Assembly (NCBI GenBank): GCA_024278955.1
Contig: JAJRSE010000036.1
Location: 1 to 64,000 of the forward strand
DNA from: Planctomycetota bacterium
GTDB lineage: Bacteria; Planctomycetota; Planctomycetia; Pirellulales; Lacipirellulaceae
Reading direction: 5' to 3'
DNA: 64,000 bases
A program made the translations under genes and the position numbers. Shown here in pieces: positions 1-64,000 of the stretch (position 1 is the first letter of the stretch; each line of letters begins with the position of its first letter). The notes beneath the pieces were generated by a model. That model had not been told where the DNA came from. It searched no databases and saw nothing but the letters and a program-made list of their open reading frames with translations.

Positions 1-516
1 ACCGCCCCCCCCCCCCCCCCCCGAATGGGGTTTTGTCCCATGAGTAGGGGTCCCATGTTTTGGGACAAAATTCGGTGGTTTTGTCCCAAGAGATTTTCGA
101 TAAGTTCAAGAATCGTAAGGTTTTCTGCATAGCGACTGGGACAAAATTGGTGGAATTTAGGAATTTCGGTGCATCGAGTTGGGACAAAATTATTTGGTTA
201 TTCAGGACGACTTTTTAACGCCGATCTCGCTTAGGGCCGCCGAGTTGGTGTTGGTTCCAGTTCCCTCTAGGATTGGAAGTATTATCGTATTTCTGAGAGG
301 GGAATGCGACGGTTATTTTTGGCCGGCACTGCCTCACGAGAAAGGAGGTGACCACAGGGGGGACGCTGATGGGCGACCGTCCACCGGGACCCATATCGAT
401 TGAACATGAGAAGCTTGTCGATTTCAAACTCTTGGCAGCCCAATAGCCTCCTTGTCTGAACGGCGGTATAATTGCGGTTTCCACTTCCGAGAAACCAACC
501 ATTTGCGCCCGCCCCT
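1..516. repeat. Gene-poor edge with five TGGGACAAAA motifs
   Basis: No convincing protein gene is seen here. An 18-base poly-C run occupies 5-22. Five copies of a 10-base motif follow in both orientations: TTTTGTCCCA at 31-40 and 79-88, and TGGGACAAAA at 61-70, 137-146 and 180-189. The copies at 61-70 and 79-88 form a 10-bp stem with an 8-base loop, and 31-40 can pair with 61-70. A very strong Shine-Dalgarno-like string lies at 340-349 with no start codon at normal spacing. The rest, 190-516, shows nothing else. The function is unknown; regulatory binding sites or a dispersed repeat are both possible. Confidence 0.7.
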
Positions 517-1611
517 ATGCCTACTAAAAAAATCACCTCGCCCGACGATCCGGCCCTTGTTGAGCTGTGCCAAGCCCTTGCCGAGCTTGCCCGTGAACTT
601 GACGTCACCGACCAATGGCCTACCCAGCAGTTGCAGCTTTGCGCCGACTACGGCGTGTACGAGTGGTTTATCGCCCCTGAGTGGGGCGGACAGGGCTGGG
701 ATACCGAGGCCGTAGTGCGCGGGTATTTGGCACTCAGCAAGGCCTGTTTGACGACCACTTTTATTCTTACCCAGCGGACCGGTGCTTGCCGGCGGATTGC
801 TAGCTCTTCAAACCAATTGCTCAAAGAACGTTTGCTGCCCGACTTGGCCCAGGGGAATTCGTTTGCCACGGTAGGCATTTCCCATCTCACGACAAGCCGA
901 CGTCATCTGGCCCGACCGGTGTTGCGAGTCGAACGGACCGAAGGGGGGTTTGTGCTCGATGGTTTTAGCCCGTGGGTTACCGGCGCGACCGAAGCTCAGC
1001 ATGTGGTGATCGGTGCCACGCTGATGGTTGACGATCAGCCGACCGAAGAACAGCTGTTGCTCATGCTGCCGACCAACCGGCCCGGCGTGTCGGCTCTTGC
1101 GCCGGTACAGATGGTGGGTGTCACGGCTAGCCGGACGGGCGAGCTTCGGCTTGAGAATGTTTTTGTCGAAGACGAATGGGTGTTGGCCGGTCCTGTAGAG
1201 AACGTCATGTCTCTAGGTATCGGGGCGAGCAGCGGCGGACACGAAACTTCGACCCTTGCTTCAGGATTGGCAGCTGCGGCGCTCGACTTTTTGGCCAGCG
1301 AGGCCAAGCAGCGTCCCGACTTGGAAGCCCCCCTGGCCGCTTTGCAGAGGGAGCAAGTCGAGCTTCGCGAAGCTTTATTTGCGGTTGTCCATGGCGAACC
1401 TGGCTGCTCAAGCGAACAGCTTAGGCGGCAAGCGAACAGCCTGGCGCTGCGATCGTCGCAAGCGGCGTTGGCGGCCGCGAAAGGCACCGGCTATGTGCTG
1501 GGACATCCGACCGGCAGGTGGTGTCGCGAAGCGTTGTTTTTTCTTGTCTGGAGTTGCCCGCAACCGGTACTCTCGGCCAACCTTTGTGAGCTGGCCGGGA
1601 TTGCGGAGTGA
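517..1611 (+). CDS. Acyl-CoA dehydrogenase-like flavoprotein
   Basis: This 364-residue protein resembles the acyl-CoA dehydrogenase superfamily, FAD enzymes that oxidise acyl thioesters or related substrates. The N-terminal half has the typical helical segment with a YGVYEWFIAPEWGGQGW-like stretch, followed by a beta domain with a WVTGA motif near residue 160 and a C-terminal helical region. I chose the ATG at 517 because the upstream in-frame ATG at 472 adds a Pro-rich stretch unlike the family. No canonical catalytic glutamate was identified with confidence, so substrate and activity are open. The gene stands alone, followed by a repeat-rich gap. Confidence 0.65.
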   Translation: MPTKKITSPDDPALVELCQALAELARELDVTDQWPTQQLQLCADYGVYEWFIAPEWGGQGWDTEAVVRGYLALSKACLTTTFILTQRTGACRRIASSSNQLLKERLLPDLAQGNSFATVGISHLTTSRRHLARPVLRVERTEGGFVLDGFSPWVTGATEAQHVVIGATLMVDDQPTEEQLLLMLPTNRPGVSALAPVQMVGVTASRTGELRLENVFVEDEWVLAGPVENVMSLGIGASSGGHETSTLASGLAAAALDFLASEAKQRPDLEAPLAALQREQVELREALFAVVHGEPGCSSEQLRRQANSLALRSSQAALAAAKGTGYVLGHPTGRWCREALFFLVWSCPQPVLSANLCELAGIAE

Positions 1612-1620
1612 TCTTTTTCT

Positions 1621-2008
1621 GACCGCTGATGGACGCTAATTTTCGCTAATATTGGGGGACTCAACTACCACCGGCTGAAGCCGGTGGGCGCAGCACAAGA
1701 GGGAAGTCACCTCGAACTCCTCCCGTGCTGCGCACACCGACACGAGTCCAAGCAGAGGTTTCTCGCCAAAGCACCGTTCTGCGGACCCGTGTCGCTGCCA
1801 CCCAAAAACAAGAACACACAGAATACCACTTAGCCTTACGGAATCGTAATAACCTACCTCAAGAATTCGCCTAAAGACGAGGGTTTCAGACCCATTGCGA
1901 GAACAAAAAAGTTATGTGGAAGCGTTTCATCCTATCTGAATTCATAAACAGACCGTAAAATTCGCACCAAGCTTCATTAGCGAATTTTTTAGCGTCTATT
2001 AGCGGTTC
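1621..2008. repeat. Inverted-arm intergenic repeat element
   Basis: The 430-base gap between the dehydrogenase-like gene and cysC is bounded by two about 30-base arms in inverted orientation, 1621-1650 and 1976-2008. Both arms read, in one direction, as an (A)ACCGCT-AT-GACGCTAA-TTCGCTAAT pattern. Between them lies a perfect small palindrome and no plausible gene. A related 13-bp hairpin built from the same AACCGCTAATTT words lies at 18663-18692, so this is a dispersed family. A non-autonomous element or a transcription-end structure is possible. Confidence 0.6.
1668..1687. repeat. REP-like palindrome
   Basis: CCACCGGC and GCCGGTGG form a perfect 8-bp stem with a TGAA tetraloop. Short GC-rich hairpins of this kind are typical of REP sequences mobilised by RAYT (IS200/IS605-like) transposases. 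No RAYT gene is visible in the window, so the assignment rests on shape only. Confidence 0.55.
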
Positions 2009-2042
2009 AAAAAAACCTGACCAAGCCCTGAGAAACTTAACT

Positions 2043-2702
2043 ATGTCTGACCCGAATGATCCGATTGTTGTCTGGCACGAACAGGCGGTTACCCGTGCTG
2101 ATCGTGAAAAATTAAATAAGCACCGTGGCTGCGTGGTTTGGTTCACTGGCCTAAGCGGTTGTGGCAAAAGTACGGTTGCCAATTTGGTTGACTCGCAATT
2201 GCACGAGCGCGGCTTGCGGACCTATGTGCTGGATGGCGACAACGTGCGGCACGGGCTCAATGCGACTCCGCAGATGTTAGCTGAGCGTTATGGCGAAGAG
2301 TTTGGCAAGCGTTTTGGTCTGGGGTTTAGCCAGCAAGATCGCGAGGAAAATATCCGCCGCGTTGGGGCGGTTGCCAATTTGCTGTGCGACGCGGGGCTGA
2401 TCGTGCTGACGGCGTTTGTGAGCCCTTACGAGTCTGATCGCGATGCCGTGCGGGCAAGCATGGCCGAAGGCGATTTTATCGAAGTCTACGTGAATGCCTC
2501 GCTCGAGGTATGCGAATCACGTGATCCGAAAGGGCTCTACAAAAAAGCACGGGCGGGAGAAATTAGCAATTTCACGGGAATCGATGCCCCGTACGAGGCG
2601 CCTAAGAAGGCCGAACTGGTACTCGACGCGAGTGGCCAACAGCCGACTGAGCTTTCTGAGCTTGTCATCGCGAAACTTACGGAGCTTGGCAAGCTTAGCT
2701 AG
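2043..2702 (+). CDS. cysC: Adenylylsulfate (APS) kinase
   Basis: CysC phosphorylates adenosine 5'-phosphosulfate to PAPS, the sulfate donor for sulfotransferases and for assimilatory reduction. The 219-residue protein has the P-loop GLSGCGKST at 36-44, the [10 protein letters not shown] substrate motif at 64-73, the [11 protein letters not shown] helix and the [17 protein letters not shown] block near the C-terminus. Compared with the compact CysC of enterobacteria it carries about 17 extra residues between [10 protein letters not shown] and LGFSQQDR (roughly 74-92), next to the substrate site. No ATP sulfurylase gene is adjacent. It is not fused to CysN here. Confidence 0.93.
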
Positions 2703-2860
2703 TCTGAGCGGCATGTGCATGCAATGCTGTCATCCGAGCTGCTTCAAAGCCGCAATTTCTGCACGAACAAGAGCTCCTGTTGACCCGTAGTTGGTACCCG
2801 GGATAGATTGGCATTGGGGCGCTTGCCATCTTGCCGCGGCACATACACGGAGGTTTGGCG

Positions 2861-3274
2861 ATGATGTATTCTTCGACGCAAAAACCAGAGGGCCGAGTTC
2901 TAACTACGCAAGGTGGCAGTGGCCAAGGTGGTAACGGCTTGAAGATTGCCCAAAAAATGTCGACTGAGAACTCCTACGAAATGGACTCCTACGAAATCCC
3001 CTCTCTTTCCGATCAAGAACTGCCCAGCGCCGAGGAATCACCTGCTTTTGCCGGCACTCAAGCCGAAGCGTTAGCCGAGCGTATTTTGCATCGCATCGCG
3101 TCGCGACTGCCTTGTCGGGTGCGGAAGCTCCAGGTTTTTGTTACGGAGAACGAGGTTATTCTTGAAGGCGAGTGCAGCACGTATTACACCAAACAAATCG
3201 CGCAGCATACGGCGATGGGCGTTTTGGAATATGAGCAACTGGTAAATCACATCGTTGTCTGTGCGGCGAAGTAA
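2861..3274 (+). CDS. BON-domain-like protein
   Basis: A 137-residue protein whose C-terminal 70 residues resemble a BON domain: an alpha-beta module beginning AEALAERILHRIASRL and containing the V-I-L-E-G-E-C strand. BON domains bind phospholipids or other hydrophobic surfaces. The first 60 residues are polar and probably disordered. GGAGG at 2849-2853 is 7 bases before the ATG at 2861, which fixes the start and rules out the upstream TTG at 2831. No signal peptide is visible, so a cytoplasmic location is likely. Its partner is unknown. Confidence 0.6.
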   Translation: MMYSSTQKPEGRVLTTQGGSGQGGNGLKIAQKMSTENSYEMDSYEIPSLSDQELPSAEESPAFAGTQAEALAERILHRIASRLPCRVRKLQVFVTENEVILEGECSTYYTKQIAQHTAMGVLEYEQLVNHIVVCAAK

Positions 3275-3313
3275 TTGGCTGCTTGTTGCCAGCTTGAATT
3301 ATTGAAAGCTGTT

Positions 3314-4141
3314 CTAGTCGGAGAGAATTGCGAGCGCCTGCTGTCTGTCGGATGAGAGCCAGGGGTTGGCGGTGTTTGGCTTCCAGCGAGAATCAATTTC
3401 TTGAAGGGCACTTGCGGCATCTCGTTGTGCCTCGCGCGTGTGGTTTTGCGAAAGTTCTAGTCGTGCTCGAAGCAGGAGCCAGGAACTTTTCCAGCGAGAG
3501 CGGGCCAATCCGGCTTCGATATGCAGGGAAGCTTCTTTCGCTTCGCCGCAGTCGATAAGCGATTGGATCCATGCGCGACGGAGAACGATGCTTGGATTTC
3601 TCTGCATGGCTGCTTCGAGCGAGAGACGGGCGGCGTCGAGGCGGTCCAGTTTTGTTAGCGCACGCGATTCGCCTAGGAACCAATTGATATTCGGGCGAGA
3701 AGACGCAAGCGATTTTTTCCATGCCGACAAAGCTCGCTCCCATTGCAGTTGTTGTTCGTAGGTACGAGCGGACAATGCGTGGAAGGTAGCAGCTTGGTCG
3801 GCGCTGTCAGAAGCTGCAATGCCTTGTTGGCTTACTTCGAGGGTTTTGGCAAATCGATGCTGCTGAAAACTAGCGTGAGCCAAGCCGTGGAGTGCAGGCA
3901 GGTAAGCTGGCGATAATTTGAGGGCCGAGCGATAGTCTGCCACGGCTGACTCGGGCTTAGCGATGGCGCGATATTCGTCGCCGCGGCGGATGAATATCGC
4001 AACGGTGTTCTCGCCGGCTTCAATGCGTTTGGTGAGTGCTTCGACGACTTCGGAGGGGCTGTGATGGGCGTGGGCTGGCGGCGAAACTGCAAACGCGATA
4101 CCTACCGACCAGATTGCTTGAAGTAGGCGTTTTCTTCTCAT
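3314..4141 (-). CDS. Exported tetratricopeptide-repeat protein
   Basis: A 275-residue protein with a signal peptide (basic MRRKR, hydrophobic core, PAHA cleavage-like end near 26) and about five degenerate TPR helix pairs from residue 50 on. One of the clearest repeats contains ADYRSALKLSPAYLPALHGLAHA. TPRs mediate protein-protein contacts. Its ATG overlaps the TGA of the upstream metallophosphatase by four bases (ATGA), so the two are translationally coupled and may act together in the periplasm. Confidence 0.7.
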   Translation of the reverse strand: MRRKRLLQAIWSVGIAFAVSPPAHAHHSPSEVVEALTKRIEAGENTVAIFIRRGDEYRAIAKPESAVADYRSALKLSPAYLPALHGLAHASFQQHRFAKTLEVSQQGIAASDSADQAATFHALSARTYEQQLQWERALSAWKKSLASSRPNINWFLGESRALTKLDRLDAARLSLEAAMQRNPSIVLRRAWIQSLIDCGEAKEASLHIEAGLARSRWKSSWLLLRARLELSQNHTREAQRDAASALQEIDSRWKPNTANPWLSSDRQQALAILSD

Positions 4142-6192
4142 GGGAGGCCTCGGCGAATCGCGAGGTACTCGTAGCTTGCGGCGCTGTTTTCGCCCACCAA
4201 GATGCCGAACTTTCCTTCAGGCAAGGGCTGGTCAAGTTTGACATCGTACTCGACTTGGTTATTCAATTGGAATTTGAAAATGTTTTTTCGTGTTTCGATT
4301 TCAACTTTCACTTGTTCGCTAAAATCAATCTCGACCTCACGGCTGTCGAGGACCTCGGCTTCGCCCTCGTGGTAGCGAACCAACTCGGCTGTTGCCGTCT
4401 TGGCATTGAATCGATAGGCGTAGTAGTTTTGTTCGTTTTGGTGAGCAAAAACCACTCCTGCGACTGCGTCGGTGGAGAGAGAAATTTCTGTACGGATTTC
4501 GCTCATCAAGTCGTCGAAATTATCGTAGGTGGCAATCACCGATTTTTCGCCGGCTTTCACTGCGAGCAGCTTTTTTTGCTCTTCGCTCACTTGCTGGACA
4601 ACCACGGACTCGTCAGGGCCTTGAGCGAGGCTCCAGTTTTTCGGCAATTGGCCGAGGGCTTCGTCCTGCCAAGCCAAAACAAAGACGGTAAGAAGCGAAG
4701 GGTCGTTGGGCGGCTGCCATGGTTTTTCGAGATGGGTCACTTCGACCTTGCCTCGTTTAACGATGCTGAAAACGTCGCGCTCGACGTTATTTTTATTCAC
4801 CATGGTGCCGGTAAGTGTATCGCCCCTGATGTCGAGAATCACGGAACCATGTTCGACGAGAATCTCTCGCATGATCGGCATTGTGCCGCGACGGGTTAGT
4901 CCGGCACCGCCGTTGCCGGCGACAATCGCAACGGTGCCTTCGTTGGGATTCAGGCCTTGGCTTTTTCGGTAGGCACCGTCGTGGTCGGGATTGCCGTCGC
5001 CATCGTCGACAACGACCCCTTCGGCAACGGTGGGCGTGGCGTAGGCTCCGTCGATGAGCATGCTGCGTTCGTAGATGTGAGAATGGCCCGAAAGTACGAT
5101 GTCGACGCCACAGGATTCCAAGATGGGCATAAAGTGCGTTCGCATCTCGATGAGCTGTCGTTCGGCGTCGCTGTCGTGCGAACCCTTGGTGTAGGGCGGA
5201 TGATGCCAAAAGGCGATCAGCCATTCTTGCTGAGTTTCTTCTAAGTCGGCGATTAACCATTGGGCCATGGCGCCGCTCGGGGTCCGGTCGAGATCGTGCG
5301 AGTCGAGGCAGACGAAGTGAACGTCGGCAATATCGAAAGAATAGTAGGCCTCGGTTCCCGAAGGTAAGCCGCCCGCCTCGGCGGCTGTGGGCACAACGTA
5401 GGCATCGTAGTAGGGTCCGGTCCCGGAGGTTCCGCGGGAGGTTTTTCCTTCGTGGTTCCCCATCGAAGGCCAGCAAACTTTGTTGCGAAGTGTGGTTTGG
5501 TAGATATCGAAAAAATTGTTCTGAAACTGTTTGTCGGTTCCCTCGACGTAGGCCATATCGCCGACGTGAAGGTAAAGGTCCAGATCGCGTTTAGACTCTT
5601 GCGTGAATTCTTGCATCGCGAGGTGAACCTCTTTTTGGTCTTGTTCCCCGGTTCCTGAATCGCCGACAACCCAGATGCGAAGGTCGGCGTCGGTGCCTTG
5701 AGAGGGCGAAGTCACGAAGTAGTGATGTTTGTCTGCCCCGGCAAGTAGCTTCTTGCCGGCATAGACGCTGTAGTAGTAGCGAGTTGCTGGTTCGAGACCT
5801 TGGATGCGGGCTTCGTATTGGTAGGTGCTGGGTACGGTCGAAGGACTTTCGTCGTCGGCAGCGCGTTTGGCAGCGTCGGCTTTGGGCTCCTTGTACAGGC
5901 GCGTGATGTACTTGGGTGCCTGAACGTCGGCCGAAACGAGAAGTTGAATTGAGCCGCCGACAATCTGCCGGTTGAGAGCAGCGACCGACTTCCCGATTTT
6001 TACCGACGGCGCGGCTGGGCTGTTGGTACGCCAGACGACCACGATCGACTCGGGCGTGGCGCTCTGAAGGTATGGGCCGCGCGTCAGTTCAGGGCCTGCG
6101 GCTACTGCGGCGTTGGCCGAGATTGCTAGGCCAACGAAAAACACTAGTCCACACAATACCACTTGTTTTTTTGCAGGCAAACGAAAAAACAT
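4138..6192 (-). CDS. Secreted metallophosphoesterase (purple acid phosphatase type)
   Basis: A 684-residue exported protein with a signal peptide (cleavage near 33), an N-terminal fibronectin-like domain (about 34-160) as in purple acid phosphatases, and a calcineurin-like metallophosphoesterase domain with GDSGTG at 177-182, GDMAY at 211-215, GNHEG at 245-249 and a late SGHSHIYERS motif. These supply the dinuclear metal ligands. The last 150 or so residues form a beta-rich domain resembling the LamG/3-keto-disaccharide hydrolase fold, a possible sugar-binding module. AAGGAG lies 7 bases before the ATG. It is likely to release phosphate from extracellular phosphoesters; the exact substrate is unknown. 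It heads a two-gene unit with the TPR gene. Confidence 0.85.
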   Translation of the reverse strand: MFFRLPAKKQVVLCGLVFFVGLAISANAAVAAGPELTRGPYLQSATPESIVVVWRTNSPAAPSVKIGKSVAALNRQIVGGSIQLLVSADVQAPKYITRLYKEPKADAAKRAADDESPSTVPSTYQYEARIQGLEPATRYYYSVYAGKKLLAGADKHHYFVTSPSQGTDADLRIWVVGDSGTGEQDQKEVHLAMQEFTQESKRDLDLYLHVGDMAYVEGTDKQFQNNFFDIYQTTLRNKVCWPSMGNHEGKTSRGTSGTGPYYDAYVVPTAAEAGGLPSGTEAYYSFDIADVHFVCLDSHDLDRTPSGAMAQWLIADLEETQQEWLIAFWHHPPYTKGSHDSDAERQLIEMRTHFMPILESCGVDIVLSGHSHIYERSMLIDGAYATPTVAEGVVVDDGDGNPDHDGAYRKSQGLNPNEGTVAIVAGNGGAGLTRRGTMPIMREILVEHGSVILDIRGDTLTGTMVNKNNVERDVFSIVKRGKVEVTHLEKPWQPPNDPSLLTVFVLAWQDEALGQLPKNWSLAQGPDESVVVQQVSEEQKKLLAVKAGEKSVIATYDNFDDLMSEIRTEISLSTDAVAGVVFAHQNEQNYYAYRFNAKTATAELVRYHEGEAEVLDSREVEIDFSEQVKVEIETRKNIFKFQLNNQVEYDVKLDQPLPEGKFGILVGENSAASYEYLAIRRGLP

Positions 6193-6404
6193 TCACAACT
6201 CCTTAACAGTTGACCTACGCGATAGTTGAGTAACAACAACAAACGTAGCGTTTACGATCACAACAATCTAGTCTTTGCTAACCCTCAGGCGAAAGCGATA
6301 AATACGAAACTTGCTTTGACGAGGAAACTGGTTTAACCTAACGGGAGTTCCTTGAAACCTCCCCCTCAGCGCTGCTGAATCCCTCCCCTAGCTTGGAGAC
6401 GAGT

Positions 6405-7763
6405 ATGGCCCGCAAGCTCTCACGACGCAGTTTTCTTGATCAAAGCCTACGTGTTAGTACGGCTGTCGCGGCGAGCGCTGCGACTTCCTGGTACGTAAAT
6501 CCTCGCCCTGCTTTGGCGTCGAAATCAGCACTCGAGAAACTCAACATCGCCGCGATTGGTACCGGCAACCGGGCGGCGGCAAACATCGGCGGCTGCGCTA
6601 GCCAGAATATTATTGCGTTAGTAGATGTGGATACTAATTTCCTCGATAAGGCTGCTGCGAAATACTCGGGAGCTCGCAAGTACCGCGACTTCCGCGTCAT
6701 GCTTGAAAAGGAATCTGAGAAGATCGATGCGGTAATTGTCGGCACTCCCGACCATACGCACGCACCCGCGGCAGCGATGGCGATGCGAATGGGGAAGCAC
6801 ACCTACTGCGAGAAGCCACTTGCCCATACGGTTTACGAATCGCGTACCCTTACCGAGCTGGCTTCGAAGAACAAGCTGGTTACCCAGATGGGTACTCAGA
6901 TTCATGCCGGTGAAAATTATCGCCGGGTTGTTGAGATCGTCGAAAGCGGTGTGATCGGACCTGTTCGAGAAGCGCACGTATGGGTCGACGTCCACTACGA
7001 GGGCGGCGTGCTAACCACCAACACCCCAAAGCCCAAGCATGTGGACTGGGATCTATGGCTCGGTCCTGCGCCAAAACGCGAGTACTTTGAGAGCATCATC
7101 GAAGGCCAGCACCAAACGGTCCATCCATTCCACTGGCGTTGGTTCTGGGATTACGGCAGCGGCGGCCTTGGTGACTTGGCGTGCCACTACATGGACTTGG
7201 CACACTGGGCGCTAAAACTAAAACACCCTAACCGCATTTCCGCATCGGGACCCGCGCCTCATGCCGAAGCAACAACGGCAGGTATTGTGGTGAACTACGA
7301 TTACCCGGCCCGCGGCGACCTGCCCCCGGTAGAATTGACTTGGTACGATGGCGGAAAACAACCCGAGATTCTCTCGACCTTCGACATCAAGGACAAACAA
7401 GGGAATCCCATGAATTGGAAGAACGGCCAGCTATTCATTGGCGAAAAAGGAGCTCTGATTTCTAACTACAGCAGCCATATGCTGCTGCCGCAAAACAAAG
7501 CCGACCAGTTTACGGTGCCCGAACCTTATCTCGCGAAGTCGATTGGTCATCACAACGAGTGGATCGAGGCGATCAAAATCGGTGGGGCGACAACCTGCAA
7601 CTTCGACTATTCTGGCGCGTTAACCGAAGCGGTACTCTTGGGCGTGATTGCGTACCGCTGCGGCGAAACGATTGAATGGGATGCAAAGAACTTGCAAGCT
7701 ACGAATTCACCGAGGGCACAGGCTTTGCTGCATAAAGAATATCGCAAAGGTTGGACGCTTTAG
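6405..7763 (+). CDS. Gfo/Idh/MocA family oxidoreductase with Tat signal
   Basis: A 452-residue NAD(P)-dependent oxidoreductase of the Gfo/Idh/MocA family, typically acting on sugars or cyclitols. It starts with a Tat-type signal (SRRSFLDQ followed by an Ala-rich hydrophobic stretch), so the folded enzyme is probably exported. The Rossmann fold begins near residue 45 (LNIAAIGTGNRAAANI). The EKPLAHTVYE motif with its conserved Lys-Pro follows, and the substrate domain has the GGLGDLACHYMDLAHWAL block with the conserved histidine. I chose the ATG at 6405, preceded by GGAG at 6395-6398, over a TTG at 6393. It is divergent from the phosphatase gene. Such exported paralogues are abundant in planctomycetes. 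Confidence 0.88.
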   Translation: MARKLSRRSFLDQSLRVSTAVAASAATSWYVNPRPALASKSALEKLNIAAIGTGNRAAANIGGCASQNIIALVDVDTNFLDKAAAKYSGARKYRDFRVMLEKESEKIDAVIVGTPDHTHAPAAAMAMRMGKHTYCEKPLAHTVYESRTLTELASKNKLVTQMGTQIHAGENYRRVVEIVESGVIGPVREAHVWVDVHYEGGVLTTNTPKPKHVDWDLWLGPAPKREYFESIIEGQHQTVHPFHWRWFWDYGSGGLGDLACHYMDLAHWALKLKHPNRISASGPAPHAEATTAGIVVNYDYPARGDLPPVELTWYDGGKQPEILSTFDIKDKQGNPMNWKNGQLFIGEKGALISNYSSHMLLPQNKADQFTVPEPYLAKSIGHHNEWIEAIKIGGATTCNFDYSGALTEAVLLGVIAYRCGETIEWDAKNLQATNSPRAQALLHKEYRKGWTL

Positions 7764-7835
7764 CAGCCTACGTTTCTATCGAGCGTTCAGGGTTTTTATA
7801 GGGAGGCGGTTTCTCTATTCGTAGTGGCGTTACCG

Positions 7836-8888
7836 CTACCGCAAACATTCGAGTAGTTGATCGATCTTTGCTTCGAGCTGTTGTTGGCCGCTGAGGAATT
7901 GCAGCTCGACGCTGACGGCCCAAAGAGGGACTTGGCCAAGGGCCGTCTCATGAAACTTAACCAAATCTTTACGCGTGCAGATTGCTAAGTCGGTTTCGGT
8001 TGCCCAATCGGTGAGCGACTCGACGTCGGCTGCGGTGTAGCGATGGTGGTCGGCGAATTCTCGCCACTTAACGGGCTGGCAATCAAGCGTGGCAAGCGTG
8101 TGGCGGAAGCCTGCCGGGTTGCCGATGGCAGAGAAAGCGGCAACTTGTTTTCCGGTAAGCAGCGAGAGTGGCTGTTTTTCGCCGCAGGTGTTGATTAACT
8201 CGGCGGGACCATGCACGACTTCGCACCAAAGGGCTTCGGGGGCTAAGCGTGCGACTCGCTCTCGAACTTGGCAGCGTGCTTCGGCGTCGAGCATGTCGGC
8301 ACGACTTAGCACGACCACGTCGGCTCGAGCCAAGCCGGCGAGGGGTTCTCGTAGAGTGCCGCGCGGAAAGACGTGTTCAAAACCAAAGGGCTCGGTCGCG
8401 TCGAGCAGCACGATGTCTAAATCACGGGCGAGGCGGCGGTGCTGAAAGCCGTCGTCGAGGACGATCGATTCTGCTTGATGCAGTTCGATCGCCGCCTGAG
8501 CCGCCGCGACGCGGTCGCGGTTTTGCTGGTGGGGAACGCCGGGTAGCGCGAGTTGTAGCTCTAGGGCTTCGTCATTGATGCCGTCGGCAGATGCGCCGTA
8601 GCCTCGGCTGACAATCGCAACTCGGATGCCCTGATGGCTTTGGCGATTGGCGATCCACTGGACGAGGGGCGTTTTTCCGGTGCCTCCGAGGGTGAGGTTT
8701 CCTACGCTAAGGACTGGAACTTTGACGCGATGAATCGCAACGCGGCGGTGGTTGTAGCGGTAGTTTCTTAGCTGCATGGCCCAGCGGTAGGGAAATTCGG
8801 CGATTCTTAGCAGCCCTCGCAGGGCCGTGGCTGCTAGTCCGGTTTGGCGACCGCTGATGAGTTCGCGAAATTCTGAGGGGCTTAACAT
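7836..8888 (-). CDS. lpxK: Tetraacyldisaccharide 4'-kinase
   Basis: LpxK phosphorylates the 4' position of the lipid A disaccharide at the inner membrane, so lipopolysaccharide is expected in this cell. The 350-residue protein carries the P-loop-like VGNLTLGGTGKTPLVQW motif and the SRGYGA and DDGFQHRRLARDLDIVLLDA blocks that define the family. An upstream in-frame ATG at 9020 would add 44 unlike residues, so I place the start at 8888 (MLSPSEFRELISG). The neighbouring large gene at 9087 is divergent. Confidence 0.9.
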   Translation of the reverse strand: MLSPSEFRELISGRQTGLAATALRGLLRIAEFPYRWAMQLRNYRYNHRRVAIHRVKVPVLSVGNLTLGGTGKTPLVQWIANRQSHQGIRVAIVSRGYGASADGINDEALELQLALPGVPHQQNRDRVAAAQAAIELHQAESIVLDDGFQHRRLARDLDIVLLDATEPFGFEHVFPRGTLREPLAGLARADVVVLSRADMLDAEARCQVRERVARLAPEALWCEVVHGPAELINTCGEKQPLSLLTGKQVAAFSAIGNPAGFRHTLATLDCQPVKWREFADHHRYTAADVESLTDWATETDLAICTRKDLVKFHETALGQVPLWAVSVELQFLSGQQQLEAKIDQLLECLR

Positions 8889-9086
8889 GCTATCAATAAA
8901 CGCCGAAGTGGGAGATAAGGCACGATTTTCCGGAAAAACGCAGTTACCACCACCCCAGGTGGAACATATTTGCTGGAAGAGACGTCTACTATCTGGGCGA
9001 GGTCTCCTATAATGGAGCAACGGGGCTGGAATGACGATTCCCCTAGCCCCAGTTCCTAGCCCCTAACTCCTTTCAATTTCTTTGCT

Positions 9087-12000
9087 ATGGCTAGCGTGAC
9101 AGAAACTCAACCGCCAAAGGACCCTGCCGGAGAGACTCCGAGCAAGGGCGAGTTGTTGGTCGACGAACAGATACGGCGTACTCGTCGGGCGCTGAAAATA
9201 GTCGATCTGGCGGCGGGAATGATTTCGCTGGTGATCGGCGTGTTGGTATTTTTGCTCACGGCAGCGGCCCTGGACCATTGGGTTATACCGGGGGGGTGGG
9301 GGACCGGGGGACGGACCGTATTGTTTTTGATGCTACTGGCAGGAGTCGGCTGGCATGGTTGGCACGTTTTTTGGCCCATGTTACATCAGTCGATTAACCC
9401 CGCCTACGCGGCTCAGGCGATCGAGCAAAGCAGCCCGGCACTGAAAAACAGTTTGCTGAATTTCTTATTGCTTCGGAAACGCAAACGAAGGATTTCTCGC
9501 CAGGTTTTTCAGGCGATCGAACAACAAGCGGCCCGCGGATTGTCGCAGGTGGCGATGGATTCGGTCGTCGACCGTTCGTCCGTACTGCGACTGGGATATC
9601 TTCTTCTTGCCGTAGTTGCAATTTGCTCGCTCTACCGCGTGCTTTCGCCAAAGGATCTCTTCACATCTGCTGGGCGAGTGCTGTTGCCGTGGACGAATGT
9701 CATTGCCCCGAGCCGGGTGCAACTGAGCGCCATCAGCCCGGGCGATACACAAACGGCCAAAGGCGAGCGGGTCGACGTTTCAGCGGAAGTTCTGGGACTT
9801 GAAGAGGGAGAACCGGTCCGCCTGCTCTATTCGACCGCGGACCAGCAAATTGTCGAGCAAGAGATTGTTATGCTCGCCGCTGCCGGAGGCGTACACTTCG
9901 AAGCGAAATTGCCTCAGCGAATGTCTGAGGGCGGCGTGCAACAAGACCTGACTTACTGGATTGAAGCCGGAGATGCACGTTCGCCCGCGTTTCAAGTTTC
10001 GGTTTTCGCGCGACCAACGCTCATCGTTCAGAGCGTAAGGTACAACTACCCAGACTACACCGGGTATCCTTCCCGCGAAGAGACAAACACGGGCGACCTC
10101 CGCGCGGTGGAAGGAACGGTGGTTACGATTACAGCGATGTCGAACCAACCGATCGAGACGGGGCATGTCGACTTTGAAGCCGACGGGCGGCAAGATCTTT
10201 TGATGAAAGTCGACGCTCAGCAGGCAACGGTAAGTTTTCCGCTTGAGCTACGTGACGATCGCCGAACACCTCTTCACCAAAGCTACGTGCTTCGTTACTC
10301 GACGACCAAAGGCCGCAAGAACCGTCTGCCGCCGACGTACCAAATCGAAGTAACGCCTGACTATTCGCCAGAGATTCGGTTGCTGAGCCCCGAGGAAGAA
10401 ATCGTCGAGGTCGGGGTCGACGATCAAGTGACGATCGAAGTCGAGGCCCGCGATCCTGATTTTGCGTTACGCAATGTCGCGATTCTCGGCGAAGTTGCCG
10501 GGCAACAGGTGATAAAAGAGACGTTGTTGTCGAAGAAAAATCATACAGGGCGTTTTGTTGGCCAAATCCAACTAGTACCAAGCCAACAGGGGCTCAAAGT
10601 TGGCGACGTGCTGGAGTACTGGGGAGCGGCAGCAGACAATCGGCAGCCGAAGGCGAATCTTGCTTTTACGAGCCGCCATAAAATCCGCGTCGTAGGCCCT
10701 GGCGAAGAAGGAAAGCAAGGGTCGGACCCGTCAGACGAAGGAAAGAGCGGCGAAGGCGAGCCGCAACCAGGAGAAGGCGAGTCGGATTCGTCTGACGAGG
10801 GCGGTGACGAGTCGGGAGGAGAGTCGGGAGGAGAGTCGGGCGAGTCGGGAGGCGAGCAGGGCCAACAAGGTCAGGGGCAGAGCGGCGCGGGTGAAGCGGG
10901 CGAAGGCATGTCGGACGAGCAGAACCAGCAGCAAGGCGGCAAGGCAGGCGAAAGCGAGTCGAGCGAAGGCAACGAAGACTCGCAATCGGAAAGCGAAGGC
11001 CAAGCCGGCGGCGAGTCGGAAGGCGAACAGCAAGACGGCGAGTCCCCGGAAAGCGAAGGGGGCGAAAACTCTTCAGGCAGCAAACCGTCTGACGAGCAGG
11101 CAAGCGGCAATCAAGAAAAAGTCTCGCCCGATGGCGACGACGACGCCGCAGCCTTCGACCGCATGGCCGAACACTTTGACGAACAACATAGCGACGAACA
11201 AGAAGAAAACGACGCGAACAGCGAGGGCGACCCTTCGGAAAATGACGACCCAAGTGGTGCCAGCAAGGGCGAGCAGCAAGAAGGCAGTGGCGATTCGTCC
11301 GACGGCACCGCAGACCCCGATCAAAGCGATCGTGGCGAAGGAACCGAAGACGCTAAAACTAGCGAAGCAGGCGAAGAAGGCAATTCCAACTCTGCCGAAG
11401 GCATGCCGCAAGAGAGCGACTCAGAAAGTGGCGGCGCCGAGGGAGATCCTTCGGAACAGCAAGGCGAAGGCTCCGACCAAGAGGGTGAGCAATCGCAAGA
11501 CGACACCGGAACTGAGGGACAGATGTCGAAGGAACAGGGCGAAGCCGGCGCCGGAGAGAATCCTGGGGATAACGAGGGGACAACTGCTTCGGAAGACGGA
11601 CAGGCTCCCGAAGAAAAACAGGGCGACCCTTCGACAGCAGGAAACGAAAACGACGAAGAAGCTCCCTCCGAAGGGCAAGGCCAAACCGAGTCGGACTCGG
11701 AAGGCAGCCAAGGCGGCGACCGATCGGGCGGCGGTCAAGAAGGGTCGGGTCAGCAAGCCGATGCCGAGGGCAAAGGAGGAGCTGGCGAGCATCAGGCGGC
11801 AGACGAAGGTGGCAGCAAGTCGGAACAACCGGGCGAAGGAGAAACGTCGGAACAGGCAGGCGGCGAGAAACAATCGGACGGCCCTACCGGCGAATCGAGC
11901 GAAGACCAAGCGGGCAACGGCAGCAAAGCAGGCGATAAGGCGGGCGATCAAGCAGGCGGAAAAAACCAAGGCGAGAGTGGCGAATCGCAACAAGGCGCGG

Positions 12001-12542
12001 CAGACGAAAACATGCCAAGCGAAGGTGAGCCTTCCGAGCAACCGTCGGGCAACCACCAGGACGCTCCTGGTGGTTCAAGTCAGCCGACCGCAGGAGGTGG
12101 CCAAGGAGGAGAGGGTTCGCCCCCTCCCTCGAGCGGAGAAATCGAAGCCGGCGATGAAGCCAATCTTGACTACGCTCGACAGCAAACCGATTTGATTCTC
12201 AACAAACTGGACGACCAACTCGACCAGAAAGAAGTCGACGAGAAACTTCTTGAGAAGCTCGGCTGGAGCAAGGACGAGTTACGGCGGTTTGTTGATCGTT
12301 GGAAAAATCTCAAAAAACAAGCCGCAGGCGAAGACGAGTCGTCTGCCGCAAAGCAGCAGCTCGACGATGCCTTGCAAAGCCTCGGTTTGGGACGCAATCG
12401 CCAGTCGGGGTTCCACTCTCAAACCGCAAAAGACAAGCTACGCGAGCTGCAAGATTCTTATCGGGGAAAAATTCCGCTGAAATATCAGCAACGCGTTCGA
12501 GCCTACGTCAAAGGAACGGCAACAGCGTCTGAGGAAGAGTAA
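9087..12542 (+). CDS. Giant membrane-anchored protein with acidic low-complexity domain (DUF4175-like)
   Basis: This 1151-residue protein has two hydrophobic helices near 45-65 and 75-95, another near 170-190, and a beta-rich region (about 205-535) with repeats like VEGTVVTITAMSNQPI. Residues about 537-1020 are an extreme low-complexity tract of Gly, Glu, Ser, Gln and Asp. A C-terminal folded helical segment (about 1025-1145, with the WSKDELRRFVDRWKNLKKQA motif) closes it. The N-terminal part resembles the DUF4175-type proteins often found beside MoxR/DUF58 genes; no such genes are adjacent here. The charge pattern suggests a disordered spacer, perhaps extracytoplasmic. Function unknown. Confidence 0.75.
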   Translation: MASVTETQPPKDPAGETPSKGELLVDEQIRRTRRALKIVDLAAGMISLVIGVLVFLLTAAALDHWVIPGGWGTGGRTVLFLMLLAGVGWHGWHVFWPMLHQSINPAYAAQAIEQSSPALKNSLLNFLLLRKRKRRISRQVFQAIEQQAARGLSQVAMDSVVDRSSVLRLGYLLLAVVAICSLYRVLSPKDLFTSAGRVLLPWTNVIAPSRVQLSAISPGDTQTAKGERVDVSAEVLGLEEGEPVRLLYSTADQQIVEQEIVMLAAAGGVHFEAKLPQRMSEGGVQQDLTYWIEAGDARSPAFQVSVFARPTLIVQSVRYNYPDYTGYPSREETNTGDLRAVEGTVVTITAMSNQPIETGHVDFEADGRQDLLMKVDAQQATVSFPLELRDDRRTPLHQSYVLRYSTTKGRKNRLPPTYQIEVTPDYSPEIRLLSPEEEIVEVGVDDQVTIEVEARDPDFALRNVAILGEVAGQQVIKETLLSKKNHTGRFVGQIQLVPSQQGLKVGDVLEYWGAAADNRQPKANLAFTSRHKIRVVGPGEEGKQGSDPSDEGKSGEGEPQPGEGESDSSDEGGDESGGESGGESGESGGEQGQQGQGQSGAGEAGEGMSDEQNQQQGGKAGESESSEGNEDSQSESEGQAGGESEGEQQDGESPESEGGENSSGSKPSDEQASGNQEKVSPDGDDDAAAFDRMAEHFDEQHSDEQEENDANSEGDPSENDDPSGASKGEQQEGSGDSSDGTADPDQSDRGEGTEDAKTSEAGEEGNSNSAEGMPQESDSESGGAEGDPSEQQGEGSDQEGEQSQDDTGTEGQMSKEQGEAGAGENPGDNEGTTASEDGQAPEEKQGDPSTAGNENDEEAPSEGQGQTESDSEGSQGGDRSGGGQEGSGQQADAEGKGGAGEHQAADEGGSKSEQPGEGETSEQAGGEKQSDGPTGESSEDQAGNGSKAGDKAGDQAGGKNQGESGESQQGAADENMPSEGEPSEQPSGNHQDAPGGSSQPTAGGGQGGEGSPPPSSGEIEAGDEANLDYARQQTDLILNKLDDQLDQKEVDEKLLEKLGWSKDELRRFVDRWKNLKKQAAGEDESSAAKQQLDDALQSLGLGRNRQSGFHSQTAKDKLRELQDSYRGKIPLKYQQRVRAYVKGTATASEEE

Positions 12543-12604
12543 ACCGACGCGGGCTTCCTTTATTCGGGCTGGCAAACCGTGCTAACTTGGGCGACAATCG
12601 TTGC

Positions 12605-14212
12605 ATGACTACTTCTGTTCCTCGTTATCTTGTTGCGTTTCATCCGAAGCAAATTCCCCACCATTTTGTCGATGTGCTAATCCTCGGCGGCGGTATCGCA
12701 GGGCTGCGTGCAACGATGGGAGTTGATCCAAGTCTCTCGGCACTCGTGGTCACAAAAGATCGCCTTAACGAGTCGAACAGCGTTTACGCCCAAGGAGGTA
12801 TTGCGGGGGTTATTGCTCCGGAAGATCAGTTCGAGAATCATATTGCCGACACGCTCACCTCGGGCGCCGAACTGTGTGACTCGGAAATCGTGGAAATGGT
12901 CATCCGCGAAGCGCCTAAGCATATTCAGCAGCTTGTGGAATGGGGAACCGCTTTCGACCGCGAAAAGGGAAAGCTCACTCTTGGCCGTGAGGGGGGGCAT
13001 AGCCATCATCGGATTGTTCATGCGCTTGGCGATGCGACAGGCAAAGAGATCATGCGGGCGATGATCGAGCGGGCACGAGAAGAGCTGGAGGCGCAGATTT
13101 GGGAAAACACTTTTACGATCGATCTCTTAACCCACGAAGGCGAATGCCATGGCGCGTTGGTTTGGAACCAATATCACGGCAAGACGTTTATTTGGGCTAA
13201 ACAAACCATTCTTTGCACCGGTGGCGCCGGGCAGATCTATCGCGAAACCACCAACCCGTTGGTCGCCACCGGCGATGGCCACGCGATTGCCTACCGAGCC
13301 GGAGCGAAATTGCTCGATATGGAGTTCATGCAATTCCATCCGACCGTTCTCTACATTGCCGGCAGCAGCCGCACGCTTATTACCGAGGCAGTTCGAGGCG
13401 AAGGTGCGCTGCTGCTGAACGCCGCAGGCGAGCGATTCATGCCTTCGTACGACGAACGGGCCGAGCTGGCTCCACGCGACATCGTGAGCCGAGCGATCGT
13501 CGATCAGATGCGCAAAACAAGCCATCCGTGCGTTTATCTCGACCTTTCGCCGCTAGGGCCTGAGCTTGCCCTGAAACGATTTCCGGGAATTGCCCGAAGC
13601 TGCGGCGAGTTTGGCATCGACATCACCCGTGACCGAATTCCTGTACGTCCTGGTGCGCATTACATGATCGGCGGTGTCGAAGTCGACCAACGTGGAGCCA
13701 CGACGCTCCCCCGACTCTGGGCTTCGGGCGAAGTGACTAGTAGCGGCTTGCACGGTGCCAATCGGCTTGCCTCGAACAGCCTGCTCGAAGGACTGGTCTA
13801 CGGAGCCCATGCCGGCGAGGCGGCATCGGCTGCCGCGATCGAGCAGCCCGACACGTACCAGGCCACGCCGCTCAGCAATCCGGCGATCGAAGCCCACGGC
13901 GAGCCACTCGACTTGGTCGATATTCGCAACTCGCTTAAAAGCCTTATGTGGCGAGCCGCTGGGGTGCGACGCGAAGGAGAAGAGCTAGCCCGCGCGGGGG
14001 AAACGATCGACCAATGGTGCCGTTATGCCCTGACCTGCCAGTTAACCGACCCGGCTGGCTGGGAGCTACAGAACATGCTTACGGTATCGCGCGTCGTGAT
14101 CGAAGCGGCCCTACGGCGAGAGGAATCCCGCGGGGTGCATTTCCGAATTGATTTTCCGGAGCGGGATAATGCAAGTTGGCAGGAGCGGCTGGGGATTACC
14201 TGCGGAGCCTAG
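12605..14212 (+). CDS. nadB: L-aspartate oxidase
   Basis: NadB oxidises L-aspartate to iminoaspartate, the first step of de novo NAD synthesis. The 535-residue protein has the FAD-binding GGGIAGLRA motif near residue 30, the SNSVYAQGGIAG loop, the REGGHSHHRIVHALGDATG active-site block, EFMQFHPTVL, and ASGEVTSSGLHGANRLASNSLLEG. The C-terminal helical domain is complete and ends in a DFPERDNASWQERLGITCGA-like tail. That tail is repeated downstream at 14681-14770. No nadA or nadC gene is visible nearby. The ATG at 12605 is preferred to the TTG at 12587. Confidence 0.93.
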   Translation: MTTSVPRYLVAFHPKQIPHHFVDVLILGGGIAGLRATMGVDPSLSALVVTKDRLNESNSVYAQGGIAGVIAPEDQFENHIADTLTSGAELCDSEIVEMVIREAPKHIQQLVEWGTAFDREKGKLTLGREGGHSHHRIVHALGDATGKEIMRAMIERAREELEAQIWENTFTIDLLTHEGECHGALVWNQYHGKTFIWAKQTILCTGGAGQIYRETTNPLVATGDGHAIAYRAGAKLLDMEFMQFHPTVLYIAGSSRTLITEAVRGEGALLLNAAGERFMPSYDERAELAPRDIVSRAIVDQMRKTSHPCVYLDLSPLGPELALKRFPGIARSCGEFGIDITRDRIPVRPGAHYMIGGVEVDQRGATTLPRLWASGEVTSSGLHGANRLASNSLLEGLVYGAHAGEAASAAAIEQPDTYQATPLSNPAIEAHGEPLDLVDIRNSLKSLMWRAAGVRREGEELARAGETIDQWCRYALTCQLTDPAGWELQNMLTVSRVVIEAALRREESRGVHFRIDFPERDNASWQERLGITCGA

Positions 14213-14226
14213 ACCAGGGTAACTAT

Positions 14227-14679
14227 GTGAAACCACCTCAAAGCGAACAACTGAAGCGTCGGCGAAATACTAAATACTTCTTCGCTGCGCTGATACTGCT
14301 CCTTCTGGCATGGGCGATTGGTGGTTATTCCATAAGTCGCGGTAGGCCTCTGTCGCCTCTGGAAGCCCAGCTAGTAGGCAATTGGGAAAAAATAGAAAGT
14401 TCTGGCAAGAGGACGACGATTAGTTTTTCATCTGACCGTACCTTCCGAGATGCTCCAGGGGCATGGGAAGGCACATGGATAATTGAAGGCAACGAACTGC
14501 GTCTCTGGTACTGGTCGGACAGCCCTTCATCGGGCCTTGGGGGATTTGCCAAGCACCTAGTGAATCGAGCAGTTCCTAATAAACTAACGATTGTAATTGA
14601 GATAGGCTCAGACAGAAATACGTTAGTGCTGCTAGATGGCAGCAAAAAAACAATCTATACCCGCTTACAAGATGAGTAA
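14227..14679 (+). CDS. Small single-pass membrane protein, unknown function
   Basis: A 150-residue protein with a short basic N-terminus (KRRRNTK), one transmembrane helix (about 17-35) and a C-terminal beta-rich domain. The stretch LVGNWEKIESSGKRTTISFSSDRTFRD resembles the lipocalin-like or 'TIGR03067-like' small domains common in planctomycetes, but I cannot name a family. The GTG at 14227 is preceded by AGGGTAA. The gene sits between the intact nadB end and a second copy of the nadB end, so it looks inserted. It is more AT-rich than nadB. Confidence 0.6.
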   Translation: MKPPQSEQLKRRRNTKYFFAALILLLLAWAIGGYSISRGRPLSPLEAQLVGNWEKIESSGKRTTISFSSDRTFRDAPGAWEGTWIIEGNELRLWYWSDSPSSGLGGFAKHLVNRAVPNKLTIVIEIGSDRNTLVLLDGSKKTIYTRLQDE

Positions 14680-14680
14680 C

Positions 14681-14770
14681 GGTAGAGTCCACATTCGTAC
14701 TGATTTTCCGGAGCGGGACAACGCTCGCTGGCAACATCGGCTGGGGGTTACCTGCGGAGCAACCGGGTAA
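14681..14770 (+). pseudogene. Duplicated nadB 3' end (29 codons plus stop)
   Basis: In one frame this stretch reads as a second nadB tail: a V-H-I-R-T-DFPERDNA-R-W-Q-H-R-L-G-V-T-C-G-A pattern followed by TAA. It matches the tail of the intact gene at 14125-14212, with runs such as TGATTTTCCGGAGCGGGA and TTACCTGCGGAGC identical. There is no start codon or upstream body, so it is a remnant. It lies directly before a strong hairpin, which suggests this copy is the original gene end and the upstream one arrived with the small membrane-protein gene, or vice versa. Confidence 0.8.
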
Positions 14771-14791
14771 ATTCGAGCAAACTCTCTCAGA

Positions 14792-14819
14792 AAGCCCGGG
14801 AATTGCAATCCCCGGGCTT
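14792..14819 (+). terminator. Hairpin after nadB remnant
   Basis: AAGCCCGGG and CCCGGGCTT form a perfect 9-bp stem with a 10-base loop. It is followed by TGTTGC rather than a clean T-run, so it is at best a weak intrinsic terminator. It lies 21 bases after the stop of the nadB tail remnant. Confidence 0.6.
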
Positions 14820-15064
14820 GTTGCAAATCATCGGTTTCTGGCGATTTCCCCGAACCCTGACGACAAAACTGCCGTAGCGTAAAAAGAGGCACGAAAACTT
14901 GCCGCTATGGACAGAAGGGAGCCCTACTGGTTAACCTTAGCAGTTGCTTTGGCTCTCCAGAGGAAGGGCAACCAGCCCCCTCCGCAGCCCCGCCTGCCCC
15001 CCCTTAGATCACCAGCCTTTCTCCCATCTGACGACCTTGACCAACGACTAAGAGTGAAACCTCG

Positions 15065-15826
15065 ATGAGCGAAACGTCAAACAACAAAACCGCGACCGAC
15101 TCCTCCCCCAAACCGATGATTGAGGCCCTGGGCCTCTCGAAATTCTACGGCAGCTTCGCGGCGTCTCGGGACGTCTCGTTCTCGATCAAGCAGGGCGAAG
15201 TGGTTGCATTTCTCGGACCCAATGGTGCCGGCAAAAGCACGACCATGAAGTTGCTGACCGGCTACCTCGCTCCTTCTGAGGGCGAGGCACGCATTGCGGG
15301 GTTCAACATGGCGACCAATCGCCTAGACGGCGCGAAGCGGCTCGGATATCTGCCAGAAAACGGGCCCCTCTATGCCGACATGACTCCCCGCAGTTTGCTG
15401 CAATTTTTCGGGCAGCTGCGTCAACTTACGGGAGCAGATCTTGACCGCCGTATCGAAGCCGTCGTCCGCACTTGCCACCTTGGCGCGGTGATCGGCAAAC
15501 CGATTGGCAAACTCTCGAAAGGCTACCGGCAACGGGTCGGCATGGCTCAGGCCTTGTTGCATGACCCCGACGTGCTGATTCTCGACGAACCGACCGCGGG
15601 CCTCGATCCGAACCAGATTCGCGAAGTTCGCAAGATGATTCGCGAACTCGGCGAGTCGAAAACAATTTTGCTTTCGACGCACATTCTGCAAGAGGTTCAG
15701 GCGATGTGTACTCGCGTTTTGTTCATCAACGAAGGTCGCTTGGTATTTGACGGCACCCCCGAACAACTTGGGGACGACCCGGCCATGATGGACAACAAAT
15801 TCCACGAATTCACTTCTGCAAGCTAA
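15065..15826 (+). CDS. ABC transporter ATP-binding protein (GldA-like)
   Basis: A 253-residue ABC ATPase energising an ABC-2 type exporter. Walker A GPNGAGKST lies near 49-57, the signature LSKGYRQRVGMAQAL near 149, Walker B VLILDEPTAGLDP near 171, and the switch histidine in LLSTHILQE. It is followed at 60 bases by the permease fusion and then the DUF4340 gene. This order matches the gliding-associated GldA/GldF/GldG-type cluster found outside Bacteroidetes too. The substrate is unknown. Confidence 0.9.
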   Translation: MSETSNNKTATDSSPKPMIEALGLSKFYGSFAASRDVSFSIKQGEVVAFLGPNGAGKSTTMKLLTGYLAPSEGEARIAGFNMATNRLDGAKRLGYLPENGPLYADMTPRSLLQFFGQLRQLTGADLDRRIEAVVRTCHLGAVIGKPIGKLSKGYRQRVGMAQALLHDPDVLILDEPTAGLDPNQIREVRKMIRELGESKTILLSTHILQEVQAMCTRVLFINEGRLVFDGTPEQLGDDPAMMDNKFHEFTSAS

Positions 15827-15885
15827 GCTATCTCTCGCCTGACAAAATGCTTCAGGACCGAGACCTCATAGGATATTAAATCACC

Positions 15886-18648
15886 ATGAACTGGATCGTT
15901 CTCAAATCGATTTTCAAACGCGATTTCGTGAGCTACTTCTCCAGCCCGACCGGCTACGTGTTTATCTGCGTGTTTGTCGTGTTGAGCTCGTTGGCGACGT
16001 TCTGGCCCCCCGATTTTTTCAGTAGCAATCTGGCGAACCTCGATCAACTGAGCCGCTGGCTACCGTTTATCATGCTGGTGTTCATCCCGGCGATTACGAT
16101 GAGCATCTGGGCCGAAGAGCGGCGTCAAGGAACTGACGAGCTGCTGCTGACCGTGCCGGCAAGCGATTTTGACGTTGTGCTGGGCAAGTACTTGGCCGGG
16201 GTAGCGATTTTTACGGTTTCGCTGTTGTTCTCGGCGTTCTCGATTTTTCTTGTCTTCAAATGGGGCCTCGGCGATCCGGACGGCGGGTTGTTTGTAAGCA
16301 CTTACGTCGGCTACTGGTTTATCGGCATCGCGATGATCGCCATTGGCATGGTGGCTTCGTTCTTGACCGAAAATCTCACCGTCGGATTTATCCTTGGCAC
16401 TCTGTTCAACATGCCCTTGGCATTGGCTGGGGTTGCCGACTGGTTTGTTAAGGACCCGGCGATAGCCCAAACCGTCAGACGCTGGAGCGCGCTCGAACAG
16501 TTCCGCGACTTCGAGCGAGGCGTGATCAGCCTCGGAGGCATCACCTACTTTGTGATGATCGCTGCGGTGATGATTTACCTGAGCATGATCCTTATCGGCA
16601 AACGCCATTGGCAAGCCCGCGAGAATGGCGGAGCGCTGCTCGGCCATTATGTCGTACGAACGATTGCCCTGCTTTGCCTTGCCGTGGGAGTGACCGAGCT
16701 CGTTCAAAGTCGTAACTCGCTTCGCGCCGACATCAGCAGCGAACACTTGAGCTCGCTTTCAGAAGATACGCTCAAAATCTTGCAAGAGTTGCGAGACAAC
16801 CCCGATAGCAAGACCATCAAAATCGACGCCTACGTCAGCCCTCAAGTTCCTACCGAGTACACGGCTACGAAGCTGAACTTTCTTTCCACCCTGGCCGAGC
16901 TTCAAGCGCTGAGCGGCGGAAAGATTATTGCCACGAAGCACGAAATCGAGAATCACGGCCCCGAAGCGGTCCTCGCCGAAACCACCTACGGGATCACACC
17001 CCGTGAGGTGCTTATCACCAAAGGCAGGGGGCGAACTCAGGAAGAATTCTTCCTCGGGGCAGCAATTACGTCTGGGCTGGGCAAAGTAGTCGTCCCGTTT
17101 CTCGATAAGGGAATCCCGGTCGAGTACGAATTGGTCCGTTCGATCGCGACGGTTTCACAAAAGAAAGATCTCAAAGTAGGGATTGTCGATACCGGCATTC
17201 CGTTCCTAAATCCTTCTAGCGACCGGCTTCGAGAATGGCCGCTGATTACCGAGCTTCGCAAGCAGTACGAAGTCGAGGACCAGGCGGTCAATCCTTCGCA
17301 GCCGATCAAAGATTCGTACGATGTTCTGCTGGTCGTGCAGCCTTCGATGTTGGGCCCCCAAGAGCTTGACCACTTGGTTGATGCGATCCGAAACGGAACT
17401 CCCGTTGCTTTACTCGAAGACCCTCACCCCCATTTCTTCCCCCAAGCGGTTGCCGGCACTCTCGAACCGCGGCAGCAATCTGGGATGATGGGCATGTTCG
17501 GTGGCGGGGGACCGATCCCGAAAGGCGATATCTCCCAGCTATGGCGAACCCTCGGCATCGAAATGGATCCTTCGCAGGTCGTGTGGCAGGATTACACCCC
17601 GGAACAAACGGTCGGCGGGATGGCCGATCTCCAGTGGATTTTTGTCGACTCGGGCAACGGGGCGCAAGAGCCATTGAGCGTCGATTCGCCGATTACCTCG
17701 GGAATGAACCAACTGCTCATGCTTTACCCAGGATCGATAAGCAAGTCGGGAGATTCAAAACTAGAATTTGACCCTCTCCTGGTTACCGGCAGCGAGAACT
17801 CGGGCACCGTCCAAACGGGGGCTCTACGCCGCGGACAACCGAACAACGCGCCGTTTGGTCGAACTCGTACACGTAGCTCCTACATTCTAGCAGCCCATAT
17901 CCACGGGACCCTGACCGAAGAAGACCTGCTGCTTTCGGGAGCCGCTTCGCTTGACGAGAATCTTGACGAACTGCTCGACAAAAAAGAAGGCGAAGCCGCG
18001 GATGCCGAGTCATTGGAAGCGGAAGAAGACCTTACCGAAATAAACGCGGTCGTCGTTTGCGACATCGACTGGGTGCTGCCCGACTTTTTCTCGATTCGCA
18101 ATAGCGGCAACGACGAATTTCTTCCCGCCACGCAAAACGTCACCTTGATTCTCAACCTCATCGATGCATTGGCGGGCGACGATCGGTTCCTTGAAATTCG
18201 CAAACGCACCCGCAAGCACCGCACGCTAGCGAAAATCGACGAGGCGACTCAGCAGTACCGACTCACTGCCCAGAAAGAGCAGGAAGACTTCCTTAAGGAA
18301 ATCGAAACGAAGCTCGAAGATGCTCAAAAGAACTTTGAAGAGAAGATCGCGGCTGTCGATAAAATTGAAGGCCTCAATCGTACTTCCCGAGAACAACGAA
18401 AAGAGTTGGTCCGCCAGCAAGAGCAGGCCCGGTTGCAGGCCGACATGAAAAGGCTTGAGTCAGAACGCAGCCGCAAGGTCAAACAGATCCGTTACAAAAT
18501 GGAACAAGAAGTGCGCAGCGTACAAGATCGCTACAAGCTTTATGCGTTGCTCATCCCGCCCGTTCCGCCGTTACTGGTTGCTCTGTATGTGTTTTTTCAA
18601 AGACGCAAATCAGAACGCGAAGGCATCGCCAAGACACGACTGCGTTAG
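15886..18648 (+). CDS. ABC-2 permease fused to GldG-type auxiliary domain
   Basis: A 920-residue protein. Residues 1-about 250 carry six hydrophobic segments of an ABC-2 permease (GldF-like). They are followed by a long extracytoplasmic region (about 265-770) of the GldG/ABC_transp_aux type, with SLSEDTLKILQEL and YDVLLVVQPSMLGPQELDHLVDAI stretches. A charged coiled coil (about 790-880) rich in Glu, Lys, Gln and Arg precedes a final membrane helix near the C-terminus. In Bacteroidetes GldF and GldG are separate; here they are one chain. With the upstream ATPase and downstream DUF4340 protein it probably forms a secretion or surface complex. Confidence 0.85.
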   Translation: MNWIVLKSIFKRDFVSYFSSPTGYVFICVFVVLSSLATFWPPDFFSSNLANLDQLSRWLPFIMLVFIPAITMSIWAEERRQGTDELLLTVPASDFDVVLGKYLAGVAIFTVSLLFSAFSIFLVFKWGLGDPDGGLFVSTYVGYWFIGIAMIAIGMVASFLTENLTVGFILGTLFNMPLALAGVADWFVKDPAIAQTVRRWSALEQFRDFERGVISLGGITYFVMIAAVMIYLSMILIGKRHWQARENGGALLGHYVVRTIALLCLAVGVTELVQSRNSLRADISSEHLSSLSEDTLKILQELRDNPDSKTIKIDAYVSPQVPTEYTATKLNFLSTLAELQALSGGKIIATKHEIENHGPEAVLAETTYGITPREVLITKGRGRTQEEFFLGAAITSGLGKVVVPFLDKGIPVEYELVRSIATVSQKKDLKVGIVDTGIPFLNPSSDRLREWPLITELRKQYEVEDQAVNPSQPIKDSYDVLLVVQPSMLGPQELDHLVDAIRNGTPVALLEDPHPHFFPQAVAGTLEPRQQSGMMGMFGGGGPIPKGDISQLWRTLGIEMDPSQVVWQDYTPEQTVGGMADLQWIFVDSGNGAQEPLSVDSPITSGMNQLLMLYPGSISKSGDSKLEFDPLLVTGSENSGTVQTGALRRGQPNNAPFGRTRTRSSYILAAHIHGTLTEEDLLLSGAASLDENLDELLDKKEGEAADAESLEAEEDLTEINAVVVCDIDWVLPDFFSIRNSGNDEFLPATQNVTLILNLIDALAGDDRFLEIRKRTRKHRTLAKIDEATQQYRLTAQKEQEDFLKEIETKLEDAQKNFEEKIAAVDKIEGLNRTSREQRKELVRQQEQARLQADMKRLESERSRKVKQIRYKMEQEVRSVQDRYKLYALLIPPVPPLLVALYVFFQRRKSEREGIAKTRLR

Positions 18649-18662
18649 CCGCTATAAATAGG

Positions 18663-18692
18663 GAACCGCTAATTTTCGCAAATTAGCGGTTC
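18663..18692. terminator. 13-bp hairpin between permease fusion and DUF4340 gene
   Basis: GAACCGCTAATTT and AAATTAGCGGTTC form a perfect 13-bp stem with a TCGC loop, followed by AAATTTTTATTC. It could partly terminate transcription after the permease gene and so lower expression of the DUF4340 gene. Its arms share words with the inverted-arm element at 1621-2008, so it is also a repeat family member. Confidence 0.65.
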
Positions 18693-18763
18693 AAATTTTT
18701 ATTCAACAAAATGGCTAATCCTTCCCATTTTTACCCCTCACGTTCGTAACGAAAAAAACAATC

Positions 18764-20635
18764 ATGAGTGAAATGGCTAAGACTGCTGTCTTCGTCGCCG
18801 TGGCGGCTGCTTCTTTGACACTTGGCTTGGTCTTCAGGTCGGGTGAAGAATCGTTCAACGAAGAAGATTACGTCGGCGACCGCCTCAACCAATTTGAGGT
18901 CGAGGATCCGAAACGGTTAAAAATCGTCAAATTCGATCCCGAAACCGCAACAACTCATGAGTTTGAAGTCGCGTCAGAGAATGGGCTTTGGACCATCCCC
19001 TCGAAAGAAGGCTACCCAGCCGACGCGGCCAAGCAGATGGCAGAAGCTGCAACCTGCTTAATCGACCGCCAAGTTCTTAAAGTCGCAGCAACTAGCGCCG
19101 GCGAGCACCGCGAGCTGGGGGTGATCGACCCCTCGTCCTCGGGTCTTGGATCAAGCGACGAAGGCGTCGGCACACGTGTGATCATGACCAATTCCAGCGA
19201 CGACGAATTGGTCGACATGATTATTGGCAAGCCGGTGAAGGATGCCGAGGGGCAACGATTCGTTCGCAACACCGATCAAGACATCGTCTACGTGGTTGAA
19301 CTGAATCCCGAGAAGCTTTCCACCCAATTTGAGGAATGGATCGAAGGCGACCTTCTGAAACTCAACCCGATGGACATCCGCGAGGTACAAATCAACGACT
19401 ACTCGGCTTCGCTGCAAACGGTTTTGGGTGCCGGAGGATTTCAGACTCAAGTAAGCTGGGACCGCCGGGCCGAAATGGATTTGCAGTACGACAACAACGA
19501 ATCCAAGTGGTCGGCCGCAAGCCTTCGTTCGTTTGATGCCAAAGAGCAAGTGTATACCGAGCGACCCATTGCCGACGATGAAGAGCTGAACGACGAAGCT
19601 CTTTCGGAACTCCGTACCGGTCTCGACGAGTTGTTGCTCGTCGATGTGCAACGCAAACCGGAAGGTTTAAGCTCTGATTTGAAGGCAGGCGGAGATTTTC
19701 TAAAAAACAAAGAAGCAATCGATAGCCTGATAGAACGCGGCTTTGCCCCGCTAAGAGCTGGCGGCGAAGGGGCAGGCGTTGAGATTCTCTCGAGCGAGGG
19801 CGAAGTTATTTGCACTCTGGCTGACGGCGTGGAGTATGTCCTTCGCTTTGGCAATCTCAAGCTAGGGGACGGCGTTTCTGACGAGTCGGTTTCAGACTCT
19901 GCCGAAGGAGAGAAAGACGCTGGCGAAGGGATCCACCGCTTCCTGTTTGTGATGGCCCGCTTTAACGAGGCGATGATCGAAAAGCCTGAACTCGCCGACC
20001 TGCCTGCGTTGCCCGAGGATACCGAAAAAGAAACAGCCGACGAAGACTCTGCCACCGACGAGCTTACTGAAAAGACCGACGCCGAAGAGGCAAGCTCTGA
20101 AGAACCTGAAGCCGACGATTCAAGCGAAGAGGAAACCGAAGAGGCGAAAGAGAATGAGGAAAGCGAAGAGAGTGAAGAAGGCGAGGAAAGTGCCGAAGAG
20201 GACGTGCCAGACGAACTCGCAAAAATCATCGCCGAGCGAAAATTGATCGAAACCGAAAACCAACGACGGCTCGACGAGTATCAGTCCGAAATCGAGGCAG
20301 GCAAGACGCGAGTCAAAGAACTCAACGAACGCTTTGGCGACTGGTACTATGTGATCTCGAACGAGGTCTACAAAAAAATTCACCTGGGGCTCGACCAAGT
20401 GATTCGCAAAAAAGAATCGCCAGAAAACGAGAGCAATCCCGCCGCCGGACTCGACCTCGACCTCAGCAATGGCCTGCCGGGGCTTCCCAGCCTACCGGCC
20501 GGCGCGGCGACCAGTGCTTCGGATGTCGAATCGAAACCTAAGCCAGAAGCCGGCGACGAGGCTGAAACAGAAGCCGAGCCTACGGTTGAGGCAGAAGCGG
20601 AAGTTGAGGCCGAAGAACAGGCCACTGCCGAGTAA
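18764..20635 (+). CDS. DUF4340-containing membrane-anchored protein
   Basis: A 623-residue protein with an N-terminal membrane anchor (about 5-22) and DUF4340-like beta-alpha modules (about 30-320), a domain typically encoded beside GldG-type genes. Residues about 415-490 form an acidic Glu/Asp/Ser/Ala tract. A folded segment follows with ELNERFGDWYYVISNEVYKKIHLG, and then a second acidic tail rich in Glu, Ala and Pro. The context makes it the third component of the ABC machine upstream. Its role is unknown; periplasmic or surface location is likely. Confidence 0.8.
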   Translation: MSEMAKTAVFVAVAAASLTLGLVFRSGEESFNEEDYVGDRLNQFEVEDPKRLKIVKFDPETATTHEFEVASENGLWTIPSKEGYPADAAKQMAEAATCLIDRQVLKVAATSAGEHRELGVIDPSSSGLGSSDEGVGTRVIMTNSSDDELVDMIIGKPVKDAEGQRFVRNTDQDIVYVVELNPEKLSTQFEEWIEGDLLKLNPMDIREVQINDYSASLQTVLGAGGFQTQVSWDRRAEMDLQYDNNESKWSAASLRSFDAKEQVYTERPIADDEELNDEALSELRTGLDELLLVDVQRKPEGLSSDLKAGGDFLKNKEAIDSLIERGFAPLRAGGEGAGVEILSSEGEVICTLADGVEYVLRFGNLKLGDGVSDESVSDSAEGEKDAGEGIHRFLFVMARFNEAMIEKPELADLPALPEDTEKETADEDSATDELTEKTDAEEASSEEPEADDSSEEETEEAKENEESEESEEGEESAEEDVPDELAKIIAERKLIETENQRRLDEYQSEIEAGKTRVKELNERFGDWYYVISNEVYKKIHLGLDQVIRKKESPENESNPAAGLDLDLSNGLPGLPSLPAGAATSASDVESKPKPEAGDEAETEAEPTVEAEAEVEAEEQATAE

Positions 20636-20670
20636 CTGCAAAGTTGGATTTAAGCCGTCCAAAGTTCAAT

Positions 20671-20750
20671 AGCCACAAAAAACACGAAGAGATTCCGAAG
20701 GGTAGAACAGCGAGCTGAACTATCTAATACTTTTTGTGTTTTTCGTGGCC
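20671..20750. terminator. Inverted repeat between convergent genes
   Basis: Arms AGCCACAAAAAACACGAAGA (20671-20690) and the nearly complementary stretch at 20728-20750 (ending TTTTTCGTGGCC) can fold into a long imperfect hairpin. It lies between the convergent DUF4340 and DUF971 genes, so it may end transcription on both strands. The GCCAC-GAAAAACAC wording looks like a dispersed intergenic repeat. Confidence 0.55.
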
Positions 20751-20762
20751 ACTTGCTCAACA

Positions 20763-21086
20763 TTAAGATGCAACCACCGAGCCTAGCTCGCGCAACGACT
20801 CCAGCGTAAACAGCCCCGAGTCGTGTCCATCGCTGAAATGAATCGCGTAGGCGTAGCGGCCCATGGCTTCCATTTTGGTGATTCGCAGGGGCTCGGTTTC
20901 TGCCTTGGAAATTACTTGCAGCTCGTTCGCCTGGGGTGGAGGCGCTTTGCGTTTTTCGCGGCAAGTGGCACAGGGACAATTCTCCCGCAAGTCGTTCACG
21001 CGGTACTCACGAAGCTCGTCATCGCTCCATTGGATTTGAAGACAATCGGGAGTGGTGAGCTTGAGGTCGGTAGGCTGGGGGGTCAT
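20763..21086 (-). CDS. DUF971 (GBBH-like N-terminal) domain protein
   Basis: A 107-residue protein matching the DUF971 module also seen at the N-terminus of gamma-butyrobetaine hydroxylase. It shows the LRENCPCATCREKRK cysteine motif (near 33-45), a possible metal site, and the GRYAYAIHFSDGHDSGLFTLESLREL core. Stand-alone DUF971 proteins have been linked to Fe-S cluster handling. Its ATG overlaps the stop of the PaaK-like gene by four bases (ATGA), so the two are co-translated. Confidence 0.85.
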   Translation of the reverse strand: MTPQPTDLKLTTPDCLQIQWSDDELREYRVNDLRENCPCATCREKRKAPPPQANELQVISKAETEPLRITKMEAMGRYAYAIHFSDGHDSGLFTLESLRELGSVVAS

Positions 21087-22393
21087 GGTTGCGTCTCTCC
21101 TGATTTGATTGGGTCCGTATCACGCAGGTCGACAAACCTGGCCCCTTTTCCTTCAAATCGGGGTAACGACATCGCCGAGGCGAGCCGAACATCGACTTTC
21201 AGGCCGAGACGTAGCTGAAGCTCTTCGGCAATTCGTTTGGGATCTTGCATGTGGTCTTCCACTTCAATCACGATCTCGTCCATCTCGCCCCGTTTTCGCG
21301 CCGTCAAACGAAATTCGACGACCTCGGGAAAGCTGCGTAAAATCTGCTCGATCGAACTCGGAAAAATATTGACTCCCCGAACAACCATCATATCGTCGGT
21401 TCGCCCCAAAACGCCACCTTCGAGCAACACGAACCGATTGGAGCCTTCCTTGGGCCAACGCGGCCTGACCAAATCGCCGGTGCGATAGCGCACGACCGGC
21501 ATGCCGTGACGACCGAGAGACGTGAGCACTAGGTGAGACAACTCGCCTTCGGAAGCAGGTTTGCCTGTCTCGACCGAGAAAAACTCGGCGATGAACTCGC
21601 TTTCCAAAACATGAAGCCCGGAGTGCTGTCGATCGCCGTATCCCCAAGGCCCCACTTCGCTTGCTCCGCTATGGTCGGTCACCCTGGCGTTCCACGCTTT
21701 TTCGATCCGCGTTCGGGTTGCAGGGACCGAACCGCCGGGTTCGCCGGCGACTACGATTTTTCGTACGCCGAAGTGTGCCAAGTTAATCTTGTGCTGGTCG
21801 GCCACTTCGACCAAGTGCAAAGCATACGTGGGGGTGCAAAACAAAGCCGTCGCGCCGGTCCGCTGCAAAAGATCAAGCCGAGCCAAGCTGTTCATTCCCC
21901 CGCCAGGAATCGACAGCCCGCCACGGGCGAGTAGCGCATCGTGAGCACTCCAAAACCCGATGAAGGGGCCAAACGAGAACGCCATCAGAGCCCGATCGTT
22001 TGACGTGATCTCCGCCGCGTCGAGCACAAACTGCCAGCAGTCGACCCACCACTGCCAATCGGCTGCCGTGTCGTAAACCGGCATAGGCCGACCTCGGGTG
22101 CCTGAAGTTTGGTGGTACCGCACATACTGTTCGGTTGGCCAAGTCCGATTGGCCGGCATCGGCAGCGAAGGGCTCCCAGAGATCAACTCTTCTTTTGTCG
22201 TGAAAGGCAATTCTGCCAGTTGGTCGAGGCTTTCCAGCGGCTGGGGAGAGCTTGCAAGCTTCTCGGTATAAAACTTATTGGCCGGCGAAAGGGTCGCCAA
22301 TAAATCGTTAAGCTTTGCCAATTGATGCTCGGCAAGAGCCTTGCGATCAAGCGACTCGAGACGGCGTCGGTATTCTGCACTTGGATTTCCCAT
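21083..22393 (-). CDS. PaaK-like AMP-forming acyl-CoA ligase
   Basis: A 436-residue member of the phenylacetate-CoA ligase branch of adenylate-forming enzymes, which activate a carboxylic acid with ATP and transfer it to CoA. Motifs include YHQTSGTRGRPMPVYDT (the phosphate-binding SGTTG-like loop, near 110), YRTGDLVRP, and VVRGVNIFPSSIEQIL in the C-terminal lid. No phenylacetate pathway genes are near, so the substrate is open. It is the first gene of a two-gene unit with the DUF971 protein. Confidence 0.82.
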   Translation of the reverse strand: MGNPSAEYRRRLESLDRKALAEHQLAKLNDLLATLSPANKFYTEKLASSPQPLESLDQLAELPFTTKEELISGSPSLPMPANRTWPTEQYVRYHQTSGTRGRPMPVYDTAADWQWWVDCWQFVLDAAEITSNDRALMAFSFGPFIGFWSAHDALLARGGLSIPGGGMNSLARLDLLQRTGATALFCTPTYALHLVEVADQHKINLAHFGVRKIVVAGEPGGSVPATRTRIEKAWNARVTDHSGASEVGPWGYGDRQHSGLHVLESEFIAEFFSVETGKPASEGELSHLVLTSLGRHGMPVVRYRTGDLVRPRWPKEGSNRFVLLEGGVLGRTDDMMVVRGVNIFPSSIEQILRSFPEVVEFRLTARKRGEMDEIVIEVEDHMQDPKRIAEELQLRLGLKVDVRLASAMSLPRFEGKGARFVDLRDTDPIKSGETQP

Positions 22394-22438
22394 CAGCCCA
22401 ATTCCCTACAACCTAGTGCCCATAGCCTACTAAAGCTT

Positions 22439-24283
22439 TCATCGCTCGATATGATAAATCTCGATTTTACGATACAGCGTAGCACGTCCGATTCCCAGCA
22501 ACTTGGCCGCATCGGGAACACTGCCACCAGCTCGTTTCAGAGCCTCGATAATTAACTTGCGTTCCCAATGTTCGATTTGCAAAGAATCGAGCTGCTCGCC
22601 GCCGCTGTCTCGTAGGCCTAAGTCGTGGGGCTGGATCTCCTCGCCATCGGCTAACACAACGGCGCTATCGAGCACGTTGCGCAGCTGGCGAACATTGCCG
22701 GGCCAACGGTAGTCGAGCAATCGGCTCCGGGCAGCCTCGCTTAGCTTGAGGTCGGGACGCCCTCGCTCTTGACGATAGTGATCAAGAAAAAAATCAATCA
22801 GCCGGTCGATGTCGTCTTCGCGATCTCGAAGCGGCGGAATATGCAACTCAAAAACGCTAAGGCGATAGTAAAGATCTTCACGAAACCGCTTTTCTCGCAC
22901 ATGGTCCTGAAGATTCTGGTTCGTGGCTGCGATAATTCGCACGTCGACTTGAATTTCCTTGGTCCCGCCGACTGGCAAAAACGGATGGCCTTCAAGAATT
23001 CGCAACAGCTTGGCTTGCCCTTCGAGTGGCAACTCGCCAATTTCGTCGAGAAAAAGAGTCCCGAGGTCTGCTTGTTCAAAGTAGCCTGTGTGATTTCGGT
23101 CGGCCCCGGTAAACGCACCGGCTTGATGGCCAAAGAGCTGGCTTTCCATGAGGTCTTCGGGAATCGCAGCGCAGTTCACCGAAATCATGGGGCGATCAAA
23201 ACGCAAGCTCCCGCGGTGGACCGCCCGGGCGACGAGCTCCTTGCCGACACCACTTTCGCCTCTCACAAGCACACAGCCGGGTGCCATGCTGACTCGCTTG
23301 ATTTTTCCTTTGAGGTCGAGCATCCCCTTGCTTTCGCCGATCATCTCGTTGTAACCGGGCGAGGCGTTGACCAGTTGCTGAAAGTTGCTTTGGAGGCTGA
23401 CTTGAATTCGAGTGCGCACGAGTGCAATCACAACCAAGTTGGCCACCGCGATAATGAAATCGAAATCGGATTGGCGAAACCGGCCTTCTTGGAGATAAAC
23501 ATGAATTGCCCCCAGCGTCCGACGTTCGCCGCCATCTCGCTTACTTACAAGCGGTGCGCAAACGGCGTCGGCAAAAGTCATGGAATCGCTCGACTTTGCA
23601 TCAGCCGATTGATTGGCAACCCAAACCGCATGTCCTTGTCGCAACACCAGCTCGGTAAGCGATTTGCTCAGAGAAACTCGATCGACCGCTTCTTTGGGGA
23701 TTACTACTTTAGGCCGCAACTGATCGCTTTCATCAACCCATAGAAAACCCACCACAGCCGCTTTCGTACGCTCTTTGAGCAACTCCAGTGCAAGCAGGAT
23801 AACTTCCTCAGGCTTGTCGCACCCCAAAAGATGAATGCTGAGCTGATAGAGAATGACTAGCTCTTGAACTTGCTCGGGCGTCGGCAACGCGGCAAGCACT
23901 TCTTCGTTCGATTGCTGCACCGCAATCGGGATATCCTGAACAATGGTTTGCGTAAAGCCTGCTTCGTCGGTATCGGCGGTCGGTGGTTCTTCGGAGAGGT
24001 GTAGCTCGAACTCGCTCGAACCAATACGAATCACATGCCCGTCATCAATCGAGGCATCTTTGATCTTCTGCCCATTGACTGACGTGCCATTACGGCTCTG
24101 CTCGTCGCGAACCGACCAGCGATCTTCTTCAAAGGTGATGATCGCATGGACCCGCGAACACATCGGATCGGGAACCGAGACATGACAATCAGAACCCCGG
24201 CCGAGATGCGTTTCTCGGTTAGGATCGAGCGTGAAATTCGTGCCCGAGCGATTGCCAGTGAGAATGGTAAGATAAGCGTACAC
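22439..24283 (-). CDS. Sigma-54-dependent activator with FHA and GAF domains
   Basis: A 614-residue transcription activator. An FHA phosphothreonine-binding domain (about 1-97, with LGRGSDCHVSVPDPMCSRVHA and RNGTSVNG) is followed by a GAF sensor domain (about 135-300). An AAA+ domain carries Walker A GESGVGKE near 339 and the sigma-54-contacting GAFTGA loop near 385. A Fis-type helix-turn-helix ends the chain (VPDAAKLLGIGRATLYRKI). The start codon is GTG. FHA input suggests control by a Ser/Thr kinase; a kinase fusion is encoded at 48731-51466, but nothing links them directly. No sigma-54 promoter was identified nearby. Confidence 0.92.
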   Translation of the reverse strand: MYAYLTILTGNRSGTNFTLDPNRETHLGRGSDCHVSVPDPMCSRVHAIITFEEDRWSVRDEQSRNGTSVNGQKIKDASIDDGHVIRIGSSEFELHLSEEPPTADTDEAGFTQTIVQDIPIAVQQSNEEVLAALPTPEQVQELVILYQLSIHLLGCDKPEEVILLALELLKERTKAAVVGFLWVDESDQLRPKVVIPKEAVDRVSLSKSLTELVLRQGHAVWVANQSADAKSSDSMTFADAVCAPLVSKRDGGERRTLGAIHVYLQEGRFRQSDFDFIIAVANLVVIALVRTRIQVSLQSNFQQLVNASPGYNEMIGESKGMLDLKGKIKRVSMAPGCVLVRGESGVGKELVARAVHRGSLRFDRPMISVNCAAIPEDLMESQLFGHQAGAFTGADRNHTGYFEQADLGTLFLDEIGELPLEGQAKLLRILEGHPFLPVGGTKEIQVDVRIIAATNQNLQDHVREKRFREDLYYRLSVFELHIPPLRDREDDIDRLIDFFLDHYRQERGRPDLKLSEAARSRLLDYRWPGNVRQLRNVLDSAVVLADGEEIQPHDLGLRDSGGEQLDSLQIEHWERKLIIEALKRAGGSVPDAAKLLGIGRATLYRKIEIYHIER

Positions 24284-24362
24284 GTCACCGCATAGGGGGT
24301 TGATTGCCTGCCACTGTTTCCCAAACCCTCATCGTAGCCGACGGCGGGCAAATTGGAAACGG

Positions 24363-24414
24363 ATCGTCCTGTCCGGTCATCCAGGACGATTGCCAAGTCG
24401 GTGTTTTGAACCGC
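24363..24414. repeat. Hairpin plus repeat word upstream of the activator
   Basis: ATCGTCCTG (24363-24371) and CAGGACGAT (24382-24390) form a 9-bp stem with a 10-base loop. The right arm continues as CCAGGACGATTGC (24381-24393) and, 20 bases on, AACCGCCAAG. A close copy of this two-word string lies at 25691-25724, on the other side of the Gfo/Idh/MocA gene, and a third inverted copy of the first word is at 48193-48205. This 231-base gap otherwise shows no gene. Confidence 0.55.
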
Positions 24415-24514
24415 CAAGAAGAAAGAAGCGGGCGATTGATCTCTTTCCACCGGGTGCCCAGCCCGGGGCCGTGCAGCTAACTCGTATCAATTTGGCCGGC
24501 GGGAACTGGTTCTC

Positions 24515-25546
24515 TTATTGACCTGAGGCAATTTCGGCTTTGGCCTTGGTAAAAACACTCTCTAGCGTAACGGCCTGGCCGTCGATGCGTTTGCTCTCTT
24601 CGGCGGCTTCCATAAAAGCAATAATGGCCAGTGTTTCTTCAGGGGTAACTGGCGGTTTGCCGGTCTTGAAAAACTGCGAAATCTGCGTCAGCAGTGGCCC
24701 GTAGCCGACCGGACCGCTCGAAAATTGGTTCGACAAGCTGCCGAAAACCACCGCACCATAGCCCAGCTTGCCTTCGCGAATGCCTCGGAAAGTGCCGATG
24801 CGACCATCTGCCCAAACTCCGGTAACTAGATCGGCACCAGAATTTGTTGTGCGTGTTACCTGAGTACAATCGGGTCCCATCATGGTAAAAAGAATTTCAA
24901 CGCCATGGATGCCGTACCAAAACAAATCGGGATGATGTGGCTCTAATCGGCATGGACTAAAAGCCATGCAACCAACCACTTCGCCGATTTGGTCGTCGCC
25001 TTTGACCGCAGAAAGGCTAGGCCAAAATCTCAGAGCCGAGCTTGAAAACACCGGGGTCTTGTAGGCCTCTGCGATTTTGAAGATTTCGATTGCGTCTGAC
25101 AAAGAGGCAGCAATGGGCTTGTCGATAAAAACCGGCTTACCCGCTTCCAAGACGAGGCGAGCTTGCGCTAGATGCTTGCGTCCATCGACGCTTTCGAGCA
25201 ATACGACGTCGACTCGCTCAAGAAGCGAATCGATCGAGTCGACGATTTCAACACCCATCTCACGCAGCTGGTCGGTAAAGGGACCTACCCGATCTCGGCT
25301 GGAAGGGATATCGTCACTGCCCCCGGGATAGGCGACCACTACTTTCACCCCAGCTTGCGAATCATCGGCATTAAATGCTTTGGTAAAGGCAATCACATGC
25401 GAAGTATCGCAACCAATAATTCCCGCACGCAAAAACTCGCCGTCCTCGGCGTAACTCGACGCACTCACAAACAGGCAGCACACGAAAGCCAACAAGGACC
25501 CTATGGCCAAGCACCTCGGTGTGTCAGTAATTCCCTTTTTCGCCAT
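24515..25546 (-). CDS. Exported Gfo/Idh/MocA family oxidoreductase
   Basis: A 343-residue NAD(P)-dependent oxidoreductase-like protein with a Sec-type signal (hydrophobic LAIGSLLAFVCCLFVSASSYA, cleavage near 33). The Rossmann segment begins RAGIIGCDTSHVIAF, an altered glycine motif. FIDKPIAAS supplies the conserved Lys-Pro, and HGVEILFTMMG the histidine region. Unlike the gene at 6405 it is shorter and uses Sec rather than Tat export, so cofactor binding is less certain. It is flanked by similar repeat words (24381-24414 and 25691-25724). Confidence 0.82.
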   Translation of the reverse strand: MAKKGITDTPRCLAIGSLLAFVCCLFVSASSYAEDGEFLRAGIIGCDTSHVIAFTKAFNADDSQAGVKVVVAYPGGSDDIPSSRDRVGPFTDQLREMGVEIVDSIDSLLERVDVVLLESVDGRKHLAQARLVLEAGKPVFIDKPIAASLSDAIEIFKIAEAYKTPVFSSSALRFWPSLSAVKGDDQIGEVVGCMAFSPCRLEPHHPDLFWYGIHGVEILFTMMGPDCTQVTRTTNSGADLVTGVWADGRIGTFRGIREGKLGYGAVVFGSLSNQFSSGPVGYGPLLTQISQFFKTGKPPVTPEETLAIIAFMEAAEESKRIDGQAVTLESVFTKAKAEIASGQ

Positions 25547-25690
25547 TATTTTTTTCCTCTTCGCGTCAAAAAAAGCAGCCTAAAACTCAGGCTAGAGCTA
25601 GTTTATTCCCTCACCCCCAAAACGAGGTTTCCCTCAGACAGTTTAGGCTAGTTGGTTTGAAGTGCCAGTCAAGGCAATGCGGTATTTTCG

Positions 25691-25899
25691 TCAGGACGAT
25701 TGCAAAGTCAAAAAAACCGCCAAGGACGCCAAATAATGAAAAAGCAAGAAAAACCGATATCTAGAGCGTGTTGCACAGACGTGCTCCGGTCATCCTACTG
25801 GCATGCCAGGGGGGGGGCGTGCTGAAAACGGAACACCCGCGAGGGCCTTCCTAGGCGATCAGCAGCTTTTTCTTTTTTTCCTTGGCGAACTTGGCGGTT
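25691..25899. repeat. Intergenic repeat with AACCGCCAAG inverted arms
   Basis: The 460-base gap 25547-26007 has no gene. AACCGCCAAGGACGCCAA at 25715-25732 is matched in inverted form by TTGGCGAACTTGGCGGTT at 25882-25899 (16 of 18 pairs). TCAGGACGATTGC at 25691-25703 precedes the left arm. A GCACAGACGTGCTCCGGTCA string at 25773-25792 recurs, inverted and with two changes, at 54437-54456. Two nested dispersed repeats therefore share this gap. Confidence 0.6.
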
Positions 25900-26007
25900 C
25901 AAAATATCGACTTGGCAACTTTTAATTTTCGGGCGTGAGGTGACAGGAGTCATTACTGAACAAGTAATTCTGGCATCTCACACCCGAATTTTTACCCAGG
26001 CAAAACC

Positions 26008-26577
26008 CTAGTGATCATGCTCATGATCGTCGTCGTCGTGGTGCTCTTCATGGTCGTGGTCATGCTCTATGGCACCACGATATTGCTTGCCTCCGATCGA
26101 TACGATCAGCTTTGCCTCAACATCTTCCAGGTCGAGGTCCTCGGCAAGTTCCGCATCCGTCGAAACAAACCTTGACGATTTACCCGAAGGATCTGTCGAG
26201 AGCGGGCTGGCCGCTAGCGAAAACTGCTCGGCCGATCCATCATGGGTAAGATTCACCAGCAGCTCTGTCGCCTCGATTGGCACGGCCATCTTAGCTGCCG
26301 AATCAAGCAGGTAGATAGTCACCGTCTTTGCGGCATCGTCGTGGACTAGCTCGGCGTGGTACTCTTCGTTGCCTAGCTCAATAAGGCTTCCGTCGTGCGG
26401 GCCTTCTTCGGGATGGCCGTGTTCGCCGTGTCCATGTTCGCCGCCTTCTGCATGTTCGTCGTGGCCATGTTCGTCGCCTTGCGCGTGGTCGTCGTGGTCG
26501 GCCTTCTCGGTCGACGCCCCGCAACCGACCAATACCAAACTAATAGCCATCGACAACGACATCATGAAATATTTCAT
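26008..26577 (-). CDS. Histidine-rich lipoprotein of the metal-efflux operon
   Basis: A 189-residue lipoprotein with a signal peptide ending in a VLVGC lipobox. A His/Asp/Glu-rich tract follows (about 27-60, repeated GHDEH-type words), then a beta-rich domain (about 60-165), and a second His/Asp-rich C-terminal tail. AAGGAG precedes the ATG at 26577; the longer in-frame start at 26619 lacks support. His-rich tracts bind transition metals, so this probably buffers or delivers metal to the pump encoded just upstream. The family is not one I can name. Confidence 0.72.
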   Translation of the reverse strand: MKYFMMSLSMAISLVLVGCGASTEKADHDDHAQGDEHGHDEHAEGGEHGHGEHGHPEEGPHDGSLIELGNEEYHAELVHDDAAKTVTIYLLDSAAKMAVPIEATELLVNLTHDGSAEQFSLAASPLSTDPSGKSSRFVSTDAELAEDLDLEDVEAKLIVSIGGKQYRGAIEHDHDHEEHHDDDDHEHDH

Positions 26578-26631
26578 TTTCCTTCTCCTTACAAATGGGG
26601 GGGGTAATATAACTTCCACTAGGGCTATGCC

Positions 26632-29600
26632 CTATTCTTCAACAAGTTCTACAGGGTCCGTTGTTTCTTCGATAACGCGATGAGCGGCTCCTAGGCCAAA
26701 CGTCCAAAACAGTGCCGGTCGGGCGAAAAACTCTAAAATCGTGCTGCTGATCAAGCCACCAAGAATCACGGTAGCAATCGGGTAAAGAATTTCTTTTCCT
26801 GGCTCCCCGGCAGCAAGCGCCAACGGAACCAGCCCAATGCCCGACGTCAGGGCCGTCATTAACACCGGAGCCAAGCGTTCCTTGCCTGCCCGAATAAGCA
26901 TCTCCTTCGACCAGGTTTCGCCTTCATGTCGAACCAAGTGCAAATAATGGTTGAGCAGCAAAATGCCGTTCCGCGAGGCAATGCCGCCAAGCGAAATAAA
27001 CCCAACCATCGCAGCTACGGTCAAAGTTTGTCCGGTCAAAACCAGTGCCGTGACCGAGCCAATAAATGCCATCGGCAAGGCCGCCATCACCTGAAGTGCG
27101 AAATTCACCGAGCGGAACATCGTGTACAAAACCATCAACACACCGAACATCGAAATGCTGAATAACACGCCGATAATTCGGCTGGCATTCTTTTCGCTTT
27201 CAAACTGACCGCCGTACTCGACAAAATATCCAGGCGGAAGCGATTCGACAACGGGCTTCTGTGCCTCTTGCATTTCCGTGACGACATCGACCAAACCTCG
27301 TCCAGAAACATTGCACTGGATCACGATGCGTCGCCGCACTAGTTCGCGGTTGATGGTATTGGGGCCACTCGAAGGGTAGATCTTGGCTACGGAAGACAAC
27401 GGTGTGGTGCCGCCGTTGGGCAAGTCAATCGACAGCCGTTGCAGCGACTGCATGTTCTCGCGATACCTTTCTTCGACGCGGACCATCAGATCAAAGGTAC
27501 GCTGACCGAGTAGCACTTGGCTGACGACTTGGCCGTTCATGGCAGTCGAAACGTATTCGTTAACGTAGACGGGCGTAAGGCCGTAGAGTTCTAGCTTGTC
27601 GCGATCGAGTTCGATGCGAAGCTGCGGAATTTCGACTTGTGGCTCGACCAACAGGTCAGTAACTCCTTCGATTCCTCGCATCACTGTGGCCATTTCTTGT
27701 GCTTTCCGGCGCAAGATGCTCAGATCGTCACCGTAGATTTTGATGCCGACCTGGGCTTTCACACCAGAGATCATATGCGAGATTAAGTGAGCAAGCGGTT
27801 GCTCAACTGTGGTGACAATACCGGGGATATCGAGCATGGCATCGCGGATGTCAGCCAAAACCTCTTCGCGCCCCCGGTCCGACTCCGGATCGAAGCTGAT
27901 AATTATTTCGGAGATGTTAACGCCTTCGGCATGTTCATCGAGTTCGGCGCGTCCGGTCCGCCTGGAGAGTGCTTCGACCCCTTCGACGTCCATTAGTCTC
28001 TTGATAACCGTCTGGGCAATCGCGTTCGATTTTTTCAGCGAAGTACCTGGGGGAAGTACGACATTGAGCTGTGCCACTCCTTCGTTAAATGGCGGTAGAA
28101 AGTCGCGTTCCAAATTCGCAAGCGCTGCAAAAGCGATCAGCACGCCCGTTGCTCCGACAAGTAAGACCACCTTCGGAATGCTAAGGCTAAGTCGCATCGC
28201 ACCACCAGCCGCCCACTTGAGCAACCGTAGCAGAGGTCCGTCTTTTTCTTCTTCCGTGAACTTCGATCGCGCCAAAAGCCAATAGCAAAGCACGGGAGTC
28301 AGTGTCAGCGAGACGAGTAAAGACGAAAGAATCGAAACAATGTAAGCCACTCCCATCGGAGCAAACAAACGGCCTTCCATGCCAGACAGGGCAAATAGCG
28401 GCAAAAACACCAACACAACGATCATCGTGCCAAAGACAATCGAATTTCGGATTTCAACGCTTGCCTGGAAGACCACCAGCAGCGTGTTCTTGGGTTCTTT
28501 CGCATGGCGGTTTTCGCGTAATCGCCGAAAGATATTTTCTACGTCAACGATCGCATCATCGACCAGCTCGCCAATAGCCACCGCCAAACCGCCTAGTGTC
28601 ATCGTATTGATGGATAATCCGAAAGCCGTGAAGACCAACGACGTAATTGCAATCGAGAGTGGGATTGCCGTCAAAGTGATGAACGTCGTTCGGAAATTCA
28701 TCAAAAACAAAAACAAAATAATCACGACCAAAAAGCCACCATCGCGTAGTGCCTCGATGACGTTGTCGATCGCTCGATCGATAAATGCCTTTTGCGAGTA
28801 GAGTTCTGGATGGATGACGATATCGTCGGGGAGCGACGGCGCAAGCTCCGCCAGTGCTTTCATAATTTGGTCCGTCACTTCACGCGTGTCCGCAGTTGGC
28901 TGTTTGTTAACCGTCAGGATAACCGCTGGGCCGCCCGAAAAACTACCGTCCTCATTGCGAACGTAAGCCGAGCTGTCCCCCCGTTTTACTTGCGGGCCTT
29001 GGACAACATTTGCTACTTGCGATAGCAACACAGGACGCCCCGAACGCATTTTAACGACGACTTGCTTTAAGTCATCAACCGATTGAACACGCCCCAAAGC
29101 TCGGACAAGAAACTCATTCGGGCCTTGCTCGTCGAGATACCCCCCGGTCGCATTCTCGTTACTCTCCTGGCAAGCCCGTTTCACGTCGTGAAGCGTCACG
29201 CCGTATTCAAGCATCTTGTCTGGGTCGACCAGCACCTGAAACTGCATCCGTCCGCCGCCGATCGTAAACACCTGCGAAACTCCCGGAATCGTGAGCAGCC
29301 GTTGCCGTACAACCCAGTCGGCAAGGGTGCGCACCTCCAGCGGCGAGGTCTTTTCGCCTTCGCTCCACATGCCGATCATGATGATCTGACCCATAATCGA
29401 CGAAATCGGAGCAAGCTGGGGCTTCACCCCCTCAGGCATACGATCTTGTACTAGCTGCAATCGCTCCATCACGATCTGACGATCGTTGTAGATATCGGTT
29501 CCCCAATCGAACTCGACGTAGGTCACCGAGATGCCTACGCCTGCCGAGCTGCGAACCGCTTCGACCCCATTGGCACCGTTGATCGCAGTTTCCAAAGGAA

Positions 29601-29799
29601 ATGTGATGAGGGCTTCGACTTCTTCGGGAGCCATGCCTGGCGCTTCGACCATCACCACAACACGCGGCCGGTTGAGGTTTGGAAATACGTCGATATCCAT
29701 CTGCATCGCTTGCCAGCCTCCAAATCCCATCAGGAAAAGAGAGAAGACAACGACGAGTAATCGTTGGTGCAAGGCAAATCGAATAATTGCATTAAGCAT
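26632..29799 (-). CDS. CzcA/CusA-type heavy-metal RND efflux pump
   Basis: A 1055-residue inner-membrane RND transporter that exports metal ions from the periplasm or cytoplasm using proton flux. It has the N-terminal helix followed by a large periplasmic loop, the VDVFPNLNRPRVVVMVEAPG-like start, GQIIMIGMW, the transmembrane block with GGLAVAIGELVDDAIVDVENI (conserved acidic proton-relay residues), and a repeated second half ending GGLISSTILEFFARPALFW. Length fits the family. Whether copper/silver or cobalt/zinc/cadmium is exported cannot be told by eye. Confidence 0.93.
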   Translation of the reverse strand: MLNAIIRFALHQRLLVVVFSLFLMGFGGWQAMQMDIDVFPNLNRPRVVVMVEAPGMAPEEVEALITFPLETAINGANGVEAVRSSAGVGISVTYVEFDWGTDIYNDRQIVMERLQLVQDRMPEGVKPQLAPISSIMGQIIMIGMWSEGEKTSPLEVRTLADWVVRQRLLTIPGVSQVFTIGGGRMQFQVLVDPDKMLEYGVTLHDVKRACQESNENATGGYLDEQGPNEFLVRALGRVQSVDDLKQVVVKMRSGRPVLLSQVANVVQGPQVKRGDSSAYVRNEDGSFSGGPAVILTVNKQPTADTREVTDQIMKALAELAPSLPDDIVIHPELYSQKAFIDRAIDNVIEALRDGGFLVVIILFLFLMNFRTTFITLTAIPLSIAITSLVFTAFGLSINTMTLGGLAVAIGELVDDAIVDVENIFRRLRENRHAKEPKNTLLVVFQASVEIRNSIVFGTMIVVLVFLPLFALSGMEGRLFAPMGVAYIVSILSSLLVSLTLTPVLCYWLLARSKFTEEEKDGPLLRLLKWAAGGAMRLSLSIPKVVLLVGATGVLIAFAALANLERDFLPPFNEGVAQLNVVLPPGTSLKKSNAIAQTVIKRLMDVEGVEALSRRTGRAELDEHAEGVNISEIIISFDPESDRGREEVLADIRDAMLDIPGIVTTVEQPLAHLISHMISGVKAQVGIKIYGDDLSILRRKAQEMATVMRGIEGVTDLLVEPQVEIPQLRIELDRDKLELYGLTPVYVNEYVSTAMNGQVVSQVLLGQRTFDLMVRVEERYRENMQSLQRLSIDLPNGGTTPLSSVAKIYPSSGPNTINRELVRRRIVIQCNVSGRGLVDVVTEMQEAQKPVVESLPPGYFVEYGGQFESEKNASRIIGVLFSISMFGVLMVLYTMFRSVNFALQVMAALPMAFIGSVTALVLTGQTLTVAAMVGFISLGGIASRNGILLLNHYLHLVRHEGETWSKEMLIRAGKERLAPVLMTALTSGIGLVPLALAAGEPGKEILYPIATVILGGLISSTILEFFARPALFWTFGLGAAHRVIEETTDPVELVEE

Positions 29800-29815
29800 G
29801 GGATATTAGATTGTT

Positions 29816-29897
29816 GATGTTTGATTGCAGATGTGAGTAAGGGGACATTTGAAGGTGATGTTTGATGGTTGATTTTTCACATCAACAATCAAACATC
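29816..29897. repeat. GATGTTTGATTG inverted repeat between pump and adaptor
   Basis: GATGTTTGATTG (29816-29827) is complementary to CAATCAAACATC (29886-29897), and a further partial copy lies at 29857-29866. The AT-rich gap between the adaptor and pump genes could fold into a hairpin and attenuate pump expression, or it is a dispersed repeat. Confidence 0.45.
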
Positions 29898-29909
29898 TCA
29901 CATCAAAGA

Positions 29910-31343
29910 TCAATGATTGTGCCCTGCGTGCGGATCGACTCCGCCGCCGGCTTTGTTTTTGAGAGCAACTTGCATCTGATGTGCGCCAGTCAGCGCAACC
30001 ACATCCCCCGGAAACAGCGACCCGTCGTTAGCGATCACAACCCAAAGTTGATCTCGGTATTCCACGTGGACAGGCTTTTGGTCGAAATGGTCGCCGTTTT
30101 CCAGGAAAACAAAGGTCTCGGCTCCCTCCTGCGCGACCGCCTCCACTGGTAACACGATTCGGTCTGACCACTGCTCGACGGGGACGCGAAGCTGCATCCG
30201 TTGCCCTGGCTTGAATCGCCAGGCCAGAAAACGGCGTCCCTCGGGAGTCAGCGTATTTTGAACGACTTGGTTGGGAAGATGGACGAAGAACCGCTGTGCC
30301 CGCGAGTCGGATTCGATTTCATTATCGATATAAACAATTTTTAGCCCTTCGACCGTTTTCAAGCCTCGGCCATTGTTTTCCAGCATCGCTGTGATGTCCC
30401 AGCCCGACTCGCCGGCGGCCTGCATCTTCGAGGCATGCGTAATTTCAACGGCATCATGCTCAAAGGCGCGGCCTTCGACATACAGCTTGTCAAAGTCGGC
30501 CAAGATGGCCATCGGGTCTCCAGCACGGACCATCGACCCGGTATTGAGATTGATCTTTTGCACCATGAACAGATGAAGAGTTTTAGCCGTTTGTGCTACG
30601 GAAGAATGTGACGGAAGGGCCGGTGCTCGAACTTCAAGCTCTCTCAGCAAACGTCGATCACGGATGATAGAATCGATCTGTTCGTCAGATAAACCATGGA
30701 GCAAGAGCGATTCTCGAGTGGCGTTGAAAACCGCTTCAAGCTTTTGCTTGGAGTACTGTCGTTCAAGCAGCCTCTTGCCGGCGATCACGCCGCTGCTATC
30801 GAGCCCGGTAAGCCGAGCAATCTCGCGATCTTCGACATCAAGTTCCCCCAGGGTCGTTAGAAATGCCGTTTGAGCTTGCACTAAATCTTCGTGTGTGAGG
30901 CGCACCTTGAACAACAACGTGCCCGGCTCAACTGCCTCGCCCTGCAGAACATGCACCGAAGAGACCACCCCGGTCATCGGCGAAGCGACTTGAACTTGGG
31001 TACGCCCTGGAAGTTCAACCACGCGGGCCGGAACATTAAGCGTTCGCGTAAACAATCCGAGCTTGATCGGTTGTAGCGTGTCCGCAGTCAACCCGATGTT
31101 ACGGCGTGCCTGTTTTGAAAGATGCAAAGAGCTTGCCTCGTCATGCCCCGCATGATCGTGCCCCTCATGCCCTCCATCGTCATGCCCATTCGCGTCTTCC
31201 TCGCCTGAAGCCGACTTTGGCTCATCGAAAAGGGGCAGCCAATACGATCTTGTCGAAACTATCGTCACGGCGAGAAGGCACAGCCAAACGACCGTAATCG
31301 AGGTTTGAGTCAAACGATTTTTTGCCGAATTTACTGACGTCAT
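29910..31343 (-). CDS. Membrane-fusion protein of the RND metal pump
   Basis: A 477-residue periplasmic adaptor (HlyD/CusB type) linking the RND pump to the TolC-like channel. It has one N-terminal helix (about 16-36), then a His/Asp/Gly-rich metal-binding stretch (about 46-70), the lipoyl-type VQVASPMTGVVSSVHVLQGEAVEPG segment, a helical hairpin, and beta-barrel segments. It ends in a His-rich HAGHNH tail. GGAG before the ATG at 31343 fixes the start. It precedes the pump gene in the same orientation. Confidence 0.88.
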   Translation of the reverse strand: MTSVNSAKNRLTQTSITVVWLCLLAVTIVSTRSYWLPLFDEPKSASGEEDANGHDDGGHEGHDHAGHDEASSLHLSKQARRNIGLTADTLQPIKLGLFTRTLNVPARVVELPGRTQVQVASPMTGVVSSVHVLQGEAVEPGTLLFKVRLTHEDLVQAQTAFLTTLGELDVEDREIARLTGLDSSGVIAGKRLLERQYSKQKLEAVFNATRESLLLHGLSDEQIDSIIRDRRLLRELEVRAPALPSHSSVAQTAKTLHLFMVQKINLNTGSMVRAGDPMAILADFDKLYVEGRAFEHDAVEITHASKMQAAGESGWDITAMLENNGRGLKTVEGLKIVYIDNEIESDSRAQRFFVHLPNQVVQNTLTPEGRRFLAWRFKPGQRMQLRVPVEQWSDRIVLPVEAVAQEGAETFVFLENGDHFDQKPVHVEYRDQLWVVIANDGSLFPGDVVALTGAHQMQVALKNKAGGGVDPHAGHNH

Positions 31344-31513
31344 AATACACTCCGCGTTCGCATCTCGTGCCAAAACCGACACAAGACGCGAAGGAGAAAA
31401 AGGGTAGCGCAGACCTCGAACGGTCTAACACCGAGAGAGTTTTTTTCACAAACGAAAACAGGACGTTAAGAAACCGCGTAAAAAACTACGCAGCGATTCG
31501 TCTCGGCTGCAAA

Positions 31514-32032
31514 TCAAATCAGCAGCACAGAATTGGCGAGGTGCAAGCGCACCGGTCCCCTAGGCAAAGAAAAGTCTGCCAAAAAATTGCAATCGCCCGT
31601 ACCAGCCACGAGATCGCAAACTAGCAAGTTCGACGAACGAAACAAAAGATCCTCAGAAAACTGCAACCACTTCGAGGCAGAGCAATTTCGTGTTTCAGGT
31701 GCAAGCCAGTTGCAGTTGCCATGGCCACACGGGTGCGTTCCACTCTGCTGCGCCCCATTCTGCTGTACATGACACCCACCGGCCAAATGCTGCGATCCTT
31801 CTGAGTGTTTGACGTGCTCGTGAACAGCATGATCCTGAACGTCATGTCCGTGAATCGCGTCATGCTTGCAAGTCGCATGGTCATGACCACCATGCTCAGA
31901 ACCACAGCCGTCGCTCGCAGAAACGACAGCAGAACCCTCGCTCGTCTCGCGATGTGCTTCGTGCGTACAACAGCCCAACGTGGCATGCACGAAAACAGCA
32001 GCGACGGTAAGCAGATGAACGAACAAAGTCAT
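31514..32032 (-). CDS. Exported His/Cys-rich protein of the metal-efflux operon
   Basis: A 172-residue protein with a hydrophobic leader (FVHLLTVAAVFVHATLGC), a His-rich centre (about 40-105 with repeated GHDH, KHD, HGH words) and several cysteines, so it can bind soft metals. The second half is more hydrophobic and unlike a known fold. It lies between the TolC and adaptor genes on the same strand. No family was recognised. Confidence 0.62.
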   Translation of the reverse strand: MTLFVHLLTVAAVFVHATLGCCTHEAHRETSEGSAVVSASDGCGSEHGGHDHATCKHDAIHGHDVQDHAVHEHVKHSEGSQHLAGGCHVQQNGAQQSGTHPCGHGNCNWLAPETRNCSASKWLQFSEDLLFRSSNLLVCDLVAGTGDCNFLADFSLPRGPVRLHLANSVLLI

Positions 32033-32184
32033 AGGACGAACAAGTATAGGAGTTAATCAGTAAAAATCGAATCGACGAAGTAACCTACTCGGTTTCCGAG
32101 ATTAGACAAGGCTATCTATCATAAGTCTAGCTCGGTAAGCGTCTCACTTCTACGCCAGATCTGGCCAAATCGCTCGATTTCGTA

Positions 32185-33606
32185 CTACCTTGCCTGCTCC
32201 GCAAGGCTCCCATCGAGCAAAAACCCATCAATTTGAACGTAACTCTGCCACAGCGAGCCCAGCGCATCCAAATAAGCCAGATTCGTCTGCGAAAAGGTTC
32301 GCTGAGCAGCCAGCACATCAAGATACCCCGCTTCGCCCTGTGCGTAACCTAACTGCACCAGATCAAATGTCTGTTTGGCCCTCGGCAAGATATCGGTCGC
32401 ATAAGTCGTTGCCATAATGTGGGCATCAGAATACTGGCGGAAGGCATCGGCCAACCGGCGGTTGAGGTTCTGCTCAACACGATCGACATTGCGAGCCGCC
32501 TCGGCAATCTCTGCCCGTGCCTGCCGTATCCCGCCTTGGTTGCGATTCCAAATTGGCAGTGCAATCCCAAATTGCACACCGGCAATGGTATCGTCAGTCG
32601 AATCATCGTATTGCACGCTTAGCTGTGTATTGATATTCGGAACCGCCTGGACACAAGCACGGTTCAAGGCGCGGCGTGCCCGCTCAACACTTGCCATCGC
32701 GGCAGCAATCTCAGGGCTTTCCGCTTGAAGTCGTTCTTGCTGATTTTGCCAATCGAGCATTTCTGGAACTTGGCTCATATCGCCTACCAGCGGCTGAACC
32801 GAAAGCTCCTCTCCCCCCACAACCGCAGACAATCGCCGCCACGCTTGGGCAAGACCATTTTCTGCCGTTTGCAACAGCAATAAAGCGTTCTGCTGTTGCA
32901 CTTCAGTCTGCAACAACCCGGCCAAAGGAACCTCTTCTGCATCGTAAAGCGATTTCGAGGCCTTTGCCGCCTCGGTAGAAACACGAACCAAAGCTTCGGC
33001 CAGGTGCTTACGGCGTTGCGCGAGCAGCGCCTCGTAGTAGCCCTTTTGAACATCCGTTTGAACTCGCCGCTGCATCGCAACAAGCTGTTGTTCGGCACGA
33101 TTGATTTCCGAAGAAACAACCGCACGGTTCTTTTGAAGTTTTCCAGCCGTAATAAAATTCTGCCCGACAAATCCGCCCTGTTGGCCTGCTGCGCCTTCAT
33201 TACCAATTTCACTCGCGACATAACCTACCGTCGGATTCGGCGCCAGACCCACTTGCAAACGCTTGCCTCGCAATGCCCGAATACGCGCTGCCGCCTGGGC
33301 GATCGAAGGGCTATTCGCTAGCGCCATCTCTTCGAGGGCTTCTCTCGTAAGACCACCAGTCGCGGGTAGCGGTTGCGGCACCGCCGACTCGCCCACCTCA
33401 TCAAGCTTTTCCGCTACCGAACGAGGTTGGATCAATTCAGTCGACGCCGCCTCGGCTGGTTCTTCCAGGTAGTCGACCTGCGCGACCGGCTGAAGAGAGC
33501 TGCCCGCAGAGCCGACAACCGGCCCCACCACCAAGCCGCCTTTTCCCGACGCGCACCCGGCAGCGGACATCAACACAACAGCCACCCATCTCCCACGCTT
33601 AGTCAT
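32185..33606 (-). CDS. TolC-family outer-membrane efflux lipoprotein
   Basis: A 473-residue outer membrane factor completing the tripartite pump. It has a lipoprotein signal (VVLMSAAGC), a Pro/Glu linker, and two long alpha-helical repeats typical of OEP/TolC proteins, with ANSPSIAQAAARIRALRG and LQAESPEIAAAMASVERARRAL starting the halves. GGAGG lies just before the ATG at 33606; an upstream in-frame start adds a non-lipoprotein leader and was rejected. Confidence 0.88.
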   Translation of the reverse strand: MTKRGRWVAVVLMSAAGCASGKGGLVVGPVVGSAGSSLQPVAQVDYLEEPAEAASTELIQPRSVAEKLDEVGESAVPQPLPATGGLTREALEEMALANSPSIAQAAARIRALRGKRLQVGLAPNPTVGYVASEIGNEGAAGQQGGFVGQNFITAGKLQKNRAVVSSEINRAEQQLVAMQRRVQTDVQKGYYEALLAQRRKHLAEALVRVSTEAAKASKSLYDAEEVPLAGLLQTEVQQQNALLLLQTAENGLAQAWRRLSAVVGGEELSVQPLVGDMSQVPEMLDWQNQQERLQAESPEIAAAMASVERARRALNRACVQAVPNINTQLSVQYDDSTDDTIAGVQFGIALPIWNRNQGGIRQARAEIAEAARNVDRVEQNLNRRLADAFRQYSDAHIMATTYATDILPRAKQTFDLVQLGYAQGEAGYLDVLAAQRTFSQTNLAYLDALGSLWQSYVQIDGFLLDGSLAEQAR

Positions 33607-33748
33607 CCTTGACCTCCCGAGATTTTTTTCCTTCTCCTGGCTTCCTGTGTCTCCTTCTTCGGCTGGAATACAACGCTTCGCCACTCCAGCCGTGCTAGCT
33701 ACGCACGGTTTAACAGCGCGATACCCGGGCAAGGTCTGCTAGCACAAC

Positions 33749-34162
33749 TCAATCCTTGAGAAACCGAACGATCCGCTGCTCAATCTCGTCTCGAACTCGA
33801 CGAAAAAATTCCATCTGCTGCTCATCACTCCCCACCGCATCCGCCGGGTCATCGAAAGGCCAATGCAAAAGCTCCGCAGCCGCCGGAAACGCCGGACACG
33901 ATTCCTTCGCATGGTCGCAAACCGTCACAACGACGTCGAACTCTTGCCCTGCAAATTCTTCGACCGACTTGCTCCGCCCCGAATCGATGTCGATGCCTCG
34001 CTCCTGCATGGCTTGCAGCGCAAGCCGATGAACATACCCCGAGGGCTTAGAACCCGCAGAATGCGATTCCCACTTACCCTCGCCAAGCGCCCGCCAAAGC
34101 CCTTCCGCCATCTGACTACGGCAAGAATTCCCGGTACAAAGAATTAAAACACGTTTTATCAT
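33749..34162 (-). CDS. ArsC-type arsenate reductase (thioredoxin-linked, LMW phosphatase fold)
   Basis: A 137-residue protein with the low-molecular-weight phosphatase loop CTGNSCR (Cys9-Arg15) and the second conserved pair in VCDHAKESCPAF (near 82 and 89) used by thioredoxin-coupled arsenate reductases. It reduces arsenate to arsenite. GAGGAAGG precedes the ATG. It sits at the promoter-proximal end of the metal-efflux genes, which suggests a combined metal/metalloid resistance unit, though no arsenite pump or ArsR is visible here. Confidence 0.85.
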   Translation of the reverse strand: MIKRVLILCTGNSCRSQMAEGLWRALGEGKWESHSAGSKPSGYVHRLALQAMQERGIDIDSGRSKSVEEFAGQEFDVVVTVCDHAKESCPAFPAAAELLHWPFDDPADAVGSDEQQMEFFRRVRDEIEQRIVRFLKD

Positions 34163-34358
34163 ATCGAACCTTCCTCAATGGGGAGCTGCTGCGGTCAAAT
34201 TAAGAGCGATACTAATATTTTTCCATTCGCATTGAACCATACTCCCCACGACGAGCACAACGATCTACTCGCCTTTTCACACTTTTCCCTCCTTTTGTCG
34301 CCACGTTCTACTAGAATCGGACATAGACCGTCTCTCGATCCTTAGGAAACGTGACCTC

Positions 34359-35978
34359 GTGAAACTTGCTGTCGAGCCCCGAATCAAATCGTTCTTTGCT
34401 GTCCTCGGGACTGCGATAGCTTTATTGCTGACGACCTTCGCCTCTGCCGAGCAACCCCAACGACCCAATATCGTCTTCATCCTGGCCGACGACATGGGCT
34501 ACTCCGACCTGGGCTGCTACGGAAGCGAAATCGAAACCCCCACTCTCGACCTCCTCGCTGCCGGCGGGCTCAAGTTCACCCAGTTCTACAACACGGCCCG
34601 TTGCTGGCCGACCCGGGCGGCGCTGCTCACCGGTTTTTATGCCCAGCAAGTTCGCCGCGATACCATACCCGGCGTAGGCGGCGGCTCTGACGGCAAACGC
34701 CCAAATTGGGCCCCGCTTCTTCCCGACTTCTTAAAGCCACTTGGATACCGCAGCTACCATAGCGGCAAGTGGCACATCGACGGTAAAGTGCTTGCCGCAG
34801 GTTTCGACCGCTCGCTCGACATGCGCAACCAAGGAAACTTTTTCACCGCCCAAGGCAACTTCCTCGACGATGTCCCCATCGTACCCGCCGCCGACGAGTC
34901 CAATTACTACGCTTCGATCGCAGTCGCCGATCATGCGATCGATTGCTTAAAAGAACATGCCCAGCATCACGCCGATCGGCCGTTCTTCCATTACATCCCA
35001 TTCATCGCACCGCATTTCCCGCTACACGCCCTTCCCCAAGATGTCGCGCGCTACCGCGACCGCTATCTCGATGGCTGGGATGAGTTACGAAAACAGCGTT
35101 TCGCGCGTCAGCTCGAAACTGGTCTGCTGCAAACCACTCTGTCAGAATTAGAACCCGACATCGGCCCGCCCTACCACTCTGCCGAGGCCTTTGAAAAACT
35201 GGGCCCCGGAGAAATCAATCGCCCATTACCCTGGAACAATCTGACCAAAGAGCAACAGCGATTCCAGGCAACAAAAATGGCAATCCATGCCGGGATGGTC
35301 GATCGGATGGACCGCGAAATCGGCCGCGTTATCCAGCAACTCAAAACCATGGGCGTCTACGAAAACACACTTATCTTCTTCGCCTCAGACAACGGAGCGA
35401 GTGCCGAAATCATAGTCCGCCACGGCGGGCACGACCCACAAGCCGAACCTGGCAGCGCAGCAACCTATCTCTGCCTAGGCCCTGGTTTTTCTAGTGCCGC
35501 AAACACCCCTTTTCGCCGGCACAAAACCTGGGTCCACGAAGGCGGCATCAGCACACCGCTCATCGTCCACTGGCCCGCCGGCATCCAAGCACACGGCGAA
35601 ATGCGACATTCGCCCGCCCATGTCGTTGACATCGTCCCCACGATTTTTGACGTCCTCGGTGCCACCAAGCCGACCCAGTGGCGCGGCGAAGCCATTCCCC
35701 CAGCCCCAGGCCACAGTCTTACCCCCGCATTCGCCGCAGACGTCAAAATCGATCGCGATTTCCTGTGGTGGCTACACAATGGAAACCGAGCCCTACGAGC
35801 TGGTAACTGGAAACTCGTCGCCGCCCAAGGCGACCCCTGGGAACTCTACGACCTCAGCACCGATCGAGCCGAAGCAAAAAACCTTGCAACAAAAATGCCT
35901 GGAAAAGTAAAAGAACTCGAAACCCTATGGCAACGCCAACGAGACGCAACCGTGCAGTTATTATCAAAAGAAAAATAG
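34359..35978 (+). CDS. Sulfatase of the formylglycine type
   Basis: A 539-residue exported sulfatase that hydrolyses sulfate esters, probably of polysaccharides. The signal peptide ends near residue 30. IVFILADDMGYSDLGCYG holds the metal-binding Asp pair (44, 45), and CWPTRAALLTG (Cys82) is the C-x-P-x-R motif whose cysteine is converted to formylglycine. Metal/substrate blocks SGKWHIDG and FFASDNGAS follow. The GTG at 34359 is used. No maturase gene is visible. Sulfatases are highly expanded in marine planctomycetes. Confidence 0.92.
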   Translation: MKLAVEPRIKSFFAVLGTAIALLLTTFASAEQPQRPNIVFILADDMGYSDLGCYGSEIETPTLDLLAAGGLKFTQFYNTARCWPTRAALLTGFYAQQVRRDTIPGVGGGSDGKRPNWAPLLPDFLKPLGYRSYHSGKWHIDGKVLAAGFDRSLDMRNQGNFFTAQGNFLDDVPIVPAADESNYYASIAVADHAIDCLKEHAQHHADRPFFHYIPFIAPHFPLHALPQDVARYRDRYLDGWDELRKQRFARQLETGLLQTTLSELEPDIGPPYHSAEAFEKLGPGEINRPLPWNNLTKEQQRFQATKMAIHAGMVDRMDREIGRVIQQLKTMGVYENTLIFFASDNGASAEIIVRHGGHDPQAEPGSAATYLCLGPGFSSAANTPFRRHKTWVHEGGISTPLIVHWPAGIQAHGEMRHSPAHVVDIVPTIFDVLGATKPTQWRGEAIPPAPGHSLTPAFAADVKIDRDFLWWLHNGNRALRAGNWKLVAAQGDPWELYDLSTDRAEAKNLATKMPGKVKELETLWQRQRDATVQLLSKEK

Positions 35979-36022
35979 AAGCCACTCCACTCTCCCCTCT
36001 CGCCCCCCCCACCTCACAGCTC

Positions 36023-36628
36023 ATGTCCCGACGCACTCAGATTCGCAAACTTGCAAAAACCGACAACCGCGCTGCTCTCAAGCTGGTTCCCACCCTGCCC
36101 GACGTCAACGAGCAAATTCAAGCGCTCGCCTGGGTTGGTCGCTATGCTGAGCCGAAACGCATCTTGTCGATTCTTAATTCCGCCGTCGACATGGCAACCG
36201 AATACGCCACTTCCGAAGACGACGCCTACCCTGCAGCACTGGCCCTCGCATGGCCTTTGCGCGCATTCCATGAAACGGGAAACCCAAAATCCGTCCCCCG
36301 CGTCCGAGACCTCGCCCTCGAGATGTTTCCCAAAATCAACCCATGCTCCAGCCGCACCGAATGCCATACCGTTTTGTTAAACGCTGCCATCGGCGCTGGC
36401 TTACCAACAGCCGACCCTGTGATCGATTCGCTAATCGCTAACTGCACAGGCGACGACCACTGGCGCATCGTCCGCGCCTTCGCCGACACCGCCCTGATGG
36501 TAAACGGTTTCAACAAAGCCCGCGCCAAAGAAATCGCAGCCGCTATCGCTGACAACGAAAAACGCGAAGTAACCCTCGCTCGCCTACAATCCAGCGAATC
36601 AATCAAAGCCCGCAAGTTCTTCTGGTAG
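36023..36628 (+). CDS. Hypothetical protein with helical repeats
   Basis: A 201-residue predicted cytoplasmic protein made mostly of short helices (for example DNRAALKLVPTLPDVNEQIQALAWV and DDHWRIVRAFADTALMVNGF), possibly HEAT- or TPR-like. No motif allows a function. An in-frame upstream ATG at 35927 overlaps the sulfatase gene and gives a basic, Pro-rich leader, so the ATG at 36023 is preferred. Spacing of 45 bases suggests co-transcription with the sulfatase. Confidence 0.55.
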   Translation: MSRRTQIRKLAKTDNRAALKLVPTLPDVNEQIQALAWVGRYAEPKRILSILNSAVDMATEYATSEDDAYPAALALAWPLRAFHETGNPKSVPRVRDLALEMFPKINPCSSRTECHTVLLNAAIGAGLPTADPVIDSLIANCTGDDHWRIVRAFADTALMVNGFNKARAKEIAAAIADNEKREVTLARLQSSESIKARKFFW

Positions 36629-36657
36629 CGACGCATCGAGCTTAGGTTTCAAGAACT

Positions 36658-36689
36658 AAATTACCACTCTCTTCAGCGGGTGGTAATTT
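36658..36689. terminator. Hairpin between convergent genes
   Basis: AAATTACCAC (36658-36667) and GTGGTAATTT (36680-36689) form a 10-bp stem with a 12-base loop, flanked by A and T runs. It can act as a terminator on both strands, ending the sulfatase unit on the plus strand and the AhpD-like unit on the minus strand. Confidence 0.65.
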
Positions 36690-36793
36690 ATTCGTGGCTT
36701 TCGTCTAATTTGTGGTTCTCTCTTTTTTGCGTTACTAACGGTAGGAATTTGTGCAGCGATCACAAGTTTTGGGAAGAGAACACTAATCGACGC

Positions 36794-37342
36794 TCATGTT
36801 TTTTTGCACTCCCACAGTTCCTGCGAATCGATCCGCAATGCTCGGTTGAATTTACTGGAACAGTTTTCCCACGAAATGGTTGCGGTAAGTTCAACAATTT
36901 CGTCGTCGGAAAAGTGCTGTTGGACTTGAGTGAATAATTGCTCGCTTACGTCAAGCTCGGTGATCGTAATACCGTCGGCATACTCAAGGGCGACTTTCTC
37001 GCGGTCGTTAAAAAGAGAGCTTGTTTTATAGTTCGGGATATCGAGAATTTTTTCGACGGCCACTCCTTCTCTACTGCTCACGGCAGCATTGATGTCCTGT
37101 CAGAACACGCACCCATTCAAAGCGGCCACTCTGCGGTTGACCAGGGTCGTCAACTTGTAGTCGAGCAGTCCCGAGGACTTGAGGCCCTCCCACATTCCGA
37201 GCACCGCGTGGAACACGGACGGACGGCGGGCGTAAATTTCGTACGGCTCAAGCGTGGCGCCCCATTCCTCAATTTGCCTAGCAAACACTTTGCTTTCAGC
37301 CGGTTCCGCTCGAGTCGTATCAACTCCAGTTATTCGTGCCAT
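36794..37342 (-). CDS. AhpD-like protein with in-frame TGA at the CxxC cysteine: selenoprotein candidate
   Basis: A carboxymuconolactone decarboxylase/AhpD-like thiol oxidoreductase, 182 residues if the in-frame TGA at 37100-37102 is read through. The TGA falls at residue 81 in the context NGCVF[TGA]QDI, exactly where the family has the second cysteine of its CxxC redox pair (Cys78-x-x-81). Both halves are in the same frame with no frameshift, and the 101 codons after the TGA stay family-like (EKVALEYADGITITELDVS, WENCSSKFNRALRI). If decoded as selenocysteine the motif is CxxU. AAGGA lies 7 bases before the ATG, and TAATG couples it to the GNAT gene. The alternative is a recent nonsense mutation. 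The genome's Sec machinery is not in the window. Confidence 0.75.
37072..37088 (-). promoter_or_regulatory. Candidate bacterial SECIS hairpin
   Basis: On the minus strand, 12 bases after the in-frame TGA, TGCTGC pairs with GCAGTA (6 bp, one G-T) around a CGTGA loop. The apical loop starts 17 bases after the TGA and has G at its second position, which fits the loose consensus for bacterial SECIS elements. The hairpin lies inside the coding sequence, as bacterial SECIS elements do. The stem is short, so it is supportive rather than decisive. Confidence 0.45.
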
Positions 37343-37755
37343 TAGGTATTCCTTGGAAGGACCCAAGCCCTCGGGTGAGGATCAAAGCCAATGTGTGGAT
37401 AGAAATTATTGGCATCAGGCGCAGAGAGCAAGACCATCATGCACTTGGGACCCAAAGCCGCTTGTGTTTCTTGCACCAGACGTTTGCCAACGCCTTGTTG
37501 CTGATGCGATTTTGCTACTGCAAGATCTGCAAGGTAAGCAACGTACCCAAAATCTGTGAGCGTTCTGGCAATGCCGATAAGTGCGTCGCCTTCCCATGCG
37601 GTGATCGTTAAGTCTGCGTTTTCCATCATCTGGCGCATCGCATCTTGGTCATCCGCTGGACGTCGTTCGGCAAGGGTAGACGACCGATACAGTTCAATGA
37701 ACGCATCTAAGTCTAGGGGAATGTTTTTCTGATACCGGATTGCTGGAATGCTCAT
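37342..37755 (-). CDS. GNAT-family N-acetyltransferase
   Basis: A 137-residue GCN5-related acetyltransferase. The acetyl-CoA binding motif A is seen as LAVAKSHQQQGVGKRLVQET (Q/R-x-x-G-x-G/A), and the C-terminal FYPHIGFDP matches the GNAT tail. The substrate is unknown. Its TAA overlaps the ATG of the AhpD-like gene (TAATG), so the pair is translationally coupled. The start at 37755 is preferred over a TTG at 37764. Confidence 0.85.
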   Translation of the reverse strand: MSIPAIRYQKNIPLDLDAFIELYRSSTLAERRPADDQDAMRQMMENADLTITAWEGDALIGIARTLTDFGYVAYLADLAVAKSHQQQGVGKRLVQETQAALGPKCMMVLLSAPDANNFYPHIGFDPHPRAWVLPRNT

Positions 37756-37871
37756 GGCGTACAAAAATCAACAGAGAGTTATGCTGGTCGTAGATCGGAT
37801 CGATGGTCGCTGAAGAGTCATTTTATGAAGTCTGTGCGAAACTTACAATCGCCCTGGGCATCTTGTGTGCC

Positions 37872-39593
37872 TCAAACCCACCACAAGACAACGGCAAGAA
37901 CCATTAAACCAACTGCCAGCCAGTCTCGCCGAGACCACCGGTCGCTACGGGAATTGAACCTTAGGAAATCCAGGAGGGCACCGGTGGGGCAGCCATAGCG
38001 ACAATAGGCCATCGGTACAAACAGCGAGGCTATCAGCCCTACGAGGGCTATCGCGATCGTCGTCCAACCGGCGACGCGAAATACCCAAGCGTCGAACGGT
38101 TCGATATCCACCAGGCTAAATGACATCGCAACCATAGCAACCACAACGCTCCAGACGAGCAGCGCCGCTGGAAGGGCCGGAAGAAATCTTTTTAACCATC
38201 GGGGCAGGCGAAGTTGCCAAGGCAATCGTTTTTTCAGCAGTTGCTGAGCAGCTCCATGAGGACACAGATGAGTGCAATAGATATTCCGGCGCGTCACAAG
38301 TGGCACCAGAAAAGCGGCTGTCGTCAGAAGAACCAGTCCGCCCGCATTGCGCCACGGCACACCGTTTTGTGACCAACCGGCAATCAGAGCCTGCGAGAGC
38401 ATGTCGCCGTTGATCAGCCCCAGATAACCGATCAACAGCAACTGAAGCAAGAGACGCACCACTCGGTTGGAGCGAAGTGACGTGAACCCGACGATTAGGC
38501 CTGCCAAAACGACTGCGGCTGTTCCGAAATCGCGCAGTGTCCACTTTACGCGGGGCCACTTGCCACGATGGCCCGTCTCCTTTTGCGGTGTGGCAAGCTG
38601 GCGTCGATGTTCCGCTGCTGCCAGCACAAGTCCTCGGGCAATGGCCATACTCGTCATCGTTGCCCCCGAGACTCCCTCGACTTCGGCCTTTTCTAGATCA
38701 AACTTGGCAAGTTCTTCCAGAACCATGTTGTTAAATCGTGGGAGAAAATACTCATTCTCTCGCACGTATGTGACGTAAGGCTCGTTGTCGTAGCTCTTGC
38801 CCAGCAAGATGCCCACCGTGGTACCCATGCGATCGAATCCAATCAACGCTTCGGTTGGTCCTTGGTACCCGATTATTTGGTCGGCCGAGGGCGACGTTCG
38901 CAAAATCGATCCGATTTCTCTCTTGCGACTGTTACTTACGTGCCACAGCGAGCTGTTGGATTGGTCTGCTTCGACGGCGACCGCCTCGGAAAAAAATCGG
39001 CACGCCTCGTCGAGCGTTAAGGGATCGGGGAAACGCAACGAGGGCTGTTTGCCGCCCAACCGGTGAATGATCGCTTCTTGAATGGCTAGGCTCGTCAGAG
39101 TTGCCCCAGAAACGGCGTCTATCTTCGTTCTCAGAGCCATCTCTTTCCACGTCTGACCAAGAAAGGCCTGAAGAAATCGCTCGTCCTGACGAACTTGTTT
39201 CACATGCTCTCTTGTGTCCCTGCTTGAGAGAATGCGGACACCCACAACACGATGGTTTGCTCCGAAAGCAATTCTTGAATTCGTCGGTCCCGAAAAGCCG
39301 AGAACGTGGTCGCTCTGCGGCGAGGTTTGCAGGAAATACCCCAGCAGCTTCCCCGCGGCATCATAGACCTCGCGTTTGCCATCGCTGGACACTCGATCAG
39401 CGATCTGCATGGCCTCTGGAAAGAGTTCTTGCACTTGCTTCAAATCCACAGGAGCAAGGAGAAGCGTTTGCTGCTCTGCCACATGCTGTGTATGCCGAGC
39501 GTGGATTAGCATAAGGATCAGCGTAAAGAGCAAAACGCGGACGGCATGCAACGTGATCTGTCGTGGAAAACCTGATTGGTTGGCTGTCGGCAT
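37872..39593 (-). CDS. Membrane protein with two FMN-binding domains and NosR-like 4Fe-4S core
   Basis: A 573-residue membrane redox protein. An N-terminal helix (about 17-33) is followed by two FMN-bind domains, each with the SGATxT motif (about 162-167 and 309-314) where FMN is normally attached covalently through the last Thr. A membrane part follows with about five helices and two cysteine clusters, CTHLCPHG (near 440) and CRYGCPTG (near 531), resembling NosR/NapH polyferredoxins. It should carry electrons across the membrane. No nos, nap or rnf genes are adjacent. A truncated copy of its 5' end lies at 41224-41395. Confidence 0.82.
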   Translation of the reverse strand: MPTANQSGFPRQITLHAVRVLLFTLILMLIHARHTQHVAEQQTLLLAPVDLKQVQELFPEAMQIADRVSSDGKREVYDAAGKLLGYFLQTSPQSDHVLGFSGPTNSRIAFGANHRVVGVRILSSRDTREHVKQVRQDERFLQAFLGQTWKEMALRTKIDAVSGATLTSLAIQEAIIHRLGGKQPSLRFPDPLTLDEACRFFSEAVAVEADQSNSSLWHVSNSRKREIGSILRTSPSADQIIGYQGPTEALIGFDRMGTTVGILLGKSYDNEPYVTYVRENEYFLPRFNNMVLEELAKFDLEKAEVEGVSGATMTSMAIARGLVLAAAEHRRQLATPQKETGHRGKWPRVKWTLRDFGTAAVVLAGLIVGFTSLRSNRVVRLLLQLLLIGYLGLINGDMLSQALIAGWSQNGVPWRNAGGLVLLTTAAFLVPLVTRRNIYCTHLCPHGAAQQLLKKRLPWQLRLPRWLKRFLPALPAALLVWSVVVAMVAMSFSLVDIEPFDAWVFRVAGWTTIAIALVGLIASLFVPMAYCRYGCPTGALLDFLRFNSRSDRWSRRDWLAVGLMVLAVVLWWV

Positions 39594-39871
39594 CAACGAA
39601 CCTGTTCGGGTTTCGCGGTATGGTCTGTTCGCTAGGGAGCTTAGCTATTATAGACTCGGAGTAACTGGGTTAGCATGTACGATCTATGAAAAAAGTTGAT
39701 GCCAGCAGCGAGTGAATCTTATCGATCGCGGGCGGGTGCTCTGAGTTGACCGGGGGAAATGACTATCTTATAGTACCGTCTGTGTTCGGAACAGTTGTGT
39801 AGGACGCTGTCAGCAACCCGTTGAAAAGTTCGTAGGTTTGGAACAAGGAGCATCAGCAACGCAGTTCCGGC

Positions 39872-41248
39872 ATGACCTTATCTTCTCGAATTTTGAAACA
39901 CGGGATACAGAGAATGGCACCAACACAAAAGACGACTCTCGCGTCACTACTCGTCTCGATGTTCTTGAGCACGATTGCTGTGACTCAAATTGAGGCCGCA
40001 CCACTCACGCTCGTCAAACAGCTTGATCCTCATGACGGCAGCTACACCGATGTTTGGGGCGAAGGAGACTTTGCCTACGTTGGTTCCAGAGGTGATGGCG
40101 TGGCGATCTTTGATATCTCTGATCCCGCAGATGCGTTTCTAGCAGCGCATTATTTGCCCACCACGGATGGGTTTTGGGATGTCAAAGTGGACAACGGGAT
40201 CGGCTATTTCGCTCGCAACGGTGGAGGGGGACTGCATATCGTCGACCTTTCGGACCCGGCCAACCCGTCACTTTTGACGATTCTCGATTCAGCAAATGGC
40301 GGTGGGTTCGACAACATCCACAATGTTTCGATCGGCGGAATTTTTCTTTTTCAATCTGGTTTTTCTGAAAATTCCGATATCGTTAAAGTGTTTGATATCA
40401 GCAATCCTTCGTCTCCTACCTTTGTGAGAGACATCGCGACAGGCACCACTTCGGCAAACGGCAATCCTCGCTCTCACGATATGACAGTCCTCGGAAATCG
40501 GCTCTACACGGCCAACATGAGAGGAGGAACAACAGATATCTATGACATAAGCGGCATGAGCGTCACACAGGCACCGGCTCTGCTCGGTTCATTTCCGACG
40601 GGCGGGTTAACGCATTCTAACTGGGCTACGCCCGATGGCTCGCTACTGGTAAACGCTCAGGAATTTAATGGGGCAAGTGTTAAGCTCTATGATATCTCGG
40701 ACCCTACCAATGTCGTGCTGCTTTCGGAAATCACTGCCGCCTCGGCGGGCACTGCCGGTATCTCGCCTCATAACCCGATTATTGTTGGCGATCAGCTTTA
40801 CGTCTCGTGGAATCAAGCAGGAGTGCTGGTCTACGACATTAGCGACCCCTCCAATCCCGTGCAGTCCAACTCGTTTGACACTTTCCCTGGCCCTTTAGGT
40901 GGTCCTAATGGAAACTGGGGGGTCTACCCTCTACTGGGGTCTGACCGCATTCTCTTGAGCGATACAGACGGCGGTCTGTTTATCGTAAGCGACGTTGCCC
41001 CTGAACCCTCTGGAGATTTTGACACCGATGGTGACGTTGACGGAGCTGACTTCCTCGCATGGCAACGCGACACAACCATCGGCAATTTGGCCGATTGGCA
41101 GGAGAACTTCGGCGCGACCGCAGCAGCGGCAACGGAAGAAGTAACTTCAGTGCCTGAGCCAAGCTCTTTATGCCTTGTTCTTCTGGGCCTTGCTTTTCTG
41201 ACTAGATTTGCGACACATGCAAACACGTCTGACCACGAAAAGCTTTGA
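39872..41248 (+). CDS. Exported LVIVD-type beta-propeller protein with dockerin-like and PEP-CTERM sequences
   Basis: A 458-residue secreted protein. After a signal peptide (the shorter start at 39914 is possible) come several repeats of an L-Y-D-I-S-D-P-x-N-P type word, characteristic of LVIVD beta-propeller repeats. Near residue 380 is a dockerin-like GDFDTDGDVDGADFLAWQ segment, and near 427 a PEP-CTERM sorting signal (VPEPSS, hydrophobic helix, charged end). PEP-CTERM proteins are sorted by exosortases to the surface. The final codons lie inside the truncated FMN-gene copy, so the natural C-terminus may have been altered. Confidence 0.82.
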   Translation: MTLSSRILKHGIQRMAPTQKTTLASLLVSMFLSTIAVTQIEAAPLTLVKQLDPHDGSYTDVWGEGDFAYVGSRGDGVAIFDISDPADAFLAAHYLPTTDGFWDVKVDNGIGYFARNGGGGLHIVDLSDPANPSLLTILDSANGGGFDNIHNVSIGGIFLFQSGFSENSDIVKVFDISNPSSPTFVRDIATGTTSANGNPRSHDMTVLGNRLYTANMRGGTTDIYDISGMSVTQAPALLGSFPTGGLTHSNWATPDGSLLVNAQEFNGASVKLYDISDPTNVVLLSEITAASAGTAGISPHNPIIVGDQLYVSWNQAGVLVYDISDPSNPVQSNSFDTFPGPLGGPNGNWGVYPLLGSDRILLSDTDGGLFIVSDVAPEPSGDFDTDGDVDGADFLAWQRDTTIGNLADWQENFGATAAAATEEVTSVPEPSSLCLVLLGLAFLTRFATHANTSDHEKL

Positions 41249-41395
41249 GAAAATGCTCGTTCTTACGAGCCTGTTCTCCATCCTCCCGTGCGTCTCTGCT
41301 AGACAGGACGCGGACACCCACGACACGATTAGCGATTCGCATAACCTCTGGAAAGAATTCCTGCACTTGCTTCAAATCCACAGGAGCAATAAGAG
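41224..41395 (-). pseudogene. Truncated duplicate of the FMN-binding gene 5' region
   Basis: On the minus strand this stretch encodes APVDLKQVQEFFPEVMRIAN joined directly to a VVGVRVLSSRDARED-like segment. Both match the N-terminal domain of the protein at 37872-39593, but about 50 residues between them are missing. At DNA level the string CTTCAAATCCACAGGAGCAA is identical in both copies. There is no rest of the gene. It is a decayed partial duplicate, and its left end overlaps the 3' end of the PEP-CTERM gene. Confidence 0.82.
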
Positions 41396-41426
41396 GCATT
41401 TGTTCCGCAGTTTTCCAGAATCCGTC

Positions 41427-41675
41427 TCACCGTCCAAGTTGGCTAAGATAAAGGGCGCGGAGGTGGCAGACCGCGTCGGAACTTGCTTCGCCCCAGCACA
41501 TGCCGCTCTGTTTTAAGCGGCTGCCGACCACTGTTTTGTACGCATTCTCGGCTGGCCCTGAACCGATCTTGACTAGCGAGGCAAGGTTTTCCGGTATCGT
41601 TGGCTTAGTTCCCCTGTTAGAATGTGCGACCTGAGCTTCTTCCCGGCGGGCGTCGCAATGGATACGAAATGCCAA
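41427..41675 (-). pseudogene. ISKra4-like transposase C-terminal remnant
   Basis: The minus strand encodes an IGSGPAEN-type segment followed by KTVVGSRLKQSGM-x-WGE and a CHLRALYLS end, which resembles the conserved C-terminal region of ISKra4-family transposases. Only about 80 residues remain and no terminal inverted repeats are seen, so it is a dead fragment. Assignment is from memory of the family motif and is moderate. Confidence 0.55.
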
Positions 41676-41709
41676 TCAGACGCGAGCCGTTGGTTTAATC
41701 GACAGCTTA

Positions 41710-41780
41710 TGGGGAATAGTGTAACGGTAGCACTACGGACTCTGACTCCGTCAGTCTAGGTTCAAATCCTAGTTCCCCAG
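41710..41780 (+). tRNA. tRNA-Gln (CTG)
   Basis: A 71-base cloverleaf: acceptor TGGGGAA pairs with TTCCCCA, the anticodon stem ACGGA/TCCGT encloses CTCTGAC with anticodon CTG, and the T arm is CTAGG-TTCAAAT-CCTAG. The discriminator is G and CCA is not encoded. An integrase remnant starts about 210 bases downstream in the same orientation, so the gene has probably served as an integration site. Confidence 0.93.
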
Positions 41781-41990
41781 CTTGTTTCTCTTCTCTCGCC
41801 CATGGCCAAGCCGTTGTTCTCAAACGGCTTACGCGATTTGGCTCTTCCGCCGCCTGAGCCGCGTTTTCAGCACTGACACAAAACTGACACACTTGGGCAA
41901 CCACAGGGCAGTCATATTGCTGGTCTCCGGGGGGCCTCCACGCGATCATTCCATCAGTCAACAAATCGGTTGCTCGGTGGAAATCAAAAC

Positions 41991-42468
41991 GTGGCAAGTC
42001 TTAAACGACATCCTGAATCGGGCCAGTACCATCTGCGGTTCCGCTTCGCAGGTCGCGGCTACCGCACGAGATTATCAGTTCCCTATCTCGTGGGAAGCTA
42101 ACGCCAGAGGAAGAGACGGAAATTTGGGACGCTCTGTATTTGCGGACTTCCGAGGTTGAGAATTGCTTGCAGCATATCGAGAAAACCAGCCAGCAAAGTT
42201 TTGTTTATCCGATGATGATGTTAGCCGCCTACACCGGTGCCCGACGAAGTGAGCTGGTACGGTCTCGTCTGGACGATCTCGATTTTCATTCCGGCATGAT
42301 CCGTATCCGAGAGAAAAAACGGAGCCGTGAGTTTAGCCTCAGCTATCGCTATGTTCCGATGACCCAGCAATTAAGCGGCGTACTTGAAATGTGGCTCAAG
42401 CAGCATCCAGGCGGACAGAATACCCTGATGGCTGATGACGGTACTGAGGTGACTGCTAAAATGGCTAA
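41991..42468 (+). pseudogene. Tyrosine recombinase (integrase) remnant
   Basis: From the GTG at 41991 one frame reads an integrase-like N-terminal (SLKRHPESGQYHLRFRFAGR...). A different frame then carries the catalytic part: KLTPEEETEIWDALYLRTSE and the first catalytic-arginine box AAYTGARRSEL, followed by LDDLDFHSGMIRIREKK. The second Arg/His box and the active Tyr are missing. An internal deletion, at least one frameshift and a truncation near 42470 (where transposase sequence follows) make it dead. It points downstream of tRNA-Gln, as integrases of tRNA-borne islands do. Confidence 0.78.
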
Positions 42469-43467
42469 TTGGTCGTCCCTGAAAAAGCCACCGTGCCAGC
42501 GGGGCGCGGTTTTACCGTGGTTCGTTGGGGGCATTGTTGGGTCGTGCTGTGCGTGGTGATCCAAAGTCCGCGAACTCCTGGACGTTATTTTGCGTTGCCG
42601 ATCTTGGCTCGCTTGTATTTGAATAAAAAATCCTCCGAAAAATGGGACCGAACCTATCGCAGCAAGCCCGAGTTGATGTTGGAGATGCTCAAGCTAGTGT
42701 ACGCCCATGATCCCGAGCAAAGCCTGCATTTTCTGGGGGATTCGGCTTTCACTTCGAGTTCGATGCTGAAGAAGATGCCCGAGGCAATCGCCGTGACGGG
42801 GCGAATTGGCTGCAACTCGCGAATTCATGCACCGGCCCCAAAGCGTCAACCGGGCCAACGTGGTCGAACGCGCGTGCGCGGCGAGCGATTGGACACACCT
42901 GAGGAGATGCTCGATGCGAAAGGTTTACGACGCGTCGGTTTGAAGCTCTACGAAAGCACCGAGTACAAAGTCCGATTGGCCGAACAAGGAGGTTTTCTGT
43001 TCAACGCTCCCGACCGCCCCATCAAAATCGTCGCGATTGAACATCAGCGAGGTGGTCGAGGCCGTGAAGTTTTTTACAGCACCGAGATTAGCGCCGAAGC
43101 AGAACAGATTCTGCAATGGTTCTCATGGCGGTGGCCGATTGCAGTCACTTTCCATGATAGTAAACAGCATTTAGGACTGGGCGAAGCAGAGAACCGCAAA
43201 ACCAAAGCGGTCCGTCGCACGGTCCCCACTGGCCTGTTGATGTACAGCTTGGTGGTCTTGTGGCACGAATGCATTCGCAAGAAACCGGCCCCCCGATTAA
43301 GAAAGTGGGCCGGCAAAGATCACGCCTCGTTCGCTGAAATGCTGGCGGCCCTCCGGATCGACAGTTTAGCCGAATTCAAGAGAAAACATTTATCAACACC
43401 CGGGGTTCCAGCGGGCATTCATAAATTTCTCAAACCCCTGGAATACCTGATCGCACTCGCTGCATGA
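42469..43467 (+). pseudogene. 5'-truncated DDE transposase
   Basis: About 315 residues of a DDE transposase are recognisable from RWGHCWVV (near residue 18) through HFLGDSAF, WFSWRWPIAVTFHDSKQHLG and TGLLMYSLVVLWHE. The region that should hold the first catalytic Asp is missing, because the element joins the integrase remnant at about 42470-42515. The family looks like the IS701/IS4 group, but I cannot fix it. Terminal inverted repeats were not found. It is probably inactive. Confidence 0.7.
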
Positions 43468-44145
43468 GTGCGAAAGTCGAACTTAGGTGATCTCTGTTTA
43501 ACGAAATTTTCCGGGCAACCACGTGATTTCGAGTCCGACAAAAAATGGTTTCTGAAATCGCTTGAAATCGACGACGACACAAAGTGGTGGGACTGGCTTC
43601 TCCTCTATGCCCGGTTGTGGCGTTATAAATTTCTTGACGTCTTCTCGAAATAGTGTGACGCATGCGATTTTTTCAACAGAGACCCCGGAGGGTTACCATT
43701 CGGAGATCTCCCTCTCGAATAATCCATCCGAGGCGTGAACAGTAGAGAAGGAGAAGGAGGGGGAATGGGGGACGGAACGAGTCCAGGTAATTAAAATGCG
43801 GGGGGTAAACAGGTATTGCAAGACACGGCGATTTTAGGATTTGTCATGTGAGAAAACCTACTGGACCTGTACTTGTTTTCCCTCCAACGACATTGATTAT
43901 CTGGATGCTAACGGCACAGAGGATTCTATCAGTCGGTCTATTCGAGAGCGGGCAATCCATTTGTAAGCCTCTTGTTCCCTCGTCACCCAGACCACAAGTC
44001 GCCTGGGCTACCCGCTTGGTTTTTGAGGCGTATTCGGCGATCTGTTGGATCGTGGCTGTTTGCTTGGGGTTGTGGTGGGTTGCAAATCCGGGTTTTTCGC
44101 GGATAATGTGGGATTCGATTTATCGCATTGCGACGGAGTCTTCCC
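43468..44145. other. Gene-poor gap upstream of guaB
   Basis: No convincing gene is seen in these 678 bases. Two short open frames (43468-43653 and 43848-44156) have no family-like features, and the second runs into guaB. The purine-rich stretch around 43744-43788 is unusual but carries no clear structure. The guaB promoter should lie in the last 100 bases. Confidence 0.6.
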
Positions 44146-45624
44146 ATGCAGGATAAGCTTAACGGTACCGCTCTTACTTTTGATGATGTGCTCATCGAGC
44201 CACGTTACAGCACGGTCGTGCCTGCGGAGGTGGATGTTTCGACGCAGTTGACGCAGCGGATTCAGATGAATGTGCCTGTGCTGAGCTCGCCGATGGATAC
44301 GGTGACCGAAAGCAGCATGGCGATCGGGATGGCCCAGGAGGGCGGGCTGAGCGTGATCCATAAGAATATGTCGATCGAAGCGCAGACCGAAGAAGTCGAC
44401 AAGGTGAAGCGGAGCGCGAACGGGATTATTATCGACCCGGTAACTCTGCCGCCAGATGCTAGCGTTGCTACCGCTCGCCAGACGATGGATGAGTCGAAAG
44501 TTTCGGGCATCCCGATAACCGAAGGCGGCAAGTTGGTGGGGATTCTGACCCGCCGCGACCTTAGGTTTCTCGAAGATAACAGCCTTGCTATCGCCGAGGT
44601 GATGACCTCCGGCCAGTTGGTGACGGCTACGGGGACTGTGACGCTTGAGGAAGCTGAGAAGATTTTAATGGCAAAAAAGGTCGAGAAACTTTTGCTGGTT
44701 GACGAAAAGTACAAACTGACGGGTTTGATTACGATCAAAGACATCGACATGATGCGGCGATTTCCTCAGGCGTGTAAAGATTCGCAAGGACGGTTGCGAG
44801 TGGGTGCGGCGATTGGCGTGTTTGACTTCGATCGGGCTGCTAGCTTGATTGCGAAAGACGTTGATTTTTTAGTCGTCGATAGTGCTCACGGGCATTCGTT
44901 GAATGTGATCGAGACGGTTAAAGAGCTGAAGCAGAAATGGGACATCGATGTTGTTGCGGGTAATATTGCGACGGCGGACGGTTGCCGAGATTTGATCAAG
45001 GCAGGCGTTGATGCGGTGAAGGTCGGCATCGGGCCGGGTTCGATTTGTACGACGCGCGTGATTTCGGGCATTGGTGTGCCACAGATTACCGCGATTTACC
45101 AAGTTGCGAAGGCGGCAGCCGGTTCAAAGACTGCCGTGATTGCCGACGGCGGAATACGTTACTCAGGAGATATTACCAAAGCGATTGCAGCAGGTGCCCA
45201 TCTGGTGATGTTGGGTGGTTTGCTTGCAGGTTTGGACGAGAGTCCGGGCGAGCGGGTCCTTCATCAGGGCCGAACCTATAAGGCTTATCGAGGCATGGGT
45301 TCGCTTGGCGCGATGGTGCATGGATCGAGCGAAAGATATCGGCAATCTGAAGGCAGTGCCAAGAACGGAAAATTGGTGCCTGAGGGAGTCGAAGGGCGTG
45401 TGCCCTATAAGGGCCGGCTTAGCGAGTTTCTTTACCAGCTGGTAGGAGGCTTGCGGGCTGGGATGGGCTATTGTGGGACTAAAACTATTGACCAGCTGCG
45501 CACGGACGCGCGATTTATTCAAGTCACGCCGGCCAGTGTGCGGGAGAACCATCCGCATGATATTGCTATTACCCAAGAAGCTCCGAACTACACGGCCGAG
45601 TATGCGGCTGCTGATAAGCGCTAG
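44146..45624 (+). CDS. guaB: Inosine-5'-monophosphate dehydrogenase
   Basis: GuaB oxidises IMP to XMP with NAD, the committed step to guanine nucleotides. The 492-residue protein has the TIM-barrel start [13 protein letters not shown], two CBS domains inserted at about 90-205, the phosphate loop and catalytic Cys in [18 protein letters not shown], and the flap region RGMGSLGAM and [17 protein letters not shown] at 44135-44138 supports the ATG at 44146. The next gene starts inside its last 23 bases. Confidence 0.95.
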
Positions 45625-47053
45625 TCTATTGCCGAGACTGGTTGCGTCGCGACTGGTATTGCTTGGCGGCATCGGGATTTTTATTGCGGCCAGCGCGGCG
45701 CCGTCTCTTGGCGCAGGCGAGTTGAAATGGGGTCGGCCTACGAAGCCGCGTCGTGCGGTTGCGCGTACTGTGCAGAAGCGGCACGACGTAGTGTTTCGGG
45801 ATGCAGCCGTTGTGGCAGCGGTATGGGCCGAGGACGATCAGTACGTCACTACGGTTCAGGCGACAGAGGTGGTGTCGGGCGAGGATCGTAGCGTAGTGGT
45901 TCGCCGCTCTAGCGATTCTTTGTCGCCCCCGGTCGAGCGTTTGGCGCGGCTGCCAGACGATCCGTTTGATCAGGAATTCGAGGAGTCGGATTTTTCGGTA
46001 GAAGATCCGCCGCTCGAAGAGGTCGAGGAGGCGATTGAGCAGGAAATCGATAGTCGCGAGGACGAAGAGGAACCGAGCGTCGATGATTTGTTTGGCAATA
46101 GCTCGGAAGAGAGCGAGATCGCGGAAGATGAAAACTTCTCGGAGCTGTTTGGCGAAGAGACCGGCAGCGAGGAGTCAGAGGTGGCCGAAGAGATGGTTGA
46201 GGAAGTTATTGAGGCTCCACTCGACGATCCGTTTGATGAACCAATCGCAGAGCAGATGTTCGAGCCGGCTGTGGATGCGCTCGATGAGGCAGACCGGGCG
46301 ATTGATCAGGAAACCGAGCAGAGAATCGAGGCGGGTGCCGACGACGCCGACGGGAGTGATCTTTTCGACGAACTGATGGAGAGGAGCGACGGGGTAGAAT
46401 CGCCTGACCTTTCGGAGCTGTTTGACAAGGAGATGTCTCAAGAGGATTCCGGAGATTCAGACTCCTTTGAAGAGGAAAAGCAAGATATTGAGCTCGACAT
46501 TCAGTCGGAACCCAAGCTCGAAGACTTGGAGTTGGAACAGCACGAGACAGAGGAGTCGGATGCCGCACGTTTGGAGCGTGAAGAGAGCGTGAGAAACTGT
46601 GAGGAAGAGATTGCCAAAGTTCGGTCCGATAAAATTGACGAGATCGATCCGAGCATTTATTTGCAAGGCGAGCCGGGACATGATTTTCCTTACGAATGCC
46701 GGCTTGATGCGGGGAGCCATCAGACGAGGCAGTGGCCTCAGATTACGTACAACTGGAAGGCGGCAGCCCTTTGTCATAAGCCGCTGTATTTTGAGCAGGT
46801 GCATCTCGAGCGTTATGGTCACTCGTGGGGCCCTTACGTGCAGCCGATTATGTCGGGCGTTCACTTTTTTGGCACGCTGCCGATCTTGCCTTATAAAATG
46901 GGGATACGTACCCCGACCGAGTGTGTGTACACCTTGGGCTATTACCGTCCGGGAAGTTGTGCACCGTATCTGATCGATCCGGTACCGTTTACTTGGCGAG
47001 CGGCGTTTTTTGAAGCCGGTTTTGCAACAGGCGCGGCTTTTGCGATTCCGTAA
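45602..47053 (+). CDS. Exported acidic protein with conserved C-terminal domain
   Basis: A 483-residue protein with a signal peptide ([21 protein letters not shown], cleavage near 36). A long acidic Glu/Asp/Ser tract (about 120-345) contains repeats of a D-P-F-D-x-x-x-E-E pattern. A C-terminal domain of about 130 residues follows, with conserved-looking Cys, Tyr and Pro ([39 protein letters not shown]). Such 'acidic tail plus Cys/Tyr domain' proteins recur in planctomycetes, without known function. The ATG at 45602 overlaps guaB by 23 bases. Confidence 0.65.
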
Positions 47054-47086
47054 GGGGCGTTGTGAGTCGCGGGTTGCGAGTTTTCT

Positions 47087-47797
47087 ATGGATACTTTTCA
47101 GTCGTTGAGTCGCGAGCAATCGCGGGCCGTTGATACTCTGGCGATCGAGCGTTATGGCTTCTCTGGCATGGTGCTGATGGAGAATGCTGGTCGCGGAGTC
47201 GTTGAGGTGTTGGTGGAGATCGATCCGTCGCTCGTGGGTGGCAAAGACTCGCGGTCTGCGGTTGGCATTTTCTGTGGCAAGGGAAACAACGGGGGCGATG
47301 GCTTTGTCATTGCTCGGCATTTGGAGATTCTTGGTGCGCCGGTCCGCGTGTTTTTGCTTGCTCCGGCAAGCGAACTGACGGGCGATGCGGAGCGTAATTT
47401 CAAAATTCTTACGCATACGCAGGTTCCGATCGTCGATCTCTCTGGTTCGACGGATACCGCGTTGTCGCTGAATGAACATGCGGCTGACACTTCTTGGCTG
47501 ATCGATGCGATGTTGGGTACCGGCGCCGTGGGCGAGCCGCGTGAGCCGTATCGTACAGCAATCGAGTGGTTGAATCGCAACCCTGGTCGACGGCTGGCGG
47601 TTGATGTGCCGAGCGGTCTTGATTGCGATACGGGGCGGCCTTCGGCGTGTACGGTGCGTGCCGATATTACTTGTACTTTCGTAGCGCCGAAAGTGGGCTT
47701 TGCTAAGGGCGAGGCTGCGGAGTTTGTTGGCCAACTGCATGTGGTGTCGATTGGCGTTCCACGGCATTTGATTGCAGAGGCGGCCAGGGTCTCCTAG
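47087..47797 (+). CDS. nnrE: NAD(P)H-hydrate epimerase (YjeF N-terminal type)
   Basis: NnrE interconverts the R and S forms of damaged NAD(P)HX so that the dehydratase can repair it. The 236-residue protein matches the YjeF_N fold: SREQSRAVDTLAIERYGFSGMVLMENAGRG at the start, CGKGNNGGDGFVIARHL near 63, and LIDAMLGTGAVGEPREPY. The dehydratase domain (NnrD) is not fused or adjacent. Its stop lies inside a terminator-like hairpin. Confidence 0.85.
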   Translation: MDTFQSLSREQSRAVDTLAIERYGFSGMVLMENAGRGVVEVLVEIDPSLVGGKDSRSAVGIFCGKGNNGGDGFVIARHLEILGAPVRVFLLAPASELTGDAERNFKILTHTQVPIVDLSGSTDTALSLNEHAADTSWLIDAMLGTGAVGEPREPYRTAIEWLNRNPGRRLAVDVPSGLDCDTGRPSACTVRADITCTFVAPKVGFAKGEAAEFVGQLHVVSIGVPRHLIAEAARVS

Positions 47798-47814
47798 GGA
47801 TTGCGATCCCTAGG
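47793..47814 (+). terminator. Hairpin overlapping the nnrE stop codon
   Basis: CCTAGGGAT and ATCCCTAGG form a 9-bp stem with a TGCG loop, and a T-rich stretch (GACTTTTTCG) follows about 15 bases on. The nnrE stop codon at 47795-47797 is inside the stem. A weak intrinsic terminator is likely. Confidence 0.55.
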
Positions 47815-47915
47815 CTTTGGGAGTTTCGACTTTTTCGATTCATGCGTTATAATCGAGGGGTAAGGAATTTCGATTTCATCAACCGCCTCATTCGAGGTTA
47901 GGAAGTAGAGCCGCT

Positions 47916-48188
47916 ATGGAAAAGTCAGAACTTCTTAAGACGTTGGAGGCAGTTCATGCCGAGCTGGCTGATTGGAAAAATGTCGACGACGAAACGCGGC
48001 AGCAGCTTGCGACGTTGACCGACGATATTCGGCGTTTATCGCAGGGGGACGAGGCCGCTTCGGCTGAGGATCTTGGGCCGGTAGGTGCCCAGGTACAGGA
48101 CCTTATACTGCGATTTGAGACCGACCATCCGCAGCTGACGACGGCCCTAAACCAGGTTGCTGCCGCTTTGGCTAATTTGGGGATTTAG
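47916..48188 (+). CDS. DUF4404-like small protein
   Basis: A 90-residue acidic, helical protein (LLKTLEAVHAELADWKNVDDETRQQL... and FETDHPQLTTALNQVAAALANLGI) resembling the DUF4404 family, which is predicted to be cytoplasmic and coiled. No function is known. It stands alone in the 500-base region after nnrE. Confidence 0.65.
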   Translation: MEKSELLKTLEAVHAELADWKNVDDETRQQLATLTDDIRRLSQGDEAASAEDLGPVGAQVQDLILRFETDHPQLTTALNQVAAALANLGI

Positions 48189-48192
48189 GGCT

Positions 48193-48205
48193 GCAATCGT
48201 CCTGG
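48193..48205. repeat. Third copy of the GCAATCGTCCTGG word
   Basis: GCAATCGTCCTGG is the exact reverse complement of CCAGGACGATTGC at 24381-24393 and differs by one base from the copy at 25691-25703. All three are intergenic. A dispersed motif or binding site is possible; three copies are too few to decide. Confidence 0.4.
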
Positions 48206-48302
48206 TTTCCCTTTGCTAGCAGTTGCGAATTGCCTTAGGGCGTGAGATACTGGACTGTGATGCGTTGGCTGGAACCGGTCTGTTTTTTTGTGGGGTGAGA
48301 AG

Positions 48303-48641
48303 ATGAAAAAAATTACGTTACTCATATTCGCGTTGGTGTTCTTTTTGAGTGGTAGAGTCGAGGTGCGAGCCCAAGTGCCTTATCTGACCTATTACCAACC
48401 GGCCACGGTTTATAGCCCTCCGGTCGCGTACACGCCCCATGCGGTGTACTACTCTCCTGTGGTTGTTGCTCCATCTCCTGTGTTTGCTATTCCCTCTCCA
48501 GTGGTAGCTGCTCCGGTTTATCAGCCGGTCACGCGTGTGCGGTCGCGTTATCGTCCGATCTTGGGTCGCACCGTGACTCGGGTGCGATATGGTTATGCTC
48601 CAGCGTACTACGCGCCTGCCCCGGTTGTATACGCTTATTGA
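48303..48641 (+). CDS. Small secreted Tyr/Pro/Val-rich protein
   Basis: A 112-residue protein with a typical Sec signal (MKKITLLIFALVFFLSG, ending in RAQ near 25) and a mature part made of Tyr, Pro, Val and Ala repeats (YYSPVVVAPSPV...). It looks like an envelope or matrix protein of low structural complexity. No family was recognised. GGGGTGAGAAG precedes the ATG at 48303. Confidence 0.62.
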   Translation: MKKITLLIFALVFFLSGRVEVRAQVPYLTYYQPATVYSPPVAYTPHAVYYSPVVVAPSPVFAIPSPVVAAPVYQPVTRVRSRYRPILGRTVTRVRYGYAPAYYAPAPVVYAY

Positions 48642-48730
48642 GGCCAGAGGTGTTAGGCTTTAGGCTGTAGGGGAAAGATCCCCGGCCTGCGGCTGGAAGT
48701 CGATAGCCTGACCCCCACTGGCTCGTCCCT

Positions 48731-51466
48731 ATGGCCGAACTTCGAACATTCTTATTTACCGATATTTGCCGTAGCGTCGATCTCAAAAATGAGATGGTCG
48801 GCAGAAGCGTAACCGAACGCGACATGGCGTTTATTCAGAGCATTCTTACGCCCCATCGGCAGCGGATTGAAGCTCGGCTTGAGGAGTACGGTGGGCGGGT
48901 CGTGTCGACGGCCGGCGATGGCCATTTTTTGGTTTTCGACAACACGATTCTCGCGTCTCAGTGGGCGGTTGAGGTTCAGCGAGCGCACCACGACGATCCG
49001 ATCGTGACGCCCGACCAGAACAACTTAGAAGTTAGGATCAGTATCCACGTTGGCGTGCCGCAAGAAGACCCGGCCGACCCGAGCAACTTTATCGGTAAAA
49101 GCGTCGATTACGCATCGCGGCTGAACGACTATGCGGCAGGCGCGCAGATTCTTGTTTCGCGTAGCGTGATGGCAATCCTCGACGACGTGGGGCTCGATGG
49201 CATTTCCTTTCACTCGCATGGTCGACGACACCTAAAGGGTATTGGCCGTGTTGAGGTCCATGAGCTGCTTTACGACGACCACGGCACACGCGATCTACGG
49301 CTAAGCCCGACGAATCACTCAGGCCGCCAGTGGACGGTGATTCCGAGCGTAGGTTTTGAGGAGGGCGGCACTCGTGGCCAGACTGGAGTAGAGACCGCGT
49401 TGGCCGTGGCTTCGCGACTTCGGCGCGTGGGCAACTACGAGTTGGACGAAGTGCTAGGCAGCGGCGGAATGGGCGATGTCTATAAAGGGCGTCATGTTCA
49501 GTTTGGCCGCGAACGGGCGATCAAGGTAATCAAGCCGCAATTTGTTGGCAAGGGCCACGAAGAGGTGGTCAGCCGTTTTTATCAAGAGATCAAGGCGGTT
49601 GGCGCACTTGAGCACAAGAACATCGTGGTGGCGATTGATTCTTCGACTGCCGCCGACGATTTGCATTATCTCGTCATGGAGTACATCGATGGCGTAGCGC
49701 TTAGCGAGTTGGTAGACCAGCGTGGCCAACTTTCGGTTCCTGACGCATGTGAGATCATCCGCCAGGCCGCTCGGGGCTTGCAGTATATTCATCGTCACGG
49801 GATGGTGCATCGCGATATTAAGCCATCGAACCTCATGCTGACGTTGGTCGAAAACGATACCATCACACTTGATTCGTTGTCTAGTAACCTCGAAGACACG
49901 CGAGGCGTTGTCAAGATTCTCGACTTGGGCTTGGCCCTACTTGCCGAAGACAAGAACGACCGGCTGACGCTGTTCGATAACAAGGCGATGGGTACCGGCA
50001 TGTACATGTCGCCTGAGCAGTGGAAGACGACGAGCGTAGATATTCGAGCCGATATCTACAGTTTGGGCTGCACGCTATATCACCTCTTGTCGGGGAGCCC
50101 TCCGTTTTCTGAATCGGATTTGCGACCGGAAAAGGCACACGAGAAGTCGCGGATTCCTCCGATTCGCGTGTCGCCTCCGATACCGCACAAGTTGTGGGAC
50201 GTGCTCTGTAAGATGCTTGCAAAGAAAGCGTCGAATCGCTATTCGACCCCTGCCGAGGTGGTTGCCGCGCTGGTTCCGTTTGTCGAGGGCAGCGATTTAG
50301 AACTTTTGGTACGCGAGTACGATGAGCCCGACTCCGATTCGACGGCGAATCGGCTGACGCGGGCAGATACGGCGTCGCGGGTCGATACGTGGTTATCGCG
50401 AGCGACCCATTTTTATCCGACCCGACGTTGGATGCTTCGTTGGGGTCTGCCTATGGCGGCGATTGTTGCTTGCTTTGGCTTCTTGTTTTGGTCGACCCAA
50501 AAAATGCACAAGCGAATGGTCGCAGATTTCATGAAGCGAGATAGTGTTCAGCTGGCTGGCGATGCCGAAGAGATTGCGACGAAAGAAATTGGTCCTGAGA
50601 TTGCGAAGCGATTTGACATTTTAGAACAGGCCGCTCGAGATGGGGCTGTCGCCAAGCTGATTGAGAGTTTTGATGCAAGTTTGCCCCGAGAGGAACTGGC
50701 GGCGCATGAGCTGATTAACTGGATTCGGGCGCACCGGAAAGGCAACATCGATATTGCTCGGTCGGACAGTTGGTTTATCAACGACCAGAATGGAATCCAA
50801 ATCGCTCGCCACCCTTTAATCGATCCGAAGACCGAAGCTCCGGTAAAGAGCTTTATGAGCTCCTACGCATATCGAAACTATTTCCATGGTCTCCGTGCGG
50901 ATTTGCCGAAAGGGATGACCGAGGAGATTTTGCCGATAGGGTCTCCCAATCTGTCGGCCGTTTATGCGAGTAGTAACACGGGGAAGTTGAAGGTGGCTTT
51001 TTCGGTTCCGATTTGGAGCGAAGCGAAAGAAGGCGAGGAGCCGAGCGTTGTGGGGGTGCTCTCGATGTCGGTTGACCTGGGCGAATTTGAAGTGCTCGAC
51101 AACTATATGCGGCTAGCTGGAAAAAAAATTGTGTTGGTTGATCTGCGGGAAGACTATCTTGAGGATAGTTCCGAAGGAGCGGTTGAGAACCCTAAGCGGG
51201 GTTTGATATTGGAACATCCTCTCGACAGTGCCTGGGAGGACTTCAAGAGTTATCCTCGTATTGCGCCCGAAGTGCTTCAAAAGATGTTGGCGTCTCGCAC
51301 AGGGTTTGTTGCCGGTTACCAAGATGCTCTTTCGCACGATCGGGAGGAGACTTACTGGGGTGCGTATGCCCCGGTTCCTGGAACGGCCGAGCGCTCAGCT
51401 ACGGGAGAAGTCGATGGGAAATCGCTGGGCTGGTATGTTTTGGTTCAAACACCAGCGAGGAAGTGA
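48731..51466 (+). CDS. Cyclase-homology domain, Ser/Thr kinase and sensor fusion
   Basis: A 911-residue signalling protein with an unusual order. Residues 1-about 190 resemble a class III nucleotidyl-cyclase domain (FTDICRSVDLKNEM with Asp11; VVSTAGDGHFLVF with Asp63, the two expected metal ligands). Residues about 234-525 are a Ser/Thr protein kinase (GSGGMGDVYKG, AIKVIK, HRDIKPSNLM near 359, DLGLA in place of DFG, APE-like SPEQ). A membrane helix (about 567-590) is followed by an extracytoplasmic sensor domain (about 595-905) of the Cache type. Whether the cyclase domain makes cyclic nucleotides is unknown. Confidence 0.88.
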   Translation: MAELRTFLFTDICRSVDLKNEMVGRSVTERDMAFIQSILTPHRQRIEARLEEYGGRVVSTAGDGHFLVFDNTILASQWAVEVQRAHHDDPIVTPDQNNLEVRISIHVGVPQEDPADPSNFIGKSVDYASRLNDYAAGAQILVSRSVMAILDDVGLDGISFHSHGRRHLKGIGRVEVHELLYDDHGTRDLRLSPTNHSGRQWTVIPSVGFEEGGTRGQTGVETALAVASRLRRVGNYELDEVLGSGGMGDVYKGRHVQFGRERAIKVIKPQFVGKGHEEVVSRFYQEIKAVGALEHKNIVVAIDSSTAADDLHYLVMEYIDGVALSELVDQRGQLSVPDACEIIRQAARGLQYIHRHGMVHRDIKPSNLMLTLVENDTITLDSLSSNLEDTRGVVKILDLGLALLAEDKNDRLTLFDNKAMGTGMYMSPEQWKTTSVDIRADIYSLGCTLYHLLSGSPPFSESDLRPEKAHEKSRIPPIRVSPPIPHKLWDVLCKMLAKKASNRYSTPAEVVAALVPFVEGSDLELLVREYDEPDSDSTANRLTRADTASRVDTWLSRATHFYPTRRWMLRWGLPMAAIVACFGFLFWSTQKMHKRMVADFMKRDSVQLAGDAEEIATKEIGPEIAKRFDILEQAARDGAVAKLIESFDASLPREELAAHELINWIRAHRKGNIDIARSDSWFINDQNGIQIARHPLIDPKTEAPVKSFMSSYAYRNYFHGLRADLPKGMTEEILPIGSPNLSAVYASSNTGKLKVAFSVPIWSEAKEGEEPSVVGVLSMSVDLGEFEVLDNYMRLAGKKIVLVDLREDYLEDSSEGAVENPKRGLILEHPLDSAWEDFKSYPRIAPEVLQKMLASRTGFVAGYQDALSHDREETYWGAYAPVPGTAERSATGEVDGKSLGWYVLVQTPARK

Positions 51467-51528
51467 TTTTGGGAGTAGCTGATGGCACAACTTGCCATCG
51501 AGGCACTTCGGACCGCGTGGCGGTTCGG

Positions 51529-52614
51529 TTAGGGTTCAACTGTTCTATGAGCACGATCTCTACGAGCTTGCCGGGCTAAGAACCAATCGGCGACTCCTGC
51601 AATGATGTGCTGTAGTAGCGTCGCGATTACGATCATGAGGATCACTCGGGGCTCGGTTTCTAGTACCTCGCCGGCCAGTACCAGGGCGAGCCCGGTGTGT
51701 TTCATACTGAAACCGAAAACGAGCGACACCCGCGACTCGTCGCCCAACTTGAGCCATCGCGATAAGAGCCACGCGCTGAGCATTCCGGTAATCGAAAGCA
51801 GAATTGCTAGAACTGCCGATACAACGACCGCTTTTGCGCCTTCGTTGCTGAGCACCTTGGGCATAGCGAGCGAAGCGTTGGCGTAGTTAAGCGTCAGAAG
51901 CGTGATCGAGCTGATGAGACGCAAGGTGCCTCGGGCATTTTCGATTCGCTGAGGGCCAGCCAAGCGATTGATTACCCCGCCTGCTAGCGAAGGCAAGATC
52001 ACCCAGATGATGAAGAACGCGCCCGAGAATTTGGTTACCAGGGCTTCGCATTGGGCAGTCTCTTGTTCGGAAAGGACGAATCCCATCCAGTTGAGCAACT
52101 GGGGAGTAGCCAGCGGGCTTAGCACAATCGTTAGCACAACGAGGCCTAGGCTCAGAGCGATGTTGCCTCGGCCATTTTGCGACCAAGCGACCGACGAATT
52201 GGCGACTGGCATTGCGGCTACGAGCGCTAGACCGACTAACATACCGGTAGTTACGTACTCGCCTAGCAAGGAAGGGAGGAACCAGCCAAGGAGGCTGACG
52301 ACGATGCCGGGCACGATCCAAATGGCAATCAATCCGACGAGCAAGATGCCCGGGTGATGGATGAGGCTGCGAACTTGCGACCAGCGAACTACCGCCGCTG
52401 CACAGAATAGCAGGAGGGCGAGTAGCAGGAGTGGAGCAGTGACTTTGTCGCCGGCTGGCGGCGTTAAGGAAAGATTTCGGATGGCTAGGCCAGGGCCCGG
52501 CAGGATGGCGGCAAGCAGGTAGCTAGCAACGAGGAGCCAGAGAAAATTTTTATGAATCCAGCTAGCGAGAGCGGCCAAATGCGTAGCACCATTGCTGCTG
52601 AGGGGAGAGGCCAT
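51529..52614 (-). CDS. BASS-type (bile acid:Na symporter) transporter
   Basis: A 361-residue polytopic protein with about ten membrane helices, resembling the bile acid:sodium symporter/arsenite family (SBF). Helix pattern and motifs such as GMLVGLALVAAMPVANSSVAWSQNGRGN (a Pro/Asn-rich crossing region) support this. The substrate may be an organic anion or arsenite; there is no nearby ars regulator to decide. It is divergent from the MFS gene. Confidence 0.78.
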   Translation of the reverse strand: MASPLSSNGATHLAALASWIHKNFLWLLVASYLLAAILPGPGLAIRNLSLTPPAGDKVTAPLLLLALLLFCAAAVVRWSQVRSLIHHPGILLVGLIAIWIVPGIVVSLLGWFLPSLLGEYVTTGMLVGLALVAAMPVANSSVAWSQNGRGNIALSLGLVVLTIVLSPLATPQLLNWMGFVLSEQETAQCEALVTKFSGAFFIIWVILPSLAGGVINRLAGPQRIENARGTLRLISSITLLTLNYANASLAMPKVLSNEGAKAVVVSAVLAILLSITGMLSAWLLSRWLKLGDESRVSLVFGFSMKHTGLALVLAGEVLETEPRVILMIVIATLLQHIIAGVADWFLARQARRDRAHRTVEP

Positions 52615-52673
52615 CGTGGAGGGCAGTACGGCTGAATCTAGTAGGGTGGAAGAAAGCGCCGGTCGCGAGTCTT

Positions 52674-52748
52674 AGTGCTTTGTCAACTCTTAGAATTGGG
52701 GTGCTGCCTGTCAGGCAGCATCCAAATTTTTAGCAATGACAAAGCACT
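52674..52748. repeat. Nested palindrome between divergent transporter genes
   Basis: AGTGCTTTGTCA (52674-52685) and TGACAAAGCACT (52737-52748) are perfect 12-bp arms. Between them TGCTGCCTG and CAGGCAGCA (52702-52720) form a perfect 9-bp stem around a single T. The 75-base unit is a nested cruciform-like structure. It lies between the two divergent transporter genes (BASS and MFS), so it may be a repeat element or a regulatory site for both. Confidence 0.65.
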
Positions 52749-52926
52749 AGGATAGCAGAATCGAGGTCGCTTTTTCAGGGCAGACTTGGGGTATGCGAAC
52801 TTTACGGGGGGTGTGGTGTCTTTTAGACGACAGATTGCCTATACTAAGGGTTCCGCCGGTTGGCTACTGGAACAGCAGCGCGGTCGGTGTGTTCTCGTTT
52901 CCCCCGCTTTTTCCGAAATCTCTAGT

Positions 52927-54267
52927 ATGTCAACGAATGTCGCAGTACTTGATGATGTTGCGACAGAAGAGTTTCTGTGTGGCGGCGATTTTGTTGCCGA
53001 ATCGGAGAAGGCTCCTGAGGATGCGCCTCGCAAGTTTTTCTACGGTTGGTTGATGTTGCCCGTGGCGATGTTGATGATGATGGCCACGAGCCCCGGGCAG
53101 ACGTTTGGCTTGGCGTTTTTTAATTCAAATTTCCGAACGGCATTTGGTCTTAGTCAGACGGAGCTTTCGGTTACGTACCTTTTTGCTACGGTAGTTGCCG
53201 CGCTCGCGATTCCGACAATTGGCGGGTGGGTCGATCGCTTTGGCTTGAAGCGATCGGTCCGAGTCACAATTGTTGCGATGATTGCTGCATGTATTTTTGC
53301 TTCCCAAGTGCAAGGCGTTGTTACCTTGTTCTTTGCTTTTGTGTTGCTCAGGGCGATCGGCCCAGGCTCGATGGCTTTGATGGCGAACAACACGTTGGCG
53401 GCGTGGTTTGATCGTCGGCTTGGACTTGCTAGTGGACTGATGCAAGTGGGCATGGCTGGGGCTTTGGCAGTTGTGCCAGCCGGAATCCTAAGCTTGATTA
53501 ATACCTTCGGTTGGCGAGGTGCTTTCCTTGCGATCGCTGGGATCATCGCTTGCTTGTTGTTGCCGTTGGTGTTGTTTTTTTATCGCGAATCGCCGAGCGA
53601 GCTTGGCTTGCTTCCCGATGGTGGTAGTGCTTCGAACCGAGGCGACGATCGGCTGGCCCATACGGTTGATTGGGGGATGGATGTTGCCGAAGCTAGGCAG
53701 CACCGGGCTTATTGGATTTTAATCGTCTCGGCGATGGCTTGGGCGATGGTGGGCACTGGGTTGGTGTTTCATCTGGACGCGATTTTTCAGAGCAAGGGCA
53801 TGGGGCTTGGCGACTCGGCCCGGGCGATGTTTTATTTGGCGATTAGCATGGGCGCGATGCAACTGGTCGGTGGCGTGTTGGCAGACCGCTTGCCTTTGCA
53901 ATGGCTGTTGGTGGTTGCAATCGGATTGATCGCGGCGAGTTGTGCGTTGCTTGCGGCTGGGCAGGCGACGATGTTTGTTGCTGCTTACGCGGTCTACGGC
54001 GCAGGACAGGGGCTCAAAACAATTGTGGTTTCCACGGCTTGGGCTCGCTATTTTGGTCGTGCCCATTTGGGGAAGATACGAGGGATTTCAATTACGGCTG
54101 CGATTGCGGGTAGCAGCATAGGTCCTTTGGTGTTGGGAGTGAGTGCCGACTATCTCGGGGGATTCACACCCGCGTTGTGGCTGCTTTCTGGAGTGGCGTT
54201 TGTGGTTTCGATCCTAGGATTTTGGGCAACGCAGCCGGCGGTTAGAGCAAGTTCCGGACAGGTGTAA
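52927..54267 (+). CDS. MFS transporter (OFA/MCT-like)
   Basis: A 446-residue major facilitator with 12 predicted helices. The helix 2-3 loop has the GGWVDRFGLKR variant of the MFS motif A. The layout resembles the oxalate:formate/monocarboxylate branch. The ATG at 52927 gives a 40-residue polar N-terminal leader; a start at 52786 would add an unlike stretch. The substrate is unknown. Confidence 0.82.
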   Translation: MSTNVAVLDDVATEEFLCGGDFVAESEKAPEDAPRKFFYGWLMLPVAMLMMMATSPGQTFGLAFFNSNFRTAFGLSQTELSVTYLFATVVAALAIPTIGGWVDRFGLKRSVRVTIVAMIAACIFASQVQGVVTLFFAFVLLRAIGPGSMALMANNTLAAWFDRRLGLASGLMQVGMAGALAVVPAGILSLINTFGWRGAFLAIAGIIACLLLPLVLFFYRESPSELGLLPDGGSASNRGDDRLAHTVDWGMDVAEARQHRAYWILIVSAMAWAMVGTGLVFHLDAIFQSKGMGLGDSARAMFYLAISMGAMQLVGGVLADRLPLQWLLVVAIGLIAASCALLAAGQATMFVAAYAVYGAGQGLKTIVVSTAWARYFGRAHLGKIRGISITAAIAGSSIGPLVLGVSADYLGGFTPALWLLSGVAFVVSILGFWATQPAVRASSGQV

Positions 54268-54332
54268 GGCGGCTTGACGTTGAAATGCCCGTACGGTCAG
54301 GCCTTGTCGAACCATTGCCTAAAGCGGGTTTA

Positions 54333-54396
54333 TTTTGACAGGATAAAAGCAGGATGAGCGAGATCATTCGGTCGAATCCTGTTCATCCTGTCAAAA
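54333..54396. terminator. Long imperfect hairpin between convergent genes
   Basis: TTTTGACAGGAT (54333-54344) pairs with ATCCTGTCAAAA (54385-54396), and CAGGAT/ATCCTG form an inner stem. It can terminate transcription from both the MFS gene and the yceH gene. The GACAGGAT-CAGGAT wording looks like a dispersed intergenic repeat. Confidence 0.6.
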
Positions 54397-54464
54397 AGTT
54401 CTTTTCCAAATAGAGTTAGTCAACAAAGCCGTGCGGTGACCGGGACACGTCTGTGCGACGCGCA

Positions 54465-55250
54465 CTAAACGCCCAATTGTTGCTTGAGGTCTTCGAGGCC
54501 GTTGCGCAAATCGGCGATTTCAGATTCTAACTGTTGGCGGGTGTCTGCTAGTTCTTGCCGAAGAGAGAGGAGCTCTTCGCGGATCGCTTGCGAACCTTTT
54601 TCGTTACTTGCCGGAGCTTCGGGGCTGGGGGGCGGAGTTGCGGCTGGCGTAGCGACGGGAGCTGTGGCTCTTGGAGGTGACTGGTCAACGGGTGCGTTGC
54701 CATATTCGGCTTGCAGCTTGGCTAATTCTTGGGGCTGGTAGAGAGCATGGGTTACGATACAGCCACGGCCAGCGGGGGTGAGCAGAATGAGAAGCCCCTT
54801 TTGACGCAGGCTGTCGATAATTGGTCGCAGCTGGCCGATGTCTTGAATGGGTTCCATGCGTGCCGCCCGACCGCGCAGCTCGCCAAGCGTTTGGGCTCCG
54901 CGTAGTAGCAGTTCGGCCATGACGGCCAATTCTATTTTGTCGACTCCGAGCCATTCGTAGAGCAGGTGGCGATGTTTATCGACTCGGCCATCGCCTTCGA
55001 TCAGCGCGACGGCTCCCATGGCTCGCAGCTGGTCGAGTGCTTCTTCGACGTGCGACTCTTCGAGCTGCATTTGAGGATAGCGATTGCTCTTTTGGTTGCT
55101 GGCGTTGATGAGCCCGTTGAGTGTGAGGGGGTAATTTTCTGGCGTCGTTTTCGCTTTTTCGACGAGCACTCCGGCTACGCGTCGCAGGATTTTTTCTAGC
55201 GGTTGCCAGCGGGCGGCAGGTTCGGGGTCGGCTGATGGTTGTTCGCTCAT
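54465..55250 (-). CDS. yceH: YceH (DUF480) family protein
   Basis: A 261-residue member of the YceH/DUF480 family, tandem winged-helix proteins of unknown role. Landmarks are RVAGVLVEKAKTTPENYPLTLNGLINASNQKSNR near 25, AELLLRGAQTLGELRGRA, and a C-terminal coiled coil (residues about 215-260) extending past the usual family length, with a Pro/Ala-rich linker before it. It is divergent from alaS. Confidence 0.85.
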   Translation of the reverse strand: MSEQPSADPEPAARWQPLEKILRRVAGVLVEKAKTTPENYPLTLNGLINASNQKSNRYPQMQLEESHVEEALDQLRAMGAVALIEGDGRVDKHRHLLYEWLGVDKIELAVMAELLLRGAQTLGELRGRAARMEPIQDIGQLRPIIDSLRQKGLLILLTPAGRGCIVTHALYQPQELAKLQAEYGNAPVDQSPPRATAPVATPAATPPPSPEAPASNEKGSQAIREELLSLRQELADTRQQLESEIADLRNGLEDLKQQLGV

Positions 55251-55337
55251 GGTGTCCTGCTTACGTGGAGGGGAGTCAATACGGCTCAGTTTACTGCGAT
55301 TGAGCCTGATCTGACAGGCCGTAGGCGGCTGGTCGGT

Positions 55338-55352
55338 CGATCTGGCAGATCG
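55338..55352. promoter_or_regulatory. Small palindrome in the yceH-alaS divergent region
   Basis: CGATCTG-G-CAGATCG is a 7-bp perfect palindrome in the region between the divergent yceH and alaS start codons. An operator or a chance feature are both possible; no other support. Confidence 0.25.
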
Positions 55353-55461
55353 GCGCTACTTTCTGGGGAGGTCTTCTTGTCGACGCGGTAGTCTGTTTTC
55401 GTTTGACGCGATATCATGGAGGGGCTTACCGTATTCCGATTATCCCACTGCTTGTTGAGCT

Positions 55462-58314
55462 ATGAAAACAGACGAACTTCGCGAGAAATATTTGGCCTTC
55501 TACGAGTCGAAGGGCCATAGCCGCCAGCCGAGCGACGTGTTGGTGCCAACCTGGGACCCCTCGGTGCTGTTCACCCCAGCGGGGATGAATCAGTTCAAGG
55601 ACCATTTCTTGGGGAAGGTGAAGCTCGATTTCACTCGGGCGACGACCTGCCAGAAGTGTTTGCGTACGGGCGATATCGACAACGTGGGGCGGACGGCTTA
55701 CCACCATACTTTTTTTGAGATGCTTGGCAATTTTTCGTTCGGCGATTATTTCAAGCGTGAAGCAATCAATTGGGCTTGGGAATTTTTGACCGACAAAAAA
55801 TGGCTTGGTATCGACCCGGCCCGTCTGAGCGTCACGGTTTATAAAGACGACGACGAAGCAGCCGGCATTTGGGCGGACGATATACGCCTTCCTTCGGCTC
55901 GGATCGAGCGGATGGAAGAAGACGAAAACTTTTGGCCTGCGAGCGCGCCAAGCCTTGGCCCTGATGGGGTCTGCGGGCCTTGTAGCGAAATTTATTATCA
56001 CCCGGTCGATGCTCAAGGAAAGAGTCGCGAGTCGGTCGAGATTTGGAATTTGGTATTTACGCAATTCAACCGTGTTGGCAACCCGCCTGATAATTTGCGG
56101 CCCTTGCCGTCGAAAAACATAGACACGGGGATGGGCCTTGAACGGACGGCCGCAACGCTGCAAGGAGTTCCGACGAACTACCATATCGACAGCCTGTTGC
56201 CGCTCGTTGAGGCTGCGGCCGAAGTGTGTGGCGTACCCTACGAGCTTGGGAGCGAAGCGGGGCGTCGTTGTCGTCGAATTTCCGATCATGTTCGGGCTTG
56301 TACGTTTGCTGTCCACGAGAATGTTTATCCTGGAGCGAATAAGGAAAAGTACGTCGTCAAACGGTTGTTGCGCCGTGCGGTGCTCGATGGGCACCAATTG
56401 GGTTTGCGCGAGCCGTTTCTCCACCAACTCGTGCCGAAAGTTGTCGAGCTGATGCGGTCGGCCTATCCCGAGTTGACAGAAACCATCGACCGTGTGTCCA
56501 GCGTGATCAAGAAAGAGGAGTCCAACTTTTTCGGCACCATCGACGATGGGCTTAATCGGATCGACCGTGTGTTCGAGGAAATGCGTCTTGCCGATCGGGT
56601 GAAGGTCGAAGGTGCTGTGGCTGCCGAACTTTATCAAACTTATGGGGTCCCGCCCGAGCTGTTTGAAGGGCTTGCCGCTGAGCATAACTTGGCATTCGAC
56701 TGGGAAGGCTACAGCCAAGCGATGGACGAACATGGCGAGGCTTCGGGCAAGCTTCAGCATACCGTGATGGGCGCCAAGGGGCCGATCGATTCGCTGAAAC
56801 ATGCTCTGCATAGCACTGAATTTTTAGGTTACGAGTCGACGACCGCCAAGGTTATCATCAAAGGGATTGTGGTAGGCAAGTCGCCCGACGATCAACTTTG
56901 TGACCGTCTTGAAGAACAAGGCCACGCCGAAGAGATTCGGGTGATTCTCGACCGCACGCCTTTTTATGGCGAAAGCGGTGGCCAAGTGGGCGATACGGGA
57001 ACTCTTGTTGGCGAGGACTTCGAGTTTGACGTGACCGACACTCAGAAGGATGGCCAGCTGGTGATTCACCACGGCCATTTGCGTCAGGGAAAGATGTTTG
57101 AAGGTGCCAGCGCCACCGCAACGATTGCGATCGAGCGACGAGACGCGATTCGGCGGGCTCACTCGGCAACTCATATTTTGCATCACGCTTTGCAAAAGCA
57201 TCTTGGGTCGCACGCCCAGCAGCAGGGCTCGAAGGTCGACGAAGATTGGCTTCGTTTCGACTTTACGAACCTTAGCGCGATGACCAAAGAACAACTCGAA
57301 GACGTGGTCGAGGAAGTTGCCCACCATGTGGCAGCCGGTCAGCCGATCGAAGGGAAAGTGCTTCCGCTTGCCCAAGCTCGGGCGCAAGGTGCGATGATGT
57401 TGTTTGGCGAAAAGTATCCTGACCCGGTGCGCATGGTTTCGATGGGACCTCAATCGGGAGACGCTTTTAGCCGGGAGTTGTGTGGTGGGACGCATCTGCA
57501 AAACACGCGGGAGGTCGAGGCGTTCGAGATTTTGAGCGAAGAAGGGGTTTCGGCAGGCACGCGGCGAATCACCGCCTTGACGGGTCGCCGAGCGGTCGAG
57601 CATGTCGAACAAACCAAGGAAGCATTACGGTCGTCGGCTGAACTGCTGGGCTGTGCGTTGGTGGTTCTGCCCACAAAGGTTCAGACGTTGCTGGAAGAAC
57701 AACGCGCACTAAAAAAGTTGATCGCCTCGGGCGGAACACTTGAAATTTCGTATGTGAGTGGTATGTCGACGGTAGTTTGTACCGACGAGATTGGTGCTTT
57801 GAAGGCGAAAGCGGTTTTGGCCGAGACGGCTAAGTTGCTCTCTGTCGCGCCGTTGGCTGTGCCCGAGCGAATTACGTCGATAAGCAACGAAGTTTTTTCT
57901 CTTCGCGAAAAGTTGGAGCAGCGTGCAGTTGCGGGGCCGATTACGGCCGACAGTTTGCTCGAACAAGCTCAGACCGTAGGAGGGAGTACCGTTGTGATTG
58001 CTGAAACGCCAACCGCCGAGGCGAACCTTATGCGACAGCTCATCGATCAGATTCGGCAAAAATCGGGTTCCAGCGCCGTTCTTTTGGCTAGCTCCGATGG
58101 CGACGCTAAGGTAACCCTTGTGGCTGGGGTGTCGAAAGATCTGCAAGAAAAAGGGGCCCATGCGGGCAACTGGATTCGTCCGGTGGCCCAAGCCCTTGGC
58201 GGCAACGGGGGCGGTCGACCAGACATGGCCCAAGCGGGCGGCAAGCAGCCAGGCAAGTTGCCCGAAGCACTTGAGGTGGCGCAGCAGACAATCGCGGCAA
58301 TGCTTGGTGCTTGA
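55462..58314 (+). CDS. alaS: Alanine--tRNA ligase
   Basis: AlaS charges tRNA-Ala. The 950-residue protein is full length, with the class II core from LREKYLAFYESKGH, the FTPAGMNQFKDHFLG and NVGRTAYHHTFFEMLGNFSFGDYFK motifs, and MGLERTA. The editing domain contains the RRAHSATHILHHAL (H-x3-H) and CGGTHL (C-x3-H) zinc motifs, and a C-Ala domain ends the chain with NGGGRPDMAQAGG. A cysteine-rich block in the catalytic part (GVCGPCSEIYYH) is intact. Confidence 0.97.
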   Translation: MKTDELREKYLAFYESKGHSRQPSDVLVPTWDPSVLFTPAGMNQFKDHFLGKVKLDFTRATTCQKCLRTGDIDNVGRTAYHHTFFEMLGNFSFGDYFKREAINWAWEFLTDKKWLGIDPARLSVTVYKDDDEAAGIWADDIRLPSARIERMEEDENFWPASAPSLGPDGVCGPCSEIYYHPVDAQGKSRESVEIWNLVFTQFNRVGNPPDNLRPLPSKNIDTGMGLERTAATLQGVPTNYHIDSLLPLVEAAAEVCGVPYELGSEAGRRCRRISDHVRACTFAVHENVYPGANKEKYVVKRLLRRAVLDGHQLGLREPFLHQLVPKVVELMRSAYPELTETIDRVSSVIKKEESNFFGTIDDGLNRIDRVFEEMRLADRVKVEGAVAAELYQTYGVPPELFEGLAAEHNLAFDWEGYSQAMDEHGEASGKLQHTVMGAKGPIDSLKHALHSTEFLGYESTTAKVIIKGIVVGKSPDDQLCDRLEEQGHAEEIRVILDRTPFYGESGGQVGDTGTLVGEDFEFDVTDTQKDGQLVIHHGHLRQGKMFEGASATATIAIERRDAIRRAHSATHILHHALQKHLGSHAQQQGSKVDEDWLRFDFTNLSAMTKEQLEDVVEEVAHHVAAGQPIEGKVLPLAQARAQGAMMLFGEKYPDPVRMVSMGPQSGDAFSRELCGGTHLQNTREVEAFEILSEEGVSAGTRRITALTGRRAVEHVEQTKEALRSSAELLGCALVVLPTKVQTLLEEQRALKKLIASGGTLEISYVSGMSTVVCTDEIGALKAKAVLAETAKLLSVAPLAVPERITSISNEVFSLREKLEQRAVAGPITADSLLEQAQTVGGSTVVIAETPTAEANLMRQLIDQIRQKSGSSAVLLASSDGDAKVTLVAGVSKDLQEKGAHAGNWIRPVAQALGGNGGGRPDMAQAGGKQPGKLPEALEVAQQTIAAMLGA

Positions 58315-58490
58315 TGGCTGAGTTGATTGAACCACGTCGGAACAGCGGAACGATGTGTCGCGAGCTTTGTAATCGTTCAGCAGAATCTTTGAAGATCTTC
58401 TTGATCCGTGAAAATCTGCTTACTTCCGTTTGCTAGAATGTTACTTAGGATTCTATGCCACGAGATAGCTTTTTGATGGGGAGACAATCG

Positions 58491-59270
58491 ATGAAACGAC
58501 GCTCATTTTTGCAGACCTCTACGGTCGCCTTGGCAGGCACGGGCGCCTTGGCTCAGGCGTTTGGTAGTTCGAGCGAAAGCAGTGTGCCTGAGTACTACGA
58601 GATGCGCACTTATCGACTCAAGACGAAGGAAAAGCAGCCGTTGGTAAGCGAGTATCTTCGAGATGCTGCGATTCCTGCTTGGGAGCGAATGGGAATTAGT
58701 CCGGTGGGTGTTTTTACCGAGATTGGCGACAACCCGGGGCCTTCGATTCATGTGCTGCTGACTTACTCTTCGATCGAACAGTTTGCTGGGGCCCGGTTGG
58801 CGTTAGAAAACGATGGCAAGTATTTGTCGGCAGGCAAGGCGTATCTTGATGTGGCGGCCGACGCCCCGGCGTTTGTTCGGCTGGAAAGCTCGTTGATGGT
58901 TGCTTTTGCAGGGATGCCAAAGTTGGAGCTTCCGAAACGTGGCCCTCGCGTACTTGAACTACGCACTTACGAGAGCTATAGCGAAGCCAAGGCACGCCGT
59001 AAGATCGAGATGTTTAACGACGGCGAGATTCCGATTTTTGGCAACGTGGGACTTTCGCCAGTTTTCTTCGGCGAAACGCTCATCGGCCCCCAAGTTCCTA
59101 ACTTGAAATACATGCTTGTGACTTCCGATTTGGAAAGCAATGAAGCGGGCTGGAAGAAATTCCTTGTCAACGACGATTGGGTGAAGATGCGAGACTTGCC
59201 GCAGTATGCCGACACGGTCTCGAAGATTTCAAAAATTTACCTTTCCCCTACGGAATACTCCCGGATTTGA
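58491..59270 (+). CDS. NIPSNAP-family protein with Tat-like signal
   Basis: A 259-residue protein with a KRRSFLQ Tat-like signal, then two NIPSNAP-type ferredoxin-fold modules (YYEMRTYRLKTKEKQPLV... near 32 and LELRTYESYSEAKARRKIEMFNDGEI near 150). NIPSNAP proteins in planctomycetes are usually exported and of unknown function. GGGGAG precedes the ATG at 58491; the in-frame ATG at 58455 is less likely. Confidence 0.82.
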   Translation: MKRRSFLQTSTVALAGTGALAQAFGSSSESSVPEYYEMRTYRLKTKEKQPLVSEYLRDAAIPAWERMGISPVGVFTEIGDNPGPSIHVLLTYSSIEQFAGARLALENDGKYLSAGKAYLDVAADAPAFVRLESSLMVAFAGMPKLELPKRGPRVLELRTYESYSEAKARRKIEMFNDGEIPIFGNVGLSPVFFGETLIGPQVPNLKYMLVTSDLESNEAGWKKFLVNDDWVKMRDLPQYADTVSKISKIYLSPTEYSRI

Positions 59271-59331
59271 GTGGAGAGAAGGTGGAAAAGAGTTTGGGGA
59301 CTTCCTGTATTCATAACCCGATCTCACTGCG

Positions 59332-59508
59332 ATGACTGAACCCAATAAGGACCCGCGAGAAGTGCCTGATGCGGAGGACGTGTCGGTCGACTATCTTTTC
59401 AAGCCGAGGCCACCGCCGCACGAATTTCATTTTCGCATGATCGCGATGCTGAAAGTGGTTACGTGGGTGGCCTTGTTGCTAGGTTTGCTACGTTTTCTAT
59501 TTGCGTAG
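59332..59508 (+). CDS. 58-residue single-pass membrane protein
   Basis: A short open frame, ATG to TAG, with a polar acidic N-terminus (MTEPNKDPREVPDAEDV), a His/Pro-rich stretch and a C-terminal hydrophobic helix (about 36-58: MIAMLKVVTWVALLLGLLRF). The composition looks like a real small membrane protein, but no Shine-Dalgarno is obvious. Its proximity to the NIPSNAP and STAS genes hints at a unit. No family was recognised. Confidence 0.45.
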   Translation: MTEPNKDPREVPDAEDVSVDYLFKPRPPPHEFHFRMIAMLKVVTWVALLLGLLRFLFA

Positions 59509-59729
59509 AGCGATTGCACTGAAATGCTAGCAAGTCAGTACAGTTTTCTACGCTGTTTATTGGTGGACTGGGCAAACAGGACGGTTCGCGTAGTTGCCGA
59601 CCCATTTTGTTGTTTGCTGCGTAACAGCGAATAAACCAAATCGACTTGTTTGGTTTCGAGCGATCGGATTAAGATGCGGTGTACGTGTTGGTTGCGGTCG
59701 GAGTCCCTAGGCGAAGCGGGAGTCTCATC

Positions 59730-60101
59730 ATGTCGAGTTTGCAAGAAGAATTGGAAATTGAAGTTGTCGGTCGTGGTCCCGACTGGCTGTTTGTTCGCAT
59801 CCGTCCCGACGAGCATCGGCTCGACGATTTGGCAGATCGCTTGTGGACCCTTTTGAACAAGCATTTCATTTATCGCCTTGTTCTTGAGATGGACGAGGTC
59901 GATTTTCTGCCTAGCCTGCTGATGGGCCAGTTGGTGGTGCTGCATAAGCGAGTTTTGCAACACGAGGGTGCCTTGCGACTTTGCGGCCTTTCGCCGTCGT
60001 GTACCGATGCGTTGCATTTTTGTCGACTTGACCGAGCGCTGCCGAGTTTTCGATGCCGGGAAGATGCGGTGTTGGGAAATTCGATAGTGAAGCCCAGGTA
60101 A
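59730..60101 (+). CDS. STAS-domain protein
   Basis: A 123-residue protein matching the STAS fold of anti-sigma factor antagonists: an EELEIEVVGRGPDWLFVRI start, an FIYRLVLEMDEVDFLPSLLMGQLVVLHKRV core with an Asp-rich turn, and LRLCGLSPSCTDALHFCRLD. The usual phosphorylatable Ser is at the helix start (PSLLMGQL) as Ser or Leu, so phospho-control is uncertain. No kinase (anti-sigma) gene is adjacent. GGGAG lies 8 bases before the ATG. Confidence 0.75.
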   Translation: MSSLQEELEIEVVGRGPDWLFVRIRPDEHRLDDLADRLWTLLNKHFIYRLVLEMDEVDFLPSLLMGQLVVLHKRVLQHEGALRLCGLSPSCTDALHFCRLDRALPSFRCREDAVLGNSIVKPR

Positions 60102-60159
60102 TCGCGAAAGGCTCAGAGAGTGCAGGCTCCTGGCCTTGTTTGCCGTCGGCTCTAAAAAA

Positions 60160-61632
60160 CTACATCAGGCAGCTTTTGCGTAGGTTTCGCATCAGGCCGA
60201 CCAAGGGCTTGGCTTGTCCCTGAGCATCGAAGAGTCCGGCGTGAGGGAATTCGTGGGGCGATGCGTCGGTAAGTTGATTCCAGAGGATGACTTGTACGGT
60301 TGAGCGGGCGAGTAGCAAAGGCAAGACCGAAGCTGCCCAGTCGTGTTGGGAATCGGACGAAGCGTTTGCAAAGTCGACCTGGATGTCCCGCTTGGCCATC
60401 GGATCGGGGGTCGCGCTGCTGGGGGTCGAAAGATTGATCATCAATGGCAACCCCCAAACGCTCCATTGGTCGAGAAGTCGGCCAAGCTCAAAAGGGTGTC
60501 GTTGCCCACTTCCGTCTGGCTGATAGCCCATGTTGATATTTAGGCCGAAGCCTGAGACTCCGAGGTCGGCTCGTACGAGCGCATCGGCATAGTTGAGCGG
60601 CGCAAGATCTTCCTCTTTATGGGACAAATACTCTGCCCAGGGTTGATCGAAGGAAACGACCGTCGGAGTGCGAGGATCGAGCTGCCGCACCACTTCGAGC
60701 GTTTGCGCTACGAGATAGAGCCGCTGCTCTTCTTCAAGCGAGAGCAGTTTGCTCGTGTTAACGTGTGAGGCCACGTGCCACAAGTGAACCCGTCCAGAGT
60801 ATTTTGTGACCACAGCACGTACATGTTCGAGCATCAGTCGCGCGAGATTGTCGAAGTCGTCTTCCCAAAGAACCATCCAATCGGGTACGCCAAATTCGTT
60901 GAGCTGGAGTAGCGGCCCGGCAGAAATCTTGAGTCCTGATTTTTGGCACCAAGCCAGTTGTTGATCGGTAATTTTCCAGTCGCGATGGCCTTCGCGAGTT
61001 TCGATAGCTCGCCAAGCCACGGGGAGCTGAGCAATATTACAAGAATCGACCAGTTGTCGTCGTGTCTGAACGGTGGGAAGCTCGGCCCCGAGCGAGACGC
61101 CTAGCAGCGTAGTGAGGGGTGCCTGCTTTTGTCGTGCGGCAATTGCTTGTTGGGCATAGTCGGCAACCAGCTCTTGGCCGACGGAATAAGCCTGGGAGAT
61201 AGCTCGCTGCGCCGCCACGGCCGCCTCGGCTGGCATGTTTTGGGTTGTCGCGGCAAGAGAAAACTCGCGCGTCGCAGCCTGAAGGCGGTCGAGAAGATGC
61301 TGCGGGACAACCAGCCCGAGCCATTGCCAAATCGAGAGCCGGATACGAATTCGTTGGATGAGGCCCCGAGCCAATTCGACTTCAAGCTGATAGGGGCGCT
61401 TTCTTTCCATCAACGTCGCGGTAGTGAGGACGGTTGGCTCCTGGTCGCCGATTTGCCAGGGAATCGAGACGTTGCCAGAGCCGCTGGTCGAACGCTCGAC
61501 GACGAGTTCGCCGTCTTGCCAGCTTGCGCGAGTCGGGAAAGGAATTTCTTCGGAGCCGGCGGCATAGATGCGTTTGAGGATTTCCGGGGAAACGCGATTG
61601 CGGTAATGTACGCGAAATCGCATCTGTCCCAT
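60160..61632 (-). CDS. GH10-like fold protein with missing catalytic residues
   Basis: A 490-residue protein with an N-terminal beta-rich domain (about 1-90) and a TIM-barrel-like region (about 170-480) resembling family 10 glycoside hydrolases (endo-1,4-beta-xylanases). It has the late WNQLTDASPHEFPHAGLFDAQG motif typical of GH10 and an LTTLLGVSLG start. The acid/base WDVVNE block appears as LWHVASHVN (near 284-292) and the nucleophile block ITELD as MINLS (near 398), so both catalytic Glu seem lost. A binding or structural role is more likely. No signal peptide is visible. Confidence 0.55.
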   Translation of the reverse strand: MGQMRFRVHYRNRVSPEILKRIYAAGSEEIPFPTRASWQDGELVVERSTSGSGNVSIPWQIGDQEPTVLTTATLMERKRPYQLEVELARGLIQRIRIRLSIWQWLGLVVPQHLLDRLQAATREFSLAATTQNMPAEAAVAAQRAISQAYSVGQELVADYAQQAIAARQKQAPLTTLLGVSLGAELPTVQTRRQLVDSCNIAQLPVAWRAIETREGHRDWKITDQQLAWCQKSGLKISAGPLLQLNEFGVPDWMVLWEDDFDNLARLMLEHVRAVVTKYSGRVHLWHVASHVNTSKLLSLEEEQRLYLVAQTLEVVRQLDPRTPTVVSFDQPWAEYLSHKEEDLAPLNYADALVRADLGVSGFGLNINMGYQPDGSGQRHPFELGRLLDQWSVWGLPLMINLSTPSSATPDPMAKRDIQVDFANASSDSQHDWAASVLPLLLARSTVQVILWNQLTDASPHEFPHAGLFDAQGQAKPLVGLMRNLRKSCLM

Positions 61633-61882
61633 GATAGTTGATCCTTGAATTGGTGTACGGCCCAGGCTGCCTTTTGCAACGCAGGTTTCTCGTTGCCCCC
61701 CTGCAACTTAGGTTCACATCGGCTAGCTCTCTCCAGTTTACCAGCAATCGAGGCCGGAGGGGATGCCCTTCTTCGGAGCCTGTTAGTTGGCGAGGGGCTG
61801 CCCGACGGGGTTTCAAATCGCTATATTTGCAGTGAAGAGTAGAGCCCCCTATATGCCCTTCGAGATCCACCAAGGATTAAGC

Positions 61883-62776
61883 ATGTCAGATTCCCCGTTG
61901 CTCAAGACCGATCTGCCCGGCATTCCCTTGAAAAGGGGCAAGGTGCGCGACGTTTACGACCTGGGCGAACAGTTACTGCTTGTTAGCAGCGATCGGATCA
62001 GCGCCTTCGATTGGGTTTTGCCAACCGGAATTCCCGACAAAGGACGAGTGCTCACGCAGGTAAGCAACTTTTGGTTCGACAAGCTCGAAGTGGCGAACCA
62101 TCTTCTAGAAACCGACGTGACGAAGATGGACTTGCCCGAGGCGGTCGACCTCGATCCCTTGGTAGGCAGGGCCGTGCTGGTTCGCAAAACCAAAGTGGTG
62201 CCGATCGAGTGTGTTGTCCGCGGTTATTTGGCCGGATCGGGTTGGAAAGAATACCAAGCCGATGGCACCGTTTGCGGCGTCACGCTTCCTGCGGGTTTGA
62301 AGGAAAGCGACCGTCTGCCTGAGCCGATTTTTACGCCTGCGACCAAGGCCGAGGCCGGCGACCATGACGAGAATATCTCGTTCGAGCAGATGGGCCAGCA
62401 GATTGGCACCGAACTTGCCGAGGAGCTTCGTCGGCGGAGCCTCGATATTTACCGTCAAGGTGTCGAACATGCGAAGTCGGTAGGCATCCTTTTGGCCGAC
62501 ACGAAGTTTGAGTTTGGGCAGGTCGAGGGCGAGCTGATTTTGATTGACGAAGTCATGACGCCCGACAGTTCGCGTTTTTGGCCCGCCGCCGAGTATGAGC
62601 CTGGACATAGCCAACAGTCGTACGACAAACAGTTTGTGCGCGATTGGCTTAGCGCCAGCGACTGGGACAAAGATAGCACTCCGCCCGAGCTGCCAAACGA
62701 AGTGGTCGTACGGACGCGAGAAAAATATATCGAAGCTTGCGAGCTAATCACCGGGGCGGCGTTTCCGTGGAAGTAG
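61883..62776 (+). CDS. purC: Phosphoribosylaminoimidazole-succinocarboxamide synthase
   Basis: PurC ligates aspartate to CAIR in purine biosynthesis. The 297-residue protein matches the family: KRGKVRDVYDLGEQLLLVSSDRISAFDWVLPTGIPDKG, VVPIECVVRGYLAGSGWKEY, GILLADTKFEFG and LIDEVMTPDSSRFWPAAEYEPG. AAGGA precedes the ATG at 61883. The longer start at 61787 lies in a region with no family-like residues. Confidence 0.96.
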   Translation: MSDSPLLKTDLPGIPLKRGKVRDVYDLGEQLLLVSSDRISAFDWVLPTGIPDKGRVLTQVSNFWFDKLEVANHLLETDVTKMDLPEAVDLDPLVGRAVLVRKTKVVPIECVVRGYLAGSGWKEYQADGTVCGVTLPAGLKESDRLPEPIFTPATKAEAGDHDENISFEQMGQQIGTELAEELRRRSLDIYRQGVEHAKSVGILLADTKFEFGQVEGELILIDEVMTPDSSRFWPAAEYEPGHSQQSYDKQFVRDWLSASDWDKDSTPPELPNEVVVRTREKYIEACELITGAAFPWK

Positions 62777-62999
62777 TGCGGAATCGCCAAGTCGAATCGA
62801 GAAGTCTAGCCGCGGGTTCCCCATGGGACGAGTGATTTTTCTGCTTGCACGTTCGTTCGTGGCGGCTGTGGCTTGCCTATCCCTCCCTCTTTAACCAGTG
62901 TAGAATTGCCCGTTTGCTCGCCTTGCGGGGCTGGCGGCTGGGGCCTAGTCTTCTGCTGATAAAAAGTCTTTTTACTCTAATTCAATTTGCCCAAATACT
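62777..62999. other. purC-aroC gap
   Basis: No gene, repeat or strong hairpin is seen in this 223-base gap. The aroC promoter should lie here. Confidence 0.5.
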
Positions 63000-64000
63000 A
63001 TGCTGCGATACTGGACCGCTGGAGAATCTCACGGCAAGACCTTGCTAGCGCTGGTCGATGGATTTCCCGCAGGAGTGACGATCGAACCCGACGCGATCGA
63101 CTACGATTTGAAACGCCGACAGGGCGGCTACGGCCGCGGGGGTCGTCAACGTATTGAAACCGACAAGGTCGACGTCCGCACGGGCATCTGGAAGGGCGTC
63201 ACGCTTGGGAGCCCGATTGCGCTCGAGGTGATCAACCGCGATTACAAGCTCGAACGGCTCGACGATCTGCCGCGACCGCGACCCGGGCACGGCGATCTGA
63301 CTGGGGCGGTCAAATACTTGGGTAGCATTCGGGGTATTTTAGAAAGAGCCTCGGCGCGCGAAACGGCGGTGCGTGTTGCTGCCGGTGCGTTGGCCAAGCA
63401 GCTACTCGGAGAATTTGGCATCACGGTTTTTGGTTACGTCGCCGAATTGGGTGGCGAGGTCATCGAACCCGTGGAAGGCACTTTGGAAGAGCTTCGGGCG
63501 ATTCGAGATCAAAGCGAAATCTACGGGCTGAATTTGGAACGCGATGCTGCGATCATGGAGCTGATCGACCGCACCGGCAAAGAGGGCGATACGCTGGGCG
63601 GAATTCTTGAGGTTCGCGTCGAAGGGGTTCCGTTCGGGTTAGGCACCCATGCCCAGTGGGATACGAAGCTCGATGGCCGCCTGGCCCAAGCCGTGATGGC
63701 GGTGCAAGCGATTAAAGGCGTTGAGATCGGGCTTGGTTTCGAGGCAGCCCGCCGTCCTGGTTCTCAAGTTCACGACCCGATTACGTACGACGCGAGCCAA
63801 AAAGGCACGCCAACGCTGGGCTACGAGCGGCCAACCAACAACGCCGGCGGTATTGAGGCTGGTATGACCAACGGCCAGCCGATTATCATTCGCGCGGCGA
63901 AGAAGCCGATCAGCACACTCGCCAAGCCGCTTGCCTCGATCAATCTCGACACCAAAGAAGCCGAAGAAGCCAGCTACGAACGAAGCGATGTCTGTGCTGT
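63000..64000 (+). CDS. aroC: Chorismate synthase (5' part; runs off the window)
   Basis: AroC converts 5-enolpyruvylshikimate 3-phosphate to chorismate, the branch point of aromatic synthesis, using reduced FMN. The ATG at 63000 begins MLRYWTAGESHGKTLLALVDGFPAGV, with DYDLKRRQGGYGRGGRQRIETDKV, GSPIALEVINRD, the RPRPGHGDLTGAVKY block, and TNNAGGIEAGMTNGQPI, all typical of the family. 333 codons are inside the window; the C-terminal end lies beyond the edge. Confidence 0.96.
   Translation, partial: MLRYWTAGESHGKTLLALVDGFPAGVTIEPDAIDYDLKRRQGGYGRGGRQRIETDKVDVRTGIWKGVTLGSPIALEVINRDYKLERLDDLPRPRPGHGDLTGAVKYLGSIRGILERASARETAVRVAAGALAKQLLGEFGITVFGYVAELGGEVIEPVEGTLEELRAIRDQSEIYGLNLERDAAIMELIDRTGKEGDTLGGILEVRVEGVPFGLGTHAQWDTKLDGRLAQAVMAVQAIKGVEIGLGFEAARRPGSQVHDPITYDASQKGTPTLGYERPTNNAGGIEAGMTNGQPIIIRAAKKPISTLAKPLASINLDTKEAEEASYERSDVCA

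Follow-up and report, generated by a model that had tools for sequence, protein, structure and literature searches.

A probable AhpD-fold selenoprotein with a CxxU motif encoded in a planctomycete genome

The locus, its reading frame and its surroundings

The window, i.e., the whole stretch of 64,000 nucleotides that was analysed, belongs to a Planctomycetota genome of 4.6 Mb in 146 contigs (93.4% complete, 0.56% contamination), and carries on its minus strand an AhpD-like gene in which a TGA triplet occupies the position of a catalytic cysteine codon. The features of the window that bear on its decoding are listed below, together with the evidence for each of them.

36794..37342, minus strand: AhpD-like selenoprotein CDS with predicted Sec at residue 81 (readthrough translation, PF02627, NF053654, 24 homologous loci with TGA, AhpD-fold model)
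37100..37102, minus strand: internal TGA, proposed Sec codon (U81) at the second CxxC position (TGA or Cys in relatives)
37109..37111, minus strand: TGC codon of C78, the first (putatively resolving) Cys of CxxU (invariant in the 32-row alignment)
37072..37088, minus strand: SECIS-type hairpin, stem UGCUGC / GCAGUA, loop CGUGA (covariation, folds, synonymous-codon test, published bSECIS criteria)
37342..37764, minus strand: GNAT acetyltransferase gene, its TAA overlapping the selenoprotein ATG (PF13673/PF13508/PF00583)

Translated through the TGA, the frame runs from 37342 to 36794 and comprises 182 codons followed by a terminal TGA at 36796-36794. The sole internal stop is the TGA at 37102-37100, which represents codon 81 in the context N-G-C78-V-F-U81-Q-D-I-N and replaces the second cysteine of the CxxC motif, yielding CVFU. 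The ATG (37342-37340) overlaps the stop codon of the upstream GNAT gene (TAATG) and is preceded at 7 nt by AAGGA, and the two genes are probably co-transcribed. The coordinates, length, motif and GNAT overlap given in the original prediction agree with this translation; the strand had been left unstated, and is the minus strand. Standard ORF calling splits the gene at the TGA, and in the table-11 ORF list with a 90-aa threshold it appears only as a 95-aa ORF that starts from a GTG at 37081.

Positions 37872-39596 of the minus strand, upstream of the GNAT gene, encode a NosR/NirI-like membrane protein that gave two matches each to FMN-binding and 4Fe-4S (Fer4_5) domains. The plus-strand region 41710-43467, which may mark the border of a mobile region, contains a tRNA gene and after it part of a phage integrase (42140-42559) and an ORF resembling DDE transposases (42469-43467). 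On the minus strand at 29910-34162, HlyD/CusB-type and OEP efflux genes adjoin a low-molecular-weight phosphatase/ArsC-like gene, and may constitute a metal or arsenic resistance cluster. The GNAT gene was not seen adjoining the homologues in the relatives examined, and no conserved gene neighbourhood was found around the selenoprotein gene among eight relatives.

Decoding of the internal TGA

Besides the window, 24 homologous loci with 26-65% identity carry a TGA at the same codon, and these include members of the Planctomycetota and the Verrucomicrobiota as well as one Acidobacteriota MAG; a chance occurrence of the TGA is excluded by this sharing. GTDB genomes yielded six homologues with 56-65% identity, from Verrucomicrobia/Pedosphaera MAGs, a Planctomycetales MAG and an Acidobacteriota MAG, and each of them has TGA at the position of codon 81 (6/6), as does L025, a homologue with 35% identity whose genome belongs to the same order. 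Within the phylum, homologues at E<=1e-25 were present in 28 of 392 genomes, 16 of which (the host genome included) contain at least one copy with TGA at exactly this position. Among the remaining 12 genomes, ten could be aligned by tblastn and have Cys at this position, while matches without an internal stop in the other two genomes (G330 and G440) were counted as Cys-type. The residue in relatives, for which the original prediction had proposed an alignment of homologues, is thus TGA or Cys and nothing else. Two tandem AhpD-like genes on a single contig (G069:C13, L048 at 12468-13007 and L072 at 13136-13675) each contain TGA at the CxxU position. A search of 13 genomes of the same genus did not recover the window gene, although G006 among them has a weaker relative without internal stop; patchy loss or transfer of the gene is likely.

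The protein encoded after the TGA is colinear and conserved among the homologues. Pairwise codon comparison with one of them (L037) over the 96 codons following the TGA revealed 29, 11 and 56 differences at codon positions 1, 2 and 3, respectively. This region thereby displays a coding pattern without sign of decay at the sequence level, in line with the earlier statement that the family pattern is retained beyond the TGA.

The bacterial SECIS element that had been suggested as a check appears to be present. The sequence UGCUGC-CGUGA-GCAGUA forms a 6-bp stem with a 5-nt loop that has G at its second position; it starts 11 nt 3' of the UGA, has a UGA-to-loop spacing of 17 nt and a free energy of -8.5 kcal/mol, and agrees with every one of the published bSECIS criteria listed (loop of 3-9 nt, stem of 4-16 bp, G in the first two loop positions, spacing of 16-37 nt, MFE <= -7.5). 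Across eight sequences, 48 of the 48 stem cells are paired, as compared to 93.3% in shuffles; changes on both sides were observed at two of the six stem pairs, and shifting of the stem partner abolished pairing. The stability of the hairpin by itself is unremarkable (z -1.2). When synonymous codons were drawn at random 4000 times for nine close family members, with the amino acids kept fixed, on average 32.7 and at most 43 of 54 pairs were formed, whereas 53 of 54 are observed, which indicates that the hairpin constrains the DNA in addition to the encoded amino acids. In the distant group L057-L060 the stem is absent at this fixed position. A stem with a CGUGA loop is found approximately 7 nt further downstream in L057, L058 and L060, which suggests that the SECIS has moved in these sequences.

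The host genome encodes selA, selB, selC and selD, the search for which had also been suggested, in a single cluster on contig C95, and a second selenoprotein gene was detected on another contig:

G000:C95:2514-8663, divergent orientation: sel cluster (L022) with tRNA-Sec, Ndh-SelD-type fusion, SelB and SelA
G000:C125:4715-4918, minus strand: second selenoprotein (L074), SelW-like, MKLSIKYCGMU (TIGR02174, one internal TGA)

The tRNA-Sec scores 70.4 bits, and the SelD protein of 733 aa has an N-terminal extension like that of Ndh-SelD fusions and a SelD domain with CGGC; Ndh-SelD fusions with CxxC have been described (PMC2398784). In their tetranucleotide profiles, the window, the sel contig and further contigs of this genome correlate at 0.91-0.97, as compared to 0.58-0.69 with loci of five other genomes, which are shorter and therefore noisier; this suggests that the window contig and the sel contig belong to one genome.

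Among the 28 homologue-bearing genomes of the phylum, SelB was above cutoff in all 16 genomes with TGA versus 8 of the 12 genomes with Cys only (Fisher P 0.024, for genomes that are related to one another). tRNA-Sec is likewise missing from the four genomes lacking SelB (G403, G090, G171 and G154), each of which has the Cys form. No tRNA-Sec was found in the TGA genomes G344, G129 and G353, which are all drafts in hundreds of contigs. For the seven genomes reached via L037-L042 and L025, both tRNA-Sec and SelB were above cutoff in four; among the other three, which are drafts, SelB was not found in G060 and G062, and tRNA-Sec not in G062 and G063. A tRNA-Sec scoring above 60 bits was present in 6 of the 13 genomes of the same genus (G002, G009, G010, G011, G012 and G013).

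These observations bear on two other explanations of the internal TGA. A nonsense mutation, or an error in sequencing or assembly, could have turned a CxxC AhpD-like gene into a pseudogene, and the TGA is indeed the only one in frame within the window gene and lies one base from TGC/TGT; the same TGA nevertheless recurs in 24 other loci of several phyla, the codon pattern 3' of it is undecayed, the hairpin displays covariation and synonymous-codon constraint, and the host genome has the sel genes, which leaves this explanation with a negligible probability. The single-base nonsense change that the original prediction had named as its main alternative is effectively excluded by the 24 shared loci and the lack of decay. 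It is scarcely more probable that the UGA acts as a true stop, giving an 80-residue product, or is read as Trp or Cys through a reassigned code or near-cognate readthrough. TGA is a stop codon in table 11 and some termination at a Sec UGA is normal, but the selenoprotein gene itself ends at TGA, so that this codon is not generally reassigned, and neither the alternation with Cys only, at the catalytic position, nor the combination of a SECIS-type hairpin with sel genes fits such a reading. Only decoding as Sec accounts at once for the hairpin, the sel genes and the alternation of TGA with Cys, and it is strongly supported by these, with the SelW-like second selenoprotein in addition. Judged from the genomic evidence, the UGA at codon 81 is almost certainly decoded as Sec in the cell.

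Fold, active site and proposed chemistry

The readthrough frame matches the CMD family PF02627 with 38.6 bits against a cutoff of 23. Moreover, the model NF053654 ('YciW-related (seleno)protein') runs through the TGA, from residue 1 to 178 (model positions 1-178 of 179), with E ~1e-74, and its score of 249.6 bits remains below the equivalog cutoff of 310; on sequence grounds the window protein is classified as a homologue on a side branch rather than an equivalog-level member. An AlphaFold2 model, calculated from the 32-row alignment with Cys in place of Sec, has a mean pLDDT of 96.1 and a pTM of 0.91. It matches solved structures at TM 0.7-0.88, the closest being debrominase Bmp8 (TM 0.84), PA0269, Atu0492, 2prr and D. 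radiodurans AhpD. Because the model is confident and matches solved AhpD-type folds, the protein is predicted to have an AhpD-like, all-helical fold that includes the N-terminal helices, and this fold, together with the PF02627 score above the gathering cutoff, places it in the CMD/AhpD superfamily.

The best sequence matches among solved structures are PA0269 and Atu0492 (2o4d, 2ijc, 7xw1, 2gmy), which superimpose with approximately 1.2 A rmsd over 136 residues; these proteins have CxxC with Cys and retain His (and Glu or His) of the relay, unlike the window protein. Bmp8 (6ohi, 6ohj) is the best overall match in fold, N-terminal helices included; it has a CMYC motif with Cys and 17-18% identity to the window protein, and dehalogenation is a feature of Bmp8.

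The proton relay of classical AhpD consists of the five residues Glu, Cys, His/Tyr, Cys and His (PMC3141380). The corresponding residues in the window protein are Thr66, Cys78, Phe80, Sec81 and Asn85, i.e., Glu, Tyr/His and His are replaced and the CxxC/U pair alone is kept, with C78 being invariant in the 32-row alignment. The relay His is also missing from the Cys-form members L043, L051, L052 and L055 of the same clade. As these Cys forms lack most of the relay residues too, relay loss characterises the clade rather than the presence of Sec. In another subgroup, L067 and L073 (G147, G252) have CxxU at the same site (CEYU and CDYU) and keep the relay Glu and His; a possible second in-frame TGA was also flagged in L067. 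The idea that loss of the relay His is a consequence of Sec was dropped in view of the four Cys forms without His and these two Sec members with it.

In classical AhpD the second cysteine of the CxxC motif, Cys133 of the M. tuberculosis protein, attacks first and the other cysteine resolves. U81 takes the position of this second cysteine and would therefore be the reactive residue. In the proposed mechanism, SelB with Sec-tRNA-Sec would recognise the hairpin 11 nt after the UGA and direct Sec to residue 81, whereby a C78-x-x-U81 redox pair would be formed in the AhpD fold. The U81 selenolate would most likely attack a hydroperoxide, or else some other substrate that is oxidised or electrophilic, C78 would then resolve U81 to form a selenenylsulfide, and this would be reduced by a dithiol donor of the thioredoxin or lipoamide type. 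The gene thus very probably encodes an AhpD-fold CxxU selenoprotein in which UGA is read as Sec and U81 is the reactive residue, with C78 resolving. CxxU redox chemistry of the protein is likely, and for a hydroperoxide as its substrate the chances appear about even. We infer the catalytic role of a selenol/thiol peroxidase or oxidoreductase, as well as the electron donor. With the proton relay of classical AhpD not conserved, it is uncertain whether the protein acts as a hydroperoxidase; a selenol is ionised at neutral pH, so that an enzyme with Sec may be able to dispense with the relay.

The enzyme could be a selenoprotein and yet no hydroperoxidase, using CxxU for reductive dehalogenation as in Bmp8 or for detoxification of another electrophile, which is considered unlikely. 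Such a function would be consistent with Bmp8 as the best fold match (TM 0.84 at 17-18% identity), an enzyme whose chemistry has been compared with that of thyroid deiodinase, itself a Sec protein, and with the missing relay residues; by analogy, Bmp8 indicates that an AhpD-like fold can perform chemistry besides peroxide reduction. In sequence, however, the protein lies nearer to the peroxidase-like group of Atu0492 and PA0269, no gene for halogen metabolism was seen adjoining the window gene, and a substrate is not deducible from fold alone. The broader proposal that the CxxU YciW clade forms a branch of the AhpD fold with a chemistry of its own, in which a selenolate drives a non-hydroperoxide reaction without the relay, is similarly regarded as improbable.

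Relation to known selenoproteins and significance

The family is already known, and Sec decoding is a well-known mechanism. The Sargasso Sea survey of 2005 described 27 sequences of CxxU AhpD-like (COG2128/YciW) selenoproteins (PMC1088965) and the GOS survey of 2008 described 299 (PMC2398784), which bears out the earlier reference to environmental sequence data, and they appear in current selenoprotein lists (PMC9312934, PMC13188914). Compared by description, these proteins belong to the same COG-level family and share CxxU and a downstream hairpin with a G in the loop; they are metagenomic fragments, whereas the window gene resides in a genome with a whole sel cluster. NF053654, named GroundWater_YciW, has the same CxxU site and matches over its full length, with the window protein below its equivalog cutoff; a literature search on the origin of this name found nothing specific. 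The presence of sel genes and selenoproteins in planctomycetes has been on record since 2016 (PMC4807772).

The locus offers a clean genomic case of Sec use in a planctomycete-type lineage, in which the gene, a SECIS-type hairpin, a sel cluster and a second selenoprotein occur together. Moreover, it raises a testable question, namely which reaction an AhpD-fold enzyme catalyses when it has CxxU and lacks the proton relay.
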